Assembly: GCF_014803405.1 (NCBI RefSeq)
Contig: NZ_JACYFG010000032.1
Span: forward strand, 186,001 to 250,000
DNA length: 64,000 bases
Direction of reading: 5' to 3'
Source: Pelagicoccus enzymogenes
Lineage (GTDB): Bacteria > Verrucomicrobiota > Verrucomicrobiia > Opitutales > Opitutaceae
The notes below the pieces were generated by a model, which saw only the letters and a program-made list of their open reading frames with translations, searched no databases and was not told where the DNA came from. This document shows positions 1-64,000 of this stretch, piece after piece. The first letter of the stretch is position 1, and each line of letters opens with the position of its first letter. The translations under genes were made by a program, and so were the position numbers.

Positions 1-765
1 TGCGAGATGAATGCGAAGCTCGTGTTCCCCTCTGGAAAGTTGTTCGTCTAGAGCGTCGATAGTGTAGAGTGCTCTGACTTCGTAGTCTGTCTGAGAAGGG
101 GAGAGAACGCGGTCTGAAATTTTCTTCCCATCGAGATAAAGCTCGGAGTAACCGAGGCAGCTAGAGTAGAGACGGGCGCGGGTGATCGCCTTTTTGATTG
201 CAAAGGAGCGACGAAGCCAGCAGGCAGGTTCAGCTGACTTCACTATTTGAATACGCTCCGGACGCTTGGCGACAGCTACTTCGTCGAGCTTGCGTTCGCG
301 CTCGTAGCCGCCATCGGCGATGGGTTGGTAGACGACTTTTTCGCACCACTCGAGTACCAGTGGGTCCTGGCTCGGAGCGCGTGCGGCAGCATTGATCCAA
401 TTGGCGGACCAGTCCGAGGCTTTGAGCAGTCCCATCTCCCAGAATGCGATCTCGGAAGTGGCCTCGGCTCCTTTGTTGTCCCAGACGCGAACCTGCCAAT
501 AAGCGATAATCCGTGAAGCAAGCAGCGTTCCGGCATAGGAGACGAGGTGCGACTGGTCGCTTTCTACTCGTCCGCTATCCCAAAGGTCGGCTTGACCCTC
601 GGCAAGTTTCTCGGGGGCGCTGGCGACGCGGATTTGGTAAGCTGCTTGGAAAACCGATTTGCGATTGGATCGGATCTTCCAGCTCAGACGAGGCGTTGTT
701 GTTTGTATGCCGATGGGTTGTTGGATGCTTTCGCAGCGAAGATCGTAAAGTGAAAATGTGGACAT
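1..765 (-). CDS. Alpha-L-rhamnosidase (GH78), N-terminal part, runs off the window
   Basis: Expected role: hydrolysis of terminal alpha-L-rhamnose from a polysaccharide or oligosaccharide. Only the first 255 codons are inside the window; the frame is open to base 1, so the catalytic (alpha/alpha)6 barrel lies outside. What is visible matches the N-terminal beta domains of GH78: a 'PRLSWKI' strand near residue 24, the 'YQIRVAS' and 'LWDSGRV' fibronectin-like strands, then 'CWLRRSF' and 'ARLYSSCLGYSELYLDGKKI', the start of the Bac_rhamnosid_N domain. The chosen ATG begins 'MSTFSLYDLRCES' and no signal peptide is evident, so the enzyme may be cytoplasmic, unlike the second GH78 at 2674. It lies 55 bp downstream of the sugar isomerase gene on the same strand, so the two are probably co-transcribed. 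Family assignment is firm; substrate is inferred. Confidence 0.85.
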   Translation of the reverse strand, partial: MSTFSLYDLRCESIQQPIGIQTTTPRLSWKIRSNRKSVFQAAYQIRVASAPEKLAEGQADLWDSGRVESDQSHLVSYAGTLLASRIIAYWQVRVWDNKGAEATSEIAFWEMGLLKASDWSANWINAAARAPSQDPLVLEWCEKVVYQPIADGGYERERKLDEVAVAKRPERIQIVKSAEPACWLRRSFAIKKAITRARLYSSCLGYSELYLDGKKISDRVLSPSQTDYEVRALYTIDALDEQLSRGEHELRIHLA

Positions 766-820
766 CTTGATTCGGTAGCCGGTTTGGAAACGGTAAGGAT
801 TGTTGCCTTGGCAAATCTGC

Positions 821-2254
821 TTAACAGACGGTGATGGCCTCGATGCCGAGGAGCTTGGCAAGCTTCTGCAGTTTGCTGGCAATGTGGCCAATGCCCACGG
901 CACAATGGTGGGCGGGCCCGTGGCTATTCCATTGCTCCACGAAGGCGCGGGCCCCAATGGAGAAGCGGTAGCGGCTGTTCGTATTACCGATTTCGAGGAT
1001 GGGGCCCGACTCGGATTCGGCCTCGGCGATGAGTAGGCGGAGCTCGCCGTCGCCAGACTGTACTAAAGACAGCAGGGTGACAGGACCGTGCTTGACGGAC
1101 ATTTCGACGGAGAGGCCGTCGCCCACTTTGCCGTGGTAGACGTCCAGCGGTTTGACCTTGGTTTTGCCTTGAGCGATGGCGAGATGCCCAGGGCCGTCGT
1201 GGCCGAGGAGGACGATGTCATCCTCGAAGTCGATGGCGTAGTATTCGGTGAAGGATCCGCCGACTCCGAAGAGGTCCATGATCTTCATGGCTTGGGCGTT
1301 TTTGATTTCGTACTCTCCTGCGACGGGAACGCCATTGGCAGTGAGAAGCGAGTTGCCGAGGATGACTGAACTCATTGTATCCAAATTTTCTTCATTTCCG
1401 GTGCCCATGTAGTAGTAGGCGAGGGAACCGAGGTCGTGGTTGGCGACCAGTCTGTCGAGGGCGACTGAGGTGCGGGCGGCTCGTTCGAGCTCGGCTGGGG
1501 CGCAGTCGGGCTGCACGTCGAACTCTTTCTGGAACAGAGCGACTCGTTCCGCAATTTCCGTATCCGTAACGTCGCGACGGAGAGCCGAAAGCTCGTCGAC
1601 TTCTACGATTTCCATGTGGCCGCCAAAAACACCGCACTGCTGGGTAATGTCGGTGTAAATGTCCAGCATACCGTTGTAGTAGTGGCCCATGAGACCGAGG
1701 CGGTTGTGGTACATGCCGTGAGCAACGCGGGCGGCGGCAACCCAGTCTGCGATCTCGCTCCAGCAAGGGTCGGACTCCTCGAGGGTGCCGGTGATTTGCT
1801 GGAATTCGATCCCGGTACGATTGAAGACGTTGGAAATTTCGGGTACGGGGCAGGCCGAACAGTATTCGAGCCAGCGGCCGGTCATGAGGGTGCGGTTGCC
1901 GAGCTTATTGAAACTCTCGTAGTCGATCTTGGCGCTGGGAGCAATGTTCAGGAGAATAACGGGAACCTTGGCGCGTTGTACGACGGGCAGCACGGTCGAG
2001 GAGAGGGCGTAAGTCGTAACGTAGAGGAAAATGATATCAACGTCGGCTTTGCGGAAATCATGACCGGCGTCGAGCGCTTTCTCAGGGGTGTCGACGAGGC
2101 CCAGGTTGACGACTTCGGATCCGTATCCAGAAAGTCGTTGCGCCATGGTTTCCATGTTACGATCGAGGCTTTCTTTGAGTTCGGGGAATTGCGGCCAGTA
2201 GGCTTCCAGGCCGATACCGAAGAGGCCTACTTTGAAGGTGTGTTTGGATTTCAT
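821..2254 (-). CDS. L-fucose/L-arabinose isomerase family protein
   Basis: A 477-residue protein of the AraA/FucI-like ketol-isomerase superfamily, which interconverts an aldose and its ketose with a divalent metal. The N-terminal half ('KVGLFGIGLEAYW', then 'DIIFLYVTTYALSSTVLPVVQ' in two strands and helices) is the substrate-binding Rossmann-like part; the C-terminal half carries likely metal ligands: Glu314/Glu316 in 'GEYEIKNAQ', Glu337 in 'FTEYYAID', His352 in 'LLGHDGPGH' and His449/His450 in 'GPAHHCAVGIGH'. Ligand assignment is by analogy with AraA. Length fits AraA (about 500). The rhamnosidase gene follows on the same strand, so L-rhamnose, L-fucose or L-arabinose are plausible substrates. 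No signal peptide; cytoplasmic. The substrate cannot be read from sequence. Confidence 0.85.
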   Translation of the reverse strand: MKSKHTFKVGLFGIGLEAYWPQFPELKESLDRNMETMAQRLSGYGSEVVNLGLVDTPEKALDAGHDFRKADVDIIFLYVTTYALSSTVLPVVQRAKVPVILLNIAPSAKIDYESFNKLGNRTLMTGRWLEYCSACPVPEISNVFNRTGIEFQQITGTLEESDPCWSEIADWVAAARVAHGMYHNRLGLMGHYYNGMLDIYTDITQQCGVFGGHMEIVEVDELSALRRDVTDTEIAERVALFQKEFDVQPDCAPAELERAARTSVALDRLVANHDLGSLAYYYMGTGNEENLDTMSSVILGNSLLTANGVPVAGEYEIKNAQAMKIMDLFGVGGSFTEYYAIDFEDDIVLLGHDGPGHLAIAQGKTKVKPLDVYHGKVGDGLSVEMSVKHGPVTLLSLVQSGDGELRLLIAEAESESGPILEIGNTNSRYRFSIGARAFVEQWNSHGPAHHCAVGIGHIASKLQKLAKLLGIEAITVC

Positions 2255-2673
2255 GCGCTTACGTTGCTTTCTCTTCTGAGATTTTTGGGGGTGGGGGCGG
2301 TATTTATTGGGGCTACCATCGCTTTAGACTCTCTGCCGCCCTCCCGCGCCGAGTAGCCTAGCTCCCCGGAGTCGCTCCTTTGGCCAAGGGGCAGGTCGTG
2401 GAAATTGTAATCAGTTTGCATGAGTGAGGTAAGCGGGGTGAGAAGAATCTGTATCTCTTGCCAGATGCTACAGTTAGCAATGGCCGATCCTTGCTCTGTG
2501 GAAAACGGCGATTGATTCCATACGTATCGAAAAGCTTCCGCAGATCGAATCGTGCAAGTTTTTGCGCATTTGTCAGATTGGAAGATTCACCTTGGGTGAA
2601 TTTCATGCGATTCTCCAAACTTACCCCAGCATTCGCTAGCTCAGCTTACTGCAGCAATTTCATTTACCGCGAC
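2255..2673. other. Divergent intergenic region between the isomerase and GH78 genes
   Basis: This 419-bp space must hold promoters for both divergent glycan genes. An open frame continues upstream from the GH78 gene through part of it, but the residues ahead of the signal peptide look random and are not counted as coding. The only clear structure is a perfect inverted repeat listed separately. Confidence 0.6.
2585..2601. promoter_or_regulatory. Perfect 7-bp inverted repeat, possible operator
   Basis: ATTCACC, three bases, GGTGAAT: a perfect dyad 72 bp upstream of the GH78 start. Size and position suit a transcription-factor site. No second copy was recognised in front of the neighbouring genes, so the assignment is weak. 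Confidence 0.3.
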
Positions 2674-5331
2674 ATGATAAAATACGTACTATACCTCTGT
2701 TTGTTTCTGACCCCACAATTGTTTTCACTGCCGGCAGCGAACTCGCTGAGCGTCGGGCCTCTCTTGCAAGACCCGATTGGCTATGGCGAAAGCGAACTGC
2801 AGTTTTCGTGGAAGCTGCCGCAAGGGGAGCAGACGGCTTGGGAAATCCGCTGCGCAACGAAGCGTTCGTTGCTGCCGGGAAAAGCCGATCTTTGGCAGAG
2901 TGGGCAGCGTTCGTCGTCGCAGAACTTGTTTGTCAATTACGAGGGAGCGAAGCTTGGGACCGGAGATCGATTGTACTGGATTGTTCGATACTGGGATGGG
3001 GATGGAAATTTGTCGGACTGGTCCGAGGTCGCTAGCGTCGAGTACGGACTGCTGTACTCGCATGATTGGAAAGGGAAGTGGATCCAGGATCCGGAGGATC
3101 GCTCGGGAGAGATTGATCCGGCTCCGCATTTTCGCAAAGCGTTTGAAAGCAAGCCCAAATTGGATCGAGCCCGCTTGCATTACTCGGCTGAGGGGATCGT
3201 CGACTTTTCCCTCAACGGGAAGCGAGTCTCGGACAGCTATTTCGGTCCCGGATGGCCGGACTACCGCAAGCGTCGCATCGCCCGTACAGTAGACGTTACC
3301 GAGCTTTTGAAGAAAGGCGAAAACGTCATTGGCGCGGTGCTCGCGGATGGTTGGTACAGTGGCAATATCCTATTTGCGGGCAGGGAGCGAAATGGTGGAA
3401 CTCCCGCTCTCCTATGCCAGCTGGAGTTGTATTACAAGGATGGTAGCCGAGATGTGGTCGTTTCCGATAGTAGTTGGAAAGTGGTGACGGGCGCCGTGCA
3501 GTTTGCCGACTTCTACGATGGCGAGAGCTACGATGCCCGAGCCGCATTGGGGGCTTGGGATGAGGTAGGATTTGACGACTCAGGCTGGCGAGCGGCCGTT
3601 GCGCGCGACGTTGACCTTGCGATTCCAATCAGTAGCTATTCGGGACCCTCTGTAAAGGCGGTGGAAAAGATTGCCCCCTTGTCATGGAAACGAGGTGACG
3701 AAGGGACGATTATCTTTGATTTCGGAGTGAATCTGGTGGGCGTGCCCGAGTTGAAGATGCCGATGGAAAAAGGTCAAACCGTTGAGATGAGGTTTGCCGA
3801 AGCCCTCAACCCGGATGGAACACCGCACTACGAGAATCTTCGTTCGGCCAAGGTGACGGACTCTTATACCGCGGCCGAGGACGGTGTCGCAACTTGGTCA
3901 CCTCGCTTCACTTTTCATGGCTATCGCTACATGGAACTCTCTGGGATTCCGGAAGGAGAGGAACCTCGGTTGGATTGGGTAAAGAGTTTAGTCCTTACGA
4001 GCGAAGTCGCTTCAACGGGCGAGTTTAGAAGCTCTGTAGAAGACTGGAACCAGTTGCAGCAGAACATCAGACGAAGCCAACTAGGAAACTTCTTGGAGGT
4101 GCCAACGGATTGTCCGCAGCGCAACGAACGCCTTGGTTGGACGGGCGATATCCAAGTCTTTGGTCCCACTGCGGCCTTCAACTTTCAGTCCTTGGCTTTT
4201 TTGGAAAAGTGGTGTCGCGACCTGAGGGATGGGCAATTCCCAACTGGAAAGATTCCTGATGTGGCTCCAGATGTCATGTGGGTGCGAAGCCGACCTCATG
4301 GAACTCCAGCTTGGGGGGACGCCATTACGATTGTACCATGGGATATGTATCAAAAGTATGGTTACAATAAGATTCTACGAGACAACTACCAGGCGATGAT
4401 CAGATGGGTTTCCTACTACGATATGGAAACGTCGGCTAATGGTGGTCTGTGGATTGATTACGGATACAACGATTGGCTGCAACCGTTCCAGGAGAATACC
4501 GATAGACCCTTGCGAGGTGACACCAGTCGTTCGTTGCTCGGCACGGCTTACTACGCTCGCAGCGCGGCCATCTTGGCGGATGTCGCGGAGGCGCTAGGCT
4601 ACGAGGACGACGCGAAACAATTTTCGAAGCGGGCGGAATCCGTTCGCGAGCGTTTTGCGAAAGCGTTTTTTGAAGACGGAGTGATGCTTCCTCGGGAGGA
4701 CGGAAAAGAAACGCAGACGGCCTATTTGCTGGCGCTCGCTTTCGACCTGCTGCCCGAAGCGGACCGGGCGAATGCCATGCGAGAGCTAGAGCGTCTTGTG
4801 GTAGAAGAGGCTAACGGGCATTTGCGTACGGGATTTGTGGGTACGGCTTTGATTTGCAGGACTTTGAGCCGTTTCGGACGCACGGATCTGGCTTACACGG
4901 TTGCCTTGCAGGAAGAGTACCCGTCTTGGATTTATTCAATCCGAGAAGGGGCGACTTCCATTTGGGAACGTTGGAACAGCTACTCGCGGTCGGAGGGCTT
5001 CAACGGAGCAAAGATGAACTCCTTGAACCACTACGCCTACGGAGCGGTAGGGCAATGGATGTATGAAACGGTGGCAGGCTTGTCCGAACTAGAGCCTGGA
5101 TACAAAAAGATTAAAGTGGCTCCAGAACCGGGCGGCGGAGTGACGCAGGCTAAGGCGTCCTTGGAAACTCCCTACGGATTGGCCGAAAGCTCATGGCAGC
5201 TTGGGGGCGGCAGGTTTGATCTCTCCGTCGTGATCCCACCGAATACATCTGCGGTTGTAGAACTTCCGAATGGTGAAACAGTAGAGGTCGGAGTTGGAAG
5301 ACATACGTTTTCTCGACCCGCAGGACAATGA
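2674..5331 (+). CDS. Secreted alpha-L-rhamnosidase, GH78
   Basis: Inverting GH78 hydrolase of alpha-L-rhamnosides, exported. The start chosen gives 886 residues beginning with a signal peptide ('MIKYVLYLCLFLTPQLFSLPA'-like h-region and Ala-X-Ala cleavage zone); 72 further in-frame codons upstream look non-coding. Order of parts: fibronectin-like 'FSWKLPQGEQTAWEIR', Bac_rhamnosid_N with 'GPGWPDYRKR' and 'GAVLADGWYSGN', the concanavalin-like 'IIFDFGVNLVGVPELK', the six-hairpin catalytic domain, and a C-terminal beta domain. The catalytic signature 'DCPQRNERLGWTGD' begins at Asp479, with Glu485 the likely general acid; 'GATSIWERW' holds Glu765, the likely general base. Length is normal for the family. 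It heads a plus-strand run with the BNR-4 lipoprotein 102 bp downstream. Family certain, polymer substrate inferred. Confidence 0.93.
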   Translation: MIKYVLYLCLFLTPQLFSLPAANSLSVGPLLQDPIGYGESELQFSWKLPQGEQTAWEIRCATKRSLLPGKADLWQSGQRSSSQNLFVNYEGAKLGTGDRLYWIVRYWDGDGNLSDWSEVASVEYGLLYSHDWKGKWIQDPEDRSGEIDPAPHFRKAFESKPKLDRARLHYSAEGIVDFSLNGKRVSDSYFGPGWPDYRKRRIARTVDVTELLKKGENVIGAVLADGWYSGNILFAGRERNGGTPALLCQLELYYKDGSRDVVVSDSSWKVVTGAVQFADFYDGESYDARAALGAWDEVGFDDSGWRAAVARDVDLAIPISSYSGPSVKAVEKIAPLSWKRGDEGTIIFDFGVNLVGVPELKMPMEKGQTVEMRFAEALNPDGTPHYENLRSAKVTDSYTAAEDGVATWSPRFTFHGYRYMELSGIPEGEEPRLDWVKSLVLTSEVASTGEFRSSVEDWNQLQQNIRRSQLGNFLEVPTDCPQRNERLGWTGDIQVFGPTAAFNFQSLAFLEKWCRDLRDGQFPTGKIPDVAPDVMWVRSRPHGTPAWGDAITIVPWDMYQKYGYNKILRDNYQAMIRWVSYYDMETSANGGLWIDYGYNDWLQPFQENTDRPLRGDTSRSLLGTAYYARSAAILADVAEALGYEDDAKQFSKRAESVRERFAKAFFEDGVMLPREDGKETQTAYLLALAFDLLPEADRANAMRELERLVVEEANGHLRTGFVGTALICRTLSRFGRTDLAYTVALQEEYPSWIYSIREGATSIWERWNSYSRSEGFNGAKMNSLNHYAYGAVGQWMYETVAGLSELEPGYKKIKVAPEPGGGVTQAKASLETPYGLAESSWQLGGGRFDLSVVIPPNTSAVVELPNGETVEVGVGRHTFSRPAGQ

Positions 5332-5433
5332 TTCAGGTTCTAGGTAATTCAAGAGATCAACGCGTCATTTTTCGACTAGGCCGTTTCTGTGACTTTCTTC
5401 GAAACTTCCAAAACACGAAATCAGTTTACACCA

Positions 5434-6870
5434 ATGATAAGGTTTAGCTCCACATTTTCGATTCCGGCATTAACCCTTGCCTGCTTCGCGTTGGCGGCTT
5501 GCAGCGATAAGCCCGCAAAGGTTCCTGCAGCTAATGAGAACCAAGTCGACTATTTCGCCGACGATGCATGGGGCAATCCGCTGGCGGTGGTGCAGCATCC
5601 TGCAGGCGAGCACGTCGACGGCATTACCTACCTCGCCTATCAAGGTCCCCTCGAAGATCCGTACGTGGCCTCCTACAATCACGAAACCGGTGAGTGGAAA
5701 GGACCGGTCCAAGCCGGCGTGAGCGTGATGGGAAAGGATCCGAATCGGGCCAAGAAAGTGGACAATCATGGAAAGCCGACCCTGATCGTGGACGATGCTG
5801 GCTATATTCACGTGTTTTACGGCGGACACGGAGGGACGCCGGGGGCGCACGGTGAAAACCCGCTTGGAAACCATCATTACGGAGAAAATAGGCACGCTGT
5901 GTCCAAACGCCCCTACGACATTACGGAGTGGGAGGATTTGCATACAATTCCCCCGTTTGGCACCTACAATCAAGCGGTCAAAATGGACAACGGCGACCTC
6001 TATCTCTTTTACCGGCATGGAGCGCATCGTAGCGACTGGGTGTATCACAAATCTACTGACAATGGACGCACCTTTTCGCCCGCCGTATCATTCTTAAAGC
6101 ACAAGCGGCGCGACGACTTGGATGCTGTAGATAGCTGGTATGCATGGGTAGGCCGCGGGAAGGGCGACGAAATCATCGTGACCTACGATTATCATCTCTG
6201 CTGGGATATGAACGCAGGAGTAGACGGCCGCGGGCACACTACGGAACGACATGATGCTTACTATATGGTTTTCAATACTAAGACGGGCGTTTGGACAAAC
6301 GTGCAGGGCGAGGAACTGCAGATGCCGATCACGCGCGAATACGCGGACGAAATGACCTTGGCCGCACGCACGGGTGACAAGTGGACCTTTAATGGTACTG
6401 TTCACCTCGATTCGGAAGGGCATCCGCATATCGCCACAAATATTGGAGAAGACCTTGGGGAAAAAACAGGCGGCCCGAAGCGGACCTCGCATTTCCGCTG
6501 GACAGGCGAGGAATGGGTTGGTGGCGAACCAGTGGCGGACATCGCTCCTGACGTCGACTCTCGGGGTGACTTTATCGTGAACTCACCGCAAGACATTCGC
6601 TTCTTGATCGCTTACAAGGAAGACGGCATCGGACAAGTCGCTTGGTGGAATAGCTTGGATGGCGGAGCGAGTTTTACCAAGGGGCGCGAAGTGCTTAGGC
6701 GCGAGAATGCAGGATGGGCGATCACTTCGATCATCCGCAATTCCACACCGGAGGCTAGGGCGATCGTTGCTGAAAAGCAACCCGGTGAGGATTGGCATCG
6801 CGTCTACCTTCTAGGGGACGATGGGCCAGTAACGCGCGCATTGAGCGAGGCTCAAAGACGCGAGAAGTAA
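5434..6870 (+). CDS. BNR-4 beta-propeller lipoprotein, candidate ulvan-type polysaccharide lyase
   Basis: A 478-residue surface lipoprotein: signal 'MIRFSSTFSIPALTLACFAL' ends in lipobox L-A-A-C with Cys23. A start 15 codons further upstream is possible but would spoil the signal peptide. The body is a BNR-4 seven-bladed propeller ('DDAGYIHVFYGGHG', 'NGDLYLFYRHG', 'STDNGRTFS'). His112, His132, Tyr178, Arg194 and Tyr236 are spaced 20, 46, 16 and 42 residues, close to the active-site series I recall for the PL25 ulvan lyase (His123, His143, Tyr188, Arg204, Tyr246). That points to beta-elimination at a uronic acid next to rhamnose, which fits the flanking rhamnosidases and sulfatases. The fold call is firm; the lyase activity is inference, and a non-enzymatic sialidase-like binding role remains possible. 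Confidence 0.75.
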   Translation: MIRFSSTFSIPALTLACFALAACSDKPAKVPAANENQVDYFADDAWGNPLAVVQHPAGEHVDGITYLAYQGPLEDPYVASYNHETGEWKGPVQAGVSVMGKDPNRAKKVDNHGKPTLIVDDAGYIHVFYGGHGGTPGAHGENPLGNHHYGENRHAVSKRPYDITEWEDLHTIPPFGTYNQAVKMDNGDLYLFYRHGAHRSDWVYHKSTDNGRTFSPAVSFLKHKRRDDLDAVDSWYAWVGRGKGDEIIVTYDYHLCWDMNAGVDGRGHTTERHDAYYMVFNTKTGVWTNVQGEELQMPITREYADEMTLAARTGDKWTFNGTVHLDSEGHPHIATNIGEDLGEKTGGPKRTSHFRWTGEEWVGGEPVADIAPDVDSRGDFIVNSPQDIRFLIAYKEDGIGQVAWWNSLDGGASFTKGREVLRRENAGWAITSIIRNSTPEARAIVAEKQPGEDWHRVYLLGDDGPVTRALSEAQRREK

Positions 6871-6873
6871 GGT

Positions 6874-6917
6874 GTTTTGACAAAACAGAGATGACCCCTT
6901 GAGCGGCAGTTCAAGGG
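6874..6917. terminator. Hairpins between convergent genes
   Basis: Two dyads sit just after the BNR-4 stop codon: GTTTTG-A-CAAAAC at 6874-6886 and CCCTTGA/TCAAGGG at 6896-6917 (8-base loop). Neither has a clear T-run, so this is a possible bidirectional terminator only. The remaining bases to 7073 show no supportable gene. Confidence 0.35.
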
Positions 6918-7073
6918 CGTGAATCGATTCGCAAGCCACAAAAGGTGGGTCGGCTTTGGGCGCTTCGCTTTGTCGGCAAGCCTCGGTACCGAAGACGACT
7001 TGGGAAAGATCAAAACTGCGAGCGTGTTCGGAGAACCCGCGCCACCTTTTCGGTTTTCTGAACGAATCCGGCT

Positions 7074-8258
7074 CTAGATGTTGGAGAAGCGGGCGATTGC
7101 TGTCTGGCTCACTTTGCCCTTCGCGCTTTTTTGCAGGCCCTTGATTTCCGCCTCGGCGGCTTTGACGGCTTTTTTCGTATCCAAATTTTCCACGATCAAG
7201 GACGTGCTTCTGGATTGGCCACTCGCCAAGGTGATGACGCGACCCTTTTGGCGCTCGAAGCGTCTCGGGTTCGGGTAGGCGGTGGCAGGCTCGAGTCCGG
7301 TGACGTATCCGTCTCGCTCGCCTGCCGTGTTTTTCCAGAGGGTGAAACAAGGAAAGTCCTTCAATGAAAAGCGAAGGAGGGAGGCTTGGTCGCCACCGGC
7401 GTTTTTCAGCATAGCGAGCGTCTCGCGGTTCCCGCGCTTTCCTGCCAACTCCATGAAGTAGGCCTGCTCCACGAATCCAGGCACTGCTGCGTCAAAAGTA
7501 TCGAAATGATCGATACCCTCGGCCGCCCTCGGGTCGCGAGGCGCCACTTGCTTGAACGGAGCTAGGAAGCGAGCCCCTTTTTCGAGTAAGGGTTGCCCAT
7601 AGTTGACGTGGTAGAGCAACTGGTGCTCGGCTGGGTTGTCGCCCATGTTGGTAACGGTGTCGTTGATAGTCAGTGTTGAGGAACCGAAACAGGTGCGAAT
7701 CTCCGTATTCAAGCGAAGGGCGGGCCCGAACATCATAGTCTCGTGAACTTCACCCCGCAGAATTATCTCCTCTGCGGTAATTTCGATGCAGGCGGCGCGA
7801 GCTGGTAAATTGGCAATATTCCCGTGCAAAGGCAGGAAGGCTTCCATCTCGTTGCCATTGTTGTCCACTAGAACGTCGGCACCGGGAGCACCCATGCTGC
7901 TGAGTCCGCAGCGTACGATCCACTCGTTGAAGCCTTTCAACCACCCGAGGCCGCCGCAATCGTTGGCGTTGACCAAACTCGGGTGCACGGGGTCCTTGAC
8001 GGGAGAATCCCAGCCCAAGCGGGTTTTTCCGTTTTGGCCTTTCCAAATTCCCATTCCGCGACTCAGCAATACGACGAATGAAAGCTTGCCGTTGTCGATT
8101 TCCACGACGTCGACGCCTTCCTGGGTTCCTCCGCGCAAGGTGCGAGAGCGAACCGACCATGGCTGTCTTGATGCAGTGGATACAAGCGTTTCGTCGATGC
8201 GGATCGCAGGCATCGGATCTTGGTGATCGGGGTGGAGCAAAGAGTGTCTATAGGTCAT
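7074..8258 (-). CDS. DUF4432 family, aldose 1-epimerase-like protein
   Basis: 394 residues resembling the DUF4432 branch of the galactose mutarotase-like superfamily, whose members bind hexoses in a beta-sandwich. Supporting strings are 'GTQEGVDVVEIDNGKLSFVVLLSRGMGIW', split over two strands, 'GWDSPVKDPVHP', 'GWLKGFNEWIVRCGL', 'PLHGNIANLPA' and, near the C-terminus, 'DGYVTGLEPATAYPNPR', a typical sugar-pocket segment. A second start 15 codons inside ('MPAIRIDETL') is as plausible, since no strong ribosome site separates them. The gene lies 57 bp downstream of the PfkB-type kinase, with a hairpin between, so an anomer-converting or sugar-sensing step ahead of the kinase is likely. Cytoplasmic; the exact sugar is unknown. 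Confidence 0.8.
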   Translation of the reverse strand: MTYRHSLLHPDHQDPMPAIRIDETLVSTASRQPWSVRSRTLRGGTQEGVDVVEIDNGKLSFVVLLSRGMGIWKGQNGKTRLGWDSPVKDPVHPSLVNANDCGGLGWLKGFNEWIVRCGLSSMGAPGADVLVDNNGNEMEAFLPLHGNIANLPARAACIEITAEEIILRGEVHETMMFGPALRLNTEIRTCFGSSTLTINDTVTNMGDNPAEHQLLYHVNYGQPLLEKGARFLAPFKQVAPRDPRAAEGIDHFDTFDAAVPGFVEQAYFMELAGKRGNRETLAMLKNAGGDQASLLRFSLKDFPCFTLWKNTAGERDGYVTGLEPATAYPNPRRFERQKGRVITLASGQSRSTSLIVENLDTKKAVKAAEAEIKGLQKSAKGKVSQTAIARFSNI

Positions 8259-8283
8259 AAATTCGTTTGTGCAAATGGAGTGA

Positions 8284-8306
8284 AAGGGGCCTGATAGAGG
8301 CCCCTT
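8284..8306 (-). terminator. Intercistronic hairpin after the sugar kinase
   Basis: A perfect 9-bp stem (AAGGGGCCT / AGGCCCCTT, 5-base loop) lies between the kinase stop and the DUF4432 start. On the minus strand it is followed only by TTTC, so partial termination or mRNA stabilisation is more likely than full termination. Confidence 0.5.
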
Positions 8307-8315
8307 GGTTTCGTA

Positions 8316-9398
8316 CTACCTATCGCTCGCTTTTTCGATTTGCGCAATCATCTCCTCCTTCGTGGGAGCGGTTGCGTGGGTAACGAAGAAGGCGGTCGCT
8401 GCGTTGGCGATGACGAGGCGTTCCTTGATTGAGAGGTCTCCTAGAGACGCGCAAAGGTAGCCACCATTGAAGGTATCGCCGGCGCCGGCGGTGCGGATGA
8501 CGTTTTTCTGATGGTCCTGTAGCGCGAAACCTTCCCCTTCCGCTTCGCAAGATGCGGCAGTGTAGTGGGGCGTGTGGATCACGAGTTCGTCGATTCCGAT
8601 TGCTTTACGGAGTGCGGTAAGTCCCGCCGTGACCTTCTCCGGACTCTCTTCGAACTCAACCTGAAAGCGCGAGAAAAGCTCAGCTCCTTCATGCTCGTTG
8701 ACGCTCATGGTCATGGGAATCTTTTCGTTCAGTCTCTTGATGATGGCCAAGCTTTCCATGAACGATTCGTTGGACTTTTTCTTGATGTCTGCGAAGTCGA
8801 AGAACATGCGGCGGGGCGCTTTTTTGCCTTCGTATTGCGAGACGAAGCCTTGCAGGAAATTGTCGAAGTCTGGAGTCAGCGACCAGTAGCCGAGGCCTAG
8901 AATGTCCACGTCGGAAAACATTTCCTGCAGTCGCTCCTCGCCGAAGAATGCGACGAAGTCCTTCCAGGTAAGATTGGCTACGGACTTGAGGGCGCTCATC
9001 AGGATTTTGCCGTCTTGGAATTCGAATACAAGCGTGACCGCTGGGTCGCCCAAGGAGATGAGATCGCAGTTTTCCTTGAACTCCTCGAAGGCCGGGTCGA
9101 TTTCGTTGGCTCCGTAGAGTCCGGTCAGGATAGGTTTCAGGCCGAGAAAGGCCGCAACTCTACCGGTGTTTGGGGTAAATCCGCCGGAGCACCGACGTTT
9201 GGGGACGATTTCTAGACCAACGCCTCCGTCCGCCCTTTTGACGATGAGTTCGCCAAAGGAGCGAAGGTTATCGATCGCGGTGTATTCGGTGAGGCTTTGC
9301 CTGACGTCGACGATTTGGTAAACCTCGTCGACGAAACCGTCGCACCCGAGCAGAATCTTGCCGCTGATCGTATTAATGAAATCTACATACCTTTTCAT
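8316..9398 (-). CDS. PfkB-family carbohydrate kinase
   Basis: A 360-residue ribokinase-fold sugar kinase that would use ATP to phosphorylate a monosaccharide released by the locus. The decisive motif is 'RTAGAGDTFNGG' with catalytic Asp308 in G-A-G-D and the anion hole formed by the preceding glycines; 'SGGFTPNTGRVAAFLGL' (residues 71-87) is the substrate-side signature and 'MSVNEHEGAELF' a typical NE motif segment. Length is slightly above the usual 300-330. An AAGAGA-like ribosome site precedes the ATG by 6 bases. It is first in a two-gene unit with the DUF4432 gene. Together with the isomerase it could form an isomerase-kinase route for a deoxysugar; the precise sugar is not readable. Confidence 0.85.
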   Translation of the reverse strand: MKRYVDFINTISGKILLGCDGFVDEVYQIVDVRQSLTEYTAIDNLRSFGELIVKRADGGVGLEIVPKRRCSGGFTPNTGRVAAFLGLKPILTGLYGANEIDPAFEEFKENCDLISLGDPAVTLVFEFQDGKILMSALKSVANLTWKDFVAFFGEERLQEMFSDVDILGLGYWSLTPDFDNFLQGFVSQYEGKKAPRRMFFDFADIKKKSNESFMESLAIIKRLNEKIPMTMSVNEHEGAELFSRFQVEFEESPEKVTAGLTALRKAIGIDELVIHTPHYTAASCEAEGEGFALQDHQKNVIRTAGAGDTFNGGYLCASLGDLSIKERLVIANAATAFFVTHATAPTKEEMIAQIEKASDR

Positions 9399-9713
9399 AT
9401 TCGTTCTCTTACATTTTGGGGCCCACGGAATCGTTTTCCGACGGGGACGTTAGCTGATGAGTTTCCAGGAGCTCATTGCTGAGCGCCGGTCGTCAAGCAG
9501 GCCGAACGAAAGTTGAATAAGGCGGTGCAACAATCGGAGATTGAGGGTCTTTGATAAATTGCGGGGTGAGGTTGACAGTCAGAAGTGCCGAGAGCAAGCC
9601 GTGATGCGTGAATTGGTGACAGAATTGTGTTTAATTAATATGAAATTGCCACCGACACGAAGGCGGAACCGGAAGCGGCTACGGAGTGCGCGGATGCGAC
9701 GAGCTGTGAAAGA
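9399..9713. other. Intergenic region upstream of the kinase
   Basis: No gene is supportable. CGGAA, five bases, TTCCG at 9426-9440 is a short dyad 28 bp upstream of the kinase start that could be an operator. A 78-codon plus-strand frame across 9541-9777 runs through a REP element, is rich in Arg and is rejected as coding. Confidence 0.4.
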
Positions 9714-9748
9714 GGGGCACTGCGGTTCGCAGCAAGCTCAAAACCTAC
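9714..9748 (-). repeat. REP-like palindromic element, GTAG head
   Basis: On the minus strand it starts GTAGGTTTTGAGC and continues into a CTGCG-AAC-CGCAG hairpin. It aligns with the element at 22991-23026: over a 34-base core covering 'GCAGCAAGCT' and 'CCTAC' on the plus strand, 28 positions are identical. Confidence 0.6.
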
Positions 9749-9800
9749 GCAGAAGGGGCGAGCGTGATGTAAGTTAAGGCCCTCACATTCATTACATTTT

Positions 9801-9860
9801 GTGGGAGGCGACCTCGCGTCGCGATTGGAGACCGGTTGATCGCGACGCAAGGTCGCCTCC
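9801..9860 (+). repeat. REP/BIME-like long palindrome
   Basis: A GTGG head is followed by 22-bp arms (9804-9825 and 9839-9860) that pair with a single mismatch around a 13-base loop. The left 25 bases match 61971-61995 at 21 positions, so this is a dispersed element and not merely a terminator. Confidence 0.75.
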
Positions 9861-10036
9861 TGAGGAAGAATAGCAGCTTAGAAAGATGCAAGGAACACAA
9901 TGACAGCGCACTCGTACGTTTTGCTGGACCGTTTTTTAAATTTTTCGCTTCGTTCTTGGGTTTTGAGGGAAGGCTTAACGTGCTCGCACTTCGATTTTCT
10001 GGAATGCGAAGGAAGGGAGCTCTGTTTGTATCCATA

Positions 10037-10590
10037 TTATGGCATTTTTTGATCCTTCGACGCTTCCGATTTGACGGGTATCCACTCTGACCATTGCAGG
10101 TCATTGAGGTGGGTGGAACGGCGTTCCCGTAGGTCGAGTTCCTGTCTTTGGCGAGGTAGTGGAGTCCGTCCGCTCGATCGACGAAGGTGATGGCGCACTG
10201 GAAGGCCCAAGGGGGATTGTCCAGCACGATCTGCTTAAGCTGTATTCCGGAATTCAATACAACATCGATCCGCCGGATGAGAGGTTCCCAGTCGTAGACA
10301 AAAGTTTCTCCGTCCCACTTGTAGCAATCGTAGTCGAGCATGCGTTCGCCTTTTTTCGACCAGCCTCCCAGCATGCGTACGCAGTTAACGTAGGAGCCCT
10401 CCATTCAAAATGCCGGCACATTGATGCTCTCGTAGGGAGGCAGGCGGTTGTGGGTGTCCCAGAAATTGTAGATTACGCCCTGCTTGTTCCCCGCCTCGGT
10501 CAAGTCGCAGGATAGGGTGACTTGCGCTTCAGCGATAGATCCTAGGCTGGCAATGACAGAGAGTAGGAAAGGTCGCAGGGCTGAGGTCAT
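10037..10590 (-). pseudogene. Degraded secreted glycoside hydrolase (GH39/agarase-like)
   Basis: The reading frame opens with a good signal peptide ('MTSALRPFLLSVIASLG', cleavage near A-E-A) and 'GVIYNFWDTHNRLPP', then hits an in-frame TGA at 10405-10407 immediately followed by ATG. Reading continues through 'GSYVNCVRMLGGW', 'QIVLDNPPWAF' and 'TYGNAVPP', which resemble the N-terminal part of clan GH-A secreted glycosidases such as GH39 or agarases. Around 10105-10115 the frame slips: the expected 'NDLQWSEWIPV' appears in another frame, which stops at 10037-10039. Some 300 residues of a normal enzyme are missing. Nonsense, frameshift and truncation together make an inactive relic. The GH family is a guess from short motifs. 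Confidence 0.75.
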
Positions 10591-10977
10591 ACGAAAGGGT
10601 CGATAGCGAAGGAAAGGGCCCTTTCAAGGTGAGATGCGAGCTGCGAATCATTCGCACATCTGAAAAACCAATTGCACAGCCGTTTTTAGAATCGGTGGGG
10701 GATTCGAGTTCGTTTGGTATCAAGGCTCCATGAGCCGGTGCAGCGGCGGAATTGCTCGGGCTCCTCATACTTGTATGAAACCGTAGGATTAGCGTTTTCC
10801 GCGTTTGAGCGCAGTTTGCTACTCATCGATAGCGTACCCCCACGCCGATACCCCTACACCCAAAAACCTTCCGTTGGCCGCTTGGATTTCCGAGCGCGTG
10901 ACATGTATCGTCATGCCTTGGGGATGGCCTGTGCCCGGCGGAGTTAGGGGACCTAAAACCTGAAAAACTGTCTCACT
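10591..10977. other. Upstream region of the TonB-dependent receptor
   Basis: 387 bp without a supportable gene, expected to hold the receptor promoter. The only dyad noted is TCATAC-TT-GTATGA at 10765-10778, about 200 bp upstream of the start; it could be a binding site but lies far from a normal operator position. Confidence 0.4.
10765..10778. promoter_or_regulatory. Perfect 6-bp inverted repeat, possible operator
   Basis: TCATAC, TT, GTATGA. A perfect short dyad in the receptor upstream region. Chance occurrence cannot be excluded and no companion copy was found. Confidence 0.2.
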
Positions 10978-13900
10978 ATGAACAAACGTGTTTTCAGTAC
11001 CGCGTGTACTGTCAGCCTCGGCCTCCTCGCGGCCAATCCTACCCTTGCTCAAGACGCCTCTTCTGCGGAAGAAGAGGTTTACGAGCTTTCTCCATTCGAG
11101 GTAGACGCCTCGCAAGACTCCGGCTATCGAGCGACGACCACGATCGCAGGCAGCCGTTTGAATACGCAACTCAAAGACGTTGCGGCATCCGTGTCCGTTT
11201 TGACGAACGAATTCCTTGATGACATCGGAGCTACCAATGTGGAAGAGGCGCTTGCTTACGTCGCAAACGCAGAGACCGGACAAACCTTCGAAGCGAGTTC
11301 CAATGCCTCTTGGGTCGACGGAGGCCAAGCGACGCAGCCTTCGCGGAATCGTGTGCGCGGTCTTACGCGGGCGGATACGACTTCCGATTTCTTCGCTACT
11401 TCCAATCCCCATATCGATTCTTACAACATCCAGCGTATTGCCGTCGTGCGCGGTCCGAACTCGATCCTTTTCGGACTGGGAAGCCCGTCAGGAATTATCA
11501 ACTACGCCCGCAAGAAAGCCACCACTAACAAGGATATGGGGCAGCTTCGCGTTGCCCTCGACAATTTCGGCACGGTACGCAGCGAGATCGACTTCAACCG
11601 CGTGTTGGCGGAGGACAAGCTGGCGATTCGCTTCATGGGCGTGCTGAACGACAAGCGCTTCCAGTACGACGACGCCCACGATCGCGACAAGCGGGCGACG
11701 GTCGCGCTCACCTACAAGCCGAACGAGAGGACCGAGATCAGCTTCAACCACGAGAAGATCGAAATCGATGCCAATCGCCCCCGCTACATTCCGCCTGAGG
11801 ACCATATTACGCATTGGGCCGCAGCCGGTTCGCCAACCATCGCTCCGGGCGAAAATCCATCTGGCGATATCAATGGGGTACCCGCGGCAGACTATTTCGA
11901 CGAGTTGGCCCATATCGCAGCCCGGAATGGGCTCTTCTTTACCGATATGAACCAAGTCGGTCCCGACTACGCGATCAGGCTTGAAAACGTGCGGCCAGAC
12001 ATGAGCCGTTTTCCCACGTCGTCTCGTGTGTTCATGCGACGCAGCTCCAACCCGCAAGACGGGCTCAACTTCTATACCCCGAACCATGTCACGGACGACC
12101 GCGTCTTTCCGTTCCGGGACATCGACCTCGGCTCGCTCCCGGGCAGCTACCAGCTCCAGGAGACGGACTATACCCAGATTCTGCTGAGGCACCGTTTCAG
12201 CCAAGACTTCAACGTTGAGGTCGGTTTCCAGAAGGATGAGACCCTGCGGGAGAACAACGCAGTGATCAACCCGCGTACCTCCATGATCGCGGTGGACGTC
12301 AACGAGACGCTGACGGATGGCAGCGTCAACCCGAACTTCATGCGTCCCTTCGTGGTTGGACGCGAACAAGGTCGCCAGGACATTGACCGCAACAGCGCGT
12401 TTCGCGTGCAAGCGTCCTACGAGTTGGACCTCGACGAGAAGTTTGACAGCGGTTTCCTCGGCCGGCACCGCTTTGCGGCGCTCTACGCCAAGAGCGAGGA
12501 CGAGAACTACGGCGGATCCCTCGAAAACGTGGTCGGCTCGCTGAATCACGAAGCATTCGTGGGAGAGAACGCGCTGCTGCAAAATCCGGGTCGTCGTATA
12601 GCGGCGATCTACTACGTTGGAGAAGCTCTCGCTCCGGGACAGCAGTACCCAACCTTTACCGGCTTTCCCAACAACCAGGACCTGTTTCCGAACGGAGTGC
12701 AGACAACGCTGCGCTACTATGACGACGAAGTGGACGGTTGGGTCGACTCTTCGGTTCCCATCGAGTCAGCGAGCACTCGGATAAACGGTTCTCGCGATTT
12801 GACCGAGAATGAAGGGTGGGGCGTTACCATGCAGAGCTTCTGGCTCGATGGTAAGCTAGTTACCACCTTAGGATACCGCGACGACACCATCGAGGGACAG
12901 GCGGCCGCGGCCCCTACGACCACCAATGGCGATCGCGACAACGACTTGTCCAACTGGGTCTTCTCCGGCGAGCCGGACAAGAACCAAGGCGACACTGTGA
13001 CCAAGGGAGCGGTTTTCCATGCTACCGATTGGCTTTCGGTCCACTACAACGAGTCGGAAAACTTCGTGGTTTCGGGGCCTGCCGTAGACATCTTGAACCG
13101 ACCTGTACCGGGTTCGAGCGGAGTCGGCGAGGACTACGGCTTTTCGCTGAACCTCCTGGAGGATAAGTTGAACCTCAAAGTGAACTGGTACGAGACCGTG
13201 CAGAAGGATTCTCGCGATGGCGGACTTGCGTTCGTCGCGGTATGGAGAATGCGCGGATTCGAGCGAGGAATCTACAGCCGCATCAATAACGGATCCTGGG
13301 AGGAGGAGCTGACTCCTGAGCAGAACACCTGGGTACGTTGGGATGGCAGCACCGAAAACCACGACCGTTTGCCTAACGTGACGGATGTTCACGACTTCCT
13401 GGCCAAGGGCGTAGAGATCGAGATGACCTACAACCCGACCAAGAACTGGCGTTTTCGCCTCGCCGGCTCAAAAGGCGAGACCATCCAAACCAATAGCGGA
13501 CTGGCTACGCTCGAGTACATGGCGCTGCGCGAGCCATTCTGGGAGACCTTCTGGGACCTGCCGTGGAGCAGTTCGCGTACGGTTCGCCAGCAATTCAACG
13601 CAGCGGTGGGCGAGGCCCTCTATCCGGCCCTCGCGAACGACGGTCGGACGCGGCTGGACCTTGCCAAGTGGAACTGGAACTTCGTGACGAACTACAAGTT
13701 TACGGACGGACGGTTCAAGGGTTTCTCCGCAGGCGGCTCCGTCCGCTGGTCGGACAAGCGTTCCATCGGTTACCCATTGACCACGGATTCCGAAGGCAAC
13801 CTCATCACAGACCTGCAGAACGGTTACTTCGGCCCGGAGACTTGGAACCTCGGTTTGCACGCGTCCTACGGGCGCAAGATCTTCAACGACAAGATCGATT

Positions 13901-14040
13901 GGAAGATCCAGTTGAACATCCAGAACCTCAACGGTGACAACGACCTGATCCCGATTCGCATCAATCCGGACGGGCAGCAAGCGGCCTTCCGCGTCAATCG
14001 CGAGAGGATCTACCGGCTTTCTAACACCTTCAGCTTCTAG
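10978..14040 (+). CDS. TonB-dependent outer-membrane receptor
   Basis: 1,020 residues, exported (signal 'MNKRVFSTACTVSLGLLAAN' with cleavage near T-L-A-Q) and forming a 22-strand outer-membrane barrel for TonB-driven uptake of an oligosaccharide. After the signal comes 'YELSPFEVDAS', the leader typical of Opitutae receptors, then the plug domain with 'TIAGSRLNTQLKDVAASVSV', 'EFLDDIGATNVEEAL' and 'VRGPNSILFGLGSPSGIIN' (about residues 50-180). The barrel ends 'RIYRLSNTFSF' with the terminal aromatic expected for BAM insertion. It sits between the degraded glycosidase and a LacI-type regulator, so it is probably the importer for products of the locus. No SusD partner is present, as usual outside Bacteroidetes. 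Confidence 0.93.
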   Translation: MNKRVFSTACTVSLGLLAANPTLAQDASSAEEEVYELSPFEVDASQDSGYRATTTIAGSRLNTQLKDVAASVSVLTNEFLDDIGATNVEEALAYVANAETGQTFEASSNASWVDGGQATQPSRNRVRGLTRADTTSDFFATSNPHIDSYNIQRIAVVRGPNSILFGLGSPSGIINYARKKATTNKDMGQLRVALDNFGTVRSEIDFNRVLAEDKLAIRFMGVLNDKRFQYDDAHDRDKRATVALTYKPNERTEISFNHEKIEIDANRPRYIPPEDHITHWAAAGSPTIAPGENPSGDINGVPAADYFDELAHIAARNGLFFTDMNQVGPDYAIRLENVRPDMSRFPTSSRVFMRRSSNPQDGLNFYTPNHVTDDRVFPFRDIDLGSLPGSYQLQETDYTQILLRHRFSQDFNVEVGFQKDETLRENNAVINPRTSMIAVDVNETLTDGSVNPNFMRPFVVGREQGRQDIDRNSAFRVQASYELDLDEKFDSGFLGRHRFAALYAKSEDENYGGSLENVVGSLNHEAFVGENALLQNPGRRIAAIYYVGEALAPGQQYPTFTGFPNNQDLFPNGVQTTLRYYDDEVDGWVDSSVPIESASTRINGSRDLTENEGWGVTMQSFWLDGKLVTTLGYRDDTIEGQAAAAPTTTNGDRDNDLSNWVFSGEPDKNQGDTVTKGAVFHATDWLSVHYNESENFVVSGPAVDILNRPVPGSSGVGEDYGFSLNLLEDKLNLKVNWYETVQKDSRDGGLAFVAVWRMRGFERGIYSRINNGSWEEELTPEQNTWVRWDGSTENHDRLPNVTDVHDFLAKGVEIEMTYNPTKNWRFRLAGSKGETIQTNSGLATLEYMALREPFWETFWDLPWSSSRTVRQQFNAAVGEALYPALANDGRTRLDLAKWNWNFVTNYKFTDGRFKGFSAGGSVRWSDKRSIGYPLTTDSEGNLITDLQNGYFGPETWNLGLHASYGRKIFNDKIDWKIQLNIQNLNGDNDLIPIRINPDGQQAAFRVNRERIYRLSNTFSF

Positions 14041-14059
14041 CTTTCCTGCAGTGGGCACC

Positions 14060-14088
14060 GGGTCTTGCCGCTCGAGGCGGCAAGGCCC
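14060..14088 (+). terminator. Hairpin after the receptor gene
   Basis: 12-bp arms (14060-14071 and 14077-14088, one G-T pair) around TCGAG, 19 bases past the receptor stop. No T-run follows, so it may be a rho-assisted terminator or an mRNA-stabilising stem; it overlaps the space before the LacI-type gene. Confidence 0.5.
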
Positions 14089-14148
14089 ATCTTGCTCCAA
14101 TCCATAAATATCGATAACAAAAGAGAAGCCGCGTTCGAAAATCCGTTT

Positions 14149-15279
14149 ATGCTCCTAATCCAGATGCGATCTGAAGAAGGAGCTACGGGAGCCAAAGCGT
14201 CAGCGGACGCGACCGCCAAGCGGGTGACGGTACGCGATATCGCAGATGAACTCGGCCTCCACTTCACCACGGTTGCGGAAGCGATGCGCGACTCCTCCCG
14301 GGTCAGTCAAAAGACGCGACAGAGGGTGCATGAAACCGCCGAAAGAATGGGCTACCACGCGGACCCGATGTTAGCAGCTTTTTCAGCCTATTGCGGAAAG
14401 AATCGCCGCAGCGCCTTCCAAGGGACCTTGTCTTGGCTGAACGCCTTTCCCGACCCCGAGTTTTTCGAGAGTTGCCGCGGGTTCTACCGCGACTGCTACC
14501 TCGGGGCCAAGCGACGCGCGGAAGAATTGGGCTTTCGGCTCGAATCCTTTTGGATCGCCGAGCCGGGCATGAGCAAGCGGCGAAGCACGGAGATCCTTTT
14601 GAATCGAAACGTTGCGGGTGTGATCGTGGGCCCGCTTCCGATGGAATGGGACGGATTCGAGCTCGATTGGGAACTGTTCCGTTCCGTGCGTATCGGCAAC
14701 TCCGAACTGCGTGCGCGATTGAGCACCATCAAGCCCGACCACTTCGGTAACCTGAAGTTGGTTTACGAACGTCTGCTTCGCTTGGGCTTCCAACGTATCG
14801 GCTATGCTTGCACGCAATATATGGATGACAGGTCGAACAACAACTGGTCCGGTGCCTACTGGACCATGCAGCATCGCCTGAGTCCCGGAAAGATGCTGCA
14901 GCCCTTTCTCGATCAAGACCCCACATCCTGTAAAAAGTCATTCCTCGAGTGGTATCGAAAGGAGAAACCGCAGGTCATCATGTGCGGTGGCGCTTGGCGC
15001 TATCAACGTTTCCTTAACGAAGAAGGATACGAGATTCCCAAGGATATCCAGTTGGCGAACCTTGCGGCCGACTCGCCCGACAACCGCCTCGCCGGCATCG
15101 TGCAAAACGGAAGACTCGTCGGCATGACCAGCGTGGACTACGTGAACGGCGCGATTCAGCGTTTCCGCGTCGGACTGGAGTCGCATCCGAAGGAGGTCAC
15201 GCTCAGGGGGGAATGGAAGGACGGCTTCTCCTTGGATCCGTCGCTGATGAAAAGCGAGAACGGCTCGCCCCGCTCGTAG
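14149..15279 (+). CDS. LacI-family transcriptional regulator
   Basis: A 376-residue repressor-type protein. The N-terminal helix-turn-helix reads 'VTVRDIADELGLHFTTVAEAM' in two helices with the hinge 'RQRVHETAERMGYHADPM' after it, the classical LacI layout; the remainder is a periplasmic-binding-protein-like sugar sensor ('GVIVGPLPM', 'RLGFQRIGYA', 'LANLAADSPDN', 'VDYVNGAIQRF'). The N-terminal extension before the helix-turn-helix is unusually long (about 25 residues); a start five codons further in is equally possible, and 28 in-frame codons upstream overlap the hairpin and were not counted. Placement directly after the receptor suggests control of the receptor and the surrounding glycan genes by a released sugar. 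The operator was not identified. Confidence 0.9.
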   Translation: MLLIQMRSEEGATGAKASADATAKRVTVRDIADELGLHFTTVAEAMRDSSRVSQKTRQRVHETAERMGYHADPMLAAFSAYCGKNRRSAFQGTLSWLNAFPDPEFFESCRGFYRDCYLGAKRRAEELGFRLESFWIAEPGMSKRRSTEILLNRNVAGVIVGPLPMEWDGFELDWELFRSVRIGNSELRARLSTIKPDHFGNLKLVYERLLRLGFQRIGYACTQYMDDRSNNNWSGAYWTMQHRLSPGKMLQPFLDQDPTSCKKSFLEWYRKEKPQVIMCGGAWRYQRFLNEEGYEIPKDIQLANLAADSPDNRLAGIVQNGRLVGMTSVDYVNGAIQRFRVGLESHPKEVTLRGEWKDGFSLDPSLMKSENGSPRS

Positions 15280-15329
15280 AGGGACACGAGTCCGCTGACG
15301 AAATGTATCTCTGTAGTTGTTGGTTGGAT

Positions 15330-16568
15330 ATGCTAAGGGTCCCTTCTTTGCTCCGCGTTCTGTGGTTTTCCCTGTTCGCTTTTGGGGAATCGGTTGCTTC
15401 CGGTTCCGAGCTCGTTCCGCGCAAAGTTGAGCTTGCGAATGCGGAGAGGCCTTGGGTCACGGATCTGACGGTGGCGGACGTCGACGGGGATGGGCATGTG
15501 GATGTCGTCTATTGCGAAGGGCAGGCGAACTTCGTGGGAATTTTGAGAGGAGAAGGGACGGGGCTTTTTTCGAGGCTGGACAAAGTGGAAGGCGTTGAAG
15601 GGCCCGCTCACGTGGAGGCGGTCGATATCGACAAGGATGGTGACCTGGACCTCTTGATCGCCTGCATGGGTTGGATTTTTCCCAACAACGACAAGATCGG
15701 TTCGGTGTTGGTTTTGGAGAATTTGGGCGACGGCGAATTTGCGAAACGGGTGCTGCTCGAAGGAGTGTCTCGCGTGACGGACGTACAGGCAGGGGATGTG
15801 GATGGTGATGGCCGGCTTGACTTGGCCATCGCCCAGTTCGGTTATCACGAAGGCGAAGCTCGACTGATGAGAAATCTAGGTAACTGGAATTTCTCGAGCG
15901 AGATTTTGACCAAGCAAGCAGGGGCAATTCATTCGCCGATCGCGGATATCGATGGGGACGGTGATCTAGACGTTGTGACATTGGTTTCGCAGCATTGGGA
16001 AGAAGTCCAAGTCTACGTAAATGAAGGTGGGGCGATGCAACAGAATATCATTTTCGCGTCTCCAAACGAAGACTACGGAAGCAGCGGCATTGCTATCCAT
16101 GACTTGGACCAGGATGGAGATCTAGATATTCTCTACGCGAATGGTGACGGTTTTGACTACGCCATTCCCGGATCCCGCCCATGGCACGGCGTGCAGTGGC
16201 TGGAAAACTTAGGAGCAGGAAGTTTTGGATACAGAAGGATCGGCGACTTTGCTGGAGCCTACAGCCCGGTAGCACTCGATGTGGATGGAGATGGGGATTT
16301 GGATGTTGTCGCCTCGAGTTGCTTTAATGACTGGACTCAGCCTGATTCCTATTCGTTGGCTTTGTTTGAGAACGATGGTGCCCAGAACTTCAGCGCAAAA
16401 CCTTTGGCTGCCACTCCTACCCATATTGTGGATGTAGAGGTTTGCGATCTGGATGGAGACGGAAGCTATGAGCTTGTCACAGGAGGTTTTCATGCGTATC
16501 CGCCTTGGGATCACGTGAGTGCGATCACCGTTTGGAAATGGGAGAACACGGGTGAAGCGTCCGAGTAA
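15330..16568 (+). CDS. Secreted FG-GAP/VCBS repeat protein
   Basis: About 412 residues with a signal peptide ('MLRVPSLLRVLWFSLFAFG', cleavage near V-A-S-G); a start nine codons earlier is also possible. The mature part is built of repeated calcium-binding blades: 'DVDGDGHVDVV', 'DIDKDGDLDLL', 'DVDGDGRLDLA', 'DIDGDGDLDVV', 'DLDQDGDLDIL', 'DVDGDGDLDVV' and 'DLDGDGSYELV', seven D-x-D-x-D-G loops that imply a seven-bladed integrin-like propeller. No catalytic motif is seen, so glycan binding or an adhesin/scaffold role is likely. Its 3' end overlaps the start of the TPR gene by 17 bases, implying coupled translation. Sits between regulator and sulfatases of the glycan locus. Confidence 0.85.
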   Translation: MLRVPSLLRVLWFSLFAFGESVASGSELVPRKVELANAERPWVTDLTVADVDGDGHVDVVYCEGQANFVGILRGEGTGLFSRLDKVEGVEGPAHVEAVDIDKDGDLDLLIACMGWIFPNNDKIGSVLVLENLGDGEFAKRVLLEGVSRVTDVQAGDVDGDGRLDLAIAQFGYHEGEARLMRNLGNWNFSSEILTKQAGAIHSPIADIDGDGDLDVVTLVSQHWEEVQVYVNEGGAMQQNIIFASPNEDYGSSGIAIHDLDQDGDLDILYANGDGFDYAIPGSRPWHGVQWLENLGAGSFGYRRIGDFAGAYSPVALDVDGDGDLDVVASSCFNDWTQPDSYSLALFENDGAQNFSAKPLAATPTHIVDVEVCDLDGDGSYELVTGGFHAYPPWDHVSAITVWKWENTGEASE

Positions 16569-18210
16569 ATCGCATTTAGCGTGTGTCGCGTTGGGGCTTG
16601 TTTTCTTCTCAGCCCTCGCGGTGTATTTTGCGATGTGGCTGCCGCGAGCAACTCTTAGGGATTCCTTGCTGGCAAGGTTGGAGTCGAGCGGAGCCTCGGG
16701 GCGAGTTGCCGATGAAGCGGAGCGATTGATCAGGCGCATGAATTTGTTTTCAAACCGCGACGCGTTGATTGTCGCGTTGGCTAAAACCTATCACACCAAC
16801 GGATATCTGGAGGAAGCGGAAGATTTGTATTCGCTATCCAATGACAATAAGGCAAGTGCTGAGTTGCTCTACTTGCTCGCTGACGTGCGTCAGCAGAAAA
16901 TGGATTTCGAGGGATATTACGCCGCGCTTTTAGAGCTCGAGAAGACAGGTGTCTCTTATCCGCCTGCGCTTCTGTCTCTTGGCGTCAGGGCGATTCGGCA
17001 AAGACGTTTTGCAGAGGCACATTTCTATTTGGAGCGAGCGCTAGCGTTGGAGCCTCAGTCGCGTCCTATCCGTGACGCACAGAGTCGACTTCTCCAGATG
17101 ACAGGAAAGCCAGAGCTGGACCTCGTGGAACGAGGGAATGATTCGTTGCGAGAGAAGGTTCCGGATCCGTGGCTAGATCGAGCTTACTTGTTCAGCTTCG
17201 ACCTTGGCCAACTTTTGGTGAAAGCCGATGCCTCCGCGCAGAGGGGAGATTTAGAATTGGCAGTCGAGATTCTGGATCGAGCGGTGGCGTTTGGAGAAGA
17301 CGATTGGAAAGCGCATGTCATGCGAGTCAATGTATTCGCGAAACTCGGCCGCGTAAAAGATGCGGTCTCTTCCTATCAGGCCGCTATTCGTGCCGGAGCC
17401 CATGAGGGAGCAGCTTTGGGGGAATTGAGTTCGGCGCTGTTGGAGCAAGGTCAGGCTATGCGACTTCTTGAGTTGGCTGAAGCGGCGCTCGAACGCGTTC
17501 CCGATTCTGCCGATTTGCAACGGCTTAGATCTCTAGCCTTTCGCGAAATGGGAAACTTGCCACGCGCCGAGGCCAGTCTGAAGCGGGCCATGCAGCTCAT
17601 GCCAGAGTCGCTGGAAATCGCTCGCGATCTGGCTGCTTTGCTCTGGGAACGGGGCAAGCGTTCCGAGGCTGCCAGTTACTTTACTCGGTTGTCGCGACAA
17701 TCGCCCCTAGACGTCCAGTCGAGAACGTATTTGGCGCAGTACTACATCGAGAACGGTCAGCTGGAGCAAGCCGAGTCCTTCGTGACCGAAGCTTTGGAGA
17801 TCGATTCCAGCAATGCCCGGTTAGCGGAATTAGCAAAAGGCTACTTTATCCAGTATTCCTACTTGGAAGCATCCGCCGGCGATTGGGTTGAGGTGGAGCG
17901 CTTATTGGAACTGGCAAAGGGTCTTGGGCCATTAACCCTCGATGAGCTGAAGTTGCAGGCAAGGGCGTTTCGAGGGATGGGAAAATTGGAAAAGGCGATC
18001 GCTTTGTTGCGCGAGTTAGCAGCGAATTATGGCGATAAGCCAGAGGTCTTGATGACACTTGCGGAACTCCTGGAAGAGCAGGGGCGCATCGAGGAGGCGG
18101 TTGAGCATTATCAAGCCGCCGTACTGCGCAGCGGGCAATTTTCAGCCTACGCCGCTTTGAGAAATGCGGCTCGAGCTCGTTTGGCAGCATTGTCGATGTC
18201 GAACGAATAG
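16552..18210 (+). CDS. Membrane-anchored TPR-repeat protein
   Basis: About 553 residues from a GTG start inside the end of the VCBS gene; another GTG 11 codons earlier is possible. A single N-terminal hydrophobic segment ('ACVALGLVFFSALAVYFAMWL' in part) acts as anchor or uncleaved signal. The rest is helical tetratricopeptide repeats: 'YLEEAEDLYSLSNDN', 'RFAEAHFYLERALALEP', 'NLPRAEASLKRAMQLMPES', 'QLEQAESFVTEALEIDSSN' and 'RIEEAVEHYQAAVLRS'. No enzyme domain. TPRs bind partner proteins, and the overlap with the VCBS gene makes that propeller the obvious partner. Such VCBS-TPR pairs are known in Planctomycetes and Verrucomicrobia, where their function is not established. Confidence 0.82.
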   Translation: MKRPSKSHLACVALGLVFFSALAVYFAMWLPRATLRDSLLARLESSGASGRVADEAERLIRRMNLFSNRDALIVALAKTYHTNGYLEEAEDLYSLSNDNKASAELLYLLADVRQQKMDFEGYYAALLELEKTGVSYPPALLSLGVRAIRQRRFAEAHFYLERALALEPQSRPIRDAQSRLLQMTGKPELDLVERGNDSLREKVPDPWLDRAYLFSFDLGQLLVKADASAQRGDLELAVEILDRAVAFGEDDWKAHVMRVNVFAKLGRVKDAVSSYQAAIRAGAHEGAALGELSSALLEQGQAMRLLELAEAALERVPDSADLQRLRSLAFREMGNLPRAEASLKRAMQLMPESLEIARDLAALLWERGKRSEAASYFTRLSRQSPLDVQSRTYLAQYYIENGQLEQAESFVTEALEIDSSNARLAELAKGYFIQYSYLEASAGDWVEVERLLELAKGLGPLTLDELKLQARAFRGMGKLEKAIALLRELAANYGDKPEVLMTLAELLEEQGRIEEAVEHYQAAVLRSGQFSAYAALRNAARARLAALSMSNE

Positions 18211-18244
18211 ATTGCGATGTGGATTCGCTTGGAAGTCGCATTCT

Positions 18245-18303
18245 AAGGCGTCACCTCATTCTGACATCTGAAAATCCAATTTTGCAGTTTGGCCTGACGC
18301 CTT
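18245..18303. repeat. Perfect 9-bp inverted repeat with a 41-base loop
   Basis: AAGGCGTCA at 18245-18253 and TGACGCCTT at 18295-18303 lie between the TPR gene and the first sulfatase. The long loop and lack of a T-run argue against a simple terminator; it may be a regulatory dyad or a relic of an inserted element. Confidence 0.4.
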
Positions 18304-18333
18304 GCTGCCGCAAAGTTAAGGAGTCTTCCGTGT

Positions 18334-19830
18334 ATGTGCAAAATTTCAAAAATACGCTCTCGTCGCTCTTGGCCTTCGCTCCGGATCGTTTTGCTGCTGG
18401 CTGGTCTGCTAACCGTTTCTGGTGTGGCAAAAGAGAAATCGAAAATGAACGTGCTGGTCTTTTTCATGGACGATCTCCGGCCGGAACTTGGTTGTTACGG
18501 CGAGACTTACATCCAGACGCCGCAGATGGACCGATTGGCCTCGGAAGGCGTGCTGTTCGAGCGTGCCTATTGTCAACAAGCGATATGCGGTCCCTCGCGC
18601 ATCAGCATGTTGGCGGGAAAATATCCTGATCGACTAGGTATTCAAGATTTATGGACGCCTTTACGGAAGAGCATCCCCGATGCCATGAGCTTGCCTCGGT
18701 ACTTCAAGGAAGCTGGGTACCGGACGCTCTCATTCGGCAAGGTTTACCATCATCAGGGAGACGACAAGGAATACTGGACAGAGCTGCCAGATCGTCCCGG
18801 TCAAAAGTATGCGGATCCCGAGGTGTTGGAATCGATCCGAATGCGTTCGGAAGAGGCGGATAAGCTTGGGATGTCGACCCGAGAAAAATTTTCATATACG
18901 GCCGGACCGCCCACGGAGATAGCTGAAGTTGAGGATGAAGTTTACCAGGATGGCGCCGTGGCGGAGCAGGCGATAGAAGCTTTGGGCCGATACAAGGAAG
19001 AGCCGTTTTTCATGTGCGTAGGCTTTTCTAAGCCGCACTTGCCGTTCGCCGCGCCGAAAACGTACTGGGATCTTTACGAGAGGGAGCAATTCGAGGTGCC
19101 AGAACGCACCCTTCCTGTAGACGCTCCCGACATAGCGTTTACAAACTGGGGCGAACTAAGAGCCTATCAAGGCATGCCTGGAGATGGGTTCTTGAGCGAC
19201 GAGCAAACACGAGAACTTCGCCACGGTTATGCCGCCAGTGTGAGCTTCGCGGATGCTCAACTGGGAAAAGTCATGGCCGAGCTGGATCGGATTGGCCTGC
19301 GGGAAAATACCATAGTGGTCATGTGGGGAGATCATGGATACAAATTGGGAGACCATGGCCAGTGGTGCAAACACACCAATTTCGAGCTAGATACGCGGGT
19401 GCCGTTTATCGTTTCTGCCCCCGGGTTTGCCAAGGGTGAGCGATCTAGGGCCCTCGTTGAAATGATCGATATTTTTCCGACCTTAGTGGATCTGACAGGA
19501 GGAGAAGTCCCTTCTGTTCTGGACGGTCAAAGTTTAGGGCCAGTATTGCGTGATCCGAGCGCTTCGTTCCGTCCTTTTGCCATCAGCGAATACCGTCGTG
19601 GTAAAGTAATTGGCTATACCCTTCGAAACGCTCGTTGGCGCTACACGGAATGGATCAATACGGAAACGAAAAGAGTATTAGCTAAGGAGTTGTACGACCA
19701 CGAGGAAACTCAGCTATCTCGTGTCAACCTTGTTGATCGAGGGGAATATGCAAAACTCGTGAGCAAACTCTCCACCCAACTCGACTCTCTAGGGCGACTC
19801 GAAGTCGTTCCTTTGCGAAAGAGGCAGTAG
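18334..19830 (+). CDS. Sulfatase, S1 family, iduronate-2-sulfatase-like
   Basis: 498 residues, exported by an N-terminal hydrophobic segment ('RIVLLLAGLLTVSG'). A clear AAGGAG ribosome site 10 bases upstream supports the start. 'NVLVFFMDDLRPELGCYG' carries the paired metal-binding Asp46-Asp47, and Cys85 in C-G-P-S-R is the residue matured to formylglycine, followed by 'ISMLAGKYPDR'. 'VDDLRPELGCYG'-type starts and 'FSKPHLPFAAPKTYWDLY' are hallmarks of the iduronate-2-sulfatase-like group (SulfAtlas S1_7 by my recollection). 'VVMWGDHGYKLGDHGQWCKH' in two pieces supplies the remaining metal ligands. It would remove sulfate from uronate or another sugar in the same polymer attacked by the rhamnosidases. 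It needs a formylglycine-generating enzyme, which is not in the window. Confidence 0.93.
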   Translation: MCKISKIRSRRSWPSLRIVLLLAGLLTVSGVAKEKSKMNVLVFFMDDLRPELGCYGETYIQTPQMDRLASEGVLFERAYCQQAICGPSRISMLAGKYPDRLGIQDLWTPLRKSIPDAMSLPRYFKEAGYRTLSFGKVYHHQGDDKEYWTELPDRPGQKYADPEVLESIRMRSEEADKLGMSTREKFSYTAGPPTEIAEVEDEVYQDGAVAEQAIEALGRYKEEPFFMCVGFSKPHLPFAAPKTYWDLYEREQFEVPERTLPVDAPDIAFTNWGELRAYQGMPGDGFLSDEQTRELRHGYAASVSFADAQLGKVMAELDRIGLRENTIVVMWGDHGYKLGDHGQWCKHTNFELDTRVPFIVSAPGFAKGERSRALVEMIDIFPTLVDLTGGEVPSVLDGQSLGPVLRDPSASFRPFAISEYRRGKVIGYTLRNARWRYTEWINTETKRVLAKELYDHEETQLSRVNLVDRGEYAKLVSKLSTQLDSLGRLEVVPLRKRQ

Positions 19831-19906
19831 GCACTGCTTTATTGCGATCGAGCGACGAGGCGAGTGAACTGGCTAGCTATCGTTTGTTTCCAACGAACGC
19901 GCCCTC

Positions 19907-21340
19907 CTAGTCCTTGTACTTCTCGAATAGCTCAACGAATTCGTGATGGATTTGGGGGTGCTTCTGAGCGAGATCTTTGCTTTCGCTAGGATCTTCAATG
20001 ATGTTGTAAAGCTCGACAGGTGAATCGAGTCCGTAGCGGACAGCTTTCCAGGGGCCACGGCGAGCTGCTTGAAAGACTTCGCCGATGATGCCGGAATTGG
20101 GGTCGCCCGCTTGCTTGCCAAACTCCCAGTAGAGGAGCCGCTCCGGCATTTCCTCTGGATCGTCCTTTAGTCGTTGGCTGATGGATACGCCGTTCACCTT
20201 GAGGCGGGGGACGACATTGATATCGACTCCTGCAAGATCGGCGAAGGTGGGGAAGACGTCGGCGAAGGCCCACGGAGTGTCGTCCACGCGCGCTTCCTTG
20301 ATGGCTGCTGGCCAATGTACGATCATGGGAACGTGGATACCGCCGTCGTAGACGTCTCGCTTCATCCCTTTGTAGGGAGCAGAGGCTTGGAAATAATCCG
20401 GACTGGCTCCCCCTTCGTCGTGCGGGCCGTTGTCGGAGGAGAAGAAGATGATCGTATTCTCAGCGACGCCCTTTTCTTCGAGGGTGCGCATGATTTGTCC
20501 GATGTAATCGTCAAGGGCAGCCACCATGCCAGCGAGCGTGGCGTTGGGCTTTTCCACGGGAGCTGGATAGTAGGATCCGTACTTTTCGACTTCCTTGCCG
20601 GTAGACATCCCGAGGTAGGGCTTTTCGTCAAACTTACCGTCGTACTGCGAAACGTATTTTTCGGGAGCGGCCAGTTCGGCGTGAGGGGATGAATAGGAGA
20701 GGAAAACAAAGAAGGGGTTCTCTCGCTCTTGTTCGATGTAGTTAATCGCCTCTTTGGTGAAAAGTTCTTGGGCATAGGCTCCCTGCTTGCCCCCCTCGTT
20801 CTCCTCGAGGCGGATTTTGACACCGTCGCGCCAGAGGAAGTGAGGGTATTGGCGGTGCCCTTCTAAGATCGTATACATGCCGTACCAAGTATCGAAGCCC
20901 ATGGCTAGGGGATCCGTTACGCCCATTTCCGGGCCGATGGAGTACTTGCCGAACAAGGCTGTATCGTAGCCGCCGTATTTGAGCACATGAGCGATCGTTT
21001 GGTCGTAGGCTTTGAGCTTTACGGTGTTGGAGTTGTTGTCCATCAGGCGACCGTCGCGGCCAGTGAAGAGCGACACGCGAGAGGGAGAGCAGACGGTATT
21101 CCCAGAGTAGGCGTGAGTGAAGAGCACGCCTTCAGCAGCGAGCTTATCTATGTTTGGCGTCTGGATGGGGGTGTTTCCGTAAGCTCCGATTTGGTTGAAG
21201 CCTAAGTCGTCGGTTAGGATGAAGATAATATTCGGCTTATCTGAGTGTAAGGTGCTTGCGGATACGCAAAGCGAGGCAATGAACGCGATCGCCGCGCTTG
21301 CGAGGCCTTTGCCGCTGGATCTTTTTGGGTTAGGGCTCAT
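19907..21340 (-). CDS. Sulfatase, S1 family, arylsulfatase A-like
   Basis: 477 residues, exported ('GLASAAIAFIASLCVSAS' signal). 'PNIIFILTDDLGFNQIGAYG' (split) has metal ligands Asp44-Asp45; Cys84 in C-S-P-S-R followed by 'VSLFTGRDG' is the formylglycine site; 'IIFFSSDNGPHDEGG' gives the Asp-Asn ligand pair, and 'MKRDVYDGGIHVPMIVHWP' (in part) is the conserved C-terminal substrate-side lysine region. The sequence is a different subfamily from the convergent sulfatase at 18334, so the pair probably removes sulfate from different positions. It is 30 bp downstream of the second BNR-4 gene and likely co-transcribed with it. Confidence 0.93.
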   Translation of the reverse strand: MSPNPKRSSGKGLASAAIAFIASLCVSASTLHSDKPNIIFILTDDLGFNQIGAYGNTPIQTPNIDKLAAEGVLFTHAYSGNTVCSPSRVSLFTGRDGRLMDNNSNTVKLKAYDQTIAHVLKYGGYDTALFGKYSIGPEMGVTDPLAMGFDTWYGMYTILEGHRQYPHFLWRDGVKIRLEENEGGKQGAYAQELFTKEAINYIEQERENPFFVFLSYSSPHAELAAPEKYVSQYDGKFDEKPYLGMSTGKEVEKYGSYYPAPVEKPNATLAGMVAALDDYIGQIMRTLEEKGVAENTIIFFSSDNGPHDEGGASPDYFQASAPYKGMKRDVYDGGIHVPMIVHWPAAIKEARVDDTPWAFADVFPTFADLAGVDINVVPRLKVNGVSISQRLKDDPEEMPERLLYWEFGKQAGDPNSGIIGEVFQAARRGPWKAVRYGLDSPVELYNIIEDPSESKDLAQKHPQIHHEFVELFEKYKD

Positions 21341-21370
21341 GTCTGGACAGCTCGATTCTGGGGTTTGGGT

Positions 21371-22750
21371 TTAATCTGTCTTTTTCTTCAAATGATGCAG
21401 GTAGAGGATGCTCGGAGGGAGAATGTGGTCTCGGGCTTGTCCTCGGAAAGGCGCTTGAGATTCCCAAGACAGGTAAAAGACTTCGTCCTCCGCGTCCTCG
21501 AAGGCTTGCGAGGACAGTGTCTTTAAGATCAGATCCGGACCGTAGGAGTCTTGGCCGTTTAGCAAGACCGCGTCCGAGGATGCGACCTCGGAGATCAAGG
21601 GTGGGTAGGCGTATCCAGCCTGGGTTTCGATCAGCTCTAGCGAATCCTCGTCCAGCAACAAGTCATACCATTGGTCGAGCTTTTTGACAGGGATCTTTAT
21701 CTTTCCATTTGCTAATTGTTCCGGTTTACGGATACGGACGTCGAAGGAGGAAAGCGAACCCGTCCCTCCGAAGGACCAGCGAAATCCTTTCCAGTCCGTC
21801 ACCTTGCGGGTAATCCAGGCTGTAGCTTCGCGACGGGAGATGTAGACCTGAGTGTTGCCGTTCTCGTCGTATTTGTGAAAAGCGATGACAGGACGGTCTT
21901 TCGAATCGAAACCGAGTTTGTTGTTGCCGTTTATGGCGCCTCCACCTGAGGGCACGGGATCGACAACGTCGCTCTTGTCGTAGGTGATGGGCAGAGAAAT
22001 GGGCTTTCCGCTCGAATCTTCCCAGTTGATAAGGTCGTCGCTTCGGGCGTAGCTGATGTCGTGGTTGGTACTTGCGTCGGGAGTGTCCCGCCAAATCCAA
22101 GCCATGTGAAAACGTCCATCCGGTCCGAGGAGGGGGCCTTCCACGTAGGCGTTCATCAGCCCTTGCCCATCGATAAGGGAACCTTCGTGCATGCGGCTCC
22201 AAGCCTTTTCTTGAGGATCGTAAACGAGGTAGATTTCGCTCCCGTCTCCACTTCCGCCGCTCCGGTACTTGAGGATTAGTTGGCCATTGTCCCGCTTGAG
22301 GAAACGTGGGTAGGTGAACGCGCTTTCCAGCTTTTCGTTTTCCATGACGCGTATGCGCTCCAAGCTGCGGATGTCGTGGGCGTGACGGGTACGGAAGTAC
22401 TCGAGGCGGTCGGCGTGCATATTTCCCAGCAGGTGAAGGTGTCCATCGGAGTCCAGTTCCATCGTGATATAGTTATGGCTGTCCCAAGCATACCAACTAT
22501 CGACCTTGTAGTGGCGGAACGGATCCCTTTCGCCACCTCGATACATCACTGTCAGTTGGCGATTGGCGTCGTAGTAGGCGATGTATTGGTGGGATCCTCG
22601 CGTCAGAAAGTCGAAGCCCACGTAGTTGCCGGACCATACACGATCGATCGCTTGACGGTTGACGAGTTCGTAGTTGTCCGACGCTTGCAATGGGACAACG
22701 ACGACCAACGCCAAGAGGAGCCCTTTGGCGGGCAGAAAGCTTAATTTCAT
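21371..22750 (-). CDS. Secreted BNR-4 beta-propeller protein, candidate polysaccharide lyase
   Basis: 459 residues with a cleavable signal ('MKLSFLPAKGLLLALVVVV', cleavage after L-Q-A). BNR-4 propeller strands include 'ITMELDSDGHLHLLGNMHAD', 'GSEIYLVYDPQEKAW' and 'GPLLGPDGRFHMAWIW'. His92, His112, Tyr147, Arg163 and Tyr202 recur in the same order as in the BNR-4 lipoprotein at 5434, with identical His-to-His (20) and Tyr-to-Arg (16) spacing and a shorter loop between, although overall sequence similarity is low. That points to a retained lyase-type active site of the PL24/PL25 kind. It starts a minus-strand unit with the arylsulfatase-like gene. The substrate is inferred from context only; some BNR-4 proteins have no known activity. 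Confidence 0.72.
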   Translation of the reverse strand: MKLSFLPAKGLLLALVVVVPLQASDNYELVNRQAIDRVWSGNYVGFDFLTRGSHQYIAYYDANRQLTVMYRGGERDPFRHYKVDSWYAWDSHNYITMELDSDGHLHLLGNMHADRLEYFRTRHAHDIRSLERIRVMENEKLESAFTYPRFLKRDNGQLILKYRSGGSGDGSEIYLVYDPQEKAWSRMHEGSLIDGQGLMNAYVEGPLLGPDGRFHMAWIWRDTPDASTNHDISYARSDDLINWEDSSGKPISLPITYDKSDVVDPVPSGGGAINGNNKLGFDSKDRPVIAFHKYDENGNTQVYISRREATAWITRKVTDWKGFRWSFGGTGSLSSFDVRIRKPEQLANGKIKIPVKKLDQWYDLLLDEDSLELIETQAGYAYPPLISEVASSDAVLLNGQDSYGPDLILKTLSSQAFEDAEDEVFYLSWESQAPFRGQARDHILPPSILYLHHLKKKTD

Positions 22751-23067
22751 AGGACGGGGTTTGCTTTAGCAAGGGACACAGTGGCAAAAATTTCGCCAGG
22801 AAAGCGAAACGAATCCTCAGGAATCGCTCTATACATATGAAGCGACTCGGAAAATGCCGCGCGGCCCCTGTCGGCTCTCCACCAGAGCTCGGTGAATCGG
22901 ATTCGTCTGTGATTCGCTGGAAAGGCTTAAGGGATTGTCCAACGAATCGAGTTTTTCTTAAAATACAGACCGCGTGGCGCGGTGAAGCTAGGGTGCGCTG
23001 TGATCTGCAGCAAGCTGCAACCCTACTCGGAAGAGGCGAGTCGTTTCTATTATCGAGTTTCCGAGGG
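22751..23067. other. Intergenic region with a dyad and a REP element
   Basis: 317 bp with no supportable gene. TTTCGC/GCGAAA at 22791-22809 (7-base spacer) lies 41 bp upstream of the BNR-4 start and could be an operator. The REP-like element at 22991-23026 occupies the downstream side of the SDR gene. Confidence 0.45.
22991..23026 (-). repeat. REP-like element, GTAG head
   Basis: Minus-strand sequence starts GTAGGGTTGCAGC and shares 28 of 34 core positions with the element ending at 9748. The palindrome is weaker here (GCAGC-TT-GCTGC near the head). Confidence 0.55.
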
Positions 23068-23874
23068 CTACTTGGAGGTCCAGTTGTCTTGAAAACTGGG
23101 ATATAGGCTGAGTCCGCCGTCCATGAAAAGGGTTTGCCCAGTGATGTTGCGGGCTGCGTCGCTAGCGAGAAAAAGAACGCTGCGAGCCACTTCCTTTGCT
23201 TGCACGATTCGTTTCAACGGGATGTTGCGTTGCGTCTCTTTGCGTACCTTCGGATCGGAAAGCTTGGAGTTCATGTTTGTATCCACCGTACCAGGACCCA
23301 CTGCGTTGACGCGGATGTTTTTGTCGGCGTACTCGAGGGCGAGGGTACGGGTCAGGTTCCTGAGTCCCCCTTTCGATACGGAATAAGGCAGAAAGCCTGG
23401 CTTGGGAACTTCCTCGTGTACGCTGCTTACGTTAACGATGGAGCCATGGGGACGCGGCTTTTTGAGGAACCGTTTCAAAGCTTCGCAGCAGCACAGGATG
23501 GGACCGGTCAAGTTGACTGCGATCTCCTTTTCCACTTGCCCGGTTTCGAGCTCGTGGGAAGGAGTCTCGCTTTGAATGCCGGCGTTGTTGACGAGAAGAT
23601 CGAGGGAATCGAACCGCTTGTCGATCGCGGCGAACATCTTTTGAACCTGAGCTGGCTTGGAAACGTCGGCCTTCACCATTAAAAGGTCCGAAGAGGGGCG
23701 ACCGGCTACGGTCAGCAAGGTTTCGAAATCGCGCTCGGTTTCCTCCTTCTTTTGGTCGTCGCTGCGGTAGTTCACCGCGACCTTCGCTCCTTCGGTCAAG
23801 AGAGCCTTGGCAATTTCCTTCCCGATTCCGGAAGTCGCGCCGGTCACAAGCGCTGCTTTTTCCTTCAAGTCCAT
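23068..23874 (-). CDS. Short-chain dehydrogenase/reductase (glucose 1-dehydrogenase-like)
   Basis: 268-residue NAD(P)-dependent SDR. The cofactor motif T-G-A-T-S-G-I-G starts at residue 16, 'DLLVNNAGIQ' is the NNAG motif, and the catalytic triad is Ser in 'IVNVSSVH' with Tyr and Lys in 'PYSVSKGG'. 'AVGPGTVDTNMN' and the C-terminal 'ITGQTLFMDGGLS' are also standard. 'VNYRSDD' after the second strand favours NADP. It is transcribed alone at the edge of the glycan locus and may oxidise or reduce a released sugar or aldonate; sequence alone cannot name the substrate. Confidence 0.85.
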   Translation of the reverse strand: MDLKEKAALVTGATSGIGKEIAKALLTEGAKVAVNYRSDDQKKEETERDFETLLTVAGRPSSDLLMVKADVSKPAQVQKMFAAIDKRFDSLDLLVNNAGIQSETPSHELETGQVEKEIAVNLTGPILCCCEALKRFLKKPRPHGSIVNVSSVHEEVPKPGFLPYSVSKGGLRNLTRTLALEYADKNIRVNAVGPGTVDTNMNSKLSDPKVRKETQRNIPLKRIVQAKEVARSVLFLASDAARNITGQTLFMDGGLSLYPSFQDNWTSK

Positions 23875-24184
23875 AGCAATTAGAGTGGATTAGAATTTTG
23901 GTAATGCAAAGAGCGTGCCGCATATTCTGAAGGTCGCAAACAGCGCTGCGTCCCAATCGAGTGACTTCGATTTCGCTCGTCTAGCTAGTGGTTGACGCCG
24001 GTTCATCCTGCCGAGGATAGGAGGCTGTCGATTAGCTGGCGCAAGCTATGCACGCCAAGTGGTAAAGGATCGCGGAGTTCAGCAGCGACCGATGCTGTGC
24101 ACACACTCGACAGGTAAGACAGGGCGCGGCGTCAGCGTGCGGAAAGCCATACCCGATCCTGCAAACTGCAAACTTGAGACATAA
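23875..24184. other. Intergenic region between the glycan locus and the redox cluster
   Basis: 310 bp without a supportable gene or strong dyad. It must contain the minus-strand SDR promoter and probably a plus-strand promoter for the redox cluster; no convincing -35/-10 pair could be picked. Confidence 0.4.
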
Positions 24185-24484
24185 ATGAAAGACTTAGCAG
24201 GCAAACCAATCGAAATCGTTCTCGGCAATGGAGAACGAATACAAATCGCCAGCTCTCAATTGGGTGACCCCGACAAGGCTTTGATAGTAGAACGTGCTTT
24301 GGAATTGGCAGCATTGAAGTCGAGAGCAGGCGCTCCCGAGCATCAGGATTTCGAGTTAGCGGCCCGGGAACTGAGCGTCGACGCCAAGGTATTGGAATGC
24401 GGCGATTCGACGAGAGTCGAGGGCCCGGGGAAGCATCCGATCCCCACGCAGGTTCTGAACCAGCCGGGCAACGGTGTACACTGA
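24185..24484 (+). CDS. Small hypothetical protein
   Basis: A 99-residue acidic to neutral protein that I do not recognise. It has no signal peptide and no membrane segment. The first half ('KPIEIVLGNGERIQIASSQLG') looks like paired beta strands and 'DKALIVERALELAALKSRAG' like an amphipathic helix; the end is Pro/Gly-rich and probably disordered. No good ribosome site is visible. It lies 92 bp upstream of the transaldolase gene on the same strand, so if real it belongs to the redox cluster. Lack of overlap with another gene and a protein-like composition support it modestly. Confidence 0.45.
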   Translation: MKDLAGKPIEIVLGNGERIQIASSQLGDPDKALIVERALELAALKSRAGAPEHQDFELAARELSVDAKVLECGDSTRVEGPGKHPIPTQVLNQPGNGVH

Positions 24485-24576
24485 TACGAACGAGGCGAAA
24501 GGCCTTGGAGTTAGGACGCTACCTCAGCAGCTGTGTGTTAGAGGTCTAAAGGTAAACAGTAAAAACAGGTATAATT

Positions 24577-25731
24577 ATGAGTAACAAAACGATGGATACA
24601 GAACGCATCCGTAGACTTTCAGACTATGGCCAGAGCTTTTGGTTGGATAATTTGACGCGCGAGATGCTGCACGACGGCGAGTTGAAGGCTCGAATAAAGG
24701 AGGAAGGTTTGCGCGGGGTGACCAGCAATCCGAAGACGTTTTCCGACTCAGTCCGGTCGGGTAAACTCTACAATGAGGATATCGAGTCTCTGGTGAATCA
24801 GGGCGAAACCAACGAAGCCATTTATGAGGCGTTAATGGTCAGCGATGTTCAAAAGGCCTGCGACGCTTTTCGAGACCTTTACGAGAGTTCAGCCAAAGTA
24901 GACGGTTACGTCAGCATCGAGGTCGATCCCCGTCTTGCTCACGATCCCGACGGAACTTTGGAGGCAGCAAGAAACCTATGGGAGTCGGTGGACCGACCAA
25001 ACGCTATGATTAAGATCCCGGGTACCGCGTCTTGCCTGCCGGTTATCGAGCAAGCGCTCTACGAAGGTATTAACGTAAATGTGACGCTCCTCTTTTCGGT
25101 ATCTCGCTACCGTGAGGTCGCAGCTTGCTATCTTAGAGCCTTGAGAAGGCGTGTCCGAGATGGGCGAGACGTCAAAGGTCTCGCATCCGTAGCCAGCTTT
25201 TTCTTGAGCCGTATCGACAGCAAGCTGGAGAGCTACTTGGACGACGCTGCCAAGTCGCCGGACAAGAGAGAGTTAACCCAATCGTTGCGGGGCACAGTGG
25301 CGATAGCGCAAGCCCGGGCCGCGTTCGAAAGCTACAGCGAGTCCTACTCAAACACGGCTTGGAAGGAATCGCTGCAAAAGGACGGAGCGCTTCCTCAGCG
25401 ATTGCTGTGGGCAAGTACGTCCGTGAAGAATAAGGCGTATCCCGAAACTTACTACGTGGATTCTTTAGTCGGAGAAGGGACCGTGAATACGATGCCGGAA
25501 AGCACGGTTCGTGCATTCGCCGAAGCTGGAAACCTAGAAAAGAATGCGATCGAGAAGGCTGGTGAAGAGCCGTCTAAGGTGTTCGACTCTCTGGAGAAGC
25601 TCGGCATCGATCTAGAGGTGGTATCCCAAGAGTTGGAAGATGAGGGCGTACAGAAGTTCGTTGATGCTTTCGAAACTGGGCTTCGTTCCGTCGTGAGGCA
25701 GGCAAAACAGCTCCGTGGAGCGGCAGTCTGA
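24577..25731 (+). CDS. tal: Transaldolase
   Basis: 384 residues; moves a dihydroxyacetone unit from sedoheptulose 7-phosphate to glyceraldehyde 3-phosphate in the non-oxidative pentose phosphate pathway. Lys146 in 'NAMIKIPGT' is the Schiff-base lysine; 'GLRGVTSNPKTF' (residues 45-55), 'VDGYVSIEVDPRLAHD' and 'EGINVNVTLLFSVSRY' are the other signatures, and 'LLWASTSVKNKAYPETYYV' (in part) holds the phosphate site. The long form matches the Tal type found in actinobacteria and cyanobacteria, longer than E. coli TalB. CAGG seven bases before the ATG is the likely ribosome site. It heads the redox/stress run; in such clusters it would replenish NADPH-generating flux. Confidence 0.93.
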   Translation: MSNKTMDTERIRRLSDYGQSFWLDNLTREMLHDGELKARIKEEGLRGVTSNPKTFSDSVRSGKLYNEDIESLVNQGETNEAIYEALMVSDVQKACDAFRDLYESSAKVDGYVSIEVDPRLAHDPDGTLEAARNLWESVDRPNAMIKIPGTASCLPVIEQALYEGINVNVTLLFSVSRYREVAACYLRALRRRVRDGRDVKGLASVASFFLSRIDSKLESYLDDAAKSPDKRELTQSLRGTVAIAQARAAFESYSESYSNTAWKESLQKDGALPQRLLWASTSVKNKAYPETYYVDSLVGEGTVNTMPESTVRAFAEAGNLEKNAIEKAGEEPSKVFDSLEKLGIDLEVVSQELEDEGVQKFVDAFETGLRSVVRQAKQLRGAAV

Positions 25732-25812
25732 TTGCTGACGTTTTCCTCTCGTAAGGCAGGGTTGCCACTATTGGTAGGTCGAGAGTAGACTAATTCTGAA
25801 TACGTTGTAATT

Positions 25813-27129
25813 ATGAATACAGAGAAAAAGAGAATTCTAGTGCTGGGTGGCGGCTTTGGAGGTTTGGCCTTTGCGAAGTCGATAGACCCATCACTGGCGG
25901 AGGTGACTTTGGTAGACAAACAAAACCACCACCTCTTCCAGCCGTTGCTCTACCAGGTTGCGACCGCAGGACTCGCGGCCCCCGATATCGCCGAGCCGTT
26001 GCGCACACTCTTCTCCGAGCAAGAGCACGTGCAGGTTCTGATGGACGAGGTCGTTGCGATCGACCTTGAACGCGAATGGGTCACGACGCCGCATCAGAGC
26101 CTATCCTACGACTATCTCGTCATAGCCCTCGGGGGGCAAACAAACTACTTCGGCAATGAGAAGTGGGAGAAACATGCCTCCGGACTGAAAACCTTGGCCG
26201 ATGCTCATCGGATCCGCAACGAGGTGCTTGGGGCGTTCGAAATGGCTGAGAATTTGTCTGGCGACAGCGAGGAAAGGCGCAGGCTAATGACTACGGTGGT
26301 GATCGGAGGGGGGCCAACCGGAGTGGAGATGGCCGGCACCTTGGCCGAGTTGGCCCACCGCTGTTTCAGGAGAGATTTCCGCAAGATTGACCCGAAGCAA
26401 TCGCGGGTGGTATTAGTCGACGCAGCTGACAGAGTGCTGCCGATGTATTCAGAAAAGCTTTCGCGAAAGGCTAAGAAGCAACTCGAGGAGCTCGGCGTTG
26501 AAGTTCTGACCGGGAAAAAGGTGAATGACATCAAGTCGAGGCGAGTGATTTTGGACGACCAGGTCATCGAAGCCGAGAATATCATATGGACGGCTGGAGT
26601 TGCGGCTAATCCTTTGACCGAAAAACTCGACACTCCCAAGGCCAAAGGCGGACGACTCAAAGTCGAGCCGGATTGTAGTTTGCCAAGGTTTCGAAACGCT
26701 TTTGCGGTGGGAGACATCGCGTCGCTGGAGGATGCGAAAGGCGTTCCCGTACCCGGGGTCGCTCCAGCCGCTATCCAGATGGCGAAACATGTGGCTAATG
26801 TGATTGATAAGGAAATCCGGGAAGGGCTCGTTGTCGGGGACGAAAGGGCGAGGTCGCCATTTATTTACCGGGACAAGGGGGCCATGGCGACGATTGGACG
26901 TAGCCGAGCTGTCGCCTCGATTGCAGGACGCGAGTTTTCTGGATTTTTCGCTTGGTTTGCATGGTTAGCCATCCACCTTATCACCTTGGTGGGGATGCGA
27001 AATAGACTATCCGTATTCATGAAGTGGATATACAAGTACGTCAATAATAAGCCTGGCGCGCGCATCGCCTGGCGTCCCAGTCCGAGCAAGGCAAAGCCTA
27101 GGAAAAAGAAGCAAGAGGCTTTGCGATGA
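25813..27129 (+). CDS. ndh: Type II NADH:quinone oxidoreductase
   Basis: 438 residues; single-subunit, non-proton-pumping respiratory NADH dehydrogenase that passes electrons to the quinone pool. FAD site 'VLGGGFGGLAFA' (residues 10-20) and 'VDKQNHHLFQPLLYQVATAGL' (split) near the start; NADH site 'VVIGGGPTGVEMAGTLAEL'; second FAD segment 'NAFAVGDIASLED' followed by 'APAAIQMAKHVA'. The C-terminus ('FFAWFAWLAIHLITLVG', then a basic tail) is the amphipathic membrane anchor typical of NDH-2. Spacing of 81 bp to transaldolase and 56 bp to the ExoD-like gene suggests one transcript. Assignment is firm. Confidence 0.94.
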   Translation: MNTEKKRILVLGGGFGGLAFAKSIDPSLAEVTLVDKQNHHLFQPLLYQVATAGLAAPDIAEPLRTLFSEQEHVQVLMDEVVAIDLEREWVTTPHQSLSYDYLVIALGGQTNYFGNEKWEKHASGLKTLADAHRIRNEVLGAFEMAENLSGDSEERRRLMTTVVIGGGPTGVEMAGTLAELAHRCFRRDFRKIDPKQSRVVLVDAADRVLPMYSEKLSRKAKKQLEELGVEVLTGKKVNDIKSRRVILDDQVIEAENIIWTAGVAANPLTEKLDTPKAKGGRLKVEPDCSLPRFRNAFAVGDIASLEDAKGVPVPGVAPAAIQMAKHVANVIDKEIREGLVVGDERARSPFIYRDKGAMATIGRSRAVASIAGREFSGFFAWFAWLAIHLITLVGMRNRLSVFMKWIYKYVNNKPGARIAWRPSPSKAKPRKKKQEALR

Positions 27130-27185
27130 GCAGATCTCGGCCAACGCAGATGCCCTAACTGGCATGGAGTTTGCGTTCAGCGCCT

Positions 27186-27785
27186 ATGGCCGCGAAATAC
27201 GAAAACGAGCCACAGAGCCTCGGTGAAGTCATTGATCGCCTAGACGAGGCGGCCCAGAGGGAGCAGGCTGTTTCCCTAGAAGTAATGATGCAAGCGGTAG
27301 GCCGGCGTTCCTTCGGCCCGATCGTGCTGCTGGTGGGCGTGATTGCGATGTCGCCTCTGAGTGGAATTCCGACCTTGCCATCGCTTTTGGGCGTACTCGT
27401 GGTGCTCGTCGCCGGACAACTCGTAATTGGGCGAAAGCGATTTTGGATACCGAGTGGGCTGCTGGAGCGCTCCATCTCATCGAAGAAGGTAGAGAAAGGC
27501 CTTAACGCAGTGCGGCCGATTGGGCGTTTTGTGGACCGCTTTCTCAAACCCCGATTGACGGTTTTTACGAAGGGGATTGGTTCGTACGTAATGGCGGTGT
27601 TTTGCGTCCTGGTTGGAGCGACAATGCCTCCTCTGGAAGTCCTTCCGTTTCTCGCCACCAGTGCCGGATTGGTGCTGACATCTTTTGGATTAGCCATTAT
27701 CTCCCAAGATGGCGTGCTCGCTTTGTTTGCGATGGGCGGAACGAGTCTGATCGGCTTCCTCGCGGTCAAAGCATTGCTGTTTTAA
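27186..27785 (+). CDS. ExoD-like membrane protein
   Basis: 199 residues from the first ATG (a TTG five codons upstream is less likely). The N-terminal cytoplasmic part 'SLGEVIDRLDEAAQREQAVSL' (split), then 'LLVGVIAMSPLSGIPTLPSLLG' (split), several further hydrophobic segments and a final 'FAMGGTSLIGFLAVKALLF' match the ExoD family, first described for exopolysaccharide synthesis in rhizobia and also linked to alkaline-stress tolerance. About five membrane segments. Function here is unproven; membership in a redox/stress cluster fits a membrane-homeostasis role better than polymer synthesis. Confidence 0.8.
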   Translation: MAAKYENEPQSLGEVIDRLDEAAQREQAVSLEVMMQAVGRRSFGPIVLLVGVIAMSPLSGIPTLPSLLGVLVVLVAGQLVIGRKRFWIPSGLLERSISSKKVEKGLNAVRPIGRFVDRFLKPRLTVFTKGIGSYVMAVFCVLVGATMPPLEVLPFLATSAGLVLTSFGLAIISQDGVLALFAMGGTSLIGFLAVKALLF

Positions 27786-28036
27786 ATGTTCGCGATGGCG
27801 GGCATTTTGCTCGGTTTGGGAATCCGAACCTTGCAGATTGCAGTTGAAGGAAGCTTCTGCAGCCCTGCACCTCTGTTTTCAGAGACCGCATGAAAAAAGG
27901 CTCTTGGGGGTGCGAAAGAATTCTTAACGTGAATGATTCCGTTTTGGCATCGAAGTTGCGGCTCTCAACGCACCGTCGAGCAACCTCAACCCGTGGAATC
28001 ATGATGACGAACAGCACCTTGACCCCCCGCAGAGAC

Positions 28037-28612
28037 ATGCGGAAAAGATCTTTAGCGCTTTGCGCAGCGTTGGGAACCATGGTGATTCAGGGCTGCTCGC
28101 AGAGCGCCGTGACTGAGCCAAGCGACGACGTCTCCTTCGTGCGTCGCATCGCGGAGGCTCATCTGTCGCCAACTGATGGATACGAGACTGAGGGGATTGT
28201 AACGTTTGTACAAGAGAGAGACGGGATCAGAATCATAGCAGACGTGCGAAATCTGTCTGTCAACGGGAGGCATGGCTTCCACATTCACGAGACAGGCGAC
28301 TGTTCTGCCCCGGACGCAAGTTCAGCTGGTGGACATTTCAATCCGAGCGGCGAGGCCCATGCCGGGCCCATGGCTGACAAGCGTCACGTAGGTGACCTTG
28401 GCAACCTAGAGTCGTCGGAAGCGGGCGGAGCAATGTATGTAAGGGTCGACGAGCATATCCGCTTCGAAGGTGAAAACTCAATTATCGGCAAGGCTGTCGT
28501 GGTTCACGCAAAGGCTGACGACTTCAAGTCGCAGCCCTCCGGAGCGGCGGGGCCGCGCATCGCGTGCGGAGTGATCCAGTGGTCGGAACGTCCGGCTGAT
28601 AGCGAAGACTAG
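28037..28612 (+). CDS. sodC: Cu/Zn superoxide dismutase lipoprotein
   Basis: Dismutates superoxide in the periplasm or at the membrane. From the chosen start the protein has 191 residues with a lipoprotein signal ending V-I-Q-G-C (Cys20); starts at 28001 or 28004 would add a basic 11-12 residue leader and cannot be excluded. All metal ligands are present: His82 and His84 in 'HGFHIHETGDC', bridging His100 in 'GGHFNPSGEAH', His108, His117 and Asp120 in 'KRHVGDLGNL', and His157 in 'VVVHAKADDF'. Cys89 and Cys177 form the expected disulfide, and Arg174 in 'GPRIACGVI' is the electrostatic guide. Upstream 250 bp suggests it may have its own promoter. Confidence 0.93.
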   Translation: MRKRSLALCAALGTMVIQGCSQSAVTEPSDDVSFVRRIAEAHLSPTDGYETEGIVTFVQERDGIRIIADVRNLSVNGRHGFHIHETGDCSAPDASSAGGHFNPSGEAHAGPMADKRHVGDLGNLESSEAGGAMYVRVDEHIRFEGENSIIGKAVVVHAKADDFKSQPSGAAGPRIACGVIQWSERPADSED

Positions 28613-28756
28613 AGATCGCAGTTTACGCCACATCTTTACCTCAGAATCCAGCGACTGGACTTGGGAGAAACGCACTCGGCCAGACTATGGAGTTTGGCCG
28701 CGGTGAACGCTGCCGTATCGCAGCAAACCGATGAATACGAAAACACGGGAATTATT

Positions 28757-30511
28757 ATGAAGACAACTGCCGCAGATGTAATGATAGACTGTTTGATCGA
28801 CTGGGGAGTCGATACGATTTTTGGAATGCCAGGCGATGGGATCAATGGTCTGATGGAGTCGCTCCGAACGCGTAGTGACAAAATTCGCTTCGTCCAAGTC
28901 AGGCATGAGGAATCAGCTGCTTTCATGGCTGTAGCGTATGCGAAATATACTGGAAGATTGGGCGTTTGCCTGGCGACTTCCGGACCTGGTGGCCTACATC
29001 TCTTGAATGGTCTTTACGACGCTAAGCTCGACGGCGCTCCCGTACTCGCAATCACTGGGCACCACTTTCACGACTTGATTGACCAGCACTCGCAGCAGGA
29101 CGTGAACTTGGACCGCGTATTCATGGATGTATCTGTCTACAACACGAGAGTGATGGGGCCGAAGCACGTGGAAGGCGTTACTCACCTTGCCTGTCGAAAC
29201 GCCCTCGGCAAGCGAGGCGTTGCCCACGTCAACTTCCCTGTTGATTTCCAGTCGATGCCACTGAAGGCAGGCAACGCGTCGACGCGAAACGTTGATCGCT
29301 ACTACCTTGCCAAAAAAGGGAAGCCGCGAGAGCTCCCTGGGGAGGATCAAATCATGGAAGCGGCAGCGTTGTTGAACTCGGGGAAAAGGGTCGTCATCCT
29401 AGCAGGCCAAGGAGCGCTTGGCGCCACCGAAGAGCTTCTGGCCGTTGCCGAAAAACTGGGCGCGCCCATTGTCAAGGCTCTCTTGGGCAAGGCGTGCGTG
29501 CCCGACGATAACCCCATGACAACGGGAGGTATCGGATTATTGGGTACGCTGCCTTCCGAGGAAGCTATCAAGAGCTGCGACCTGCTTTTTATGGTGGGAA
29601 CATCTTTTCCGTACGTCGAATTTTTACCGAAAGCGACGCAGGCGAGATGCGTACAGATCGACATCGACCCATGCAAAATCGGACTACGTTTCCCGGCAGA
29701 TGTTGGTCTGGTGGGTGACAGCGCGCAAACCTTGAACGCTCTCATCCCCCATCTGCAGAGAAAAGAGGACCGATCGTTTCTAGAGAAGGCTCAGAATGGA
29801 CGCAAAAAGTGGTGGAAGCTGATGCAGGCCCGCGGCGAACGCGAAGACGTGCCAATGAAACCGCAAGTCGTAGCTTGGGAACTCGGGAAACGATTGCAAA
29901 GCGACGCGGTCGTCAGCTCAGATTCCGGCACGATCACCTCTTGGTGGGCTAGGCAAATACCCGCCAAAAAGGGACAAAAGTATTCATTATCTGGAACATT
30001 GGCTTCCATGGCGAATGGCCTACCTTATACCATCGCGGCTCAACTAGCGTATCCAGAGCGTCAATGCGTGGCATTCGTTGGCGATGGGGGATTCTCGATG
30101 CTGATGGGCGAGTTTGCCACAGCGGTGCGCTACAAGCTTCCGATCAAGGTCATCGTCGTTTCGAACGAAACCTTGGGGCAGATCAAGTGGGAGCAAATGG
30201 TCTTTTTAGGTAACCCGGAGTATGGTTGCGATTTGCATCCCATCGACTTTGCGAAGTTCGCTGAAGCCTGCGGGGGGCATGGCTTTCGGATCGAGGACCC
30301 AAAAGATTGCGGAAATATCCTGGACGAGGCCCTCGCCTGCGAGGGACCGGTCGTCATCGATGCAATAGTTGACAAGCAAGAGCCGCCGCTTCCAGCGAAG
30401 ATCGAGTTCGAGCAAGCGAAGAATTTCACCCTCTCCATGATGCGGGGAGAGAAGTACCGCTCTAGCGTGATCAAGACGGTCGCCAAGAATCGAGCGAAAG
30501 AAATGGTTTAG
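28757..30511 (+). CDS. PoxB-like pyruvate oxidase (quinone-dependent), TPP enzyme
   Basis: 584 residues of the thiamine-diphosphate family; best match is pyruvate:quinone oxidoreductase, which decarboxylates pyruvate to acetate and passes electrons to quinones. Glu in 'VRHEESAAFMA' activates TPP; 'GDGGFSMLMGEF' to 'VSNETLGQIKWEQ' is the G-D-G...N metal-TPP motif; 'AVVSSDSGTITSWWARQ' (in part) is typical of the Pyr/PP interface. A basic C-terminal helix ('RSSVIKTVAKNRAKEMV') could be the membrane-contacting tail of PoxB. GGGA ten bases upstream supports this ATG over one 32 codons earlier. Together with NDH-2 it offers two non-pumping electron inputs. Acetolactate synthase-like or other TPP oxidases are less likely alternatives. 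Confidence 0.85.
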   Translation: MKTTAADVMIDCLIDWGVDTIFGMPGDGINGLMESLRTRSDKIRFVQVRHEESAAFMAVAYAKYTGRLGVCLATSGPGGLHLLNGLYDAKLDGAPVLAITGHHFHDLIDQHSQQDVNLDRVFMDVSVYNTRVMGPKHVEGVTHLACRNALGKRGVAHVNFPVDFQSMPLKAGNASTRNVDRYYLAKKGKPRELPGEDQIMEAAALLNSGKRVVILAGQGALGATEELLAVAEKLGAPIVKALLGKACVPDDNPMTTGGIGLLGTLPSEEAIKSCDLLFMVGTSFPYVEFLPKATQARCVQIDIDPCKIGLRFPADVGLVGDSAQTLNALIPHLQRKEDRSFLEKAQNGRKKWWKLMQARGEREDVPMKPQVVAWELGKRLQSDAVVSSDSGTITSWWARQIPAKKGQKYSLSGTLASMANGLPYTIAAQLAYPERQCVAFVGDGGFSMLMGEFATAVRYKLPIKVIVVSNETLGQIKWEQMVFLGNPEYGCDLHPIDFAKFAEACGGHGFRIEDPKDCGNILDEALACEGPVVIDAIVDKQEPPLPAKIEFEQAKNFTLSMMRGEKYRSSVIKTVAKNRAKEMV

Positions 30512-30537
30512 CTACAACTCAACTGTGGGGGAATGAT

Positions 30538-31638
30538 ATGAACGATACGAAATTGGGAAAGTCGCGCATGGTTTCGAACTACTTGGGGGAGCGCAGCAAG
30601 CCGAAGCAAGGTTGCTTGACCATTGCAATGCGCTGTGAAGGCGGGGGCGAAGCGCAGCCTGAGCACGCCAAGCGCTTGCGAAGCAAGCTGCGCGAGCAAA
30701 AGGAGAAATGGGAGGCGAAGGGCACCTTTCCGCAGGTGGGAGACGCAATATTGCGTCACGGGGAAGCCCTCGCGGAGGATGCTGAGAAGTGGAACGGCCT
30801 CTATGAGGGCGCGTGTATACACTTATCCGATACGGGGGCCAGTCTCGTCAAGTTGCCGAAGGCTCCGGAAGAAGGCACATGGGCGGGACATCGCTTTCGC
30901 TTTCGTCCCGCTGCAGAGGCCTTGTCGAGCCGCCGCGAGTTTCTTGCGCTCAGTCTCAACACCGAGTGTCCTCAGCTCTTTCACTACGACGGAAAGGCGG
31001 CGTTTCTCTATCGGACCTTTCAGCTTCCTAGAGGATTGCGCGACCGTTTGCGAAGCGACGGCTCTATCGATGCGAATCCGGAAGATCGCGATCGCTTGGA
31101 GGCTTGCTTTCGCGACATCGCTGTCTCTTTGAATGGCTTGGACGACGCTCATCGGTTGCCCTTGCTGCTCATCGGCAGGAAATCACTGGTATCGCGATTC
31201 GAGGAGTCCTGCCAGTATCCGCAGGGAGAGATCTTGGCGACGCACGAGAGCGATGCCCCGGCAGACGAGGAGGGCGTCGCTCGGGTTTGCGGCGCGTTCT
31301 GCCTGCGACAATACGAAGCGGCAACCCGCGACGGTCTAGACGAGCTGGAGAAGCGACGGGTGTCGGAGAACGGGGCTCTAAGCACGGACGTTGCTAAGAT
31401 CGTGCAAGCTGCGGAAAGCGGGCGGGTGGCCCTTTGCGCGATTGATCGGGAAGCTGAGGTCTGGTTGAAGCGAGTAGGCTTCGACGAGTTGAGGGAAGCG
31501 GCGCCTGGCGATGGGCCGGAGGCCTTCGAGGCCCTTGACTGCATTTTTGCCGAAGGGGTACAAAAGGGGGCTACCACGCTGGTCGTCGACGCGGAAAGGG
31601 TTCCCGGTGGTGGGCCGGTTGCCGCTCTCTTGGATTGA
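30538..31638 (+). CDS. baeRF-type (bacterial eRF1-like) protein
   Basis: 366 residues without signal or membrane segments. The pattern fits the bacterial archaeo-eukaryotic release factor families: an N-terminal alpha/beta domain with charged helices ('AKRLRSKLREQKEKWEAKG', 'FFxL-like' strands 'CIHLSDTGASLVKLP'), a middle domain, and a C-terminal domain with 'AAESGRVALCAIDREAEVW', 'ALDCIFAEGVQKGATTLVV' and 'VPGGGPVAALL', matching the G-R-V and terminal G-G-x-V-A-A marks of that group. Homologues are thought to act on the ribosome, perhaps in stress rescue, but none is well characterised. GGGGG precedes the ATG. Position 26 bp after the pyruvate oxidase gene implies co-transcription with redox genes. 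Confidence 0.7.
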   Translation: MNDTKLGKSRMVSNYLGERSKPKQGCLTIAMRCEGGGEAQPEHAKRLRSKLREQKEKWEAKGTFPQVGDAILRHGEALAEDAEKWNGLYEGACIHLSDTGASLVKLPKAPEEGTWAGHRFRFRPAAEALSSRREFLALSLNTECPQLFHYDGKAAFLYRTFQLPRGLRDRLRSDGSIDANPEDRDRLEACFRDIAVSLNGLDDAHRLPLLLIGRKSLVSRFEESCQYPQGEILATHESDAPADEEGVARVCGAFCLRQYEAATRDGLDELEKRRVSENGALSTDVAKIVQAAESGRVALCAIDREAEVWLKRVGFDELREAAPGDGPEAFEALDCIFAEGVQKGATTLVVDAERVPGGGPVAALLD

Positions 31639-31673
31639 AAGCGGCGTCAGCTGGCTTCGCCAATCAGCGTTCG

Positions 31674-32807
31674 CTAACAGCCGAGGTGGAAGAAGAAGCG
31701 TGATCCTTGATCGAGTGAGGATTCGATCCAAATTTCGCCGTCATGGGCCTCGACGATCTTCTTGCAAATGGATAGCCCCAGTCCTGAGCCCTTCGTCCCT
31801 TTGCTTGATGCGAGGCGTTCGAAGGGCAAAAAGATGCGGGTTGAATGGTCTTCGTCGATACCGATCCCGTTGTCCTCTACGCAAATCACGGTCAGCCCGT
31901 CCTCCTGTGAGCTGCTAATTTTGACCACCGGGGGAACACCGTCGCGGCTGTATTTCAGACCGTTTCCGATCAGGTTTTGCAGAACGTGACAAACGAGGCC
32001 GGCGTCGCCACGGATAGGGGACATGTCCATCGCTTCGACGGTACCCTTGGTTTCTTTGATTGTCTCGCGAAGCGTGGCGCAGACGTCTTCTACGAGCGAG
32101 TTTGGATCGAGCTTCTCCTTAACGATCGCTTTGCGGCCGAGGCTAGATAGCTTTTGCAGGTCACGGACGAGATTGATCGAGCGCTTGGCGCTGCTCCTGA
32201 GCAGATCGAGGCATTCCCAGGCTTCAGTGGTTATCTTACCCTTTGAAAGCTCCAACTCGATCAGTTGGGCGAAGCCTTGGATCGCGTCGAGCGGGGAGAC
32301 CAAGTCGTGCGCTGCCATGCTGCCGAAGTACTGCAGGTCGGCGAGGCTGTCCTCGAGCTTGCACTTCTGCGCCCAGCGTTCCATAGCGTAGCGGATGCTG
32401 CGCAGCAAGGTGCGGGGCGTTATCTCCTCCTTGCTCAAAAAGTCCATGGCTCCTAGCTTGAGGGCTTCCTCGCCAAGGTTCAGGTCGGAGATCGCGGTCA
32501 GGACGACGATTGGAAGGGACGGGCAGTTTTGCAGAAAAAGGCTGAGCGTGTCCAATCCCACGGTTTCGGGAAGGCCGAGGTCGAGGATCGCCAAGTTGAC
32601 CGGCTGCGATTTCGCGATTCGCAAGGCATCCGTCAGATTGGTTGCCCGAGTGATGTTCGCCTCGCTGAAGCTACGGGCCGAAAGCACGAAAAGCTCCGCG
32701 TGATCGTCGTTGTCCTCTACGAGCAACAATTCAATTTTGGACGCGCTTCGACGTGCTCGTGGTGCTTTGATCGTATCGGGCATGCGTTTTCGTTTGCTTC
32801 GCTGCAT
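31674..32807 (-). CDS. Hybrid REC-histidine kinase
   Basis: 377 residues with an inverted domain order: an N-terminal receiver domain, then a kinase core, and no sensor or membrane segment. Receiver: 'IELLLVEDNDDHAELF' (acidic pocket) and Asp76 in 'LAILDLGLP'. Kinase: His167 in 'GSMAAHDLVSPLDAIQGF' (HisKA), N box 'LIGNGLKYS', 'VEDNGIGIDEDH' (G1), and 'GTKGSGLGLSICKKIVEAH' (G2). A start eight codons inside is possible. Such proteins receive a phosphate at REC that tunes their own kinase, so they act mid-pathway. It diverges from the ethylene-type sensor kinase with only 165 bp between, so shared regulation is likely. Tail-to-tail with the baeRF gene. Confidence 0.9.
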   Translation of the reverse strand: MQRSKRKRMPDTIKAPRARRSASKIELLLVEDNDDHAELFVLSARSFSEANITRATNLTDALRIAKSQPVNLAILDLGLPETVGLDTLSLFLQNCPSLPIVVLTAISDLNLGEEALKLGAMDFLSKEEITPRTLLRSIRYAMERWAQKCKLEDSLADLQYFGSMAAHDLVSPLDAIQGFAQLIELELSKGKITTEAWECLDLLRSSAKRSINLVRDLQKLSSLGRKAIVKEKLDPNSLVEDVCATLRETIKETKGTVEAMDMSPIRGDAGLVCHVLQNLIGNGLKYSRDGVPPVVKISSSQEDGLTVICVEDNGIGIDEDHSTRIFLPFERLASSKGTKGSGLGLSICKKIVEAHDGEIWIESSLDQGSRFFFHLGC

Positions 32808-32972
32808 CCCTGTCGCATCGAGGGAAGTACGAGGCTGATAGACGAACTACGATTCGCGCAATTTGTCGTTTGGCAAGTTCAGCCTTACGTTTGTAAGTGA
32901 AATCTGAGGAACGCAGCAGGGAAATGCGCGTACCGGCTTGCGGTTGTACCCGGACCTGTTTGAGTTCCACCC

Positions 32973-35900
32973 GTGCCCTCCTCTTCAAATTTGCTTAAGT
33001 GGCGGTTCGAGATTCTGGTTACGCTCGCCATCGTCGCCGGTCTTTTCCTGCTAGCTTACCTGCTCCCTTCGGACTACGTGGAGCGGCTGTGCGCGGCTGA
33101 CTACATGCCGCATGGCCATTGCTACTTCTGGGAGCCGGACATCCTTTGGCTGCATGTCGGCTCGGACAGCCTCGTGGCTTTGAGCTACTTCACGATTCCG
33201 CTCTGCCTCGTCCTGCTGGTGAGGAGACGCAAAGGGTTGAGGTTCCGTGGGGTCTTTTGGTTGTTTAGCCTGTTCATCCTGTTTTGCGGCCTGACTCATG
33301 TGTTCGAAATTTACAGCGTATGGTACGGTGCCTATCGCCTGACGGGCCTGGTTAAGCTGGCCACGGCTCTGGCGTCCGTCGCGACGGCGATCTATCTGGT
33401 CCGCTCCCTACCGATGCTTATAAAGCTTCCGCTGCAGCAGGAATACCGGGAGGTAGAGTCCAAGCTGAGCGAACGAGACAGCCTTTTCCGGGCAATGTTG
33501 ACCGGGGGTCAGGAAGCCTTCGTGAGCGTCAATCCAGTGGAAGGCGAAAACGGGGCCGCGACATCCTTTCTCGTCGACGAATTCAATGAGCTTGCCGCTT
33601 CCGAGCTGAGGGGCGAAGGCGAGAGCTTGCAAGGTCAAGCGATCGACGAGGCGCTGTCCTTTGCTCGCCAAGTCGACTTGGGCGGGATCTTGCAAGGAGC
33701 GTTTCGAAGCGGCGAACCGCAGCGTTTCGAGTTCGAAGTGCAGGAGGAAGAAAAGGAAGCGCGTTGGATCAATCTGCGAGTCGTGCCCGCTGGCTCTCGC
33801 TTGGCCATCTTTTTCATGGACGTATCCGCGGAGCGTCTGACGGAGAAGCGCTTCCGGAAAGAGCTTGAAGAGAGGTTTACCGTTGCGTCGAAGGAGCGCG
33901 ACGCGAATGCGGCTCGCGCTCAAGCTGCTATGTCAGCCGCGGCTCATGGCATCCTGGTGGTGGACGGGAAGGGGAAGATTGTGCAGTGCAATCGGGAATT
34001 GTTGGAGATTTTTGGATACACGGAAACGGAACTGGTGGGCGAACCCGTCGATACTTTGGTACCCGTGGAGGCAAGAGGTCGCCATTCGTCCCATATGGCG
34101 AGTTTTGGAGAGAAGCCTTCCCGGCGAACCATGGGGAAGGCGATTCAGAATCTTTCCGGAAGAAGAAAGGATGGAACGACCTTTCCTGTTGAGATCGGAC
34201 TGAATCCTTTCGAGACCCCGGAGGGACGGTTCGTCTGCGCCTCGGTGGTAGATGTCACCGAGCGTCTGGAGGCAAGGGCGGCGCTGCGGGAAAGCGAGCT
34301 ATTGCTGCAGCAGGCGACCAGCGGTGGAAACGTTGGGATTTGGCACTGGTATGACGTGACAGAGGACAAGCTCTATTGGAGTCCGAAAATGTATGAGTTG
34401 CTTGGATACGAGCCAGATGAATTCGAAGCGAGCTACGAAAAGTTCAAGGAATTGCTGCATCCAGAAGACTTCAAGCCGACCTTGGAGGCCCTGAAGAACA
34501 GCTTCGGCAACAAGTCCCATTTTGAACAAGATCATCGCCTCCTGACGAAAAAGAACGGCTACCGCTGGTTCTTCACGGCAGGCCAGCTTGTGGAAGACCA
34601 ACGGACCGGAAAAACCAAGATGGTGGGGTCGATTATCGACGTGCAAAAACGCAAGGACCACGAGCGCGAGATCGAGCAAATCAACGATACGCTTGCCTCG
34701 AAAAACGTTGAAATGGAACAGATGACTTATGCCGTTTCGCATGACCTGAAGGCGCCCCTTGTATCGATACTTGGCTTGGTGAATCTGCTTGAAGTCGGAG
34801 GTTTCGACATGGGTGAGGATGCCGCAGGTTTGCTGAAGCGCGTGGAAAAGGCGGCTCGCCAAATGCAAAACCTGATCAACGACATGCTGGAGATGGGCAA
34901 GGTCGGCAAGGTCGAGGGCGCTCCGGAGGATGTGGATACCAAGGAAGTGCTGGCAGAGGTTCGAGACCTCTTCGAGGCGGATATCAATCGCCTGGGGTGC
35001 GAGGTTCGCATCGACGAGGAGATCCCTCGGATCTGGACGCAGTCCAAACTGCTGCGACAAGCAGCCCAGAACTTGATTGCCAACGCACTCAAGTATGGAT
35101 GCACGGCGGAAAACCCAAAGATCGAAATATTTTCTAGACGCTCGCAGGATTGGGTCGATCTAATCGTGCAGGACAACGGGAAAGGCATACCTGAGAGCAA
35201 TCGTGAGGATGTATTCAAATTGTTCAGACGCTTGGAGCAAACTGGCGATGGCAGCGGGCTTGGCTTGGCAATCGTAGCAAAGATCATGGGGTCTTTAAAT
35301 GGTCGCGCATTCGTCGAGGGGCACGAGGGAGCGGGAGCGAGGTTCGTGTTGCGCTTCCCGCTGGATAAGCAGCAAGCGCCCTCGAGCCACGACGCCGTAA
35401 AGGATCAGGGGCCACGGCTGATCTTCTCTGACCAAAGCAAACTAGCTCCCAAGCCTCGCTCCATGGCGGGCCTAGGAGAGCAATTTAAGAAGTTCGTCTA
35501 CGCGACCGCCCACGACTTCAACGCGCCTTTGGTCACGATCAAAGGGCACTTGGACTTCTTGTTGACTCATGGGGCGGATGAGCTCGAACCGGACTTCCGC
35601 AAGCTTGTCGAACAAAGCAACAATGCGGCGAATCACATGACCGAGTATCTCGAGGCTCTCGTGAAATACGGGGAGGCCATTTTGGACGAGAAGCAAACGG
35701 GAACCGTGAAAGCGGAGCTCCAGCCTTTGGTTGGCGAAATCGTCGACAAGTGGAGGCTCGCTGAGGATCACGAGCATGTATCCATAAAGCTGCCACAGCT
35801 GCCGGCCGTCGATTGCATCAATGTTAACCTCATGCGGAACCTCTTCGAGAACCTGCTGGAGAATGCAGTTCGTTTCGCCAGCGAAAACGAGAGGCCTGAG

Positions 35901-36164
35901 GTCGAACTAGGCGTAACGGAGGCGGACTCGTTTTGGGCTTTTAGCATCCAGGACAATGGTCCCGGGGTCGCCTCCCATGGCAATCTCTCGTCTCTGGCGC
36001 CGTTCGGACGATTGGGATTGCAGGACGTCGACAAAACCGGAATTGGTTTGGCTACTTGCAAGTTGATCGTTGAGTTGCATGGAGGAGAGATTTGGATGGA
36101 TCCAGATTGCCAAAAGGGAGCGAAGATCCATTTCACGATTCGAAAAGTTGGGGCAAGTAAATGA
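32973..36164 (+). CDS. Ethylene-receptor-like sensor kinase with three PAS domains and two tandem kinase cores
   Basis: 1,063 residues, GTG start. A first membrane helix (residues 13-31) precedes a three-helix domain in which Asp65, Tyr72, Ile75-Pro76, Cys105 and His109 keep exactly the spacing of Asp25, Tyr32, Ile35-Pro36, Cys65 and His69 in Arabidopsis ETR1, where Cys65 and His69 hold the Cu(I) that binds ethylene. Next are three PAS-like domains (about 165-290, 310-435, 440-560). Kinase core 1 has His590 in 'YAVSHDLKAPL', N box 'LIANALKYG' and G boxes 'DNGKGIP' and 'GSGLGLAIV'. Core 2 has His847 in 'YATAHDFNAPL', 'LLENAVRFA', 'DNGPGV' and 'GIGLATCK'. Two complete cores in one chain are rare. 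The response-regulator gene overlaps its stop by 4 bases. The ligand (ethylene or another copper-bound small molecule) is inferred. Confidence 0.9.
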   Translation: MPSSSNLLKWRFEILVTLAIVAGLFLLAYLLPSDYVERLCAADYMPHGHCYFWEPDILWLHVGSDSLVALSYFTIPLCLVLLVRRRKGLRFRGVFWLFSLFILFCGLTHVFEIYSVWYGAYRLTGLVKLATALASVATAIYLVRSLPMLIKLPLQQEYREVESKLSERDSLFRAMLTGGQEAFVSVNPVEGENGAATSFLVDEFNELAASELRGEGESLQGQAIDEALSFARQVDLGGILQGAFRSGEPQRFEFEVQEEEKEARWINLRVVPAGSRLAIFFMDVSAERLTEKRFRKELEERFTVASKERDANAARAQAAMSAAAHGILVVDGKGKIVQCNRELLEIFGYTETELVGEPVDTLVPVEARGRHSSHMASFGEKPSRRTMGKAIQNLSGRRKDGTTFPVEIGLNPFETPEGRFVCASVVDVTERLEARAALRESELLLQQATSGGNVGIWHWYDVTEDKLYWSPKMYELLGYEPDEFEASYEKFKELLHPEDFKPTLEALKNSFGNKSHFEQDHRLLTKKNGYRWFFTAGQLVEDQRTGKTKMVGSIIDVQKRKDHEREIEQINDTLASKNVEMEQMTYAVSHDLKAPLVSILGLVNLLEVGGFDMGEDAAGLLKRVEKAARQMQNLINDMLEMGKVGKVEGAPEDVDTKEVLAEVRDLFEADINRLGCEVRIDEEIPRIWTQSKLLRQAAQNLIANALKYGCTAENPKIEIFSRRSQDWVDLIVQDNGKGIPESNREDVFKLFRRLEQTGDGSGLGLAIVAKIMGSLNGRAFVEGHEGAGARFVLRFPLDKQQAPSSHDAVKDQGPRLIFSDQSKLAPKPRSMAGLGEQFKKFVYATAHDFNAPLVTIKGHLDFLLTHGADELEPDFRKLVEQSNNAANHMTEYLEALVKYGEAILDEKQTGTVKAELQPLVGEIVDKWRLAEDHEHVSIKLPQLPAVDCINVNLMRNLFENLLENAVRFASENERPEVELGVTEADSFWAFSIQDNGPGVASHGNLSSLAPFGRLGLQDVDKTGIGLATCKLIVELHGGEIWMDPDCQKGAKIHFTIRKVGASK

Positions 36165-36574
36165 GTAAAGGTTTGATCAAGTCAGTTGTTTTGGTGGACG
36201 ACAATCCTGATGACCTGTTTATCAACAGTCTCGTCGTGAAAAAGTCGGACCTGAAACTGGAGGCGGTGCAATTCAGCAACCCGGTCTCTGCTCTCGGATA
36301 CCTTGCAAAGGAATCGTCCCCCGACCCGCGTATCGTTTTTTTGGATATAAATATGCCCTATCTCGACGGCTTCGCCTTCCTCGAGCGTTACGAGCAAACC
36401 TGCCACCGCCAAAACCCGAATGACTTGGTGGTGATGCTAACGACTTCCATGCACAGCGAGGACCGGCAGCGAGCGGAAGCGAACGCTCTCGTCAAACGCT
36501 ACCTGAGGAAGCCCTTGACGGTGCGAGATCTCAACGCGCTGGTGGATTCGCTAGAACTGCAGCTTGGCGCCTGA
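36161..36574 (+). CDS. Single-domain response regulator
   Basis: 137 residues, receiver only. 'VVLVDDNPDDLFINS' gives the acidic pair Asp13-Asp14, Asp62 in 'IVFLDINMPYLDG' is the phospho-acceptor, Thr-Thr in 'VVMLTTSMHS' the switch position, and Lys in 'RYLRKPLT' the conserved lysine. It belongs to the Rcp1-like regulators that have no output domain and pass the signal by phosphotransfer or protein contact. The ATGA overlap with the sensor kinase implies coupled translation and makes it the kinase's direct partner. Confidence 0.93.
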   Translation: MSKGLIKSVVLVDDNPDDLFINSLVVKKSDLKLEAVQFSNPVSALGYLAKESSPDPRIVFLDINMPYLDGFAFLERYEQTCHRQNPNDLVVMLTTSMHSEDRQRAEANALVKRYLRKPLTVRDLNALVDSLELQLGA

Positions 36575-36605
36575 AGGCGTTGCCTGAATTGCCTGATGGG
36601 GGGGG

Positions 36606-38585
36606 CTAGGAGTCCTCCTTGGGGGCGGCCGATTTTTTGGCGATTGCCCGACGCTTCTTCTTTTTCGTGATGTTGAGGTAGGTCTTCGTCTGCAGTTGCT
36701 GCTCGTACAGCTCCATGAAGCTGACGCCGTCGCGCGGGCGAACGATGTCCTCTTTGGTCGCCTTGTCGATCTGACGCTTGAGGTTTTGGCAAAGCCCCTC
36801 CGCCGAGTACTGGACGCCTTCGAGGACGTCTTTCATGCGGTAGCCCTTGATGGTGTCCTCGATGTAGAAGCCGTCGTCCTCGTCTTCGTCGAGGAAGACG
36901 TGCACTTCGTTGACGCGGCCAAAGAGGTTATGGTTGTCCCCCATTATGTCTTGGTAGGCGCCAACTAGAAATATTCCCAGGAAGTAGGGGTCGCCCTTCT
37001 TGAGCGGATGCAAGGGCAAGTACTGCTTCTCGTCTTCCAGATCGATGAACTTGGATACCTTGCCGTCGCTGTCGCAGGTGATGTCTACCAGGATAGCGTT
37101 GACGCTTGGTCGTTCGTTCAGGCGAGCGATAGGCGTGATCGGGAAGAGCTGGTCCAAGGCCCAATGGTCCAGCAGCGACTGGAAGACTGAAAAATTGCAA
37201 ACGTACTGGTCCGAGAGCAGCTCGGAAAGACCGATCAGTTCCTCTGGCTGGTATCCACGCGTCTTATACACCTTCTTCTCGAGGCGGTCGCAGATCTGCC
37301 AAAAGAGGGACTCCGCTTGGGCGCGACCGACCAAGTCCAGGTAACCGTGGGAAAAGAGAGAGTCTGCCTCCTCCTTCTTTTGCAAAGCGTCGTGGTAGAT
37401 TTCAAGCGCGCCGTACTTGTTGCGACCGTAGAGCATCTCGTGCAAGTCCGATACGACCTGATCCTTTATCTCGTCCTTGCGCACCTTAAGGAGGGACTCG
37501 CGCTTCGAAATGCGCTCGAAGACCTCGGTGATCAAGATACTGTGCGGGGCGACGATCGCTCGTCCGCTCTCCGTGGTCAGGTCAGGGCAAGGCACCTTCA
37601 TCTTGGCGCAGATCTGCTTGACGTTGTAAACCACGTCGCGGGCGTATTCCTCCAGAGAGTAGTTGGTAGAGCTTTCGTAGTTGGAGCGGGAGCCGTCGTA
37701 GTCGATGCCTAGGCCGCCGCCAACATCCAGGCTGCCCATGGGGAAGCCCATTTTCTTGAGCTGACAGTAGTAGCGAGTGGCTTCGACTACCGCGTTCTTC
37801 AAAGTGATGATGTTCGGAACTTGGGAACCGATGTGGAAGTGCAGCAGGCGCAAGCTCTCCTTGAGGTCCGCTTTCTCCAGCATGCGGGCTGCCTCTAGCA
37901 TTTCCATGGAGGTTAGGCCAAACTTCGCGTTGTCGCCGGTCGACATCGCCCACTTGCCTTCGCCGCGAGTGCCGAGCTTGGCCCGCAGGCCGACGAGGGG
38001 CTCGACGCGTAACTCGCGTGAAACCTTGATGATGAGCTCCACCTCGCTCAACTGCTCGGCTACTAGAATGATCTCCTTGCCGATCTTTCGGTAGTTCAGG
38101 GCGAGGCGAATGTAGTCCTCGTCTTTGTAGCCGTTACAGATCAACAGGCCTTGGGAGTCTTGGTGCATGGCCATCGCGATCAAGAGCTCCGGCTTGCTGC
38201 CCGCTTCGAGGCCGTAGCCGTGCGCTTCGCCGGCGTCGCGGATCTCCTCGATTACTTCTCGCAGCTGGTTCACCTTGATCGGAAAGACGCCGCGATAGCG
38301 AGCAGGATAGTTCTCCTCCGCGATCGAGTCGGCGAAGGCCTTGTTCAGCCGCTGGACGCGATTTCTCAACAAGTCTTGGAAGCGGATAACCATGGGCGCC
38401 TTGATGCCTTTGCTGGCTGCTTCCTTGATGACGTCGTCGATTCGCACCGTACGCTCGTCGGCGTCGGGGTGGGCGCACACGAAACCTTCCTTGTCGACGG
38501 AAAAGTAGGGCGTGCCCCAACGGTTGAATCCATAAAGACGCTCTGCTTCAGAGGTGGTCCATCGCGATTTTGGGCTGGTGCTCAC
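36606..38585 (-). CDS. speA: Biosynthetic arginine decarboxylase
   Basis: 659 residues; PLP enzyme converting arginine to agmatine, first step of the agmatine route to putrescine and spermidine. Lys104 in 'GVFPIKVNQ' forms the PLP imine; 'LDVGGGLGIDYDGS' binds the PLP phosphate; 'FHIGSQVPN' and 'ESGRAIVAPHS' are strongly conserved in SpeA; 'NFSVFQSLLDHWALDQLFPI' (in part) and 'LPLHPLKKGDPYFLGIFLVG' (in part) mark the C-terminal half. Length is normal for SpeA (about 630-660). The Lys-rich C-terminus ('KKKKRRAIAKKS') is an extra. It diverges from yajC. No downstream agmatinase is present. Confidence 0.95.
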   Translation of the reverse strand: MSTSPKSRWTTSEAERLYGFNRWGTPYFSVDKEGFVCAHPDADERTVRIDDVIKEAASKGIKAPMVIRFQDLLRNRVQRLNKAFADSIAEENYPARYRGVFPIKVNQLREVIEEIRDAGEAHGYGLEAGSKPELLIAMAMHQDSQGLLICNGYKDEDYIRLALNYRKIGKEIILVAEQLSEVELIIKVSRELRVEPLVGLRAKLGTRGEGKWAMSTGDNAKFGLTSMEMLEAARMLEKADLKESLRLLHFHIGSQVPNIITLKNAVVEATRYYCQLKKMGFPMGSLDVGGGLGIDYDGSRSNYESSTNYSLEEYARDVVYNVKQICAKMKVPCPDLTTESGRAIVAPHSILITEVFERISKRESLLKVRKDEIKDQVVSDLHEMLYGRNKYGALEIYHDALQKKEEADSLFSHGYLDLVGRAQAESLFWQICDRLEKKVYKTRGYQPEELIGLSELLSDQYVCNFSVFQSLLDHWALDQLFPITPIARLNERPSVNAILVDITCDSDGKVSKFIDLEDEKQYLPLHPLKKGDPYFLGIFLVGAYQDIMGDNHNLFGRVNEVHVFLDEDEDDGFYIEDTIKGYRMKDVLEGVQYSAEGLCQNLKRQIDKATKEDIVRPRDGVSFMELYEQQLQTKTYLNITKKKKRRAIAKKSAAPKEDS

Positions 38586-38692
38586 GGGGTTTCTAGCGTT
38601 CAGGTTATGGCTTGCATTTTGAAAAGCCGCTAGCTTGAGTACGCGCCTTTCAATTTCAAGAACCCTTTAGTGTTAAAATTCCCGCACCTGTA

Positions 38693-39001
38693 ATGGACAT
38701 CTCTTCTATAGTATTGGCCCAAGAAGCCGCGCCTCAAGGGGGCATCATGAGCTTCCTCCCATTCATCGTCATTTTCGCGGCGATGTACTTCCTCATCATC
38801 GCTCCGCAGCGCAAAAAGCAGAAGCAGCACCAGCAGATGATCACCGAGCTGAAGAGCGGGGCTGAGATTGTCACCAGCGGCGGCATCTACGGGACCATCA
38901 CCAACGTCAAGGACGACCGCTTCGTGGTCAAGATCGCGGAAAATACCAAGATCGAAATCTCCAAGGCATCCGTCGCGTCGGTGGTCACACCAGCAGAATA
39001 G
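38693..39001 (+). CDS. yajC: Preprotein translocase subunit YajC
   Basis: 102 residues. One membrane helix ('IMSFLPFIVIFAAMYFLII'), then the classic 'APQRKKQKQHQQMITEL' and 'GAEIVTSGGIYGTI' followed by a short beta domain. YajC associates with SecDF in the Sec holotranslocon. The gene stands 101 bp before secDF, the usual order. Short N-terminal 'MDISSIVLAQEAAPQGG' is periplasmic. Confidence 0.95.
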   Translation: MDISSIVLAQEAAPQGGIMSFLPFIVIFAAMYFLIIAPQRKKQKQHQQMITELKSGAEIVTSGGIYGTITNVKDDRFVVKIAENTKIEISKASVASVVTPAE

Positions 39002-39037
39002 AGCTTTAGATTTTCGCAAAAGAGTTTCAAAACAAGA

Positions 39038-39059
39038 GCCACGCTCCGATGGGCGTGGC
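39038..39059 (+). terminator. Hairpin between yajC and secDF
   Basis: GCCACGC (39038-39044) pairs with GCGTGGC (39053-39059), 8-base loop, followed by ATCTCTATTATT. The weak T content suggests a partial terminator or attenuator that lowers secDF relative to yajC. Confidence 0.45.
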
Positions 39060-39102
39060 ATCTCTATTATTACAAGACAGTCTCTAACCCTTAAGTAACC
39101 CG

Positions 39103-41691
39103 ATGTCCGGAAAGTATTTTTGGAAGCTGGCACTCACTGCGATCATCGTCGCGTTCTGCCTATCGTACCTAGTCCCCATGTCCGACCAGGACTTTGCCAC
39201 TCATGTGACCGAGCGCTCCGGCGTCCCCGAGTTCGCGGCCCTCGTAGAGCGGGCAAAGACACTCTCCAAGGAGAGCGAGGAAAGCGGACGTCCGCTCAGC
39301 GTCTACATGGCCCTCAAGTCCATCGTCAACGAAGAGCGCATCGATGTGAGCAAGTACTTCGCCGACCTCGAGCTGGAGGCGAACCTGCGCAACGTGGAGA
39401 AGCGCAATAACATCCTGCTTCCCGAACTGCTAGCCGACTCCAAGGCAAACCTCAAGAAGGGCCTCGATATCCAAGGCGGCATTTCCGTTACCTTCGAGGT
39501 TGACCCGGTCGCTCTGTCCGAGGTTCCGGCTTCCCAGCGCAGCGAGAAGCTGTCGGATGCCATCAACATCATCGAGCGTCGCGTCAACACCTTCGGGGTC
39601 AGCGAACCGATCGTTCGCCCCGTCGGCGAGAACCGCATCGAAGTGCAGATCGCTGGCGTTAACACCAAGGACAATCCTGACATCATTTCCACGATCCAAG
39701 CGCCCGCAAAGCTGGAATTCCGCGAAGTGCACCCCTCCGCAAATCCCTACACAGACCCGACGCCTACCGGCTACGTCGAGATGCAGGAAGTCGACGACAA
39801 CGGAGAGCAGGAGGTTGTGCGCCGCTACTACGTAAAGCGCTTGCCAGCCCTCTCCGGCAAGTACGTTGCCGACGCCTTTCCTCGCACCAACCAAGTGGGC
39901 GGACTCGAAGTCATTCTGCAGTTCGACGACGAGGGAGCTAAGCTCTTTGCCGACGTGACGGAGCGCCTAGGCGCGATCACGCAGCGCGGCGAGCAAACCC
40001 GTTCTGGCGAAGTAGGGCTTTTGGCCATCGTGCTCGACGGACAGCTCCAGTCCGCGCCGCGGGTCAGCGAGCGCATCGCTGGGGGCAACGCCCAGATCAC
40101 CGGCGACTACACCCGACGTGAAGCGGAGAACCTTGCCAACACCCTGAACAACCCGCTGGAGCTTCCGCTCGAAGTGGTTGAGATGTACGAAGTTGGTCCT
40201 TCCATGGCGAAGGACTCGATCGACTCTGGCGTCAAGGCATCCATCATCGGCGTTACGGCGGTTTCGGCCTTCATGATCGCCTACTTCATGATCGGCGGTG
40301 TCATCGCTCTGGTTTCGGTGCTTTTCAACGTCATCATCGTGCTCGGCGTACTCGCGAGTTTCGGGGCCACCCTTACACTTCCGGGGATCGCCGGTATCGT
40401 CCTGACGGTCGGTATGGCGGTGGACGCCAACATCCTCATCTTCGAGCGTATTCGCGAAGAATTGCGCGCTGGCAAGGCGCTAAAGTCCGCTGTCGAAGGC
40501 GGTTTCGACAAGGTGTTCTCCACCATCTTCGACGCAAACGTTACCACTTTGCTCGTTTCTTTCGTGATGTACGGCCTCGGTACCGGACCTGTTAAGGGAT
40601 TCGGTCTCACCTTGGCGATCGGTGTCATGACTACCATGTTCTGCGCCCTGATCATTACGCGCGTTCTGCTCGAGCTGCTTTTCGCAACCGGAACGCTCAA
40701 GTCGTTCAAGACGCTTTCGGTCTTCGACGCTTCCAACATCGACTTCATGAAGTTCCGTAAACCCGCCTTTATCACCTCTTGGTGCGTCGTGGCGATAGGC
40801 GTCGTTTTTCTCGCCATGAAGTGGGACAGCATCTGGGGCATCGACTTCACGGGAGGTGACGAGGTAATCATGTCCTTCGAGCAACGATTGGACGAAGGGC
40901 AGATCCGTGACGCCTTGACCGCAGCGGACATCGGGGAGGTCAACCCGCTCTACCAAGCCCAGCTTGGCGGAGGAGACGAAGTGCTGCGAATCCAAACCGC
41001 TTTCGGAAAGGGCGAGCCTGCGGTAGATGCCTTAGTCGCTGCGTACCCAGAAGCTGGTTACGCGATGCTTGGAAAGAATGAAATCGGTCCTTCCGTCGGC
41101 GCTGAAATCCAGAAGAACGCGGCTCTTTCCATTGCCTTGGCTCTTGGCCTGATCCTTCTCTACATCGCCTTCCGTTTCGAGATCGGCTATGGCGTCGGCG
41201 CCGTCGTTGCGACGGTTCATGACATCCTTCTAACGATTGGCGTGTTCGTCATGATCCCAGGTCACCAGTTCACGGCTCCTATGGTCGCTGCCATCCTGCT
41301 GATCGTCGGTTACTCGCTGAACGATACCATCGTCGTTTTCGACCGTATCCGCGAGGAACTAACGCTACGTCCGACCAGCAAGCTCCGCGAAGTCATCAAC
41401 ATCGCCATGAACGCGGTGATCACCCGTTCCTTGCTCACCAGTATCACCACCTTGCTTGCCTCGGTGTCCCTGATGGTGTTCGGAAAGGGCGTAATCAACG
41501 ATATCGCCTTTACGTTCACCATTGGTATCATCACCGGTACCTTCTCCTCGATCTTCATCGCTAGCCCGGTTTTCTACTTCTACCACAAGGGAGACCGCCG
41601 CAGCGTCGAATCGAGCCACGACATCGTGCCGGAGTACGACTGGCAAGTAAGCACCAAGGTTGCCTCCAGCGGCACGTCTAAAGACGACTAG
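39103..41691 (+). CDS. secDF: Fused protein translocase subunits SecD and SecF
   Basis: 862 residues, SecD (about 1-545) joined to SecF (about 555-862); uses the proton-motive force to complete Sec export. SecD: first membrane helix 'LALTAIIVAFCLSYLVPM', periplasmic P1 region with 'GLDIQGGISVTFEV', 'ERRVNTFGVSEP', then six helices with 'GMAVDANILIFERIREEL'. SecF: 'GIDFTGGDEVIMSF', and 'VGYSLNDTIVVFDRIREEL', the conserved Asp-Arg segment of the proton path. The periplasmic domain begins with an unusual charged insert (residues about 25-105) ahead of the usual SecD P1 start. Fused SecDF is common in Verrucomicrobia and Firmicutes. Confidence 0.95.
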   Translation: MSGKYFWKLALTAIIVAFCLSYLVPMSDQDFATHVTERSGVPEFAALVERAKTLSKESEESGRPLSVYMALKSIVNEERIDVSKYFADLELEANLRNVEKRNNILLPELLADSKANLKKGLDIQGGISVTFEVDPVALSEVPASQRSEKLSDAINIIERRVNTFGVSEPIVRPVGENRIEVQIAGVNTKDNPDIISTIQAPAKLEFREVHPSANPYTDPTPTGYVEMQEVDDNGEQEVVRRYYVKRLPALSGKYVADAFPRTNQVGGLEVILQFDDEGAKLFADVTERLGAITQRGEQTRSGEVGLLAIVLDGQLQSAPRVSERIAGGNAQITGDYTRREAENLANTLNNPLELPLEVVEMYEVGPSMAKDSIDSGVKASIIGVTAVSAFMIAYFMIGGVIALVSVLFNVIIVLGVLASFGATLTLPGIAGIVLTVGMAVDANILIFERIREELRAGKALKSAVEGGFDKVFSTIFDANVTTLLVSFVMYGLGTGPVKGFGLTLAIGVMTTMFCALIITRVLLELLFATGTLKSFKTLSVFDASNIDFMKFRKPAFITSWCVVAIGVVFLAMKWDSIWGIDFTGGDEVIMSFEQRLDEGQIRDALTAADIGEVNPLYQAQLGGGDEVLRIQTAFGKGEPAVDALVAAYPEAGYAMLGKNEIGPSVGAEIQKNAALSIALALGLILLYIAFRFEIGYGVGAVVATVHDILLTIGVFVMIPGHQFTAPMVAAILLIVGYSLNDTIVVFDRIREELTLRPTSKLREVINIAMNAVITRSLLTSITTLLASVSLMVFGKGVINDIAFTFTIGIITGTFSSIFIASPVFYFYHKGDRRSVESSHDIVPEYDWQVSTKVASSGTSKDD

Positions 41692-41694
41692 TCA

Positions 41695-43410
41695 TTGGCT
41701 ATCTGGGAATACAGTCCACCCGCCACCGATCTATCTAAGGAGTATATAGCGTCGCTTAAGGTCGGTCCGACCGTAGCCGAGCTGCTCGCTCGGCTCGATT
41801 TTTCCGATGTCGAGGAAGCCCGACGCTTCCTCGACCCACGCTTGGGGGCCATCGATTGCCCTTTCGAAATCGCCAACCTCAAGAAGGCGGCCCAACGCGT
41901 CTCGCAGGCGATCGACAATCGCCAGAGCATCGCTATCTGCGGCGACTACGACGTCGACGGCGTCACCAGCACAGCCTTGATGGTGGCGATCTTGCAGGAG
42001 TTCGAGAACTATCCGGCCTACATTGTTCCTCTGCGCTTGGAGGAAGGATACGGCCTGTCCGAAAAGGCGGTTGAGCGGGCTCTCAACAAGGCAAACCAGC
42101 CAGACCTCTTCATCGCCTTGGATTGCGGCACCAACTCCGTCGAGGCGGTGCAGCGCATTCTGGATGCGGGCTGCGAGGTGATCATCGTGGATCACCACCA
42201 AGCAAAGGAGGAACTCCCGGAGGAAGTGACTCTTGTCAATCCGCACGTCAACGACCGTGACAGCGAGAATCATTGCCAGCTCTGCACCGTAGGATTGGTC
42301 TTCAAGCTGGCCCACGGCATCCTCAAGATCCGTCGGGAGCGCGGCGATCCGCGAGCCTTCGAGATCAAGCTACGAAACTACCTCGACCTTGTTTCTATGG
42401 GCACGGTGGCGGACATGGTGCCGCTCAATAAAGAGAACCGTACCTTTGCCCGCATCGGCTTGCAGGTGCTGAGCAAAACGGAACGCATCGGCCTCAAGAA
42501 CTTGATGAAGGTTTCCGGCGTGGCCGCGCGGCACGGGGTGAATCCTATCGACGTGTCCTTTCGTCTCGGTCCTCGCATCAATGCGAGCGGACGCTTGGCG
42601 GACGCTTCCGTTGCGGTTGAATTGATCCTTAGCGACGACCCCTCCTTTTGCATGGAAACCTCGCTGCAGCTCGATTCCTTTAATCGGGAGCGCCAGGAGA
42701 TCGAGCGGGCCATGACGGAAAGCGCCATGCAGCAAATCAAGTCTGAGCAGTCGGAGGCTAGCGGCTTCGTGGTTTACGGAGACGATTGGCACCCCGGCGT
42801 GGTCGGCATCGTAGCGAGCCGCGTTTCCAAGGCCTTCAACCGTCCGGCAATCGTACTCGGCCGGGAAGGGGACCTAGCCAAGGGCTCGGGTCGCAGCATC
42901 GAGGGCGTAAACCTAGTCGAGGTCCTCGCTCCGTTTTCGGACCGTTTGGAAAATTGGGGAGGGCATCCCATGGCGGTCGGCATTTCCTTGAAGAAGGAGC
43001 GGGTGCCTGAGTTCGCCGCCTTCTTCGACAAGGCCCTCGCCGAATACCTAGCGACGCATCAAGTCGAGAAGACCCTGCAGATAGCCGCTTGGCTGCGTCT
43101 CGAGGATATCAATACGAAACTGATGAAGGACCTTTCGCTGCTCGAACCCTTCGGCCAGGCAAATCCCGAGCCTGTCTTCGGAGCTCGCCGCATTCGTTTC
43201 GGCTCCAAGGTCACCGTATTCAAGGACATTCACTTTCGCTTCACCTTGCCCACCCGACACCACCAAGTGATCTCCGGGGTCGCTTGGAAAATGGCTGATC
43301 GCATTCCTCCAGCCAAGACGCCGGTGGACATCGCCTTCCGCCTCGTCTGGAACACCTTCGGCAACAAGAAAGCTCTCCAACTCGAGCTCGTCGACTGGCG
43401 GGAAAGCTGA
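41695..43410 (+). CDS. recJ: Single-stranded-DNA-specific exonuclease RecJ
   Basis: 571 residues from a TTG start three bases after the secDF stop. RecJ degrades 5' single-stranded DNA in recombination and mismatch repair. 'ICGDYDVDGVTS' (Asp84, Asp86, Asp88) is motif I, 'ALDCG' motif II, 'IIVDHHQ' (Asp166-His167-His168) motif III, 'LVSMGTVADMVPL' motif IV, then 'RLGPRINASGRL', and DHHA1 'GRSIEGVNL' and 'WGGHPMAVG'. All catalytic metal ligands are present. The near-zero spacing implies co-transcription with secDF. Confidence 0.95.
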   Translation: MAIWEYSPPATDLSKEYIASLKVGPTVAELLARLDFSDVEEARRFLDPRLGAIDCPFEIANLKKAAQRVSQAIDNRQSIAICGDYDVDGVTSTALMVAILQEFENYPAYIVPLRLEEGYGLSEKAVERALNKANQPDLFIALDCGTNSVEAVQRILDAGCEVIIVDHHQAKEELPEEVTLVNPHVNDRDSENHCQLCTVGLVFKLAHGILKIRRERGDPRAFEIKLRNYLDLVSMGTVADMVPLNKENRTFARIGLQVLSKTERIGLKNLMKVSGVAARHGVNPIDVSFRLGPRINASGRLADASVAVELILSDDPSFCMETSLQLDSFNRERQEIERAMTESAMQQIKSEQSEASGFVVYGDDWHPGVVGIVASRVSKAFNRPAIVLGREGDLAKGSGRSIEGVNLVEVLAPFSDRLENWGGHPMAVGISLKKERVPEFAAFFDKALAEYLATHQVEKTLQIAAWLRLEDINTKLMKDLSLLEPFGQANPEPVFGARRIRFGSKVTVFKDIHFRFTLPTRHHQVISGVAWKMADRIPPAKTPVDIAFRLVWNTFGNKKALQLELVDWRES

Positions 43411-43475
43411 GAAAAGCGGAGGGACGACCTCCGCGTCGTCGCACTGCAAGAGCAGTCTAAGGCGACCAATGCCAC

Positions 43476-43506
43476 AAAAAAAAGACGACCCAATCAGTGG
43501 GCCGTC
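43476..43506 (-). terminator. Intrinsic terminator of the first HEAT-repeat gene
   Basis: Minus strand: 9-bp stem (43498-43506 with 43484-43492, one mismatch), 5-base loop, then eight T. It lies 27 bp beyond the HEAT gene stop and may also stop recJ transcription in the other direction less efficiently. Confidence 0.85.
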
Positions 43507-43532
43507 CTCGAAAAGCGAATACGCTGCAGCAA

Positions 43533-45197
43533 CTACTTGTCCTGACCGTTTTCGACGGCTGCCTTTAACTCCGGGTCTACCTCGTTTTGCGACACGTAGC
43601 GTTTGTCTTTCCAGACGACATAGCGGAACCCATCGAGAATCGCCTTTCTCTCCGCTTCCGACTTCGCAGCTTCGAGAGCGGCTCCTGCAAGTTCGTACTT
43701 GCCATCGAAGGAGTAGTTTTCGTCGCTGCCGAGGATGATGCGCCCAATTCCCTTGAAGCACTGAGCGCGCAGCTTCTCGTCGCTGCCAGCCTTTTGGGCG
43801 ATTTCCAGCAGGGCCTTGCCTCCATCCCAGTTACGCCATGAAGGCAGGACGCGTATCACCGTTTTTTGGATACTTTCGTCACCGCTCTCGTAGGCGTTCA
43901 TCAAGTAGTCCACCATCTGCGGGCTTGGAGCGGAGTCGGCAACGAGGATGAGGGCTTGCCTAGCCTCGAGGTCTCCCGCATCGAGGCCTGCCTTGAAGGC
44001 CGCCCACGCAGCTTCAGCGTCCCCAGTACGCAGCGTCATGCGCTTGAGGGCCTTTTGCGCCTCGCGTCGAAGTCCGGACTTGCCTTCCTCCAGTACGATC
44101 GAAACGAGAACGGAAAGGCTGTCGTTGTTGCCCACCCGCTCCATGGAAGCAATGGCCTCTTCGCGCAAAGCCTCGTCTAGGCCGGTGTTAGCGGCGATGG
44201 CGTTGACCAGATCGGAAATGCCCTCGCTTGCCCGGAAGCTCATCGCTCGGAGGGCTTTGACTCTATCTTCGGTTGTTCCCTTTTGGGCCGCGGACATCAA
44301 GTTGCGGTCTAGGCGAGGGTCTTGGATCGAGGCCAAGGTTTCAATCGCCGCGTCGCTTAGATCCTTGGAGCGCGCATCGCTGAGGGCAAGAACCGCGTCC
44401 AAGCTCCTTGCTGAACCGACGTGTCCAAGCGCCTCTAGGGTCTGCAGCTGCAATGTTTCGTTTTCGCTTTGCAGCAAGGCTATAAGTTGGGTTTCCAGCT
44501 TGGAAGGGATCTTGCCGTCGAGCGCTCCGAGAACCACGATCTGAGTCGCTACGTCGCCAGACCCGAGCAGGTTCTGCGTCGCCTTCTCGAGGCGCCTCTT
44601 GCCTGAGGTCGCGGCCACCCGGATGTATTCAGGAAGGGGTGACTTGAGAAGGATCGCTTCTGCTTGCTTCGGGCTTTTCTCGGCGATCGCTTCAAAGATT
44701 GCCGCCTTGATCGATGGGTTTTCAGCATTGGCCAAGTCTTGCAGAAGCTGGTCGAGCTTGTCGCTGAATTGAGGAGCTTCCTCCACGTTGGGGTCGTTCG
44801 TCAGGACGCGAAGCGTCATCCTCGCCCCGTCTACGAGTTCTCGGTTTTCTGACCTGAGCAGCGCTTCCAAGGTGTCGATGGATGAATCGGAGCCGACAAG
44901 CGCGAGCTGTCGCAGGATCCAGAGTTGAGTTGTCAGCTTCGATTCCTTTTTAAGCTGTTGCAATAGTTGGGCCTCGACCTGCTTGGGCTGATCTTCGTTT
45001 CCGGGAGCGGTAGCCTCTGCTACAGCTGCCAGCAGGTCCATGCGAGCGTCGTATTGGGCATCGTAGTCGTCTCCGTCGAGACGGCTAAAGATTGAATCAA
45101 GATCCTCCGCCGGAATTTGCCCGTAGCTAAGCGGGAGCGCGAGCAGGGCGAGGGCAGCAGATAGAGGTTTAAGGGAGAGTTTTGCTGTGAAATTCAT
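43533..45197 (-). CDS. Secreted HEAT-repeat protein, copy 1
   Basis: 554 residues beginning with a signal peptide ('MNFTAKLSLKPLSAALALLA', cleavage near S-Y-G-Q). A start 31 codons upstream overlaps the end of the oxidoreductase gene and is rejected. The body is alpha-solenoid: 'LTTQLWILRQLALVGSDSSI', 'ETLQLQTLEALGHVGSARSL', 'LREEAIASMERVGNNDSLSV', 'GLRREAQKALKRM' and 'KTVIRVLPSWRNWDGGKALL', each a HEAT/PBS-lyase-type helical hairpin. No catalytic motif; such solenoids bind partners. It is 37 bp downstream of a Tat-exported oxidoreductase and paralogous to the HEAT gene at 46818, so a complex with the oxidoreductase is a fair inference. Function unknown. Confidence 0.85.
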   Translation of the reverse strand: MNFTAKLSLKPLSAALALLALPLSYGQIPAEDLDSIFSRLDGDDYDAQYDARMDLLAAVAEATAPGNEDQPKQVEAQLLQQLKKESKLTTQLWILRQLALVGSDSSIDTLEALLRSENRELVDGARMTLRVLTNDPNVEEAPQFSDKLDQLLQDLANAENPSIKAAIFEAIAEKSPKQAEAILLKSPLPEYIRVAATSGKRRLEKATQNLLGSGDVATQIVVLGALDGKIPSKLETQLIALLQSENETLQLQTLEALGHVGSARSLDAVLALSDARSKDLSDAAIETLASIQDPRLDRNLMSAAQKGTTEDRVKALRAMSFRASEGISDLVNAIAANTGLDEALREEAIASMERVGNNDSLSVLVSIVLEEGKSGLRREAQKALKRMTLRTGDAEAAWAAFKAGLDAGDLEARQALILVADSAPSPQMVDYLMNAYESGDESIQKTVIRVLPSWRNWDGGKALLEIAQKAGSDEKLRAQCFKGIGRIILGSDENYSFDGKYELAGAALEAAKSEAERKAILDGFRYVVWKDKRYVSQNEVDPELKAAVENGQDK

Positions 45198-45234
45198 GGC
45201 GTTATTTTCCTTTGTATACGCTTCTTGGATACGA

Positions 45235-46509
45235 TTAGGCTGGGAGTTCGTAGCCTGCGCGTCGCGGACGATCTTGCCAACGGGCGGCATAGGGGTCGTC
45301 TAGGATTTGTTCGGCCTTGGGATCCCATTTGATGGGACGGTTGAGACGCTCTGCGATTCCCGAGAGCTGGCAGACAGTACCCGTGCGATGTCCTACCGTA
45401 GCGGGGCAAATAGTGGGCTTTCGCGTATAGATGCCTTCGACCCAGTTGCCGCGGTGGTCGTCGCTCTTGTAAAGTCGCTGGTCAGACGGGCCAAGCGGAG
45501 TGCCAGCCAGCGAGGTGGGGGTGGTGTCGATGCGTCCGCCGCGACTTACCATGACTTCTCCTTCTTCGCCGACGAAGCGAATCATATGTCCCTTGCGATC
45601 GCCCCAATCGCGAATGACGCGAATGCCATCGTCGTACTCGTAATACTGATACGGCTCGTCGTAGCCTTTCGGAACGAAGAGGACAGGTCCGCTGTTGTCG
45701 CGATTGAGGGCCCACTGCGTGATGTCGTAGTGGTGAGCGCCCCAGTCGCCGTTTTTGCGAGAACCGTATTCCCAGAAACATCTCCAGCCGCCGCCGTAAT
45801 TGCTTTTTACGCGCTCTTCGTGGTAGGGCTCCCAAGGGCTAGGCCCTAACCACTTCTCGTAGTCGAAGCCTTCCGGCACGGGATGTTCGGGATAAGCCGT
45901 CGGGGCAGGGAAGGAACCGAGCCCGCAGTACACTTCCTTTACTTTGCCGATCCAGCCGCTACGTACGATTTCAGCGGCCTTGCGGAAAGCTCTTTCGGAG
46001 CGCTGCTGCGATCCCACCTGCAAAATGCGATTGTAGCGTTTTTCCGCCGCCACCATGGCCTTGCCCTCCTCGATCGTCAGGGTCATCGGCTTTTCGACAT
46101 AAACGTCCTTGCCGGCCTTCATGGCTGCGATGGAGAGGGCGGCGTGCCAGTGGTCGGGGGTACCGATCACGACTGCGTCGATGTCCTTGCGAGCAAGCAG
46201 TTCCTCGTAGTCTTTGTAGCCGGCGCAGGCATTGTTCTCCTTGCGGCATTCCTCAAGCGCGTCCTGCAGTCGATCGTCGTAGAGGTCGCAAACCGCTGCT
46301 ACGACGGTGTTGTCGCGCCCGCGATAGTAACTGCGGTGGCCCCTCATGATGAGGCCGTTTCCGATCAGGCCGATGTTGATGCGGCTGTTTGGACCGGGCT
46401 GGCCGCGTCCAAGCGTCGCGGCGCTGAGGAACATCGGTGCGGCGAGGGTCGATGCCGCAGCGATAGCCCCTTTTTTGAGAAAGGTTCGGCGATTTTGGGG
46501 GGAAGACAT
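45235..46509 (-). CDS. Tat-exported Gfo/Idh/MocA oxidoreductase, copy 1
   Basis: 424 residues with a Tat signal (R-R-T-F-L-K-K at residues 7-13, then a hydrophobic run), so it folds with its nicotinamide cofactor before export. '[18 protein letters not shown]' is the Rossmann motif, '[17 protein letters not shown]' the E-K-P motif, and '[15 protein letters not shown]' the catalytic His/Asp region. The family oxidises or reduces sugar hydroxyls and includes enzymes that make 3-keto-glycosides. In the first 60 residues 50 are identical to copy 2 at 48525, so the two arose by duplication. A HEAT gene follows. TATAAG upstream at about 46540 on this strand also occurs before copy 2, suggesting the promoter was duplicated too. 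Substrate unknown. Confidence 0.9.
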
Positions 46510-46817
46510 ATTGGGTTAATTCGGGTTCTTTTCGGGATTCGAATGCGCCTTATAGGCCCGTTTTGAGAGGCCCTTTTGGCAATCAGTTCGCGATGATGGT
46601 GGCTAACCCAATAATATCACCAAAAAAAGCACTGCACCGTTGAGACCGTCGATTGAGGTTTTGCGTGCGAAAACAGAGAAATTGCGTTCACTCTATCTGG
46701 CGTCGCTATCCTCGGTTCGCCACGAGGGGGCTGCGGCAAGTAGGGGAGAGCGGTCCGCAGGCGCAAAAAAAGCGTCTCCAGTCGTTGGAGACGCCTAGCA
46801 AATGTGATAGGTTCAGC
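46510..46817. other. Intergenic region between the two oxidoreductase-HEAT modules
   Basis: 308 bp. It holds the terminator of the second HEAT gene at one end and the promoter region of oxidoreductase copy 1 at the other; the minus-strand string CTATAAGGCG here recurs upstream of copy 2. No gene is supportable between. Confidence 0.55.
46765..46794 (-). terminator. Intrinsic terminator of the second HEAT-repeat gene
   Basis: Perfect 9-bp stem GCGTCTCCA/TGGAGACGC with a 5-base loop, followed on the minus strand by seven T, 24 bp past the stop codon. A textbook rho-independent terminator. Confidence 0.92.
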
Positions 46818-48494
46818 TCAATCCTTGGCGTATTCGAGCACCGCTTCCTTGAGCTCGGGATCGACTTCGTTGTAGGTCACGTGCACCCGTTCACGCCAAG
46901 TCGAGTAGCGGAAGCCGGTTATGACCGACTGGCGCTGACGCGGATTCTTGGCCTGATCGAGCGCCGCGGCCGCCAGTTCGAATTTCACATCCATCGGATA
47001 GGTGGCGTCGCTGCCTAGGATGAGCTTACCGATTCCGGCAAAACACTGGTCCTGCAGCCCTTGAGATTCGTCGGACGCCGCCGCCAGCTCGAGCAGAGCG
47101 AACCCGCCGTCCCAGTTCCGCCAAGCCGGTAGAACGCGCAGCAGCGTCTTGCGAAAGCGAGGGTCCTCTGCGTTCCAGAGCGACTTGAGAAAGGCAATGG
47201 CCTCTGCGTTTGGCGCCGCGTCGCTGACCAGCAGCAACGCGAGTTGGGTATCGACGTCGCCCTCGCTCGCCGCAAAGCCCTGCTCGAAGGCTGCCCAAGC
47301 GGCATCGGGGTCGGCCAATCGAAGCGACATGCGTTTCAGCGTCTTCTGGGCGTCGCGCCGCAGGCCGGACTGGGCTTCGTTCAGCACGATGTCGACGAGG
47401 ATGGGGAAGCTGTCGACGTCGCCCACCAGCTCCATGTTGGAAATCGCCTCTTCGCGCAGGGGGTTGTCCAGATCGCTGTCAGCAGCGTAAGCGTTCACCA
47501 ACCGGTTGACGCCGGGACTCGCTCGCAGGCTCAAAGCCTTGAGGGCTAGGACGCGCTCTTCGACGGCTCCGCGTTTCAGCATCTTGCGCAAGCTGCGATC
47601 GATCTTGCTGTCTGGGATAGCTGCCAGAGCGTCAGCCGCCGCATCGCGGAGGTCGCGGGAACGGGCCTCGATGCGCGAAAGCAAGGCCTGCAGGCTGCGG
47701 GCGGTGCCGGCTCTTCCCAGAGCTTCGATCGTCTGCAGCTCCAGGGTTTCGTTTTCGCTTTCAAGCAAACGGAGCAGCGACTTCTCGACGGATTGGGGCA
47801 GCTTTTCGCTGAGAGCGCCGAGGACGGCTATCTGGTGCGACACCTTTGGGGAGTCGAGTTGGGCAAGCGCTTCTCTGCGCAGCAGCGAGCTGGAAGAATT
47901 CATCGCGATGCGGATGAACTCCGCTGCGGAAGCCTCCGCGTCGAGCATGACCGCCGCCGCAGCTTTGGCGTCCTGCTTGCTCAGCTGCATAAATGCTCGA
48001 TAGCGGATCGAGCGATTGGGCGCATTGCGAGCGAGGTCAGCCAGCTCTGAGGCGGACAGGCCTTCGTAGGGAGGCGGCTCGGGCTGTGGTGGGGGAACGA
48101 TGCGGTCCATCGCCATGCGAGCTCCCTTGGCAAGCTCGCCGTCTCCGGAATCGACTAGCTGGCGGAGCTGCGGGATAGCGGCTTCGGAACCAATGGATTC
48201 GATTTGCCGCAGAATCCACAGCTTGGTCGTGAGCAAGGGTTCGCTCTGCAGTCGCTCCAGCAATTGCTGCTCCACGATCGCCTGCTGAGCTTCCTTTCCG
48301 GGAGCCGTGGCCGCTGAAACCTCATCTTGCAAGTCCATGCGGGCGGCATAGCGTGCGGCGAAATCGTCGCCGTTGAGGCGATCGAAGATCGAGTCGAGCT
48401 CCGCATCGGAAATCTGGGCGAAAGAGAGGGGCATCGCTCCCAGAGCGAAGGTTGCTGCGAGCGTGCGGAGGGAAATTTTTGCTAGGAAAGTCAT
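46818..48494 (-). CDS. Secreted HEAT-repeat protein, copy 2
   Basis: 558 residues with a signal peptide ('MTFLAKISLRTLAATFALGA', cleavage near S-F-A-Q); a start six codons upstream is possible. HEAT-type hairpins include 'LTTKLWILRQIESIGSEAAI', 'ETLELQTIEALGRAGTARSL', 'LREEAISNMELVGDVDSFPI', 'GLRRDAQKTLKRMSLRL' and 'KTLLRVLPAWRNWDGGFALL', aligning throughout with the copy at 43533. A Pro-rich insert ('PPPQPEPPPYEG', near residue 145) is not in copy 1. It sits 30 bp after the oxidoreductase copy 2 gene. Same caveats: binding role likely, function unknown. Confidence 0.85.
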   Translation of the reverse strand: MTFLAKISLRTLAATFALGAMPLSFAQISDAELDSIFDRLNGDDFAARYAARMDLQDEVSAATAPGKEAQQAIVEQQLLERLQSEPLLTTKLWILRQIESIGSEAAIPQLRQLVDSGDGELAKGARMAMDRIVPPPQPEPPPYEGLSASELADLARNAPNRSIRYRAFMQLSKQDAKAAAAVMLDAEASAAEFIRIAMNSSSSLLRREALAQLDSPKVSHQIAVLGALSEKLPQSVEKSLLRLLESENETLELQTIEALGRAGTARSLQALLSRIEARSRDLRDAAADALAAIPDSKIDRSLRKMLKRGAVEERVLALKALSLRASPGVNRLVNAYAADSDLDNPLREEAISNMELVGDVDSFPILVDIVLNEAQSGLRRDAQKTLKRMSLRLADPDAAWAAFEQGFAASEGDVDTQLALLLVSDAAPNAEAIAFLKSLWNAEDPRFRKTLLRVLPAWRNWDGGFALLELAAASDESQGLQDQCFAGIGKLILGSDATYPMDVKFELAAAALDQAKNPRQRQSVITGFRYSTWRERVHVTYNEVDPELKEAVLEYAKD

Positions 48495-48524
48495 TTTCGT
48501 ATCTGTATTCACTTTTCCTTACTT

Positions 48525-49799
48525 TTAAACGGGGAGCGCGTAGCCAGCGCGTCGGGGACGGTCTTGCCAAAGGGCGGCGCGAGGATCGTCTTGGATTTGC
48601 TGGGATACGGGATCCCATTTGATTGTGCGGCCAAGCCTTTCGGCGATACCTGCCAACTGGCAGATGGTAGCGGTACGGTGCCCGACGGACGCAGGACAAA
48701 TGGTAGGCTTGCGGGTGTAGATGCTCTCGATCCAATTCGCGCGGTGGTCGACGCTTTTGTAGAGACGGGTATCGCTCGGTTCGAGGGGGCGGCCGGCCAG
48801 AGAGACGGGGAGGGTGTCCAATCGGTTGTCTCGGCTCACCATCACCTCCCCCTCTTCGCCAACGAAGCGGATCATGTGCCCTTTGAAGTCCCCCCAATCG
48901 CGGATGACACGTACTCCATCGTCGTACTCGTAGTACTGATACGGCTGATCCTCGCCCTTGGGAACGAAGCGTACGGGGCCGCTGTCGTCGCGATCGAGGG
49001 CCCACTGCGTGATGTCGTAGTGGTGGGCTCCCCAGTCCCCGTTCTTGCGGGAGCCGTACTCCCAAAAGTTGCGCCAGCCCCCGCTGTAGGAACTCTCGAC
49101 CCGCTTGGAGTTGTAGGGCTCCCAAGGGGTGGGCCCCAGCCATTTTTCGTAGTTGAAGCCTTCGGGGATGGGCTCTTCCGGATAGTCGGTGGGTGCGTCG
49201 AAGGAACCAAGGTTGCAGTGGACTTGCTTGACCTTGCCGATCCAACCGTTGCGCACGATCTCCGCGGCTTTGCGGAAGGCGTTTTCGGAGCGTTGCTGGG
49301 AGCCGACTTGCAGGATGCGTCCGTAACGCTTTTCCGCGGCGACCACAGCCTTGCCTTCCTCGATGGTCAGGGTCATGGGCTTCTCCACGTAGACGTCCTT
49401 GCCAGCCTTCATGGCGGCGATGGCGATGGCGGCGTGCCAATGGTCGGGCGTGCCGATCACCACGGCGTCGATGTCGCTGCGCTGCAGGACCTCCTCGTAG
49501 TCCAAGTAAGCCTGGCAGGCATTGTTCTCTTGTCGGCATTCAGCCAGAGCCGACTCCATGCGGTCCCGATAGAGGTCGCAAACAGCCGCCACCACAGTGT
49601 GCTCCCGGGCTCGAAAGTAGCTGCGGTGGCCGCCCATGATCAATCCGTTGCCGATGAGGCCGATGTTGATGCGGCTGTTGGGGCCGGGTTGTCCGCGACC
49701 TAAAGTGGCGGCTCGAAGAATCATGGGCGCCGCAAAGGTCGAAGCGACTGCCATGGCTCCCTTTTTGAGAAAGGTTCTGCGATTGGGGGTTGTCGTCAT
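48525..49799 (-). CDS. Tat-exported Gfo/Idh/MocA oxidoreductase, copy 2
   Basis: 424 residues, exactly the length of copy 1, with the same Tat motif R-R-T-F-L-K-K, Rossmann '[12 protein letters not shown]', '[17 protein letters not shown]' and '[18 protein letters not shown]'. All motifs needed for NAD(P) binding and catalysis are kept in both copies, so neither is decaying. Divergence between the two is concentrated in surface-like stretches ('[16 protein letters not shown]' against '[16 protein letters not shown]'). A palindrome TTTATCGATAAA 15 bp upstream could be an operator. Physiological substrate unknown. Confidence 0.9.
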
Positions 49800-49813
49800 T
49801 TTCAGGGTTTAGG

Positions 49814-49825
49814 TTTATCGATAAA
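49814..49825. promoter_or_regulatory. 12-bp perfect palindrome, possible operator of the oxidoreductase module
   Basis: TTTATCGATAAA lies 15-26 bp upstream of oxidoreductase copy 2. Its right half with flank, CGATAAATC, recurs at 59607-59615 upstream of the DUF1080 gene. A central CG with AT-rich arms is compatible with a LacI-type site, but two sites are too few to prove it. Confidence 0.35.
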
Positions 49826-49935
49826 TCCTATCGGTTAGACAATGAAATAGCGCCCTTGGTTTCAAGTAAAGAAGGCGGCGGCTCGCCTTATAGAATCCTC
49901 GTCTTAAAGGCCCTATTAGGCAAGCGAATGGACTT

Positions 49936-51657
49936 TTACGACGGGTTGGAAGCCGACAGTTCTTGCTGGTCTCCGAGCAGTTCAGCCAAGCGGGTGGCTC
50001 TCAACGCCTGCCGCCCGATCCCGCCTTCCAGGCTCTTGAGATCCGCGAACAGGGTCAGCTGGCGCTTGGCGCGGCTGAAGGCGGTGTAGATCAGCTCGCG
50101 GGTCAAGTTCTGCGAAGCCTCCGGCCCAAAGAGGCAGTCAACGGATTCGAATTCCGAGCCTTGGCTCTTGTGAATCGTGAGGGCGAAGGCCGACTCGTGA
50201 CGGGGCAACTCGGAGACGCGGAAACGACGGTAGCCTCCGTCCGCGCTCTCGAAGCAGGCAAATAGGAGCTCATCCTCTTGCCAGAGGAGCCCTAGGTCGC
50301 CGTTGAAGAGCTCCAGCTCGTAGTCGTTTTCCAATACGATAATGGGTTCACCCGCTAGCGGGATTGTCTCATGCCCCTCGTGTCCAAGGTCTCTGAGGAT
50401 GCGGCTCCGCACCAGTCGATTGTATTCGAGCGTTCCAAACGGTCCGCTTCGCGTCGGGCTAAGCATCATGCTTTCCCCGAGACGAGCCAGGGCTGCAGCT
50501 GGCTCGCTTGCCGTAGAGAGGCGGCGATGCCGTTCGATTCCGCGTTCCACCAGGCCTTGGGGAATGCGCTTGGACTCGGGCTCGAGACGGTGAAACGAGA
50601 CGTCCGGGCTTGGCGACTTCAAGAAGGAGGAGAAATGTTCCCAATTTCCCTGTTTCGCGTCATTGCAAAGCTGGTAGATGCCGCTGTCCTCGGAAAATCG
50701 ATACGTCTTGCTGAGTCGCTCGACTGCGTGGCGCAGGGCTGACCTTTCTGTTTCAGCCGCCTTGAGGATGTCGCTCAGGACGGAGCCTACGTCCACGCTC
50801 GCGAGCTGGTCCTTGTCGCCGAGCAACAGAACCTGGCAAGAGTCGGGCAAGGCTTCGAACAGCCGCATCATCAAGGGCAGGTCGATCATCGAACTCTCGT
50901 CGATCACCAAGGTGTCGTAGCGAAGCGGATGCTTGCGGTTGCGGCGAAAAGAGGATCGATGCGGCAAGCTTCCCAGCAGGCGGTGAATCGTCAAGCAGGG
51001 CACAGAAAGCAGCTCGTCCTTGCGGCTGGCGCTCACGTCCATGCACTTGACTCCGTTGGCGATGGATTCCGACAAGCGGGCGGCGGCTTTTCCGGTTGGG
51101 GCGATAGCGGCGAAGCGAGCCGGGCGATCTCCCTCCCAGGCGTCGAGCAATCGATCGAGGTAGCGCAGGGCCAACGTGGTCTTGCCTGTTCCGGGGCCTC
51201 CAGTGATGACGAAAAAGGACTGGTCAGCGGCACGCTGCACGGGGTCTGGATTCGCGGAGGCTACGGAGGAATCGAGGGCGCGCTGGCGAATCCGCGCTGC
51301 CAATTTTCTTTCGTAGCTGTAGTATTTTTCTAGATACAAGCAGCTTCCGCTGCTCAGCACCAGAGGCTTGTCCTCTTCGCAGGCTTCGTGCTGCACGATG
51401 GGGCTGACCGCCAGCAGCTCGGTCCAGCGGTCGGTTCCCGGCCAAGAGCGAGGCGGGGAGACGGTGTTGAAGTTGGGATTGGCGAGGTCCAGGTAGGTAT
51501 GCCCCTCCCTGACCGCTAGGTTGCAGAACGCCGCTGCCAGCAAGATCCAGTAGCCGCTCTCTCCCCAATCCTCGCGCAAGTGCCGCACCAGCATGCGGTC
51601 GCTTGCCGTAAAGGGATGCTCGTTCAGCACAGAAAATTCGTCGCGTTCCTTGATCAT
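49936..51657 (-). CDS. recD: Exodeoxyribonuclease V alpha subunit RecD
   Basis: 573 residues; the 5'-3' helicase of the RecBCD double-strand-break repair machine. Walker A 'ITGGPGTGKTTLALRYL', 'IAPTGKAAARLSESI' (Ia), 'LVIDESSMIDLPLM' (II), 'LLGDKDQLASVDVGSVLSD' (III), and 'FALTIHKSQGSEFESV' plus 'RELIYTAFSRAKRQL' (V, VI) are all intact. The N-terminal domain contacting RecC is short. Last gene of recC-recB-recD; its start overlaps the recB stop by 4 bases. Confidence 0.95.
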   Translation of the reverse strand: MIKERDEFSVLNEHPFTASDRMLVRHLREDWGESGYWILLAAAFCNLAVREGHTYLDLANPNFNTVSPPRSWPGTDRWTELLAVSPIVQHEACEEDKPLVLSSGSCLYLEKYYSYERKLAARIRQRALDSSVASANPDPVQRAADQSFFVITGGPGTGKTTLALRYLDRLLDAWEGDRPARFAAIAPTGKAAARLSESIANGVKCMDVSASRKDELLSVPCLTIHRLLGSLPHRSSFRRNRKHPLRYDTLVIDESSMIDLPLMMRLFEALPDSCQVLLLGDKDQLASVDVGSVLSDILKAAETERSALRHAVERLSKTYRFSEDSGIYQLCNDAKQGNWEHFSSFLKSPSPDVSFHRLEPESKRIPQGLVERGIERHRRLSTASEPAAALARLGESMMLSPTRSGPFGTLEYNRLVRSRILRDLGHEGHETIPLAGEPIIVLENDYELELFNGDLGLLWQEDELLFACFESADGGYRRFRVSELPRHESAFALTIHKSQGSEFESVDCLFGPEASQNLTRELIYTAFSRAKRQLTLFADLKSLEGGIGRQALRATRLAELLGDQQELSASNPS

Positions 51658-54600
51658 ACGAAGCTCCCTTCGTTGGCGAGCGCCCGGTCGAGGGAATCGA
51701 GCAGGGCGGCGGACGGACAGTCATAGAAGATTCCGGTCTCTCGTCCCGGGCTAATGCCGCGGGCGTAAATGTAGAAAACGCCGCCGAACAGATCCTCAAA
51801 GGGCTGGCCGGGATAGCGCCACGCAGCGAATCGTTTAACCGCCACGCAATAAAGCAGGTATTGCAAATAGTAGTTGTGTTCCGCCATCGAACCTTGGATG
51901 GCCCGCACGTCGTAGTCGGCTGGCGTGGGGCCGAGGTAGTTGCTCTTCCAGTCGAAAACGTAGAGGCGCCCCTCGTGTTCGAGCACCAAGTCTATGAAAC
52001 CGCGTAGCATGGAGGCGGGCAAGCTCGCATCCGTTCTTCCGATGCCTTGCAACCAGGTCTCGGGTATGGCGCCGAGGTCGTTCGCAGAGAGAGCATCGAG
52101 GATGCCTTGCTTGACATCACCGGATACTGGATACGCGAACTCGAGCTCGGGGACACGCTTGTGGGCGGGTATCCCTTCGAGGGAGAAGGCGCCAAAATCG
52201 CTGGTCAATTTAGCCTTGGCAATGGCGGCGATTTGTCCCGCTACGATGGGCTCGAAATCTCGTGGCTCGAATTGAAGGGCATCAAACGCTTGCTGAGTGG
52301 TCGCAGCTAAGGTTTCGGGGCGGCTAAAGTCGAAACGTTCCAGAATCAAGTGCAGCAGGTCGCCGGCATGCGTTCCTTTGGGCAATGTAAAGATGCTGAT
52401 TCCTTCGGGCTCTTCCTCGAAGCTGGGCTCGGGCGCCTGCGCCGCTTCGTCGCTCATGGCCGAGTCCTGCTCGGTCTTTTCCACTGGGGCATCTTGCTCC
52501 TCGCTGTGGAGGCTCTTGTTGAGAGCCGAGAAGCTGAGCACCCGCTCCGGAAGCGGAAGTCGTCTTCGTTTCTGTAGTGGACGGGCTGATACTTTTTCGA
52601 TTGATGCGCTGCTGAGCGACCGCTGCAGGGGGACGAACTCGCCAGTGTCGAGCGGCGCTGTTTGAAACGAGATGGCGCCATCGGAAGCTGAGGCGATCTG
52701 AGTGAGCTTCTCCCCGACCTCACTGCTTGAGGCCTTTAGCCCTTCATCCAAGAGGAACTGTGCAAAGCTAGAGCAGGCGGAGGACTTCACCATTTCTTCG
52801 GGGCAAAGGTACACGATGTTTTCCCGCTCGGCGCGGGTCAGGGCTACGTAGAGCAAACGGACGTCTTCCGCGAGGGCTTCGCGCTGGGCGTGGGTCGATG
52901 AGACGGATCCTGCTTCCGGAGCGTAGTCGATGATCATCTCGTTCTCAGGTCCGTGGTAGCTTGCCGATAACTCGTCGGTCTTGACCCGCCGTAATCCGAG
53001 GAAAGGCAGGTAAACGACAGGAAACTGCAGCCCCTTGCTCTTGTGTACCGTGATGATTTGCGGCTTGCCTTCGTCGCTGCTGATGCGGGTTTGCCAGTCT
53101 TCGTTTTGGGACACGTTTGCGTCCGCCTTGCGCAGCAACCAATTGAGGAGCCCGCGTGGACTCAGGGCATCCGTGTCGCGGGCGTGCGACAAGAGCTCCG
53201 CGAGTTGGCTTAGGTTCGCGTATCGACGCTCCGAATCTAGGCCGCTGGCGGCATCCCCCTCGATCAAGCGCAGGAGCCCCATGAGGGCCACGTCGAAGTT
53301 TCGTGAGAACCACTCCTTGGACCATTCGGTTATGTATTCAAAAATTGGAGTCGATAAATCCTCGTAAGCAGCCTGTGCCATATCCCTTGCTGATAGGGAA
53401 TGATCAAGTGCCGCATGAGCACCCCGTTTCAAGCTGGAGCGGGTGGGCGAGGCGAGCGCAGCGAGAACTTTGGCAAGGTCCGAAGCCTCCTGAGTCTTGA
53501 AAACGCTGCGGTCCGCCCTGAGGGCGGAGGACAGTCCTCGCTTTGCGAGGGCTTGGCTAATCGTATCCGCTTCGTGCTTACTGTTAACCAAAAAGGCGGC
53601 GTCCGCGGGATCGAAGGCAGGATCGGCATTGATGCGAGCGACCAAATCGTTGGCCGCCCTCTCCGCAAGCACGTCGCGATACCAACCGCTACCGGATGGC
53701 TTCTCCATTTCGGAGAGCGCTAGCTGATGGATTTGAAATGGGCTCTGGCAAGTGGGGAAGCTGTTCGGGTCGACCCCTGAGCCGACCGCTTCGAAAGCGA
53801 TGCGCTCATCCACAAAACCTGCCTGGGCGTGCTGGAAGAGCGTATTTACGGCGTGTACGAGGCGTGGCGCTGAACGAAAGTTCTTGGCAAGCGCTTGCTT
53901 GCGAATGCCTCCAGCTTCCGTGGCTTGGAAATAAGCGAATATGTCGGCTCCGCGAAAGCGGTAGATCGCTTGCTTGGGATCTCCGATGTAGAAAAGGTAA
54001 TGCTCGCCTTGGCCGAAGAGGGTTTTGGCGATCTCCAGCTGCACGCGATCCGTATCTTGAAACTCGTCGATCAGGGCGGCGTCGTATTTGCCTGCGAGAA
54101 ACGAGGTCACACGCTCGCCTGCTTCGCTTTTCAACGCTCGGTTCAGGTGGTGTAGCAGATCGTTGAAGCTGATAACGTTGGCTTGTAGCTTGGCTTTTTC
54201 CAATCGCTCGGAGAGCCAGGGTTTGTAGTGGTAGATCAATGACGAAAAGGCAGCGTCAATTTGTTCGAGAACGCCATCGAGCAAACTGACGAGAGGAGGG
54301 ATCGGTAGGTCCTTTCCGCTCTTATTTAGGCCCTTGCCCCAAGCTTCGCTCGTGAAGTCCTCCAGCCATGCGAGATCTTGTGGAAGCAGGCTTCCTCTTT
54401 GGGCGCAGGCGAGCCAGTCCACTGAGTCTCCGCTGAGGTGTTTAGCGATCTTTCCGTTCTTTCTCAGGTGCGGCAGGTAGTCCGCTTTTCGCTCGAGCAG
54501 GCTTTGCACCGCTTGGGGAATTTCCTCGAATCTGCGTTCCAAGGCAGCCAAGTCGACGGGCTTCGGGGTGGGGCGTAGCTGAGCTTCGGGGTGGGTGGCG

Positions 54601-55148
54601 CTTTGCCTGCCGATGTCTTGCAGTCGCGACTCGAACGATTTTTGGGAGCTCAAGGCCAAGCTCAAGGCTATGGAGGCTTCGAGTACGTTTTGGCGGATGT
54701 ATTCAGATTGCAGTTGCTCGATCAGTTGCTCCTCTATCTGGCTCAGTTCGGCATCGAAAGGCGTCTTCGTTTCGAGCGCGACTAAATCCAAGGAGCGTTT
54801 GCAGAAGCTGTGGATGGTCGAGATGGGAGCTTCGTCAAAAACCTCGAGGCTATAGCGCAAGGCGTTTTTCGCCAGCTCGGGATCGAAACCATCGAGAGCC
54901 ATGCAGTCGATTAACAGCTGTTCCTTGGGCTCACCTAGCTCGAGCTCGCGCAATGTGGATTGATACAGTTTTTGGATACGGGCTGCGAGCTCCTCCGTAG
55001 CGGCCTCTGTGAAAGTGACAGCTAGGATGCGGTCGAGCGTTATCCCTTGTTGCAGCGTCAGCTGCAGTGCGATGCGGCAGAGCGTGTAGGTTTTTCCAGT
55101 ACCGGCGCTCGCCTCGATTAGCGTCGTTCCCTTGAGTAAGTCGATCAC
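51654..55148 (-). CDS. recB: Exodeoxyribonuclease V beta subunit RecB
   Basis: 1,164 residues; 3'-5' helicase and nuclease of RecBCD. Helicase motifs 'IEASAGTGKTYTLCRIA' (Walker A, residues 11-27), 'ALIDEFQDTDRVQLEI' (II), 'IGDPKQAIYRFRGADIFAY' (III), 'QIITVHKSKGLQFPVVYLP' (V) and 'LLYVALTRAERENIVYL' (VI) are present. The C-terminal nuclease keeps His in 'AGDLLHLILERF', Asp in 'GFIDLVLEHEG' and Asp-Trp-Lys in 'YVFDWKSNYLG', then 'YYLQYLLYCVAVKRF'. So both activities should be intact. Shares 4-base overlaps with both neighbours. Confidence 0.95.
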   Translation of the reverse strand: MIDLLKGTTLIEASAGTGKTYTLCRIALQLTLQQGITLDRILAVTFTEAATEELAARIQKLYQSTLRELELGEPKEQLLIDCMALDGFDPELAKNALRYSLEVFDEAPISTIHSFCKRSLDLVALETKTPFDAELSQIEEQLIEQLQSEYIRQNVLEASIALSLALSSQKSFESRLQDIGRQSATHPEAQLRPTPKPVDLAALERRFEEIPQAVQSLLERKADYLPHLRKNGKIAKHLSGDSVDWLACAQRGSLLPQDLAWLEDFTSEAWGKGLNKSGKDLPIPPLVSLLDGVLEQIDAAFSSLIYHYKPWLSERLEKAKLQANVISFNDLLHHLNRALKSEAGERVTSFLAGKYDAALIDEFQDTDRVQLEIAKTLFGQGEHYLFYIGDPKQAIYRFRGADIFAYFQATEAGGIRKQALAKNFRSAPRLVHAVNTLFQHAQAGFVDERIAFEAVGSGVDPNSFPTCQSPFQIHQLALSEMEKPSGSGWYRDVLAERAANDLVARINADPAFDPADAAFLVNSKHEADTISQALAKRGLSSALRADRSVFKTQEASDLAKVLAALASPTRSSLKRGAHAALDHSLSARDMAQAAYEDLSTPIFEYITEWSKEWFSRNFDVALMGLLRLIEGDAASGLDSERRYANLSQLAELLSHARDTDALSPRGLLNWLLRKADANVSQNEDWQTRISSDEGKPQIITVHKSKGLQFPVVYLPFLGLRRVKTDELSASYHGPENEMIIDYAPEAGSVSSTHAQREALAEDVRLLYVALTRAERENIVYLCPEEMVKSSACSSFAQFLLDEGLKASSSEVGEKLTQIASASDGAISFQTAPLDTGEFVPLQRSLSSASIEKVSARPLQKRRRLPLPERVLSFSALNKSLHSEEQDAPVEKTEQDSAMSDEAAQAPEPSFEEEPEGISIFTLPKGTHAGDLLHLILERFDFSRPETLAATTQQAFDALQFEPRDFEPIVAGQIAAIAKAKLTSDFGAFSLEGIPAHKRVPELEFAYPVSGDVKQGILDALSANDLGAIPETWLQGIGRTDASLPASMLRGFIDLVLEHEGRLYVFDWKSNYLGPTPADYDVRAIQGSMAEHNYYLQYLLYCVAVKRFAAWRYPGQPFEDLFGGVFYIYARGISPGRETGIFYDCPSAALLDSLDRALANEGSFV

Positions 55149-58100
55149 GCCTTCGCTCCTTTCAAGTCAGCCAAACTCAATTTTCCCTTCGCATTCAAAC
55201 AAGGTTCCCAGACGAGCAGGGCGCAATCGAGGAATTCTTTCTCGGGAGTGTAGAGTTCGCCAAAGCAAATGCGTTCGTAGTCGGACCATTCGAAGTCCCT
55301 GCGAAAAGGGCTCTCGGTGCGGCTGCTTCGCACCTCGCGTCGGGCTTTTTCCAATACGTTCTCGATGCGTTGGGCTTCGTCGTCCGCGGGCTCCTTAAGC
55401 CAGTTCTTGCAGGCGGTCTCTGAGACCGACGGAAAAAAGGGCAGGGGCGCTTGCTGGCCTTTGCGATAGAGGTCGACCAGTTCCGCAAGCCTTTGCGTGG
55501 CTGTGTCTATTTTTTCGAAGCGGAAGGGGGCTCCTTTTTCGTGTAGGCTGAGCACGATGGTCTCGCCGCTAAACGCGGGACTCAGGGCTGATGCGAAGAC
55601 ATGGCGTATCCATGCTGAAAGTACGCGCTTCGCTTTCAGTTCGCCGGCCTCCACAATCACTTGCAAGCCCGTCTGCGTGTGGATTGTCGCCTCTCCGCAT
55701 AGCCGTATTCCATCGAGCTCTTTTTCGAGGTAGGTCGTTTCGCTCGAAAGGTCGCCCAAGCTAGCAAGCAAACGCTCGGCGCGTTCGCGTTCCGAAGCGA
55801 AGCTGGGCGCTTCGAGGAAGCCGGCTGGCAATTGCTTTTGTTGGGCAACGCTGGCGTAGCTGATTGCGTCCAGGCTGTCGCCCTCGCTGATAGCTTGCGC
55901 GAATGCGTCCCGGAGCTTGTAGCGGTTCAATCCGCTGGAGAAGAGCGGATCGATCTCCGGCAGGGAATCTTCGTCGCCGACGATCTTCAGCTTGGCGGCG
56001 GAGGTTGCGAAGGCTTTCGCCGGGTCGCTGAAAAAACGTACGAGCTCCTCGAGGTCAATGGCTTCGAGCTCGTCAAGGCGGTTGAGGGGCTCCGGGACTT
56101 CGACTGTCTCGTTTTCAGGAGGGGTGCCCGAGCCTAGGAAGCGATTGCGTAGGGCGGCTCGGTCTGGATCGTAGGTTGCCTGCTCGCCTTCGAAATAGCT
56201 CGGGTCGAAGGATTGCCGTTTTTGGCGATGCTGAATGCGATCGAAGTCCTCGGGCTGCATGGCGTTCTCGAGGTAGCTCATCAGTTCTTCAACAACCGAC
56301 GACGGCTCGTTTCGCGTGTCGCTGTTTGGAGACAGTCCTTGGTAAGTGATGGCGAATCGTCCGCGGACCGATAGCAAGGTTTCGAGGAAGAACTGCCTGT
56401 CTTCGTCTCGTGTATTGCGATCTCCGATACGGGTTTCGGTTGCCATTAGGTCGAAACTGGGGCGTTTGCCACTCCGAGGAAAGTCAGAGCGGTTCATTCC
56501 CATCAGGCAGACCGTGTCGGCTGGAATCGCCCGCATGGGCTTGAGGGAACAAAAGGTGACTCCCCCACTGAGGTAGCCCCCGCCGGAAGCGCTCGACTCG
56601 AATTTCTCCGCCAGAGCTCGATAGGCTTCCGCGCCGCTTGCAAGCGTATCCTCCAGGGCGGGCAAGGTTTCGCGGACAAGGTCTCCTGCTTGCTGGAAGT
56701 CGCGTTGCCAGTCTTCCCTTTCGCAACGCAGGGCTAAGAGCAGGGAGGTCATGCGTTCCTGCCAGGTGGCAAGGGTGTGGCTTTGATGGTAGCCTTGGCG
56801 CAAGGAACGCACCAGCTCGAGGCATTCGAGCAGCTTGCCGGCAGTGTCAGCCAGATCGCTCTCGATTTCTGGATAGGCAAGGATACCTTGAGGCGTTGCC
56901 GCTTCGCGCGAGAAAAGGCTGCCGGACAAGAGGCGGATGCGCAGCTCGCGCCAAGTGTTGCGGTCGGTCGCGAAGCTGTAGTGTTGAGAGCGATGTTCCG
57001 CGTTCCAGCCCCAGGTGATGCCAAGTTCTCGTATCCAGGATTCGATACACTCCAAGTCTCGGTCAGAAAAGCTGAATACCTCTCGGAGAAGCGGCGTTTC
57101 CAGCAAGGCCATAATTTCAGCCGCGCTTGCTCGCGTGGATACGGATTGCAGTATGGCGAAGAGCCCGCTCAAGACACCGGGACGGCTGCCAGCTGCGTTG
57201 TCGGCTATGGAGTAAGGGATTTCAAGGTGAGTGCCGCGTTTCGCCTTGAAGACGGCTTCGACGTGGGAGCGGTAGTCTTGTATGTCTGGAGCCATGACAA
57301 GGATGTCGCTGGCCTTCAGCTTAGGCTGCTGGTCGAGCCGCTGCACAATGAGGTCCCAGACCGTTTCTACCTCCCGGCGACGGCTGGAACAGGAGTGAAG
57401 CTGCAGACTGCCGTCGTAGGGCGGGAAGGGGGTCGAGCCGCGTGCAAGGTCTCGGTCTTCGATGTTGAACAAGTCAGCCTGCAGGCAGTGGAGCTGGCTC
57501 TGCGACTCGTCTGGAAGCTCGAACTGGCTGTCGTCTTGCTGGGGATCCTTGTCGATCAGCAGGTCGAGGAACATTTGGCTTTGCTTGCCGAAGGCGGGCA
57601 GCAGCGGATTTCCGGTTTCGAATAACCAGTCTTCCGGTTGGCTGAGGCGATGGCCCGCCTTGCGGGCCGCCTTTTTGGTGATCTTCTGGATTTGTTTGCT
57701 GCTCTTCAAGTCTGCCCAGTACTGGTCGGAAGGCTGCAGCAGGAAGACGTGCACGGGGCGGTAGCGCGACAGCTGGTCGAGCAGGTCGAGGTAGAGCGGG
57801 GCGAGCGAGGACACTCCGAACACGAAAAGCCGTTCCGGCCAGTGCTGCGGCTGAATCCCCAGTTCGAGAATCTGGCCGCGAACGAGTTCATGGGTCAATC
57901 GAGCGATATGGCGAGGCGTCTTGCTTTTTGGATACAGGGACCTGACGAGGCGACGCCAAAGCTCCGCCTGCCAGTCGAAACGCGATTCGTAGGGCTGGTC
58001 CTCCCACTGCGTGATGACGTCGGGCCGATAGACCAAGTACTCGTCGTAAAGCTTGGCGAGCCGGCTGGCGAAGCCAAGGCGGCGGGTTCCCTCGGCTTGC

Positions 58101-58459
58101 TGGCAGTAGCTGCGGACTTGAGCGAAACGCGGCTGGTCCTCCAATTTTCCCAGTAGGTCAAGCAAGTGCCAGCGGGCCACGTCCTCGGGGAAGGCTCCTG
58201 TCGCTTCGAAGCTGGGTTCGAAGCCTTTCAGAACCCGGGAGAAGAGCTTGCCCGGCAGGGGAAAGTCCCAGCCGAAGGCAACCCCCGTAAGCTTGGCGAT
58301 TTCGAACTGCAGCCAACGAGCGATTCCCGGATTGAGGGTCATAACCGTTTCCTGCGAAAGGGCGTTTTTTAGCGGCAAGGCTCGAGAAACGTCCACCAGT
58401 CGAGCCGCCAGTTTTTCAACCCGGTTCGAGGTGTGGAGAGTGAGCTGCTTTTCCGCCAT
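55145..58459 (-). CDS. recC: Exodeoxyribonuclease V gamma subunit RecC
   Basis: 1,104 residues; the Chi-recognition and scaffold subunit. 'LTLHTSNRVEKLA' and 'ETVMTLNPGIARWLQFEIA' (in part) near the start, 'ERLFVFGVSSLAPLYLDLL', 'LHSCSSRRREVETVWDLI', 'SDILVMAPDIQDY', 'CLMGMNRSDFPR' and 'FAITYQGLSPNSDTRNEPS' are the usual RecC marks, an inactive helicase fold without Walker motifs. First gene of the recCBD operon. Whether the Chi-binding residues match those of E. coli cannot be judged by eye. Confidence 0.94.
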   Translation of the reverse strand: MAEKQLTLHTSNRVEKLAARLVDVSRALPLKNALSQETVMTLNPGIARWLQFEIAKLTGVAFGWDFPLPGKLFSRVLKGFEPSFEATGAFPEDVARWHLLDLLGKLEDQPRFAQVRSYCQQAEGTRRLGFASRLAKLYDEYLVYRPDVITQWEDQPYESRFDWQAELWRRLVRSLYPKSKTPRHIARLTHELVRGQILELGIQPQHWPERLFVFGVSSLAPLYLDLLDQLSRYRPVHVFLLQPSDQYWADLKSSKQIQKITKKAARKAGHRLSQPEDWLFETGNPLLPAFGKQSQMFLDLLIDKDPQQDDSQFELPDESQSQLHCLQADLFNIEDRDLARGSTPFPPYDGSLQLHSCSSRRREVETVWDLIVQRLDQQPKLKASDILVMAPDIQDYRSHVEAVFKAKRGTHLEIPYSIADNAAGSRPGVLSGLFAILQSVSTRASAAEIMALLETPLLREVFSFSDRDLECIESWIRELGITWGWNAEHRSQHYSFATDRNTWRELRIRLLSGSLFSREAATPQGILAYPEIESDLADTAGKLLECLELVRSLRQGYHQSHTLATWQERMTSLLLALRCEREDWQRDFQQAGDLVRETLPALEDTLASGAEAYRALAEKFESSASGGGYLSGGVTFCSLKPMRAIPADTVCLMGMNRSDFPRSGKRPSFDLMATETRIGDRNTRDEDRQFFLETLLSVRGRFAITYQGLSPNSDTRNEPSSVVEELMSYLENAMQPEDFDRIQHRQKRQSFDPSYFEGEQATYDPDRAALRNRFLGSGTPPENETVEVPEPLNRLDELEAIDLEELVRFFSDPAKAFATSAAKLKIVGDEDSLPEIDPLFSSGLNRYKLRDAFAQAISEGDSLDAISYASVAQQKQLPAGFLEAPSFASERERAERLLASLGDLSSETTYLEKELDGIRLCGEATIHTQTGLQVIVEAGELKAKRVLSAWIRHVFASALSPAFSGETIVLSLHEKGAPFRFEKIDTATQRLAELVDLYRKGQQAPLPFFPSVSETACKNWLKEPADDEAQRIENVLEKARREVRSSRTESPFRRDFEWSDYERICFGELYTPEKEFLDCALLVWEPCLNAKGKLSLADLKGAKA

Positions 58460-58563
58460 TTGAAGCTGCGGATGAGAAACTCAGAGCCTAGCGCTTGGCA
58501 ATGCCGAAACTTAATCGTAGCGGCGCTCCGAAGCGATTGATACTGTGTGCGGTATTCGCGAGG

Positions 58564-58612
58564 GTAGGGCTGTTTGGTCTAGCCTGAGCAAAGTCGAAGG
58601 CCCCAGACAGCC
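58564..58612 (+). repeat. REP-like palindrome, GTAG head
   Basis: GTAG at 58564 is followed by GGCTGTTTGG, whose partner CCAGACAGCC ends at 58612 (one mismatch), with an inner GCC/GGC pair. The loop carries TGAGCAAAGTCGAAGG, a string I recall from intergenic repeats of many bacteria. It sits between recC and the DUF1080 gene. Confidence 0.55.
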
Positions 58613-58672
58613 GCGTTGCAGGATCATTACACCACCCGACCAGGGCACAGCTTTAGCCGCTCCCTGCGGCTC

Positions 58673-59515
58673 CTACAGTTCGCGCACCCAGATGTTGCGG
58701 TAGCGCACGGGGTTGTCGTGGTCCTGCAGGACGAGGGGCAGCTTGGGCGGATGGGGAATGTAGTAGGGCTCGCCGATGAAGGCAGTGGGTCCTTGCAGCA
58801 CCGCGTTGTGCTGCACGAGGACGCCGTTGTGCAGCACCGTGAGCTGCGCTGGGCTGACCAATGTGCCTTTCTCCGAAAAGCGCGGGGCCGTGAAAATCAT
58901 ATCGAAGCTCTGCCATTCCCCGGGAGCTCGGGAGGCGTTCGCGAGCGGGGAGTGTTGCTTGTAGATGGAAGCAGCCTGCCCGTTGGAGTAGGTCTCGTTC
59001 TGGTAGGAGTTGAGCACCTGCACTTCGTACATGCCCATGAGGAAGATCCCGCTGTTGCCGTACTCCTGTCCTCGCTTGCCTTCCAAAACCGGCACCTGCC
59101 ACTCGATGTGCAACTGCATGTCGCCGAAGGCTTGGCGGGAGGCGATGGCTCCCTGCTTCTGGCCCGCCACGATTTCCCCGTTTTCCACCTGCCAAGTGGC
59201 CGCACCCCAGTCGGCTCCTTCTTCGTATTGCTTCAGGTAATACTCCGTGCGGTCCACCGCCACGCCTTCGCCGAATGGAGTCTTTTCCCAAGCGGAAAGG
59301 TCTTTGCCGTCGAAGAGCACCACCGCGTCCGAGGGGGCGCTGCCGTATTCGCCGGGCGTCACCACTGGAACTTCGAGATGAAGCTCCGTATACTCCCAGG
59401 GATTGGTCTTGCTCAGCTCTTCCCAGTCCAGTTGGGGCAAGCCGTCTGCGAAAACGGAGAGGGCGGGAAGGCCGCAGGCGATTGCGGTAAGTCTTTTCAG
59501 GGAAGCGGTCGTCAT
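58673..59515 (-). CDS. DUF1080 protein (3-keto-disaccharide hydrolase type)
   Basis: 280 residues, exported ('RLTAIACGLPALSVFA' signal). The jelly-roll DUF1080 domain is plain: 'AVVLFDGKDLSAWEK', 'WQVENGEIVAG', 'FGDMQLHIEWQVP', 'GNSGIFLMGMYEVQVLNSY', 'WQSFDMIFTAP', and the C-terminal 'PLVLQDHDNPVRYRNIWVREL' (split), which is the most conserved piece. Characterised relatives cleave 3-keto-glycosides formed by Gfo/Idh/MocA dehydrogenases, so the two Tat-exported oxidoreductases 9-14 kb away are plausible partners. The upstream space shares the string CGATAAATC with oxidoreductase copy 2. Transcribed alone, divergent from purH. Confidence 0.85.
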   Translation of the reverse strand: MTTASLKRLTAIACGLPALSVFADGLPQLDWEELSKTNPWEYTELHLEVPVVTPGEYGSAPSDAVVLFDGKDLSAWEKTPFGEGVAVDRTEYYLKQYEEGADWGAATWQVENGEIVAGQKQGAIASRQAFGDMQLHIEWQVPVLEGKRGQEYGNSGIFLMGMYEVQVLNSYQNETYSNGQAASIYKQHSPLANASRAPGEWQSFDMIFTAPRFSEKGTLVSPAQLTVLHNGVLVQHNAVLQGPTAFIGEPYYIPHPPKLPLVLQDHDNPVRYRNIWVREL

Positions 59516-59671
59516 GGTTTTGGGAACTTGGGTAGCAGGGGTGTGCCATCAGCTAAAAGAGGCTGGTTCCAGAGATTGCAACCCTCAAGATGCTCTCACG
59601 ATATACCGATAAATCAAAAAGGGCGATTTCCTGATGTTGCATTTGCCGAAACCGCTCGCATAGAGAGGGGC

Positions 59672-60835
59672 ATGATCTCTCTCCGCTACGGCACAAACCC
59701 TCACCAGAAAGAAGCGTTCCTGGAATTTCCGGAGCCTTCACCCATCAAGATCGTAAATGGGGCCCCGGGCTACATCAACATGCTCGACGCCCTCACCTCA
59801 TGGCAGCTGGTGCGCGAGCTCAAGGAAGCCACCGGCAAGGCTTCCGCCGCTTCCTACAAGCACGTAAGCCCCGCCGGAGCGGCCATCGCCAAGCCCATCG
59901 ACGACGCTTTCAAGGAGTCCCAGTTCCTCAAGACCACCGACTTTTCGCCCGTAGCCAGCGCCTACGTGCGGGCTCGCGGCGGCGACCGCCTTTGCTCCTT
60001 CGGAGACGTGCTCGCGGTGAGCGACGTCGTAGACGTGAGCCTCGCCCAATTCCTCAAGACGGAGGTCAGCGACCTCATCATCGCCCCGGGCTACGAGCCG
60101 GAAGCCCTCGAGATCCTCAAGCAAAAGAAGAAGGGCGGATTCTGCATGCTGGAGATCGACTACGACTTCATGCCCACCGGCATCGAAAAGCGCGAAATCT
60201 TCGGCGTCACCGTAGCTCAGGACCGCAACAGCCGCCTGTTCACCAAGGACGATTTCAAGAACGTGCTCTCCGCCAACAAGGACATCTCCGAGGAAGCCCT
60301 CGACACCTTGCTGGTCGCCGCCATCTCCCTCAAGTACACCCAGTCCAACTCCATCAGCATCGCCTACGACGGCCAGATCGTGGGCATGGGCGCCGGTCAG
60401 CAGTCCCGCATTCACTGCACCCGCCTCGCTTGCGACAAGGCGGACAAGTGGTTCCTGCAACGCCACCCCAAGGTGCGCGGGCTCGACTTCAAGGATGGCC
60501 TCAAGAAGGTGGAAAAGACCAACCTGATCGACCAGTACCTGCTCTGGGACAGCCTCAGCGCCCACGAGGAAGCCAACATGCTGGAGAACTTCAATACGCG
60601 TCCCGAGCCCATCTCCCGCGAAGAGCGCGCCGAGTGGATCAAGCAGTACGACGACATCTGCCTCGGCTCCGATGCCTTCATCCCGTTCCGCGACAACATC
60701 GACCGCGCCAGCCGCTCCAACGTGAAGCACATCGTGGAGACCGGTGGCTCGCTCCGCAGCGACCTCATCATCGAGGCGGCCAACGAGTACAACATGACCC
60801 TCACCGCCACCGGCATCCGCAGCTTCCTCCACTAG
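59672..60835 (+). CDS. purH: Stand-alone AICAR formyltransferase
   Basis: 388 residues; transfers a formyl group from 10-formyl-THF to AICAR in purine synthesis. 'SLRYGTNPHQKEAF' starts the domain, Lys63-His64 in 'SYKHVSPAG' are the catalytic pair, and 'GMGAGQQSRIHCTRLA', 'GSDAFIPFRDNIDRA' and 'GGSLRSDLIIEAANEYNM' (split) complete the fold. The MGS-like IMP cyclohydrolase half of ordinary bifunctional PurH is absent, so that step must come from another gene. The frame stays open for more than 1 kb upstream, antisense to the DUF1080 gene, but the homologous protein begins at this ATG. Confidence 0.9.
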   Translation: MISLRYGTNPHQKEAFLEFPEPSPIKIVNGAPGYINMLDALTSWQLVRELKEATGKASAASYKHVSPAGAAIAKPIDDAFKESQFLKTTDFSPVASAYVRARGGDRLCSFGDVLAVSDVVDVSLAQFLKTEVSDLIIAPGYEPEALEILKQKKKGGFCMLEIDYDFMPTGIEKREIFGVTVAQDRNSRLFTKDDFKNVLSANKDISEEALDTLLVAAISLKYTQSNSISIAYDGQIVGMGAGQQSRIHCTRLACDKADKWFLQRHPKVRGLDFKDGLKKVEKTNLIDQYLLWDSLSAHEEANMLENFNTRPEPISREERAEWIKQYDDICLGSDAFIPFRDNIDRASRSNVKHIVETGGSLRSDLIIEAANEYNMTLTATGIRSFLH

Positions 60836-60878
60836 TGCGGGAAGCCGCAGGTCGAGGGACCTTCGCGCAACTCTATTT

Positions 60879-60918
60879 AAACAGGCAGGCTGGCTCGCTA
60901 TCGCGGGCCGGCCTGTTT
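60879..60918 (+). terminator. Hairpin after the formyltransferase gene
   Basis: AAACAGGC (60879-60886) pairs with GCCTGTTT (60911-60918), with two inner GGC/GCC pairs. It is 43 bp past the stop; the T-run is weak (TTTGGGTTTC). The rest of 60836-61133 shows nothing else supportable. Confidence 0.6.
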
Positions 60919-61133
60919 GGGTTTCTAGGGATAGCAATCATTGGCAGGGCAGTTGCTGCGCGGCGTTTGGTGTCGTCTTCGCTGCCGAGCGTTTGTCCAC
61001 CGTGCCGCATTCGCAAGCCGCATCCTGACAGACAGAAGACGCTCCGTACATTCCCCCTTGCCAAGCCAGACTCAATTCCAACACAGTTCATGCGAACAAT
61101 CTTACGTGTAGGGGAAACTCAACGCATTTACCC

Positions 61134-61892
61134 ATGAAGCAATTCGATCTCACAGGAAAAATCGCCCTCGTTACGGGCTGTAAACGCGGTATCGGCAAAG
61201 CCATGACGCTCGCTCTCGCCGAAGCCGGCGCCGACATCATCGGCGTCAGCGCCACTCTCGAAGCGGGCTGCGATGTTGACAAGGAAGTCCAAGCCCTCGG
61301 CCGATCCTTCAAGGCTTATAGCTGCGACTTCGGCGACCGCCAAGCGCTGCACGCCTTCATCGAACAAGTGAACGCCGACTACCCAAGAATCGATATTCTG
61401 GTCAACAACGCCGGTACCATCTTGCGCGCTCCCGCTGCCGAGCACAGCGACGAGTACTGGGACAAGGTTATCGAAATCAATCTCAACGCCCAGTTCGTGC
61501 TCACCCGCGAACTCGGCAAGCGCATGGTAGAACGCGGCTACGGGAAAATCGTATTCACCGCGTCACTACTGACCTTCCAAGGCGGTGTCACCGTTCCCGG
61601 CTACGCAGCCAGCAAGGGCGGAGTAGGCCAGCTGACCATGGCTTTCGCCAACGAGTGGGCCAGCAAAGGCGTCAACGTCAACGCGATCGCCCCCGGCTAC
61701 ATCGACACCGACAACACCGAAGCCTTGCGCAACGACCCTGTGCGCAGCCAACAGATCCTCGCTCGTATTCCGGCCGGACGCTGGGGAAGCCCCGAGGACT
61801 TCAAGGGCCCCATCGTATTCCTTTGCTCCGACGCAGCCAGCTACATGCACGGTACCACCATGCTCGTCGACGGTGGCTGGATGGGCCGCTAA
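61134..61892 (+). CDS. kduD: 2-deoxy-D-gluconate 3-dehydrogenase / KduD-like SDR
   Basis: 252 residues of the SDR family, closest by motifs to KduD, which reduces 2,5-diketo-3-deoxygluconate to 2-keto-3-deoxygluconate in uronate breakdown. 'ALVTGCKRGIGKAM' is the NAD site, 'DILVNNAGTILRAPA' the NNAG region typical of KduD, Ser in 'IVFTASLLTFQGG' and Tyr-Lys in 'PGYAASKGG' the catalytic residues, 'YIDTDNTEALRND' and 'MLVDGGWMGR' the KduD-like ending. No kduI neighbour is present. It would handle the unsaturated uronates made by the lyases of the first region, although it is 40 kb away. Followed by a strong terminator. Confidence 0.88.
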   Translation: MKQFDLTGKIALVTGCKRGIGKAMTLALAEAGADIIGVSATLEAGCDVDKEVQALGRSFKAYSCDFGDRQALHAFIEQVNADYPRIDILVNNAGTILRAPAAEHSDEYWDKVIEINLNAQFVLTRELGKRMVERGYGKIVFTASLLTFQGGVTVPGYAASKGGVGQLTMAFANEWASKGVNVNAIAPGYIDTDNTEALRNDPVRSQQILARIPAGRWGSPEDFKGPIVFLCSDAASYMHGTTMLVDGGWMGR

Positions 61893-61927
61893 GAGACCAG
61901 GAACTCTATTCCCGAAAAAAATTCAGG

Positions 61928-61956
61928 CGTCCCCAAAAAATGGGGACGTTTTTTTT
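61928..61956 (+). terminator. Intrinsic terminator of the kduD-like gene
   Basis: CGTCCCCA/TGGGGACG stem with an AAAAA loop followed by eight T, 35 bp after the stop codon. Confidence 0.93.
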
Positions 61957-61970
61957 CGCTCAGCCCAAGC

Positions 61971-62026
61971 GTAGGAAGCGGCCTCGCGTCGCGGTCGCTC
62001 TGGTTTTGATGCTCCCAACCGCGACG
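61971..62026 (+). repeat. REP-like palindrome, GTAG head, partly decayed
   Basis: The first 25 bases (GTAGGAAGCGGCC...) match 9801-9825 at 21 positions. CGTCGCGGT (61987-61995) pairs perfectly with ACCGCGACG (62018-62026). The rest of 61893-62250 contains no supportable gene. Confidence 0.65.
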
Positions 62027-62250
62027 GAAGCGATGCTCGGTATTGCAAATCGCAATAGGGCCAAGCCTGCAATAAGGACTTTTGCACGCGCCTTGAATTA
62101 GTTCGCGACCCGAAAAACACAGCCCGTAAGGGGATTGCGGGCAGTTGGACGCAAAATGCAAATCGGGCATGGAATCAGCTGGATTTCGGGTGCGTATGCC
62201 AGCCGGAACCTCTGGACTGGCGATCTCATAAGCACTGAAAACCAGATACT

Positions 62251-63162
62251 ATGATAAGTCATCTCATCCCACCCATCGCCCAGGCAAGCTCAGACGGAAC
62301 TGCGATCAGCGACTCGAGCGAAGCGTCCAAGCAATTCACTGAAAGCATCGTGTCATTCGCTACTGAATACGGCATGAATGTTCTCGGAGCCATCCTCATC
62401 CTGATCGTGGGCAACGTTCTGGCGAAGTTCATCTCCAAGAAGATCTCAGGCCTGATCCTCAAGAAGCATCCCGAAGAACCGTCGCTTGCTTCCATCGCCA
62501 AGCAGGTTTTCTACGTCGCCTTGATGATCGTGGTCATCATCGTGGTGCTCGGAAAATTCGGAGTGGAAACGGCGAGCTTGATCGCGGTGCTGGGTACTGC
62601 GGGTCTGGCAATTGGATTGGCCCTGCAAGGTACCTTGAGCAACATCGCCGCAGGCGTGATGATTCTCTTCCTAAAACCGTTCCGGGCCGGCAACGCCATC
62701 AAGGTCGGAGGAGGGGACGTTTACCTCGTCGACGAAATCGGCCTTTTCGTAACCAAAGCCCACCAGCCAGACTGCCCCAAGGTCATGATTCCTAACTCAA
62801 AAATCTGGGGCAGCATCATCGTCAATTTTTCCGATACGGTCGCCTCCCAGCGCCGCTTCGATATCACCTTTGGCATTTCCTACGACGACGACATCAACAA
62901 GGCCCTGCAGATCCTGGAAGACCTCGCCGCTTCCGACGCCCGCGTGCTCAAGGATCCCGCGCCTTTCATCAAGGTCGACAGCCTTGGCGATTCCTCGGTG
63001 AACATCCTATTCCGCGTTCAAACGATGGCTTCCGACTGGTGGCCTGCCAAGCTAGAGCTGACCAAGGCCGGCAAGGAAGCCCTCGAAGCCGGTGGCTGCA
63101 CCATCCCGTTCCCACAAAGGGATGTGCACATGATCAGCGGCAGTGCCGAAGCGGCGAGTTAA
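62251..63162 (+). CDS. Small-conductance mechanosensitive channel, MscS family
   Basis: 303 residues; homoheptameric inner-membrane channel that opens under hypo-osmotic tension. Three membrane helices at about 37-58, 85-105 and 108-140; the third is the pore helix 'LIAVLGTAGLAIGLALQGTL' with the Gly/Ala packing pattern of MscS and the kink that follows. 'IAAGVMILFLKPFRAGNAIKV' (split) leads into the beta domain ('VMIPNSKIWGSIIVNFS'), then the alpha/beta C-terminal cage. Length close to E. coli MscS (286). Monocistronic, ended by a strong terminator. Fits life in a variable marine setting. Confidence 0.93.
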   Translation: MISHLIPPIAQASSDGTAISDSSEASKQFTESIVSFATEYGMNVLGAILILIVGNVLAKFISKKISGLILKKHPEEPSLASIAKQVFYVALMIVVIIVVLGKFGVETASLIAVLGTAGLAIGLALQGTLSNIAAGVMILFLKPFRAGNAIKVGGGDVYLVDEIGLFVTKAHQPDCPKVMIPNSKIWGSIIVNFSDTVASQRRFDITFGISYDDDINKALQILEDLAASDARVLKDPAPFIKVDSLGDSSVNILFRVQTMASDWWPAKLELTKAGKEALEAGGCTIPFPQRDVHMISGSAEAAS

Positions 63163-63180
63163 TCGGTACAAATTTTAGCA

Positions 63181-63215
63181 AAGCGTCCCCAAAAAGCGGG
63201 GGACGCTTTTTTTTT
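63181..63215 (+). terminator. Intrinsic terminator of the MscS-family gene
   Basis: 10-bp stem AAGCGTCCCC/GGGGACGCTT with an 8-base loop running into nine T, 18 bp after the stop codon. Confidence 0.93.
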
Positions 63216-63262
63216 CGATTACGGCTCAATATCCCGTCGCTTGCGACGTCTGCAGGTAAGGT

Positions 63263-63316
63263 GTGGATCGGCCGCTCCGCCGGGCGATTTAGACACCCGC
63301 GGAGCGGCTGTTCCAC
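63263..63316. repeat. BIME-like inverted pair with GTGG ends
   Basis: A GTGG head at 63263 and its complement CCAC ending at 63316 enclose perfect 10-bp arms GCCGCTCCGC (63271-63280) and GCGGAGCGGC (63299-63308), with a further CGGG/CCCG pair inside. Two head-bearing half-elements in inverted orientation are the usual BIME arrangement. Confidence 0.65.
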
Positions 63317-63375
63317 CTGATCAAATACTCCGTCTGCTTGCAGCAGGGATCTATGTTTGAGCTGCTGCTTTCGCT

Positions 63376-64000
63376 TTACCACGCGTAATCCAGACGCAGG
63401 CCAATGAGTGGCTCGGCCTCGCTCTCGTCTTCGACTTCGATGCCGCGACGGTAGTCAAACTCGGTATCGTCGCTCGAAGACGCCGCCGTTAGGTTGATGA
63501 CATCGAGGAAGGTCGTGAAATCGATCGGGCCGAAGGAGCGGCGATAGTCGACGCGTACGTTCAACAAGCCGTAACCGCTATTGCGACCGACATTGCGCTC
63601 GGTGATCTCTTTCGAGAAGCGCAGCGGTTGTCCAGGCCCCAGGACGTCGGAGTGTACGATAAAGGCGTCGTAGGGCCGTCCCGAAAGGTATTTGTAGCGG
63701 GCGCCGACCTTCCAGCGGTCGCTGATTTCCCAAGTCATGCCAAGGGTCGCGACATGCTCGCGACTAAAGTCGGCGGCTACCTCGCCGCGACCGTCCTTCT
63801 GGTCGATTGTCGCATCGTTGTAGGAGTAGGTCGCCGTTGTGTATAGGCCTTCGCGGATCGTCCCGTTGACGACGATATCGAGACCGTAGGAGGTTCCGTC
63901 TCCAATATTAGAATACGTTCCGCTTACGCGATCGAGGTCGACCACCAGCTTGTCGAGGTTCTGATAGTAGGCTTCGGTCAACACGGACCAGTTTTTGTTG
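63376..64000 (-). CDS. TonB-dependent receptor, C-terminal part, runs off the window
   Basis: About 207 C-terminal residues of an outer-membrane TonB-dependent receptor; the frame is open to the right edge. Alternating barrel strands are clear: 'YSNIGDGTSYGLDIVVNG', 'YTTATYSYNDATID', 'FSREHVATLGMTWEIS', 'WKVGARYKYLSGRPYDAF', 'GYGLLNVRVDYRRSF' and the final 'PLIGLRLDYAW' ending in an aromatic residue. The style differs from the receptor at 10978 (no 'INYARKKA'-type Opitutae pattern can be checked because the plug is outside). Substrate cannot be inferred. Confidence 0.85.
   Translation of the reverse strand, partial: NKNWSVLTEAYYQNLDKLVVDLDRVSGTYSNIGDGTSYGLDIVVNGTIREGLYTTATYSYNDATIDQKDGRGEVAADFSREHVATLGMTWEISDRWKVGARYKYLSGRPYDAFIVHSDVLGPGQPLRFSKEITERNVGRNSGYGLLNVRVDYRRSFGPIDFTTFLDVINLTAASSSDDTEFDYRRGIEVEDESEAEPLIGLRLDYAW

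Follow-up and report, generated by a model that had tools for sequence, protein, structure and literature searches.

An ethylene-receptor-type membrane sensor with two histidine kinases of separate origin in Pelagicoccus

The locus and the layout of the sensor

The window analysed here, a stretch of 64,000 nucleotides of DNA from Pelagicoccus enzymogenes, a member of a marine genus, contains an open reading frame of 1063 codons that begins with GTG and encodes a sensor protein, flanked on one side by a divergent gene and on the other by a small gene that overlaps its end. The features of the locus are as follows.

31674..32807, minus strand: divergent REC-HK gene, 377 aa, a receiver followed by a kinase core (Pfam); kept at four loci and a candidate for a conserved partner
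32973..36164, plus strand: whole sensor gene, GTG start, 1063 aa, in the order extra transmembrane helix, ethylene-binding domain (EBD), PAS-like region, PAS, PAS, HK1, HK2
32982..33059, plus strand: extra N-terminal transmembrane helix, residues ~4-29, before the three EBD helices (hydropathy peak at 16-28; helix 4-29 in a low-confidence model)
33141..33428, plus strand: ETR1_N ethylene-binding domain, residues 57-152, with three predicted membrane helices (Pfam, residue table, hydropathy)
33450..33827, plus strand: PAS-like region, residues ~160-285, mixed helix and strand in a low-confidence model
33945..34262, plus strand: PAS domain, residues 325-430 (PAS_9)
34371..34631, plus strand: PAS domain, residues 467-553 (PAS_3)
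34710..35360, plus strand: kinase core 1 (HK1), residues 580-796, phosphoacceptor H590 (Pfam, kinase profile, alignment)
35373..35480, plus strand: HK1-HK2 linker, residues 801-836, 31-33% identical among orthologues, with GPRL(I/V)FSD kept
35481..36137, plus strand: kinase core 2 (HK2), residues 837-1055, H847 (kinase profile, alignments, predicted fold)
36161..36574, plus strand: single-domain response regulator (137 aa), starting within the sensor stop (ATGA); orthologues 77% and 72% identical

Hydropathy marks four hydrophobic stretches in residues 1-150 of the sensor, one ahead of the three that belong to the EBD. The sequence-only reading of this DNA had counted three PAS domains, and region-by-region Pfam searches leave two of these solid (E 2.6e-14 for the second and 8.8e-21 for the third), but the first is only PAS-like, its best match to PAS_4 (E 0.086) falling below the Pfam cut-off. 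HisKA and HATPase_c are each matched twice by Pfam. An N-terminal EBD, sensor domains, a C-terminal kinase and a nearby response regulator, all present here, are the marks of bacterial ethylene-receptor kinases of the SynEtr1/AzoEtr1 kind, and the protein combines a membrane sensor like that of plant ethylene receptors with two histidine kinases that differ in descent.

The ethylene-binding domain and the genes around it

The presence of an ETR1-type domain had been proposed from the sequence, with a profile search named as its check, and that search bears the proposal out: residues 57-152 match ETR1_N (PF25487) at 117.6 bits (cut-off 27; E 3.1e-34). No other ETR1_N match turned up in the assembly (6.2 Mb, 95.9% complete), and none was found in 14 control genomes. 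When 107 distinct EBDs are aligned on the profile, D65, Y72, I75, P76, I102, C105 and H109 are the counterparts of the seven ethylene-binding residues of ETR1, which we take to be D25, Y32, I35, P36, I62, C65 and H69, and K128 is the counterpart of the ETR1 helix-3, or output, lysine. The spacing noticed earlier for D65, Y72, I75, P76, C105 and H109 was thus correct at each position, and I102 and K128 can be added to it. All seven ligand residues are present in 89 of the 107 EBDs, and the aspartate, cysteine and histidine occur together in 103. In parts of two published accounts seven residues are described as needed for ethylene binding, and roles are given for D25, C65, H69 and K91 (PMC6682694, PMC11819568). 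With three hydrophobic stretches and the complete set of binding residues within one domain, the membrane portion of the sensor would be expected to bind copper and ethylene. As to its shape, the sole model that includes the EBD is the full-length one, built on 4 sequences with a mean pLDDT of 51, and a sequence search of the PDB returned no structure of the membrane domain (best E 0.67, unrelated). C105 and H109, being i and i+4 on a single helix, share a face in any case.

A competing possibility, and an improbable one in our judgement, is that the membrane domain senses a different cue, whether copper, another unsaturated gas, or redox through the Cys-His site. A redox cue had been suggested on the grounds that the neighbours are oxidative-stress genes, and a Cu/Zn superoxide dismutase gene (SodC, 27890-28612) does lie upstream in the window genome, at a distance of about 4.4 kb; it is, however, the sole clear oxidative-stress gene among ten neighbours scanned. 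Against any such cue stands the retention of the seven ethylene-binding residues together with the output lysine, and so does the upstream neighbourhood. On one side of the locus speA, yajC and secDF are conserved; on the other, a tblastn search (E 1e-5) of the 10-13 kb past REC-HK in each of three congeners did not find SodC or the genes for the TPP enzyme, baeRF, ExoD, NDH2, transaldolase and SDR. Since the upstream genes, SodC included, are not found beside the locus in these congeners, the redox idea loses its basis, and the oxidative-stress reading of the neighbours is rejected on this synteny.

Descent and conservation of the two kinase cores

The EBD gene is found in four of eight genomes of the genus. 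The window genome and two congeners (G089 and G103) share the order EBD-PAS-HK1-HK2 with the response regulator immediately behind, its start overlapping the sensor stop as ATGA in the window and lying 7 bases past the stop in the other two. The fourth locus (G102; L030:6904-9417) encodes an orthologue of 838 aa, EBD-PAS-HK1, ending some tens of bases from speA, and both HK2 and the response regulator are absent there. HK2 and the regulator are consequently present jointly at three loci and absent jointly at the fourth; the channel they may form could have been gained in three genomes or lost in one, either direction being compatible with this pattern. The REC-HK gene behaves differently from this pair, as an orthologue stands at all four EBD loci (100, 78, 76 and 49% identity to that of the window). 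The best REC-HK match in the four congeners that have no EBD gene reaches 39-41%, and the window genome's own paralogue elsewhere 39%. In three of these four genomes the 7 kb behind speA yielded nothing besides speA itself, and the remaining one (G019) carries there a 1340-aa kinase-receiver ORF with no EBD. One congener has a second EBD gene (L032), with a single kinase and with a REC-HK gene and a small receiver ORF behind it.

A home-made kinase profile recovers two full-length cores, at residues 580-796 and 837-1055, and alignment identifies H590 and H847 as the H-box histidines of their HisKA domains, each within an HD-x-x-A-P motif. For HK1, Pfam and alignments agree on the phosphoacceptor histidine and the N, G1, F and G2 boxes. 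For HK2, the C-terminal 247 aa taken alone score 26.6 bits for HisKA (Pfam cut-off 26.9) and E 3.1e-16 for HATPase_c, and HisKA rises above the cut-off in the genome scan (28.7 bits). Aligned with 42 other kinase cores, HK2 retains H847, N960, N964, D994, G996, G998, F1011, G1023 and G1025. The earlier description of two full HisKA-HATPase cores accordingly holds for the existence of both cores, their histidines and the core ATP-site residues, but it passed over several atypical positions in HK2: R967 in the N-box, where 38 of the 43 aligned kinases have K; K1021 at the first G2 glycine, where 39 of 43 have G; L1008, where 40 of 43 have F; and N850, where 31 of 43 have R or K. R967 and K1021 are common to HK2 and its two orthologues; the position of L1008 is atypical in two of the three, the orthologue in G103 having F.

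Whether the second HATPase has the geometry for ATP binding had been named as a possible point of failure. Besides its core ATP-site residues, HK2 has a predicted kinase fold comprising the DHp and CA parts, modelled at a mean pLDDT of 85.4 and resembling HK853-RR468 (6rh0; E 1.2e-13) and ZraS with ADP (Z 18.0, rmsd 3.2 over 220 residues). Its weakest part is the lid, where residues 1009-1021 fall below 50. On its conserved residues and modelled fold HK2 is a putative kinase; given the R967 and K1021 replacements together with the weak lid in the model, however, its ATP turnover may be weak. Among the three genomes dN is 0.20-0.25 for HK2, 0.23-0.24 for HK1 and 0.61-0.79 for the 36-residue linker (dN alone was used, dS being saturated or undefined in most pairs). 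As the constraint on HK2 is like that on HK1 and the linker is far more diverged, HK2 hardly resembles a remnant in decay.

These features bear on the view that HK2 is a phosphotransfer, lid-impaired or regulatory module, in which HK1 would supply the phosphate and the helical pair of HK2 would relay it, retrieve it from a receiver, or set the geometry of the dimer, as a TodS-like relay with the receiver in trans (in REC-HK or the regulator). The occurrence of R967 and K1021 in all three orthologues, at ATP-site boxes where so few other kinases depart from the rule, is what such a module would lead one to expect. Likewise, receivers are available in trans on both sides of the sensor gene, two other EBD proteins have the order EBD-HK-REC-HK, and TodS, as presented in part of PMC4321377, provides a precedent with a His1-Asp1-His2-Asp2 path through two autokinase modules. 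Yet no receiver lies between HK1 and HK2, the remaining ATP-site residues are kept, and the constraint on HK2 equals that on HK1, and we regard this view as somewhat unlikely.

With regard to descent, HK2 is 24% identical to HK1 and 24% identical to the REC-HK kinase. A tree of 56 kinase cores places HK2 beside a phytochrome-type kinase from another genome (G063; support 0.955) and HK1 beside the kinase of the G102 orthologue and one other. The low identity and the separate positions in the tree rule out HK2 as a tandem duplicate of HK1; derivation from the neighbouring REC-HK kinase is likewise unsupported, at the same identity and on another branch.

Partners, architecture and known systems

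The aspartate, threonine and lysine typical of receivers are present in both candidate partners, REC-HK and the single regulator (by eye). The regulator is, to judge from the ATGA overlap or the 7-base gap, produced together with the sensor. REC-HK genes lie within 2.5 kb of only 8 of 109 EBD loci, four of these being the Pelagicoccus locus. Among the matches listed, the best outside match of HK2 and that of the regulator belong to one gene pair (G063:C20). The idea that HK2 and the regulator are an old cognate pair, drawn from such shared neighbourhoods, is nevertheless given no weight, because the HK1 control is equal or higher: a related regulator stands close behind 12 of 30 HK1 relatives vs 9 of 30 HK2 relatives, counted against 147 non-orthologous regulator relatives among the matches listed and with the G102 orthologue outside the HK1 set. 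With regulators behind HK1 relatives as often as behind HK2 relatives, the wider neighbourhoods do not favour HK2.

The fact that neighbourhoods do not tell the regulators of HK1-type kinases from those of HK2-type kinases is what would be seen if HK1 and HK2 both acted on one regulator, HK2 only raising the flux or stabilising the dimer and no second channel existing, and the HD-x-x-A-P motif at the histidine of both cores fits this as well. The two kinases are, however, only 24% identical and occupy different positions in the tree, and their retention at equal constraint would speak against plain redundancy; we consider a single shared regulator rather unlikely.

The architecture was surveyed in 109 EBD loci drawn from the window, family, phylum and named-genome sets (109 of 110 sequences had an EBD; L068-L070 were dropped as copies of L015, L031 and L018), among which some may be one genome under two handles, for example L088 and L229, whose contigs are equally long. 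They divide into EBD-HK (69), EBD-HK-REC (27), EBD-HK-REC-REC (6), EBD-HK-HK (3), EBD-HK-REC-HK (2), EBD (1) and EBD-REC (1), counts that come from a biased sample, as the contig scan for relatives relied on a single motif, MPH[GE][HQF]CYx[WR], which left 80 relatives out of 389. The architecture search proposed in the sequence-only reading therefore returned EBD-HK-HK in 3 of 109 loci, all of them in Pelagicoccus. The accompanying opinion that a tandem double kinase behind such a domain is unusual is sustained by these numbers, but the combination of an EBD with two kinases is not unique, given the two EBD-HK-REC-HK loci. An order-wide search of 372 genomes added ten EBD loci, each with a single kinase, and EBD genes are themselves infrequent across the phylum (24 of 387 genomes, 23 above the family cut-off). 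Within the window genome one other ORF has two HisKA domains, arranged HK-REC-HK (by eye, among the 79 HisKA matches listed). Among the open-licence matches listed, the literature offered no title that concerned the sensor itself or the union of an EBD and two kinases, which is a weak negative, and no study of an ethylene receptor in Pelagicoccus.

The reading we prefer, at a confidence that is about evenly balanced, is that the sensor is a bacterial ethylene-receptor-type histidine kinase whose HK1 is coupled to an HK2 of other descent, each kinase speaking to its own receiver partner. A Cu(I)-bearing membrane domain would bind ethylene or a similar small olefin and would gate the PAS stalk, through which the signal would pass to HK1. 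A common dimer would couple the kinases, HK2 being carried in the dimer of HK1, such that both would shift in activity; HK1 would then act on REC-HK, divergently encoded and presumably the older partner, and HK2 on the co-expressed CheY-like response regulator encoded behind. Both the coupling and the partner of each kinase are predicted. The complete set of ligand residues, in the same pattern as in L147, presumably GeiEtr2, supports this reading, as do the motifs, predicted fold and constraint of HK2, its joint presence or absence with the regulator, and the REC-HK genes at the four loci and at L032. It is weakened by the atypical ATP-site residues of HK2, by the small number of EBD loci with a REC-HK gene nearby, and in that the link between HK2 and the regulator consists of one presence/absence difference within one genus. 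In its fullest form, a two-channel ethylene receptor in which one copper-gas sensor serves two separately descended kinases, HK1 acting on REC-HK and HK2 on the single-domain regulator, with the second channel gained or lost within Pelagicoccus, the proposal is tentative and itself somewhat doubtful.

Should the two-channel layout be true, one gas signal could feed two separate switches. Moreover, within one genus a receptor with one kinase and receptors with two occupy the same locus, which provides a ready comparison of the effect of a second kinase on a single input. Ethylene receptors beyond plants and cyanobacteria have been little studied, and a sensor of this type is now placed in a Verrucomicrobiota genus.

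Among characterised systems, AzoEtr1 of Azospirillum brasilense, as described in part of PMC11819568, likewise has an N-terminal EBD with the same ligand residues (there D35, C75, H79 and K98), PAS, a histidine kinase and a predicted response-regulator gene. It is, however, a protein of 525 aa with one PAS domain and one kinase, whereas the Pelagicoccus sensor adds a transmembrane helix and a second kinase and has two or more PAS domains. The cyanobacterial proteins SynEtr1 and GeiEtr1/GeiEtr2 are also EBD-led histidine kinases, and the portion of PMC6682694 that deals with them reports the seven binding residues in both Gei proteins; SynEtr1 has, unlike the Pelagicoccus sensor, a cyanobacteriochrome and one kinase. 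L147 lies at ~3147736-3150816, with 1027 codons between stops, in agreement with the 3147733-3150810 and 1025 aa given for GeiEtr2 in part of the same paper, and part of that paper likewise credits Geitlerinema PCC 7105 with two putative receptors and with cells that bind ethylene (PMC6682694). L147 carries the same eight residues as the window EBD, the seven ligand residues and the lysine; it combines PAS and GAF domains with a single kinase and a receiver, vs the two kinases of the Pelagicoccus sensor. Its strain is presumably Geitlerinema PCC 7105 under a newer name.

The nearest parallels for two kinases in one polypeptide lie elsewhere. TodS of Pseudomonas putida also has two autokinase modules, but according to the part of PMC4321377 that treats its layout it has no membrane part, no EBD and a central receiver; the Pelagicoccus sensor has no receiver between its kinases, since no Response_reg match appeared in it even at a threshold of E 1 and the HK1-HK2 linker measures ~36-40 residues, and the TodS-type layout is therefore absent. 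Two metagenome-assembled genomes, one of a groundwater Verrucomicrobia (L129) and one of an Oligoflexaceae (L133), also join an EBD to two kinases; unlike the Pelagicoccus sensor, these place a receiver between the kinases and set the first kinase close behind the EBD. The closest relative of all is the orthologue at the fourth Pelagicoccus locus, which is without HK2 and the response regulator but has the same EBD, the same PAS set, the same HK1 and the same divergent REC-HK gene, with speA on the other side.

Motif preceding the ethylene-binding helices

Directly ahead of the helices of the sensor's ETR1-type ethylene-binding domain (EBD) lies a His/Cys-rich motif, MPHGHCYFW (window 33105-33131, residues 45-53), which might represent a metal or disulphide site. 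The motif is common to the window and most family-level EBDs, the named-genome EBD set having been chosen by a scan that selects for the motif itself, and a W-x-C-G-x-W form occupies its position in many class-level EBDs.

Neighbouring and related genes

Within the window, a Cu/Zn superoxide dismutase gene (PF00080; 27890-28612) is accompanied by two genes resembling those for ExoD and type II NADH dehydrogenase, and by one for a TPP enzyme. The Pelagicoccus congener G103 carries an additional EBD kinase gene (L032:6302-8056; 585 aa, single kinase), followed by a small receiver (REC) ORF and a REC-HK (histidine kinase) gene. Elsewhere in the window's own genome, on contig C39, L188:1471-4182 encodes a 904-aa HK-REC-HK protein (two HisKA matches and reading by eye), with a receiver-like ORF behind it.

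Resemblance to TodS

EBD-HK-REC-HK proteins in two metagenome-assembled genomes (MAGs)
L129:9884-12991, Verrucomicrobia MAG
L133:3288-5801, Oligoflexaceae MAG

Both proteins resemble TodS in layout, but with an ethylene-binding domain in front.
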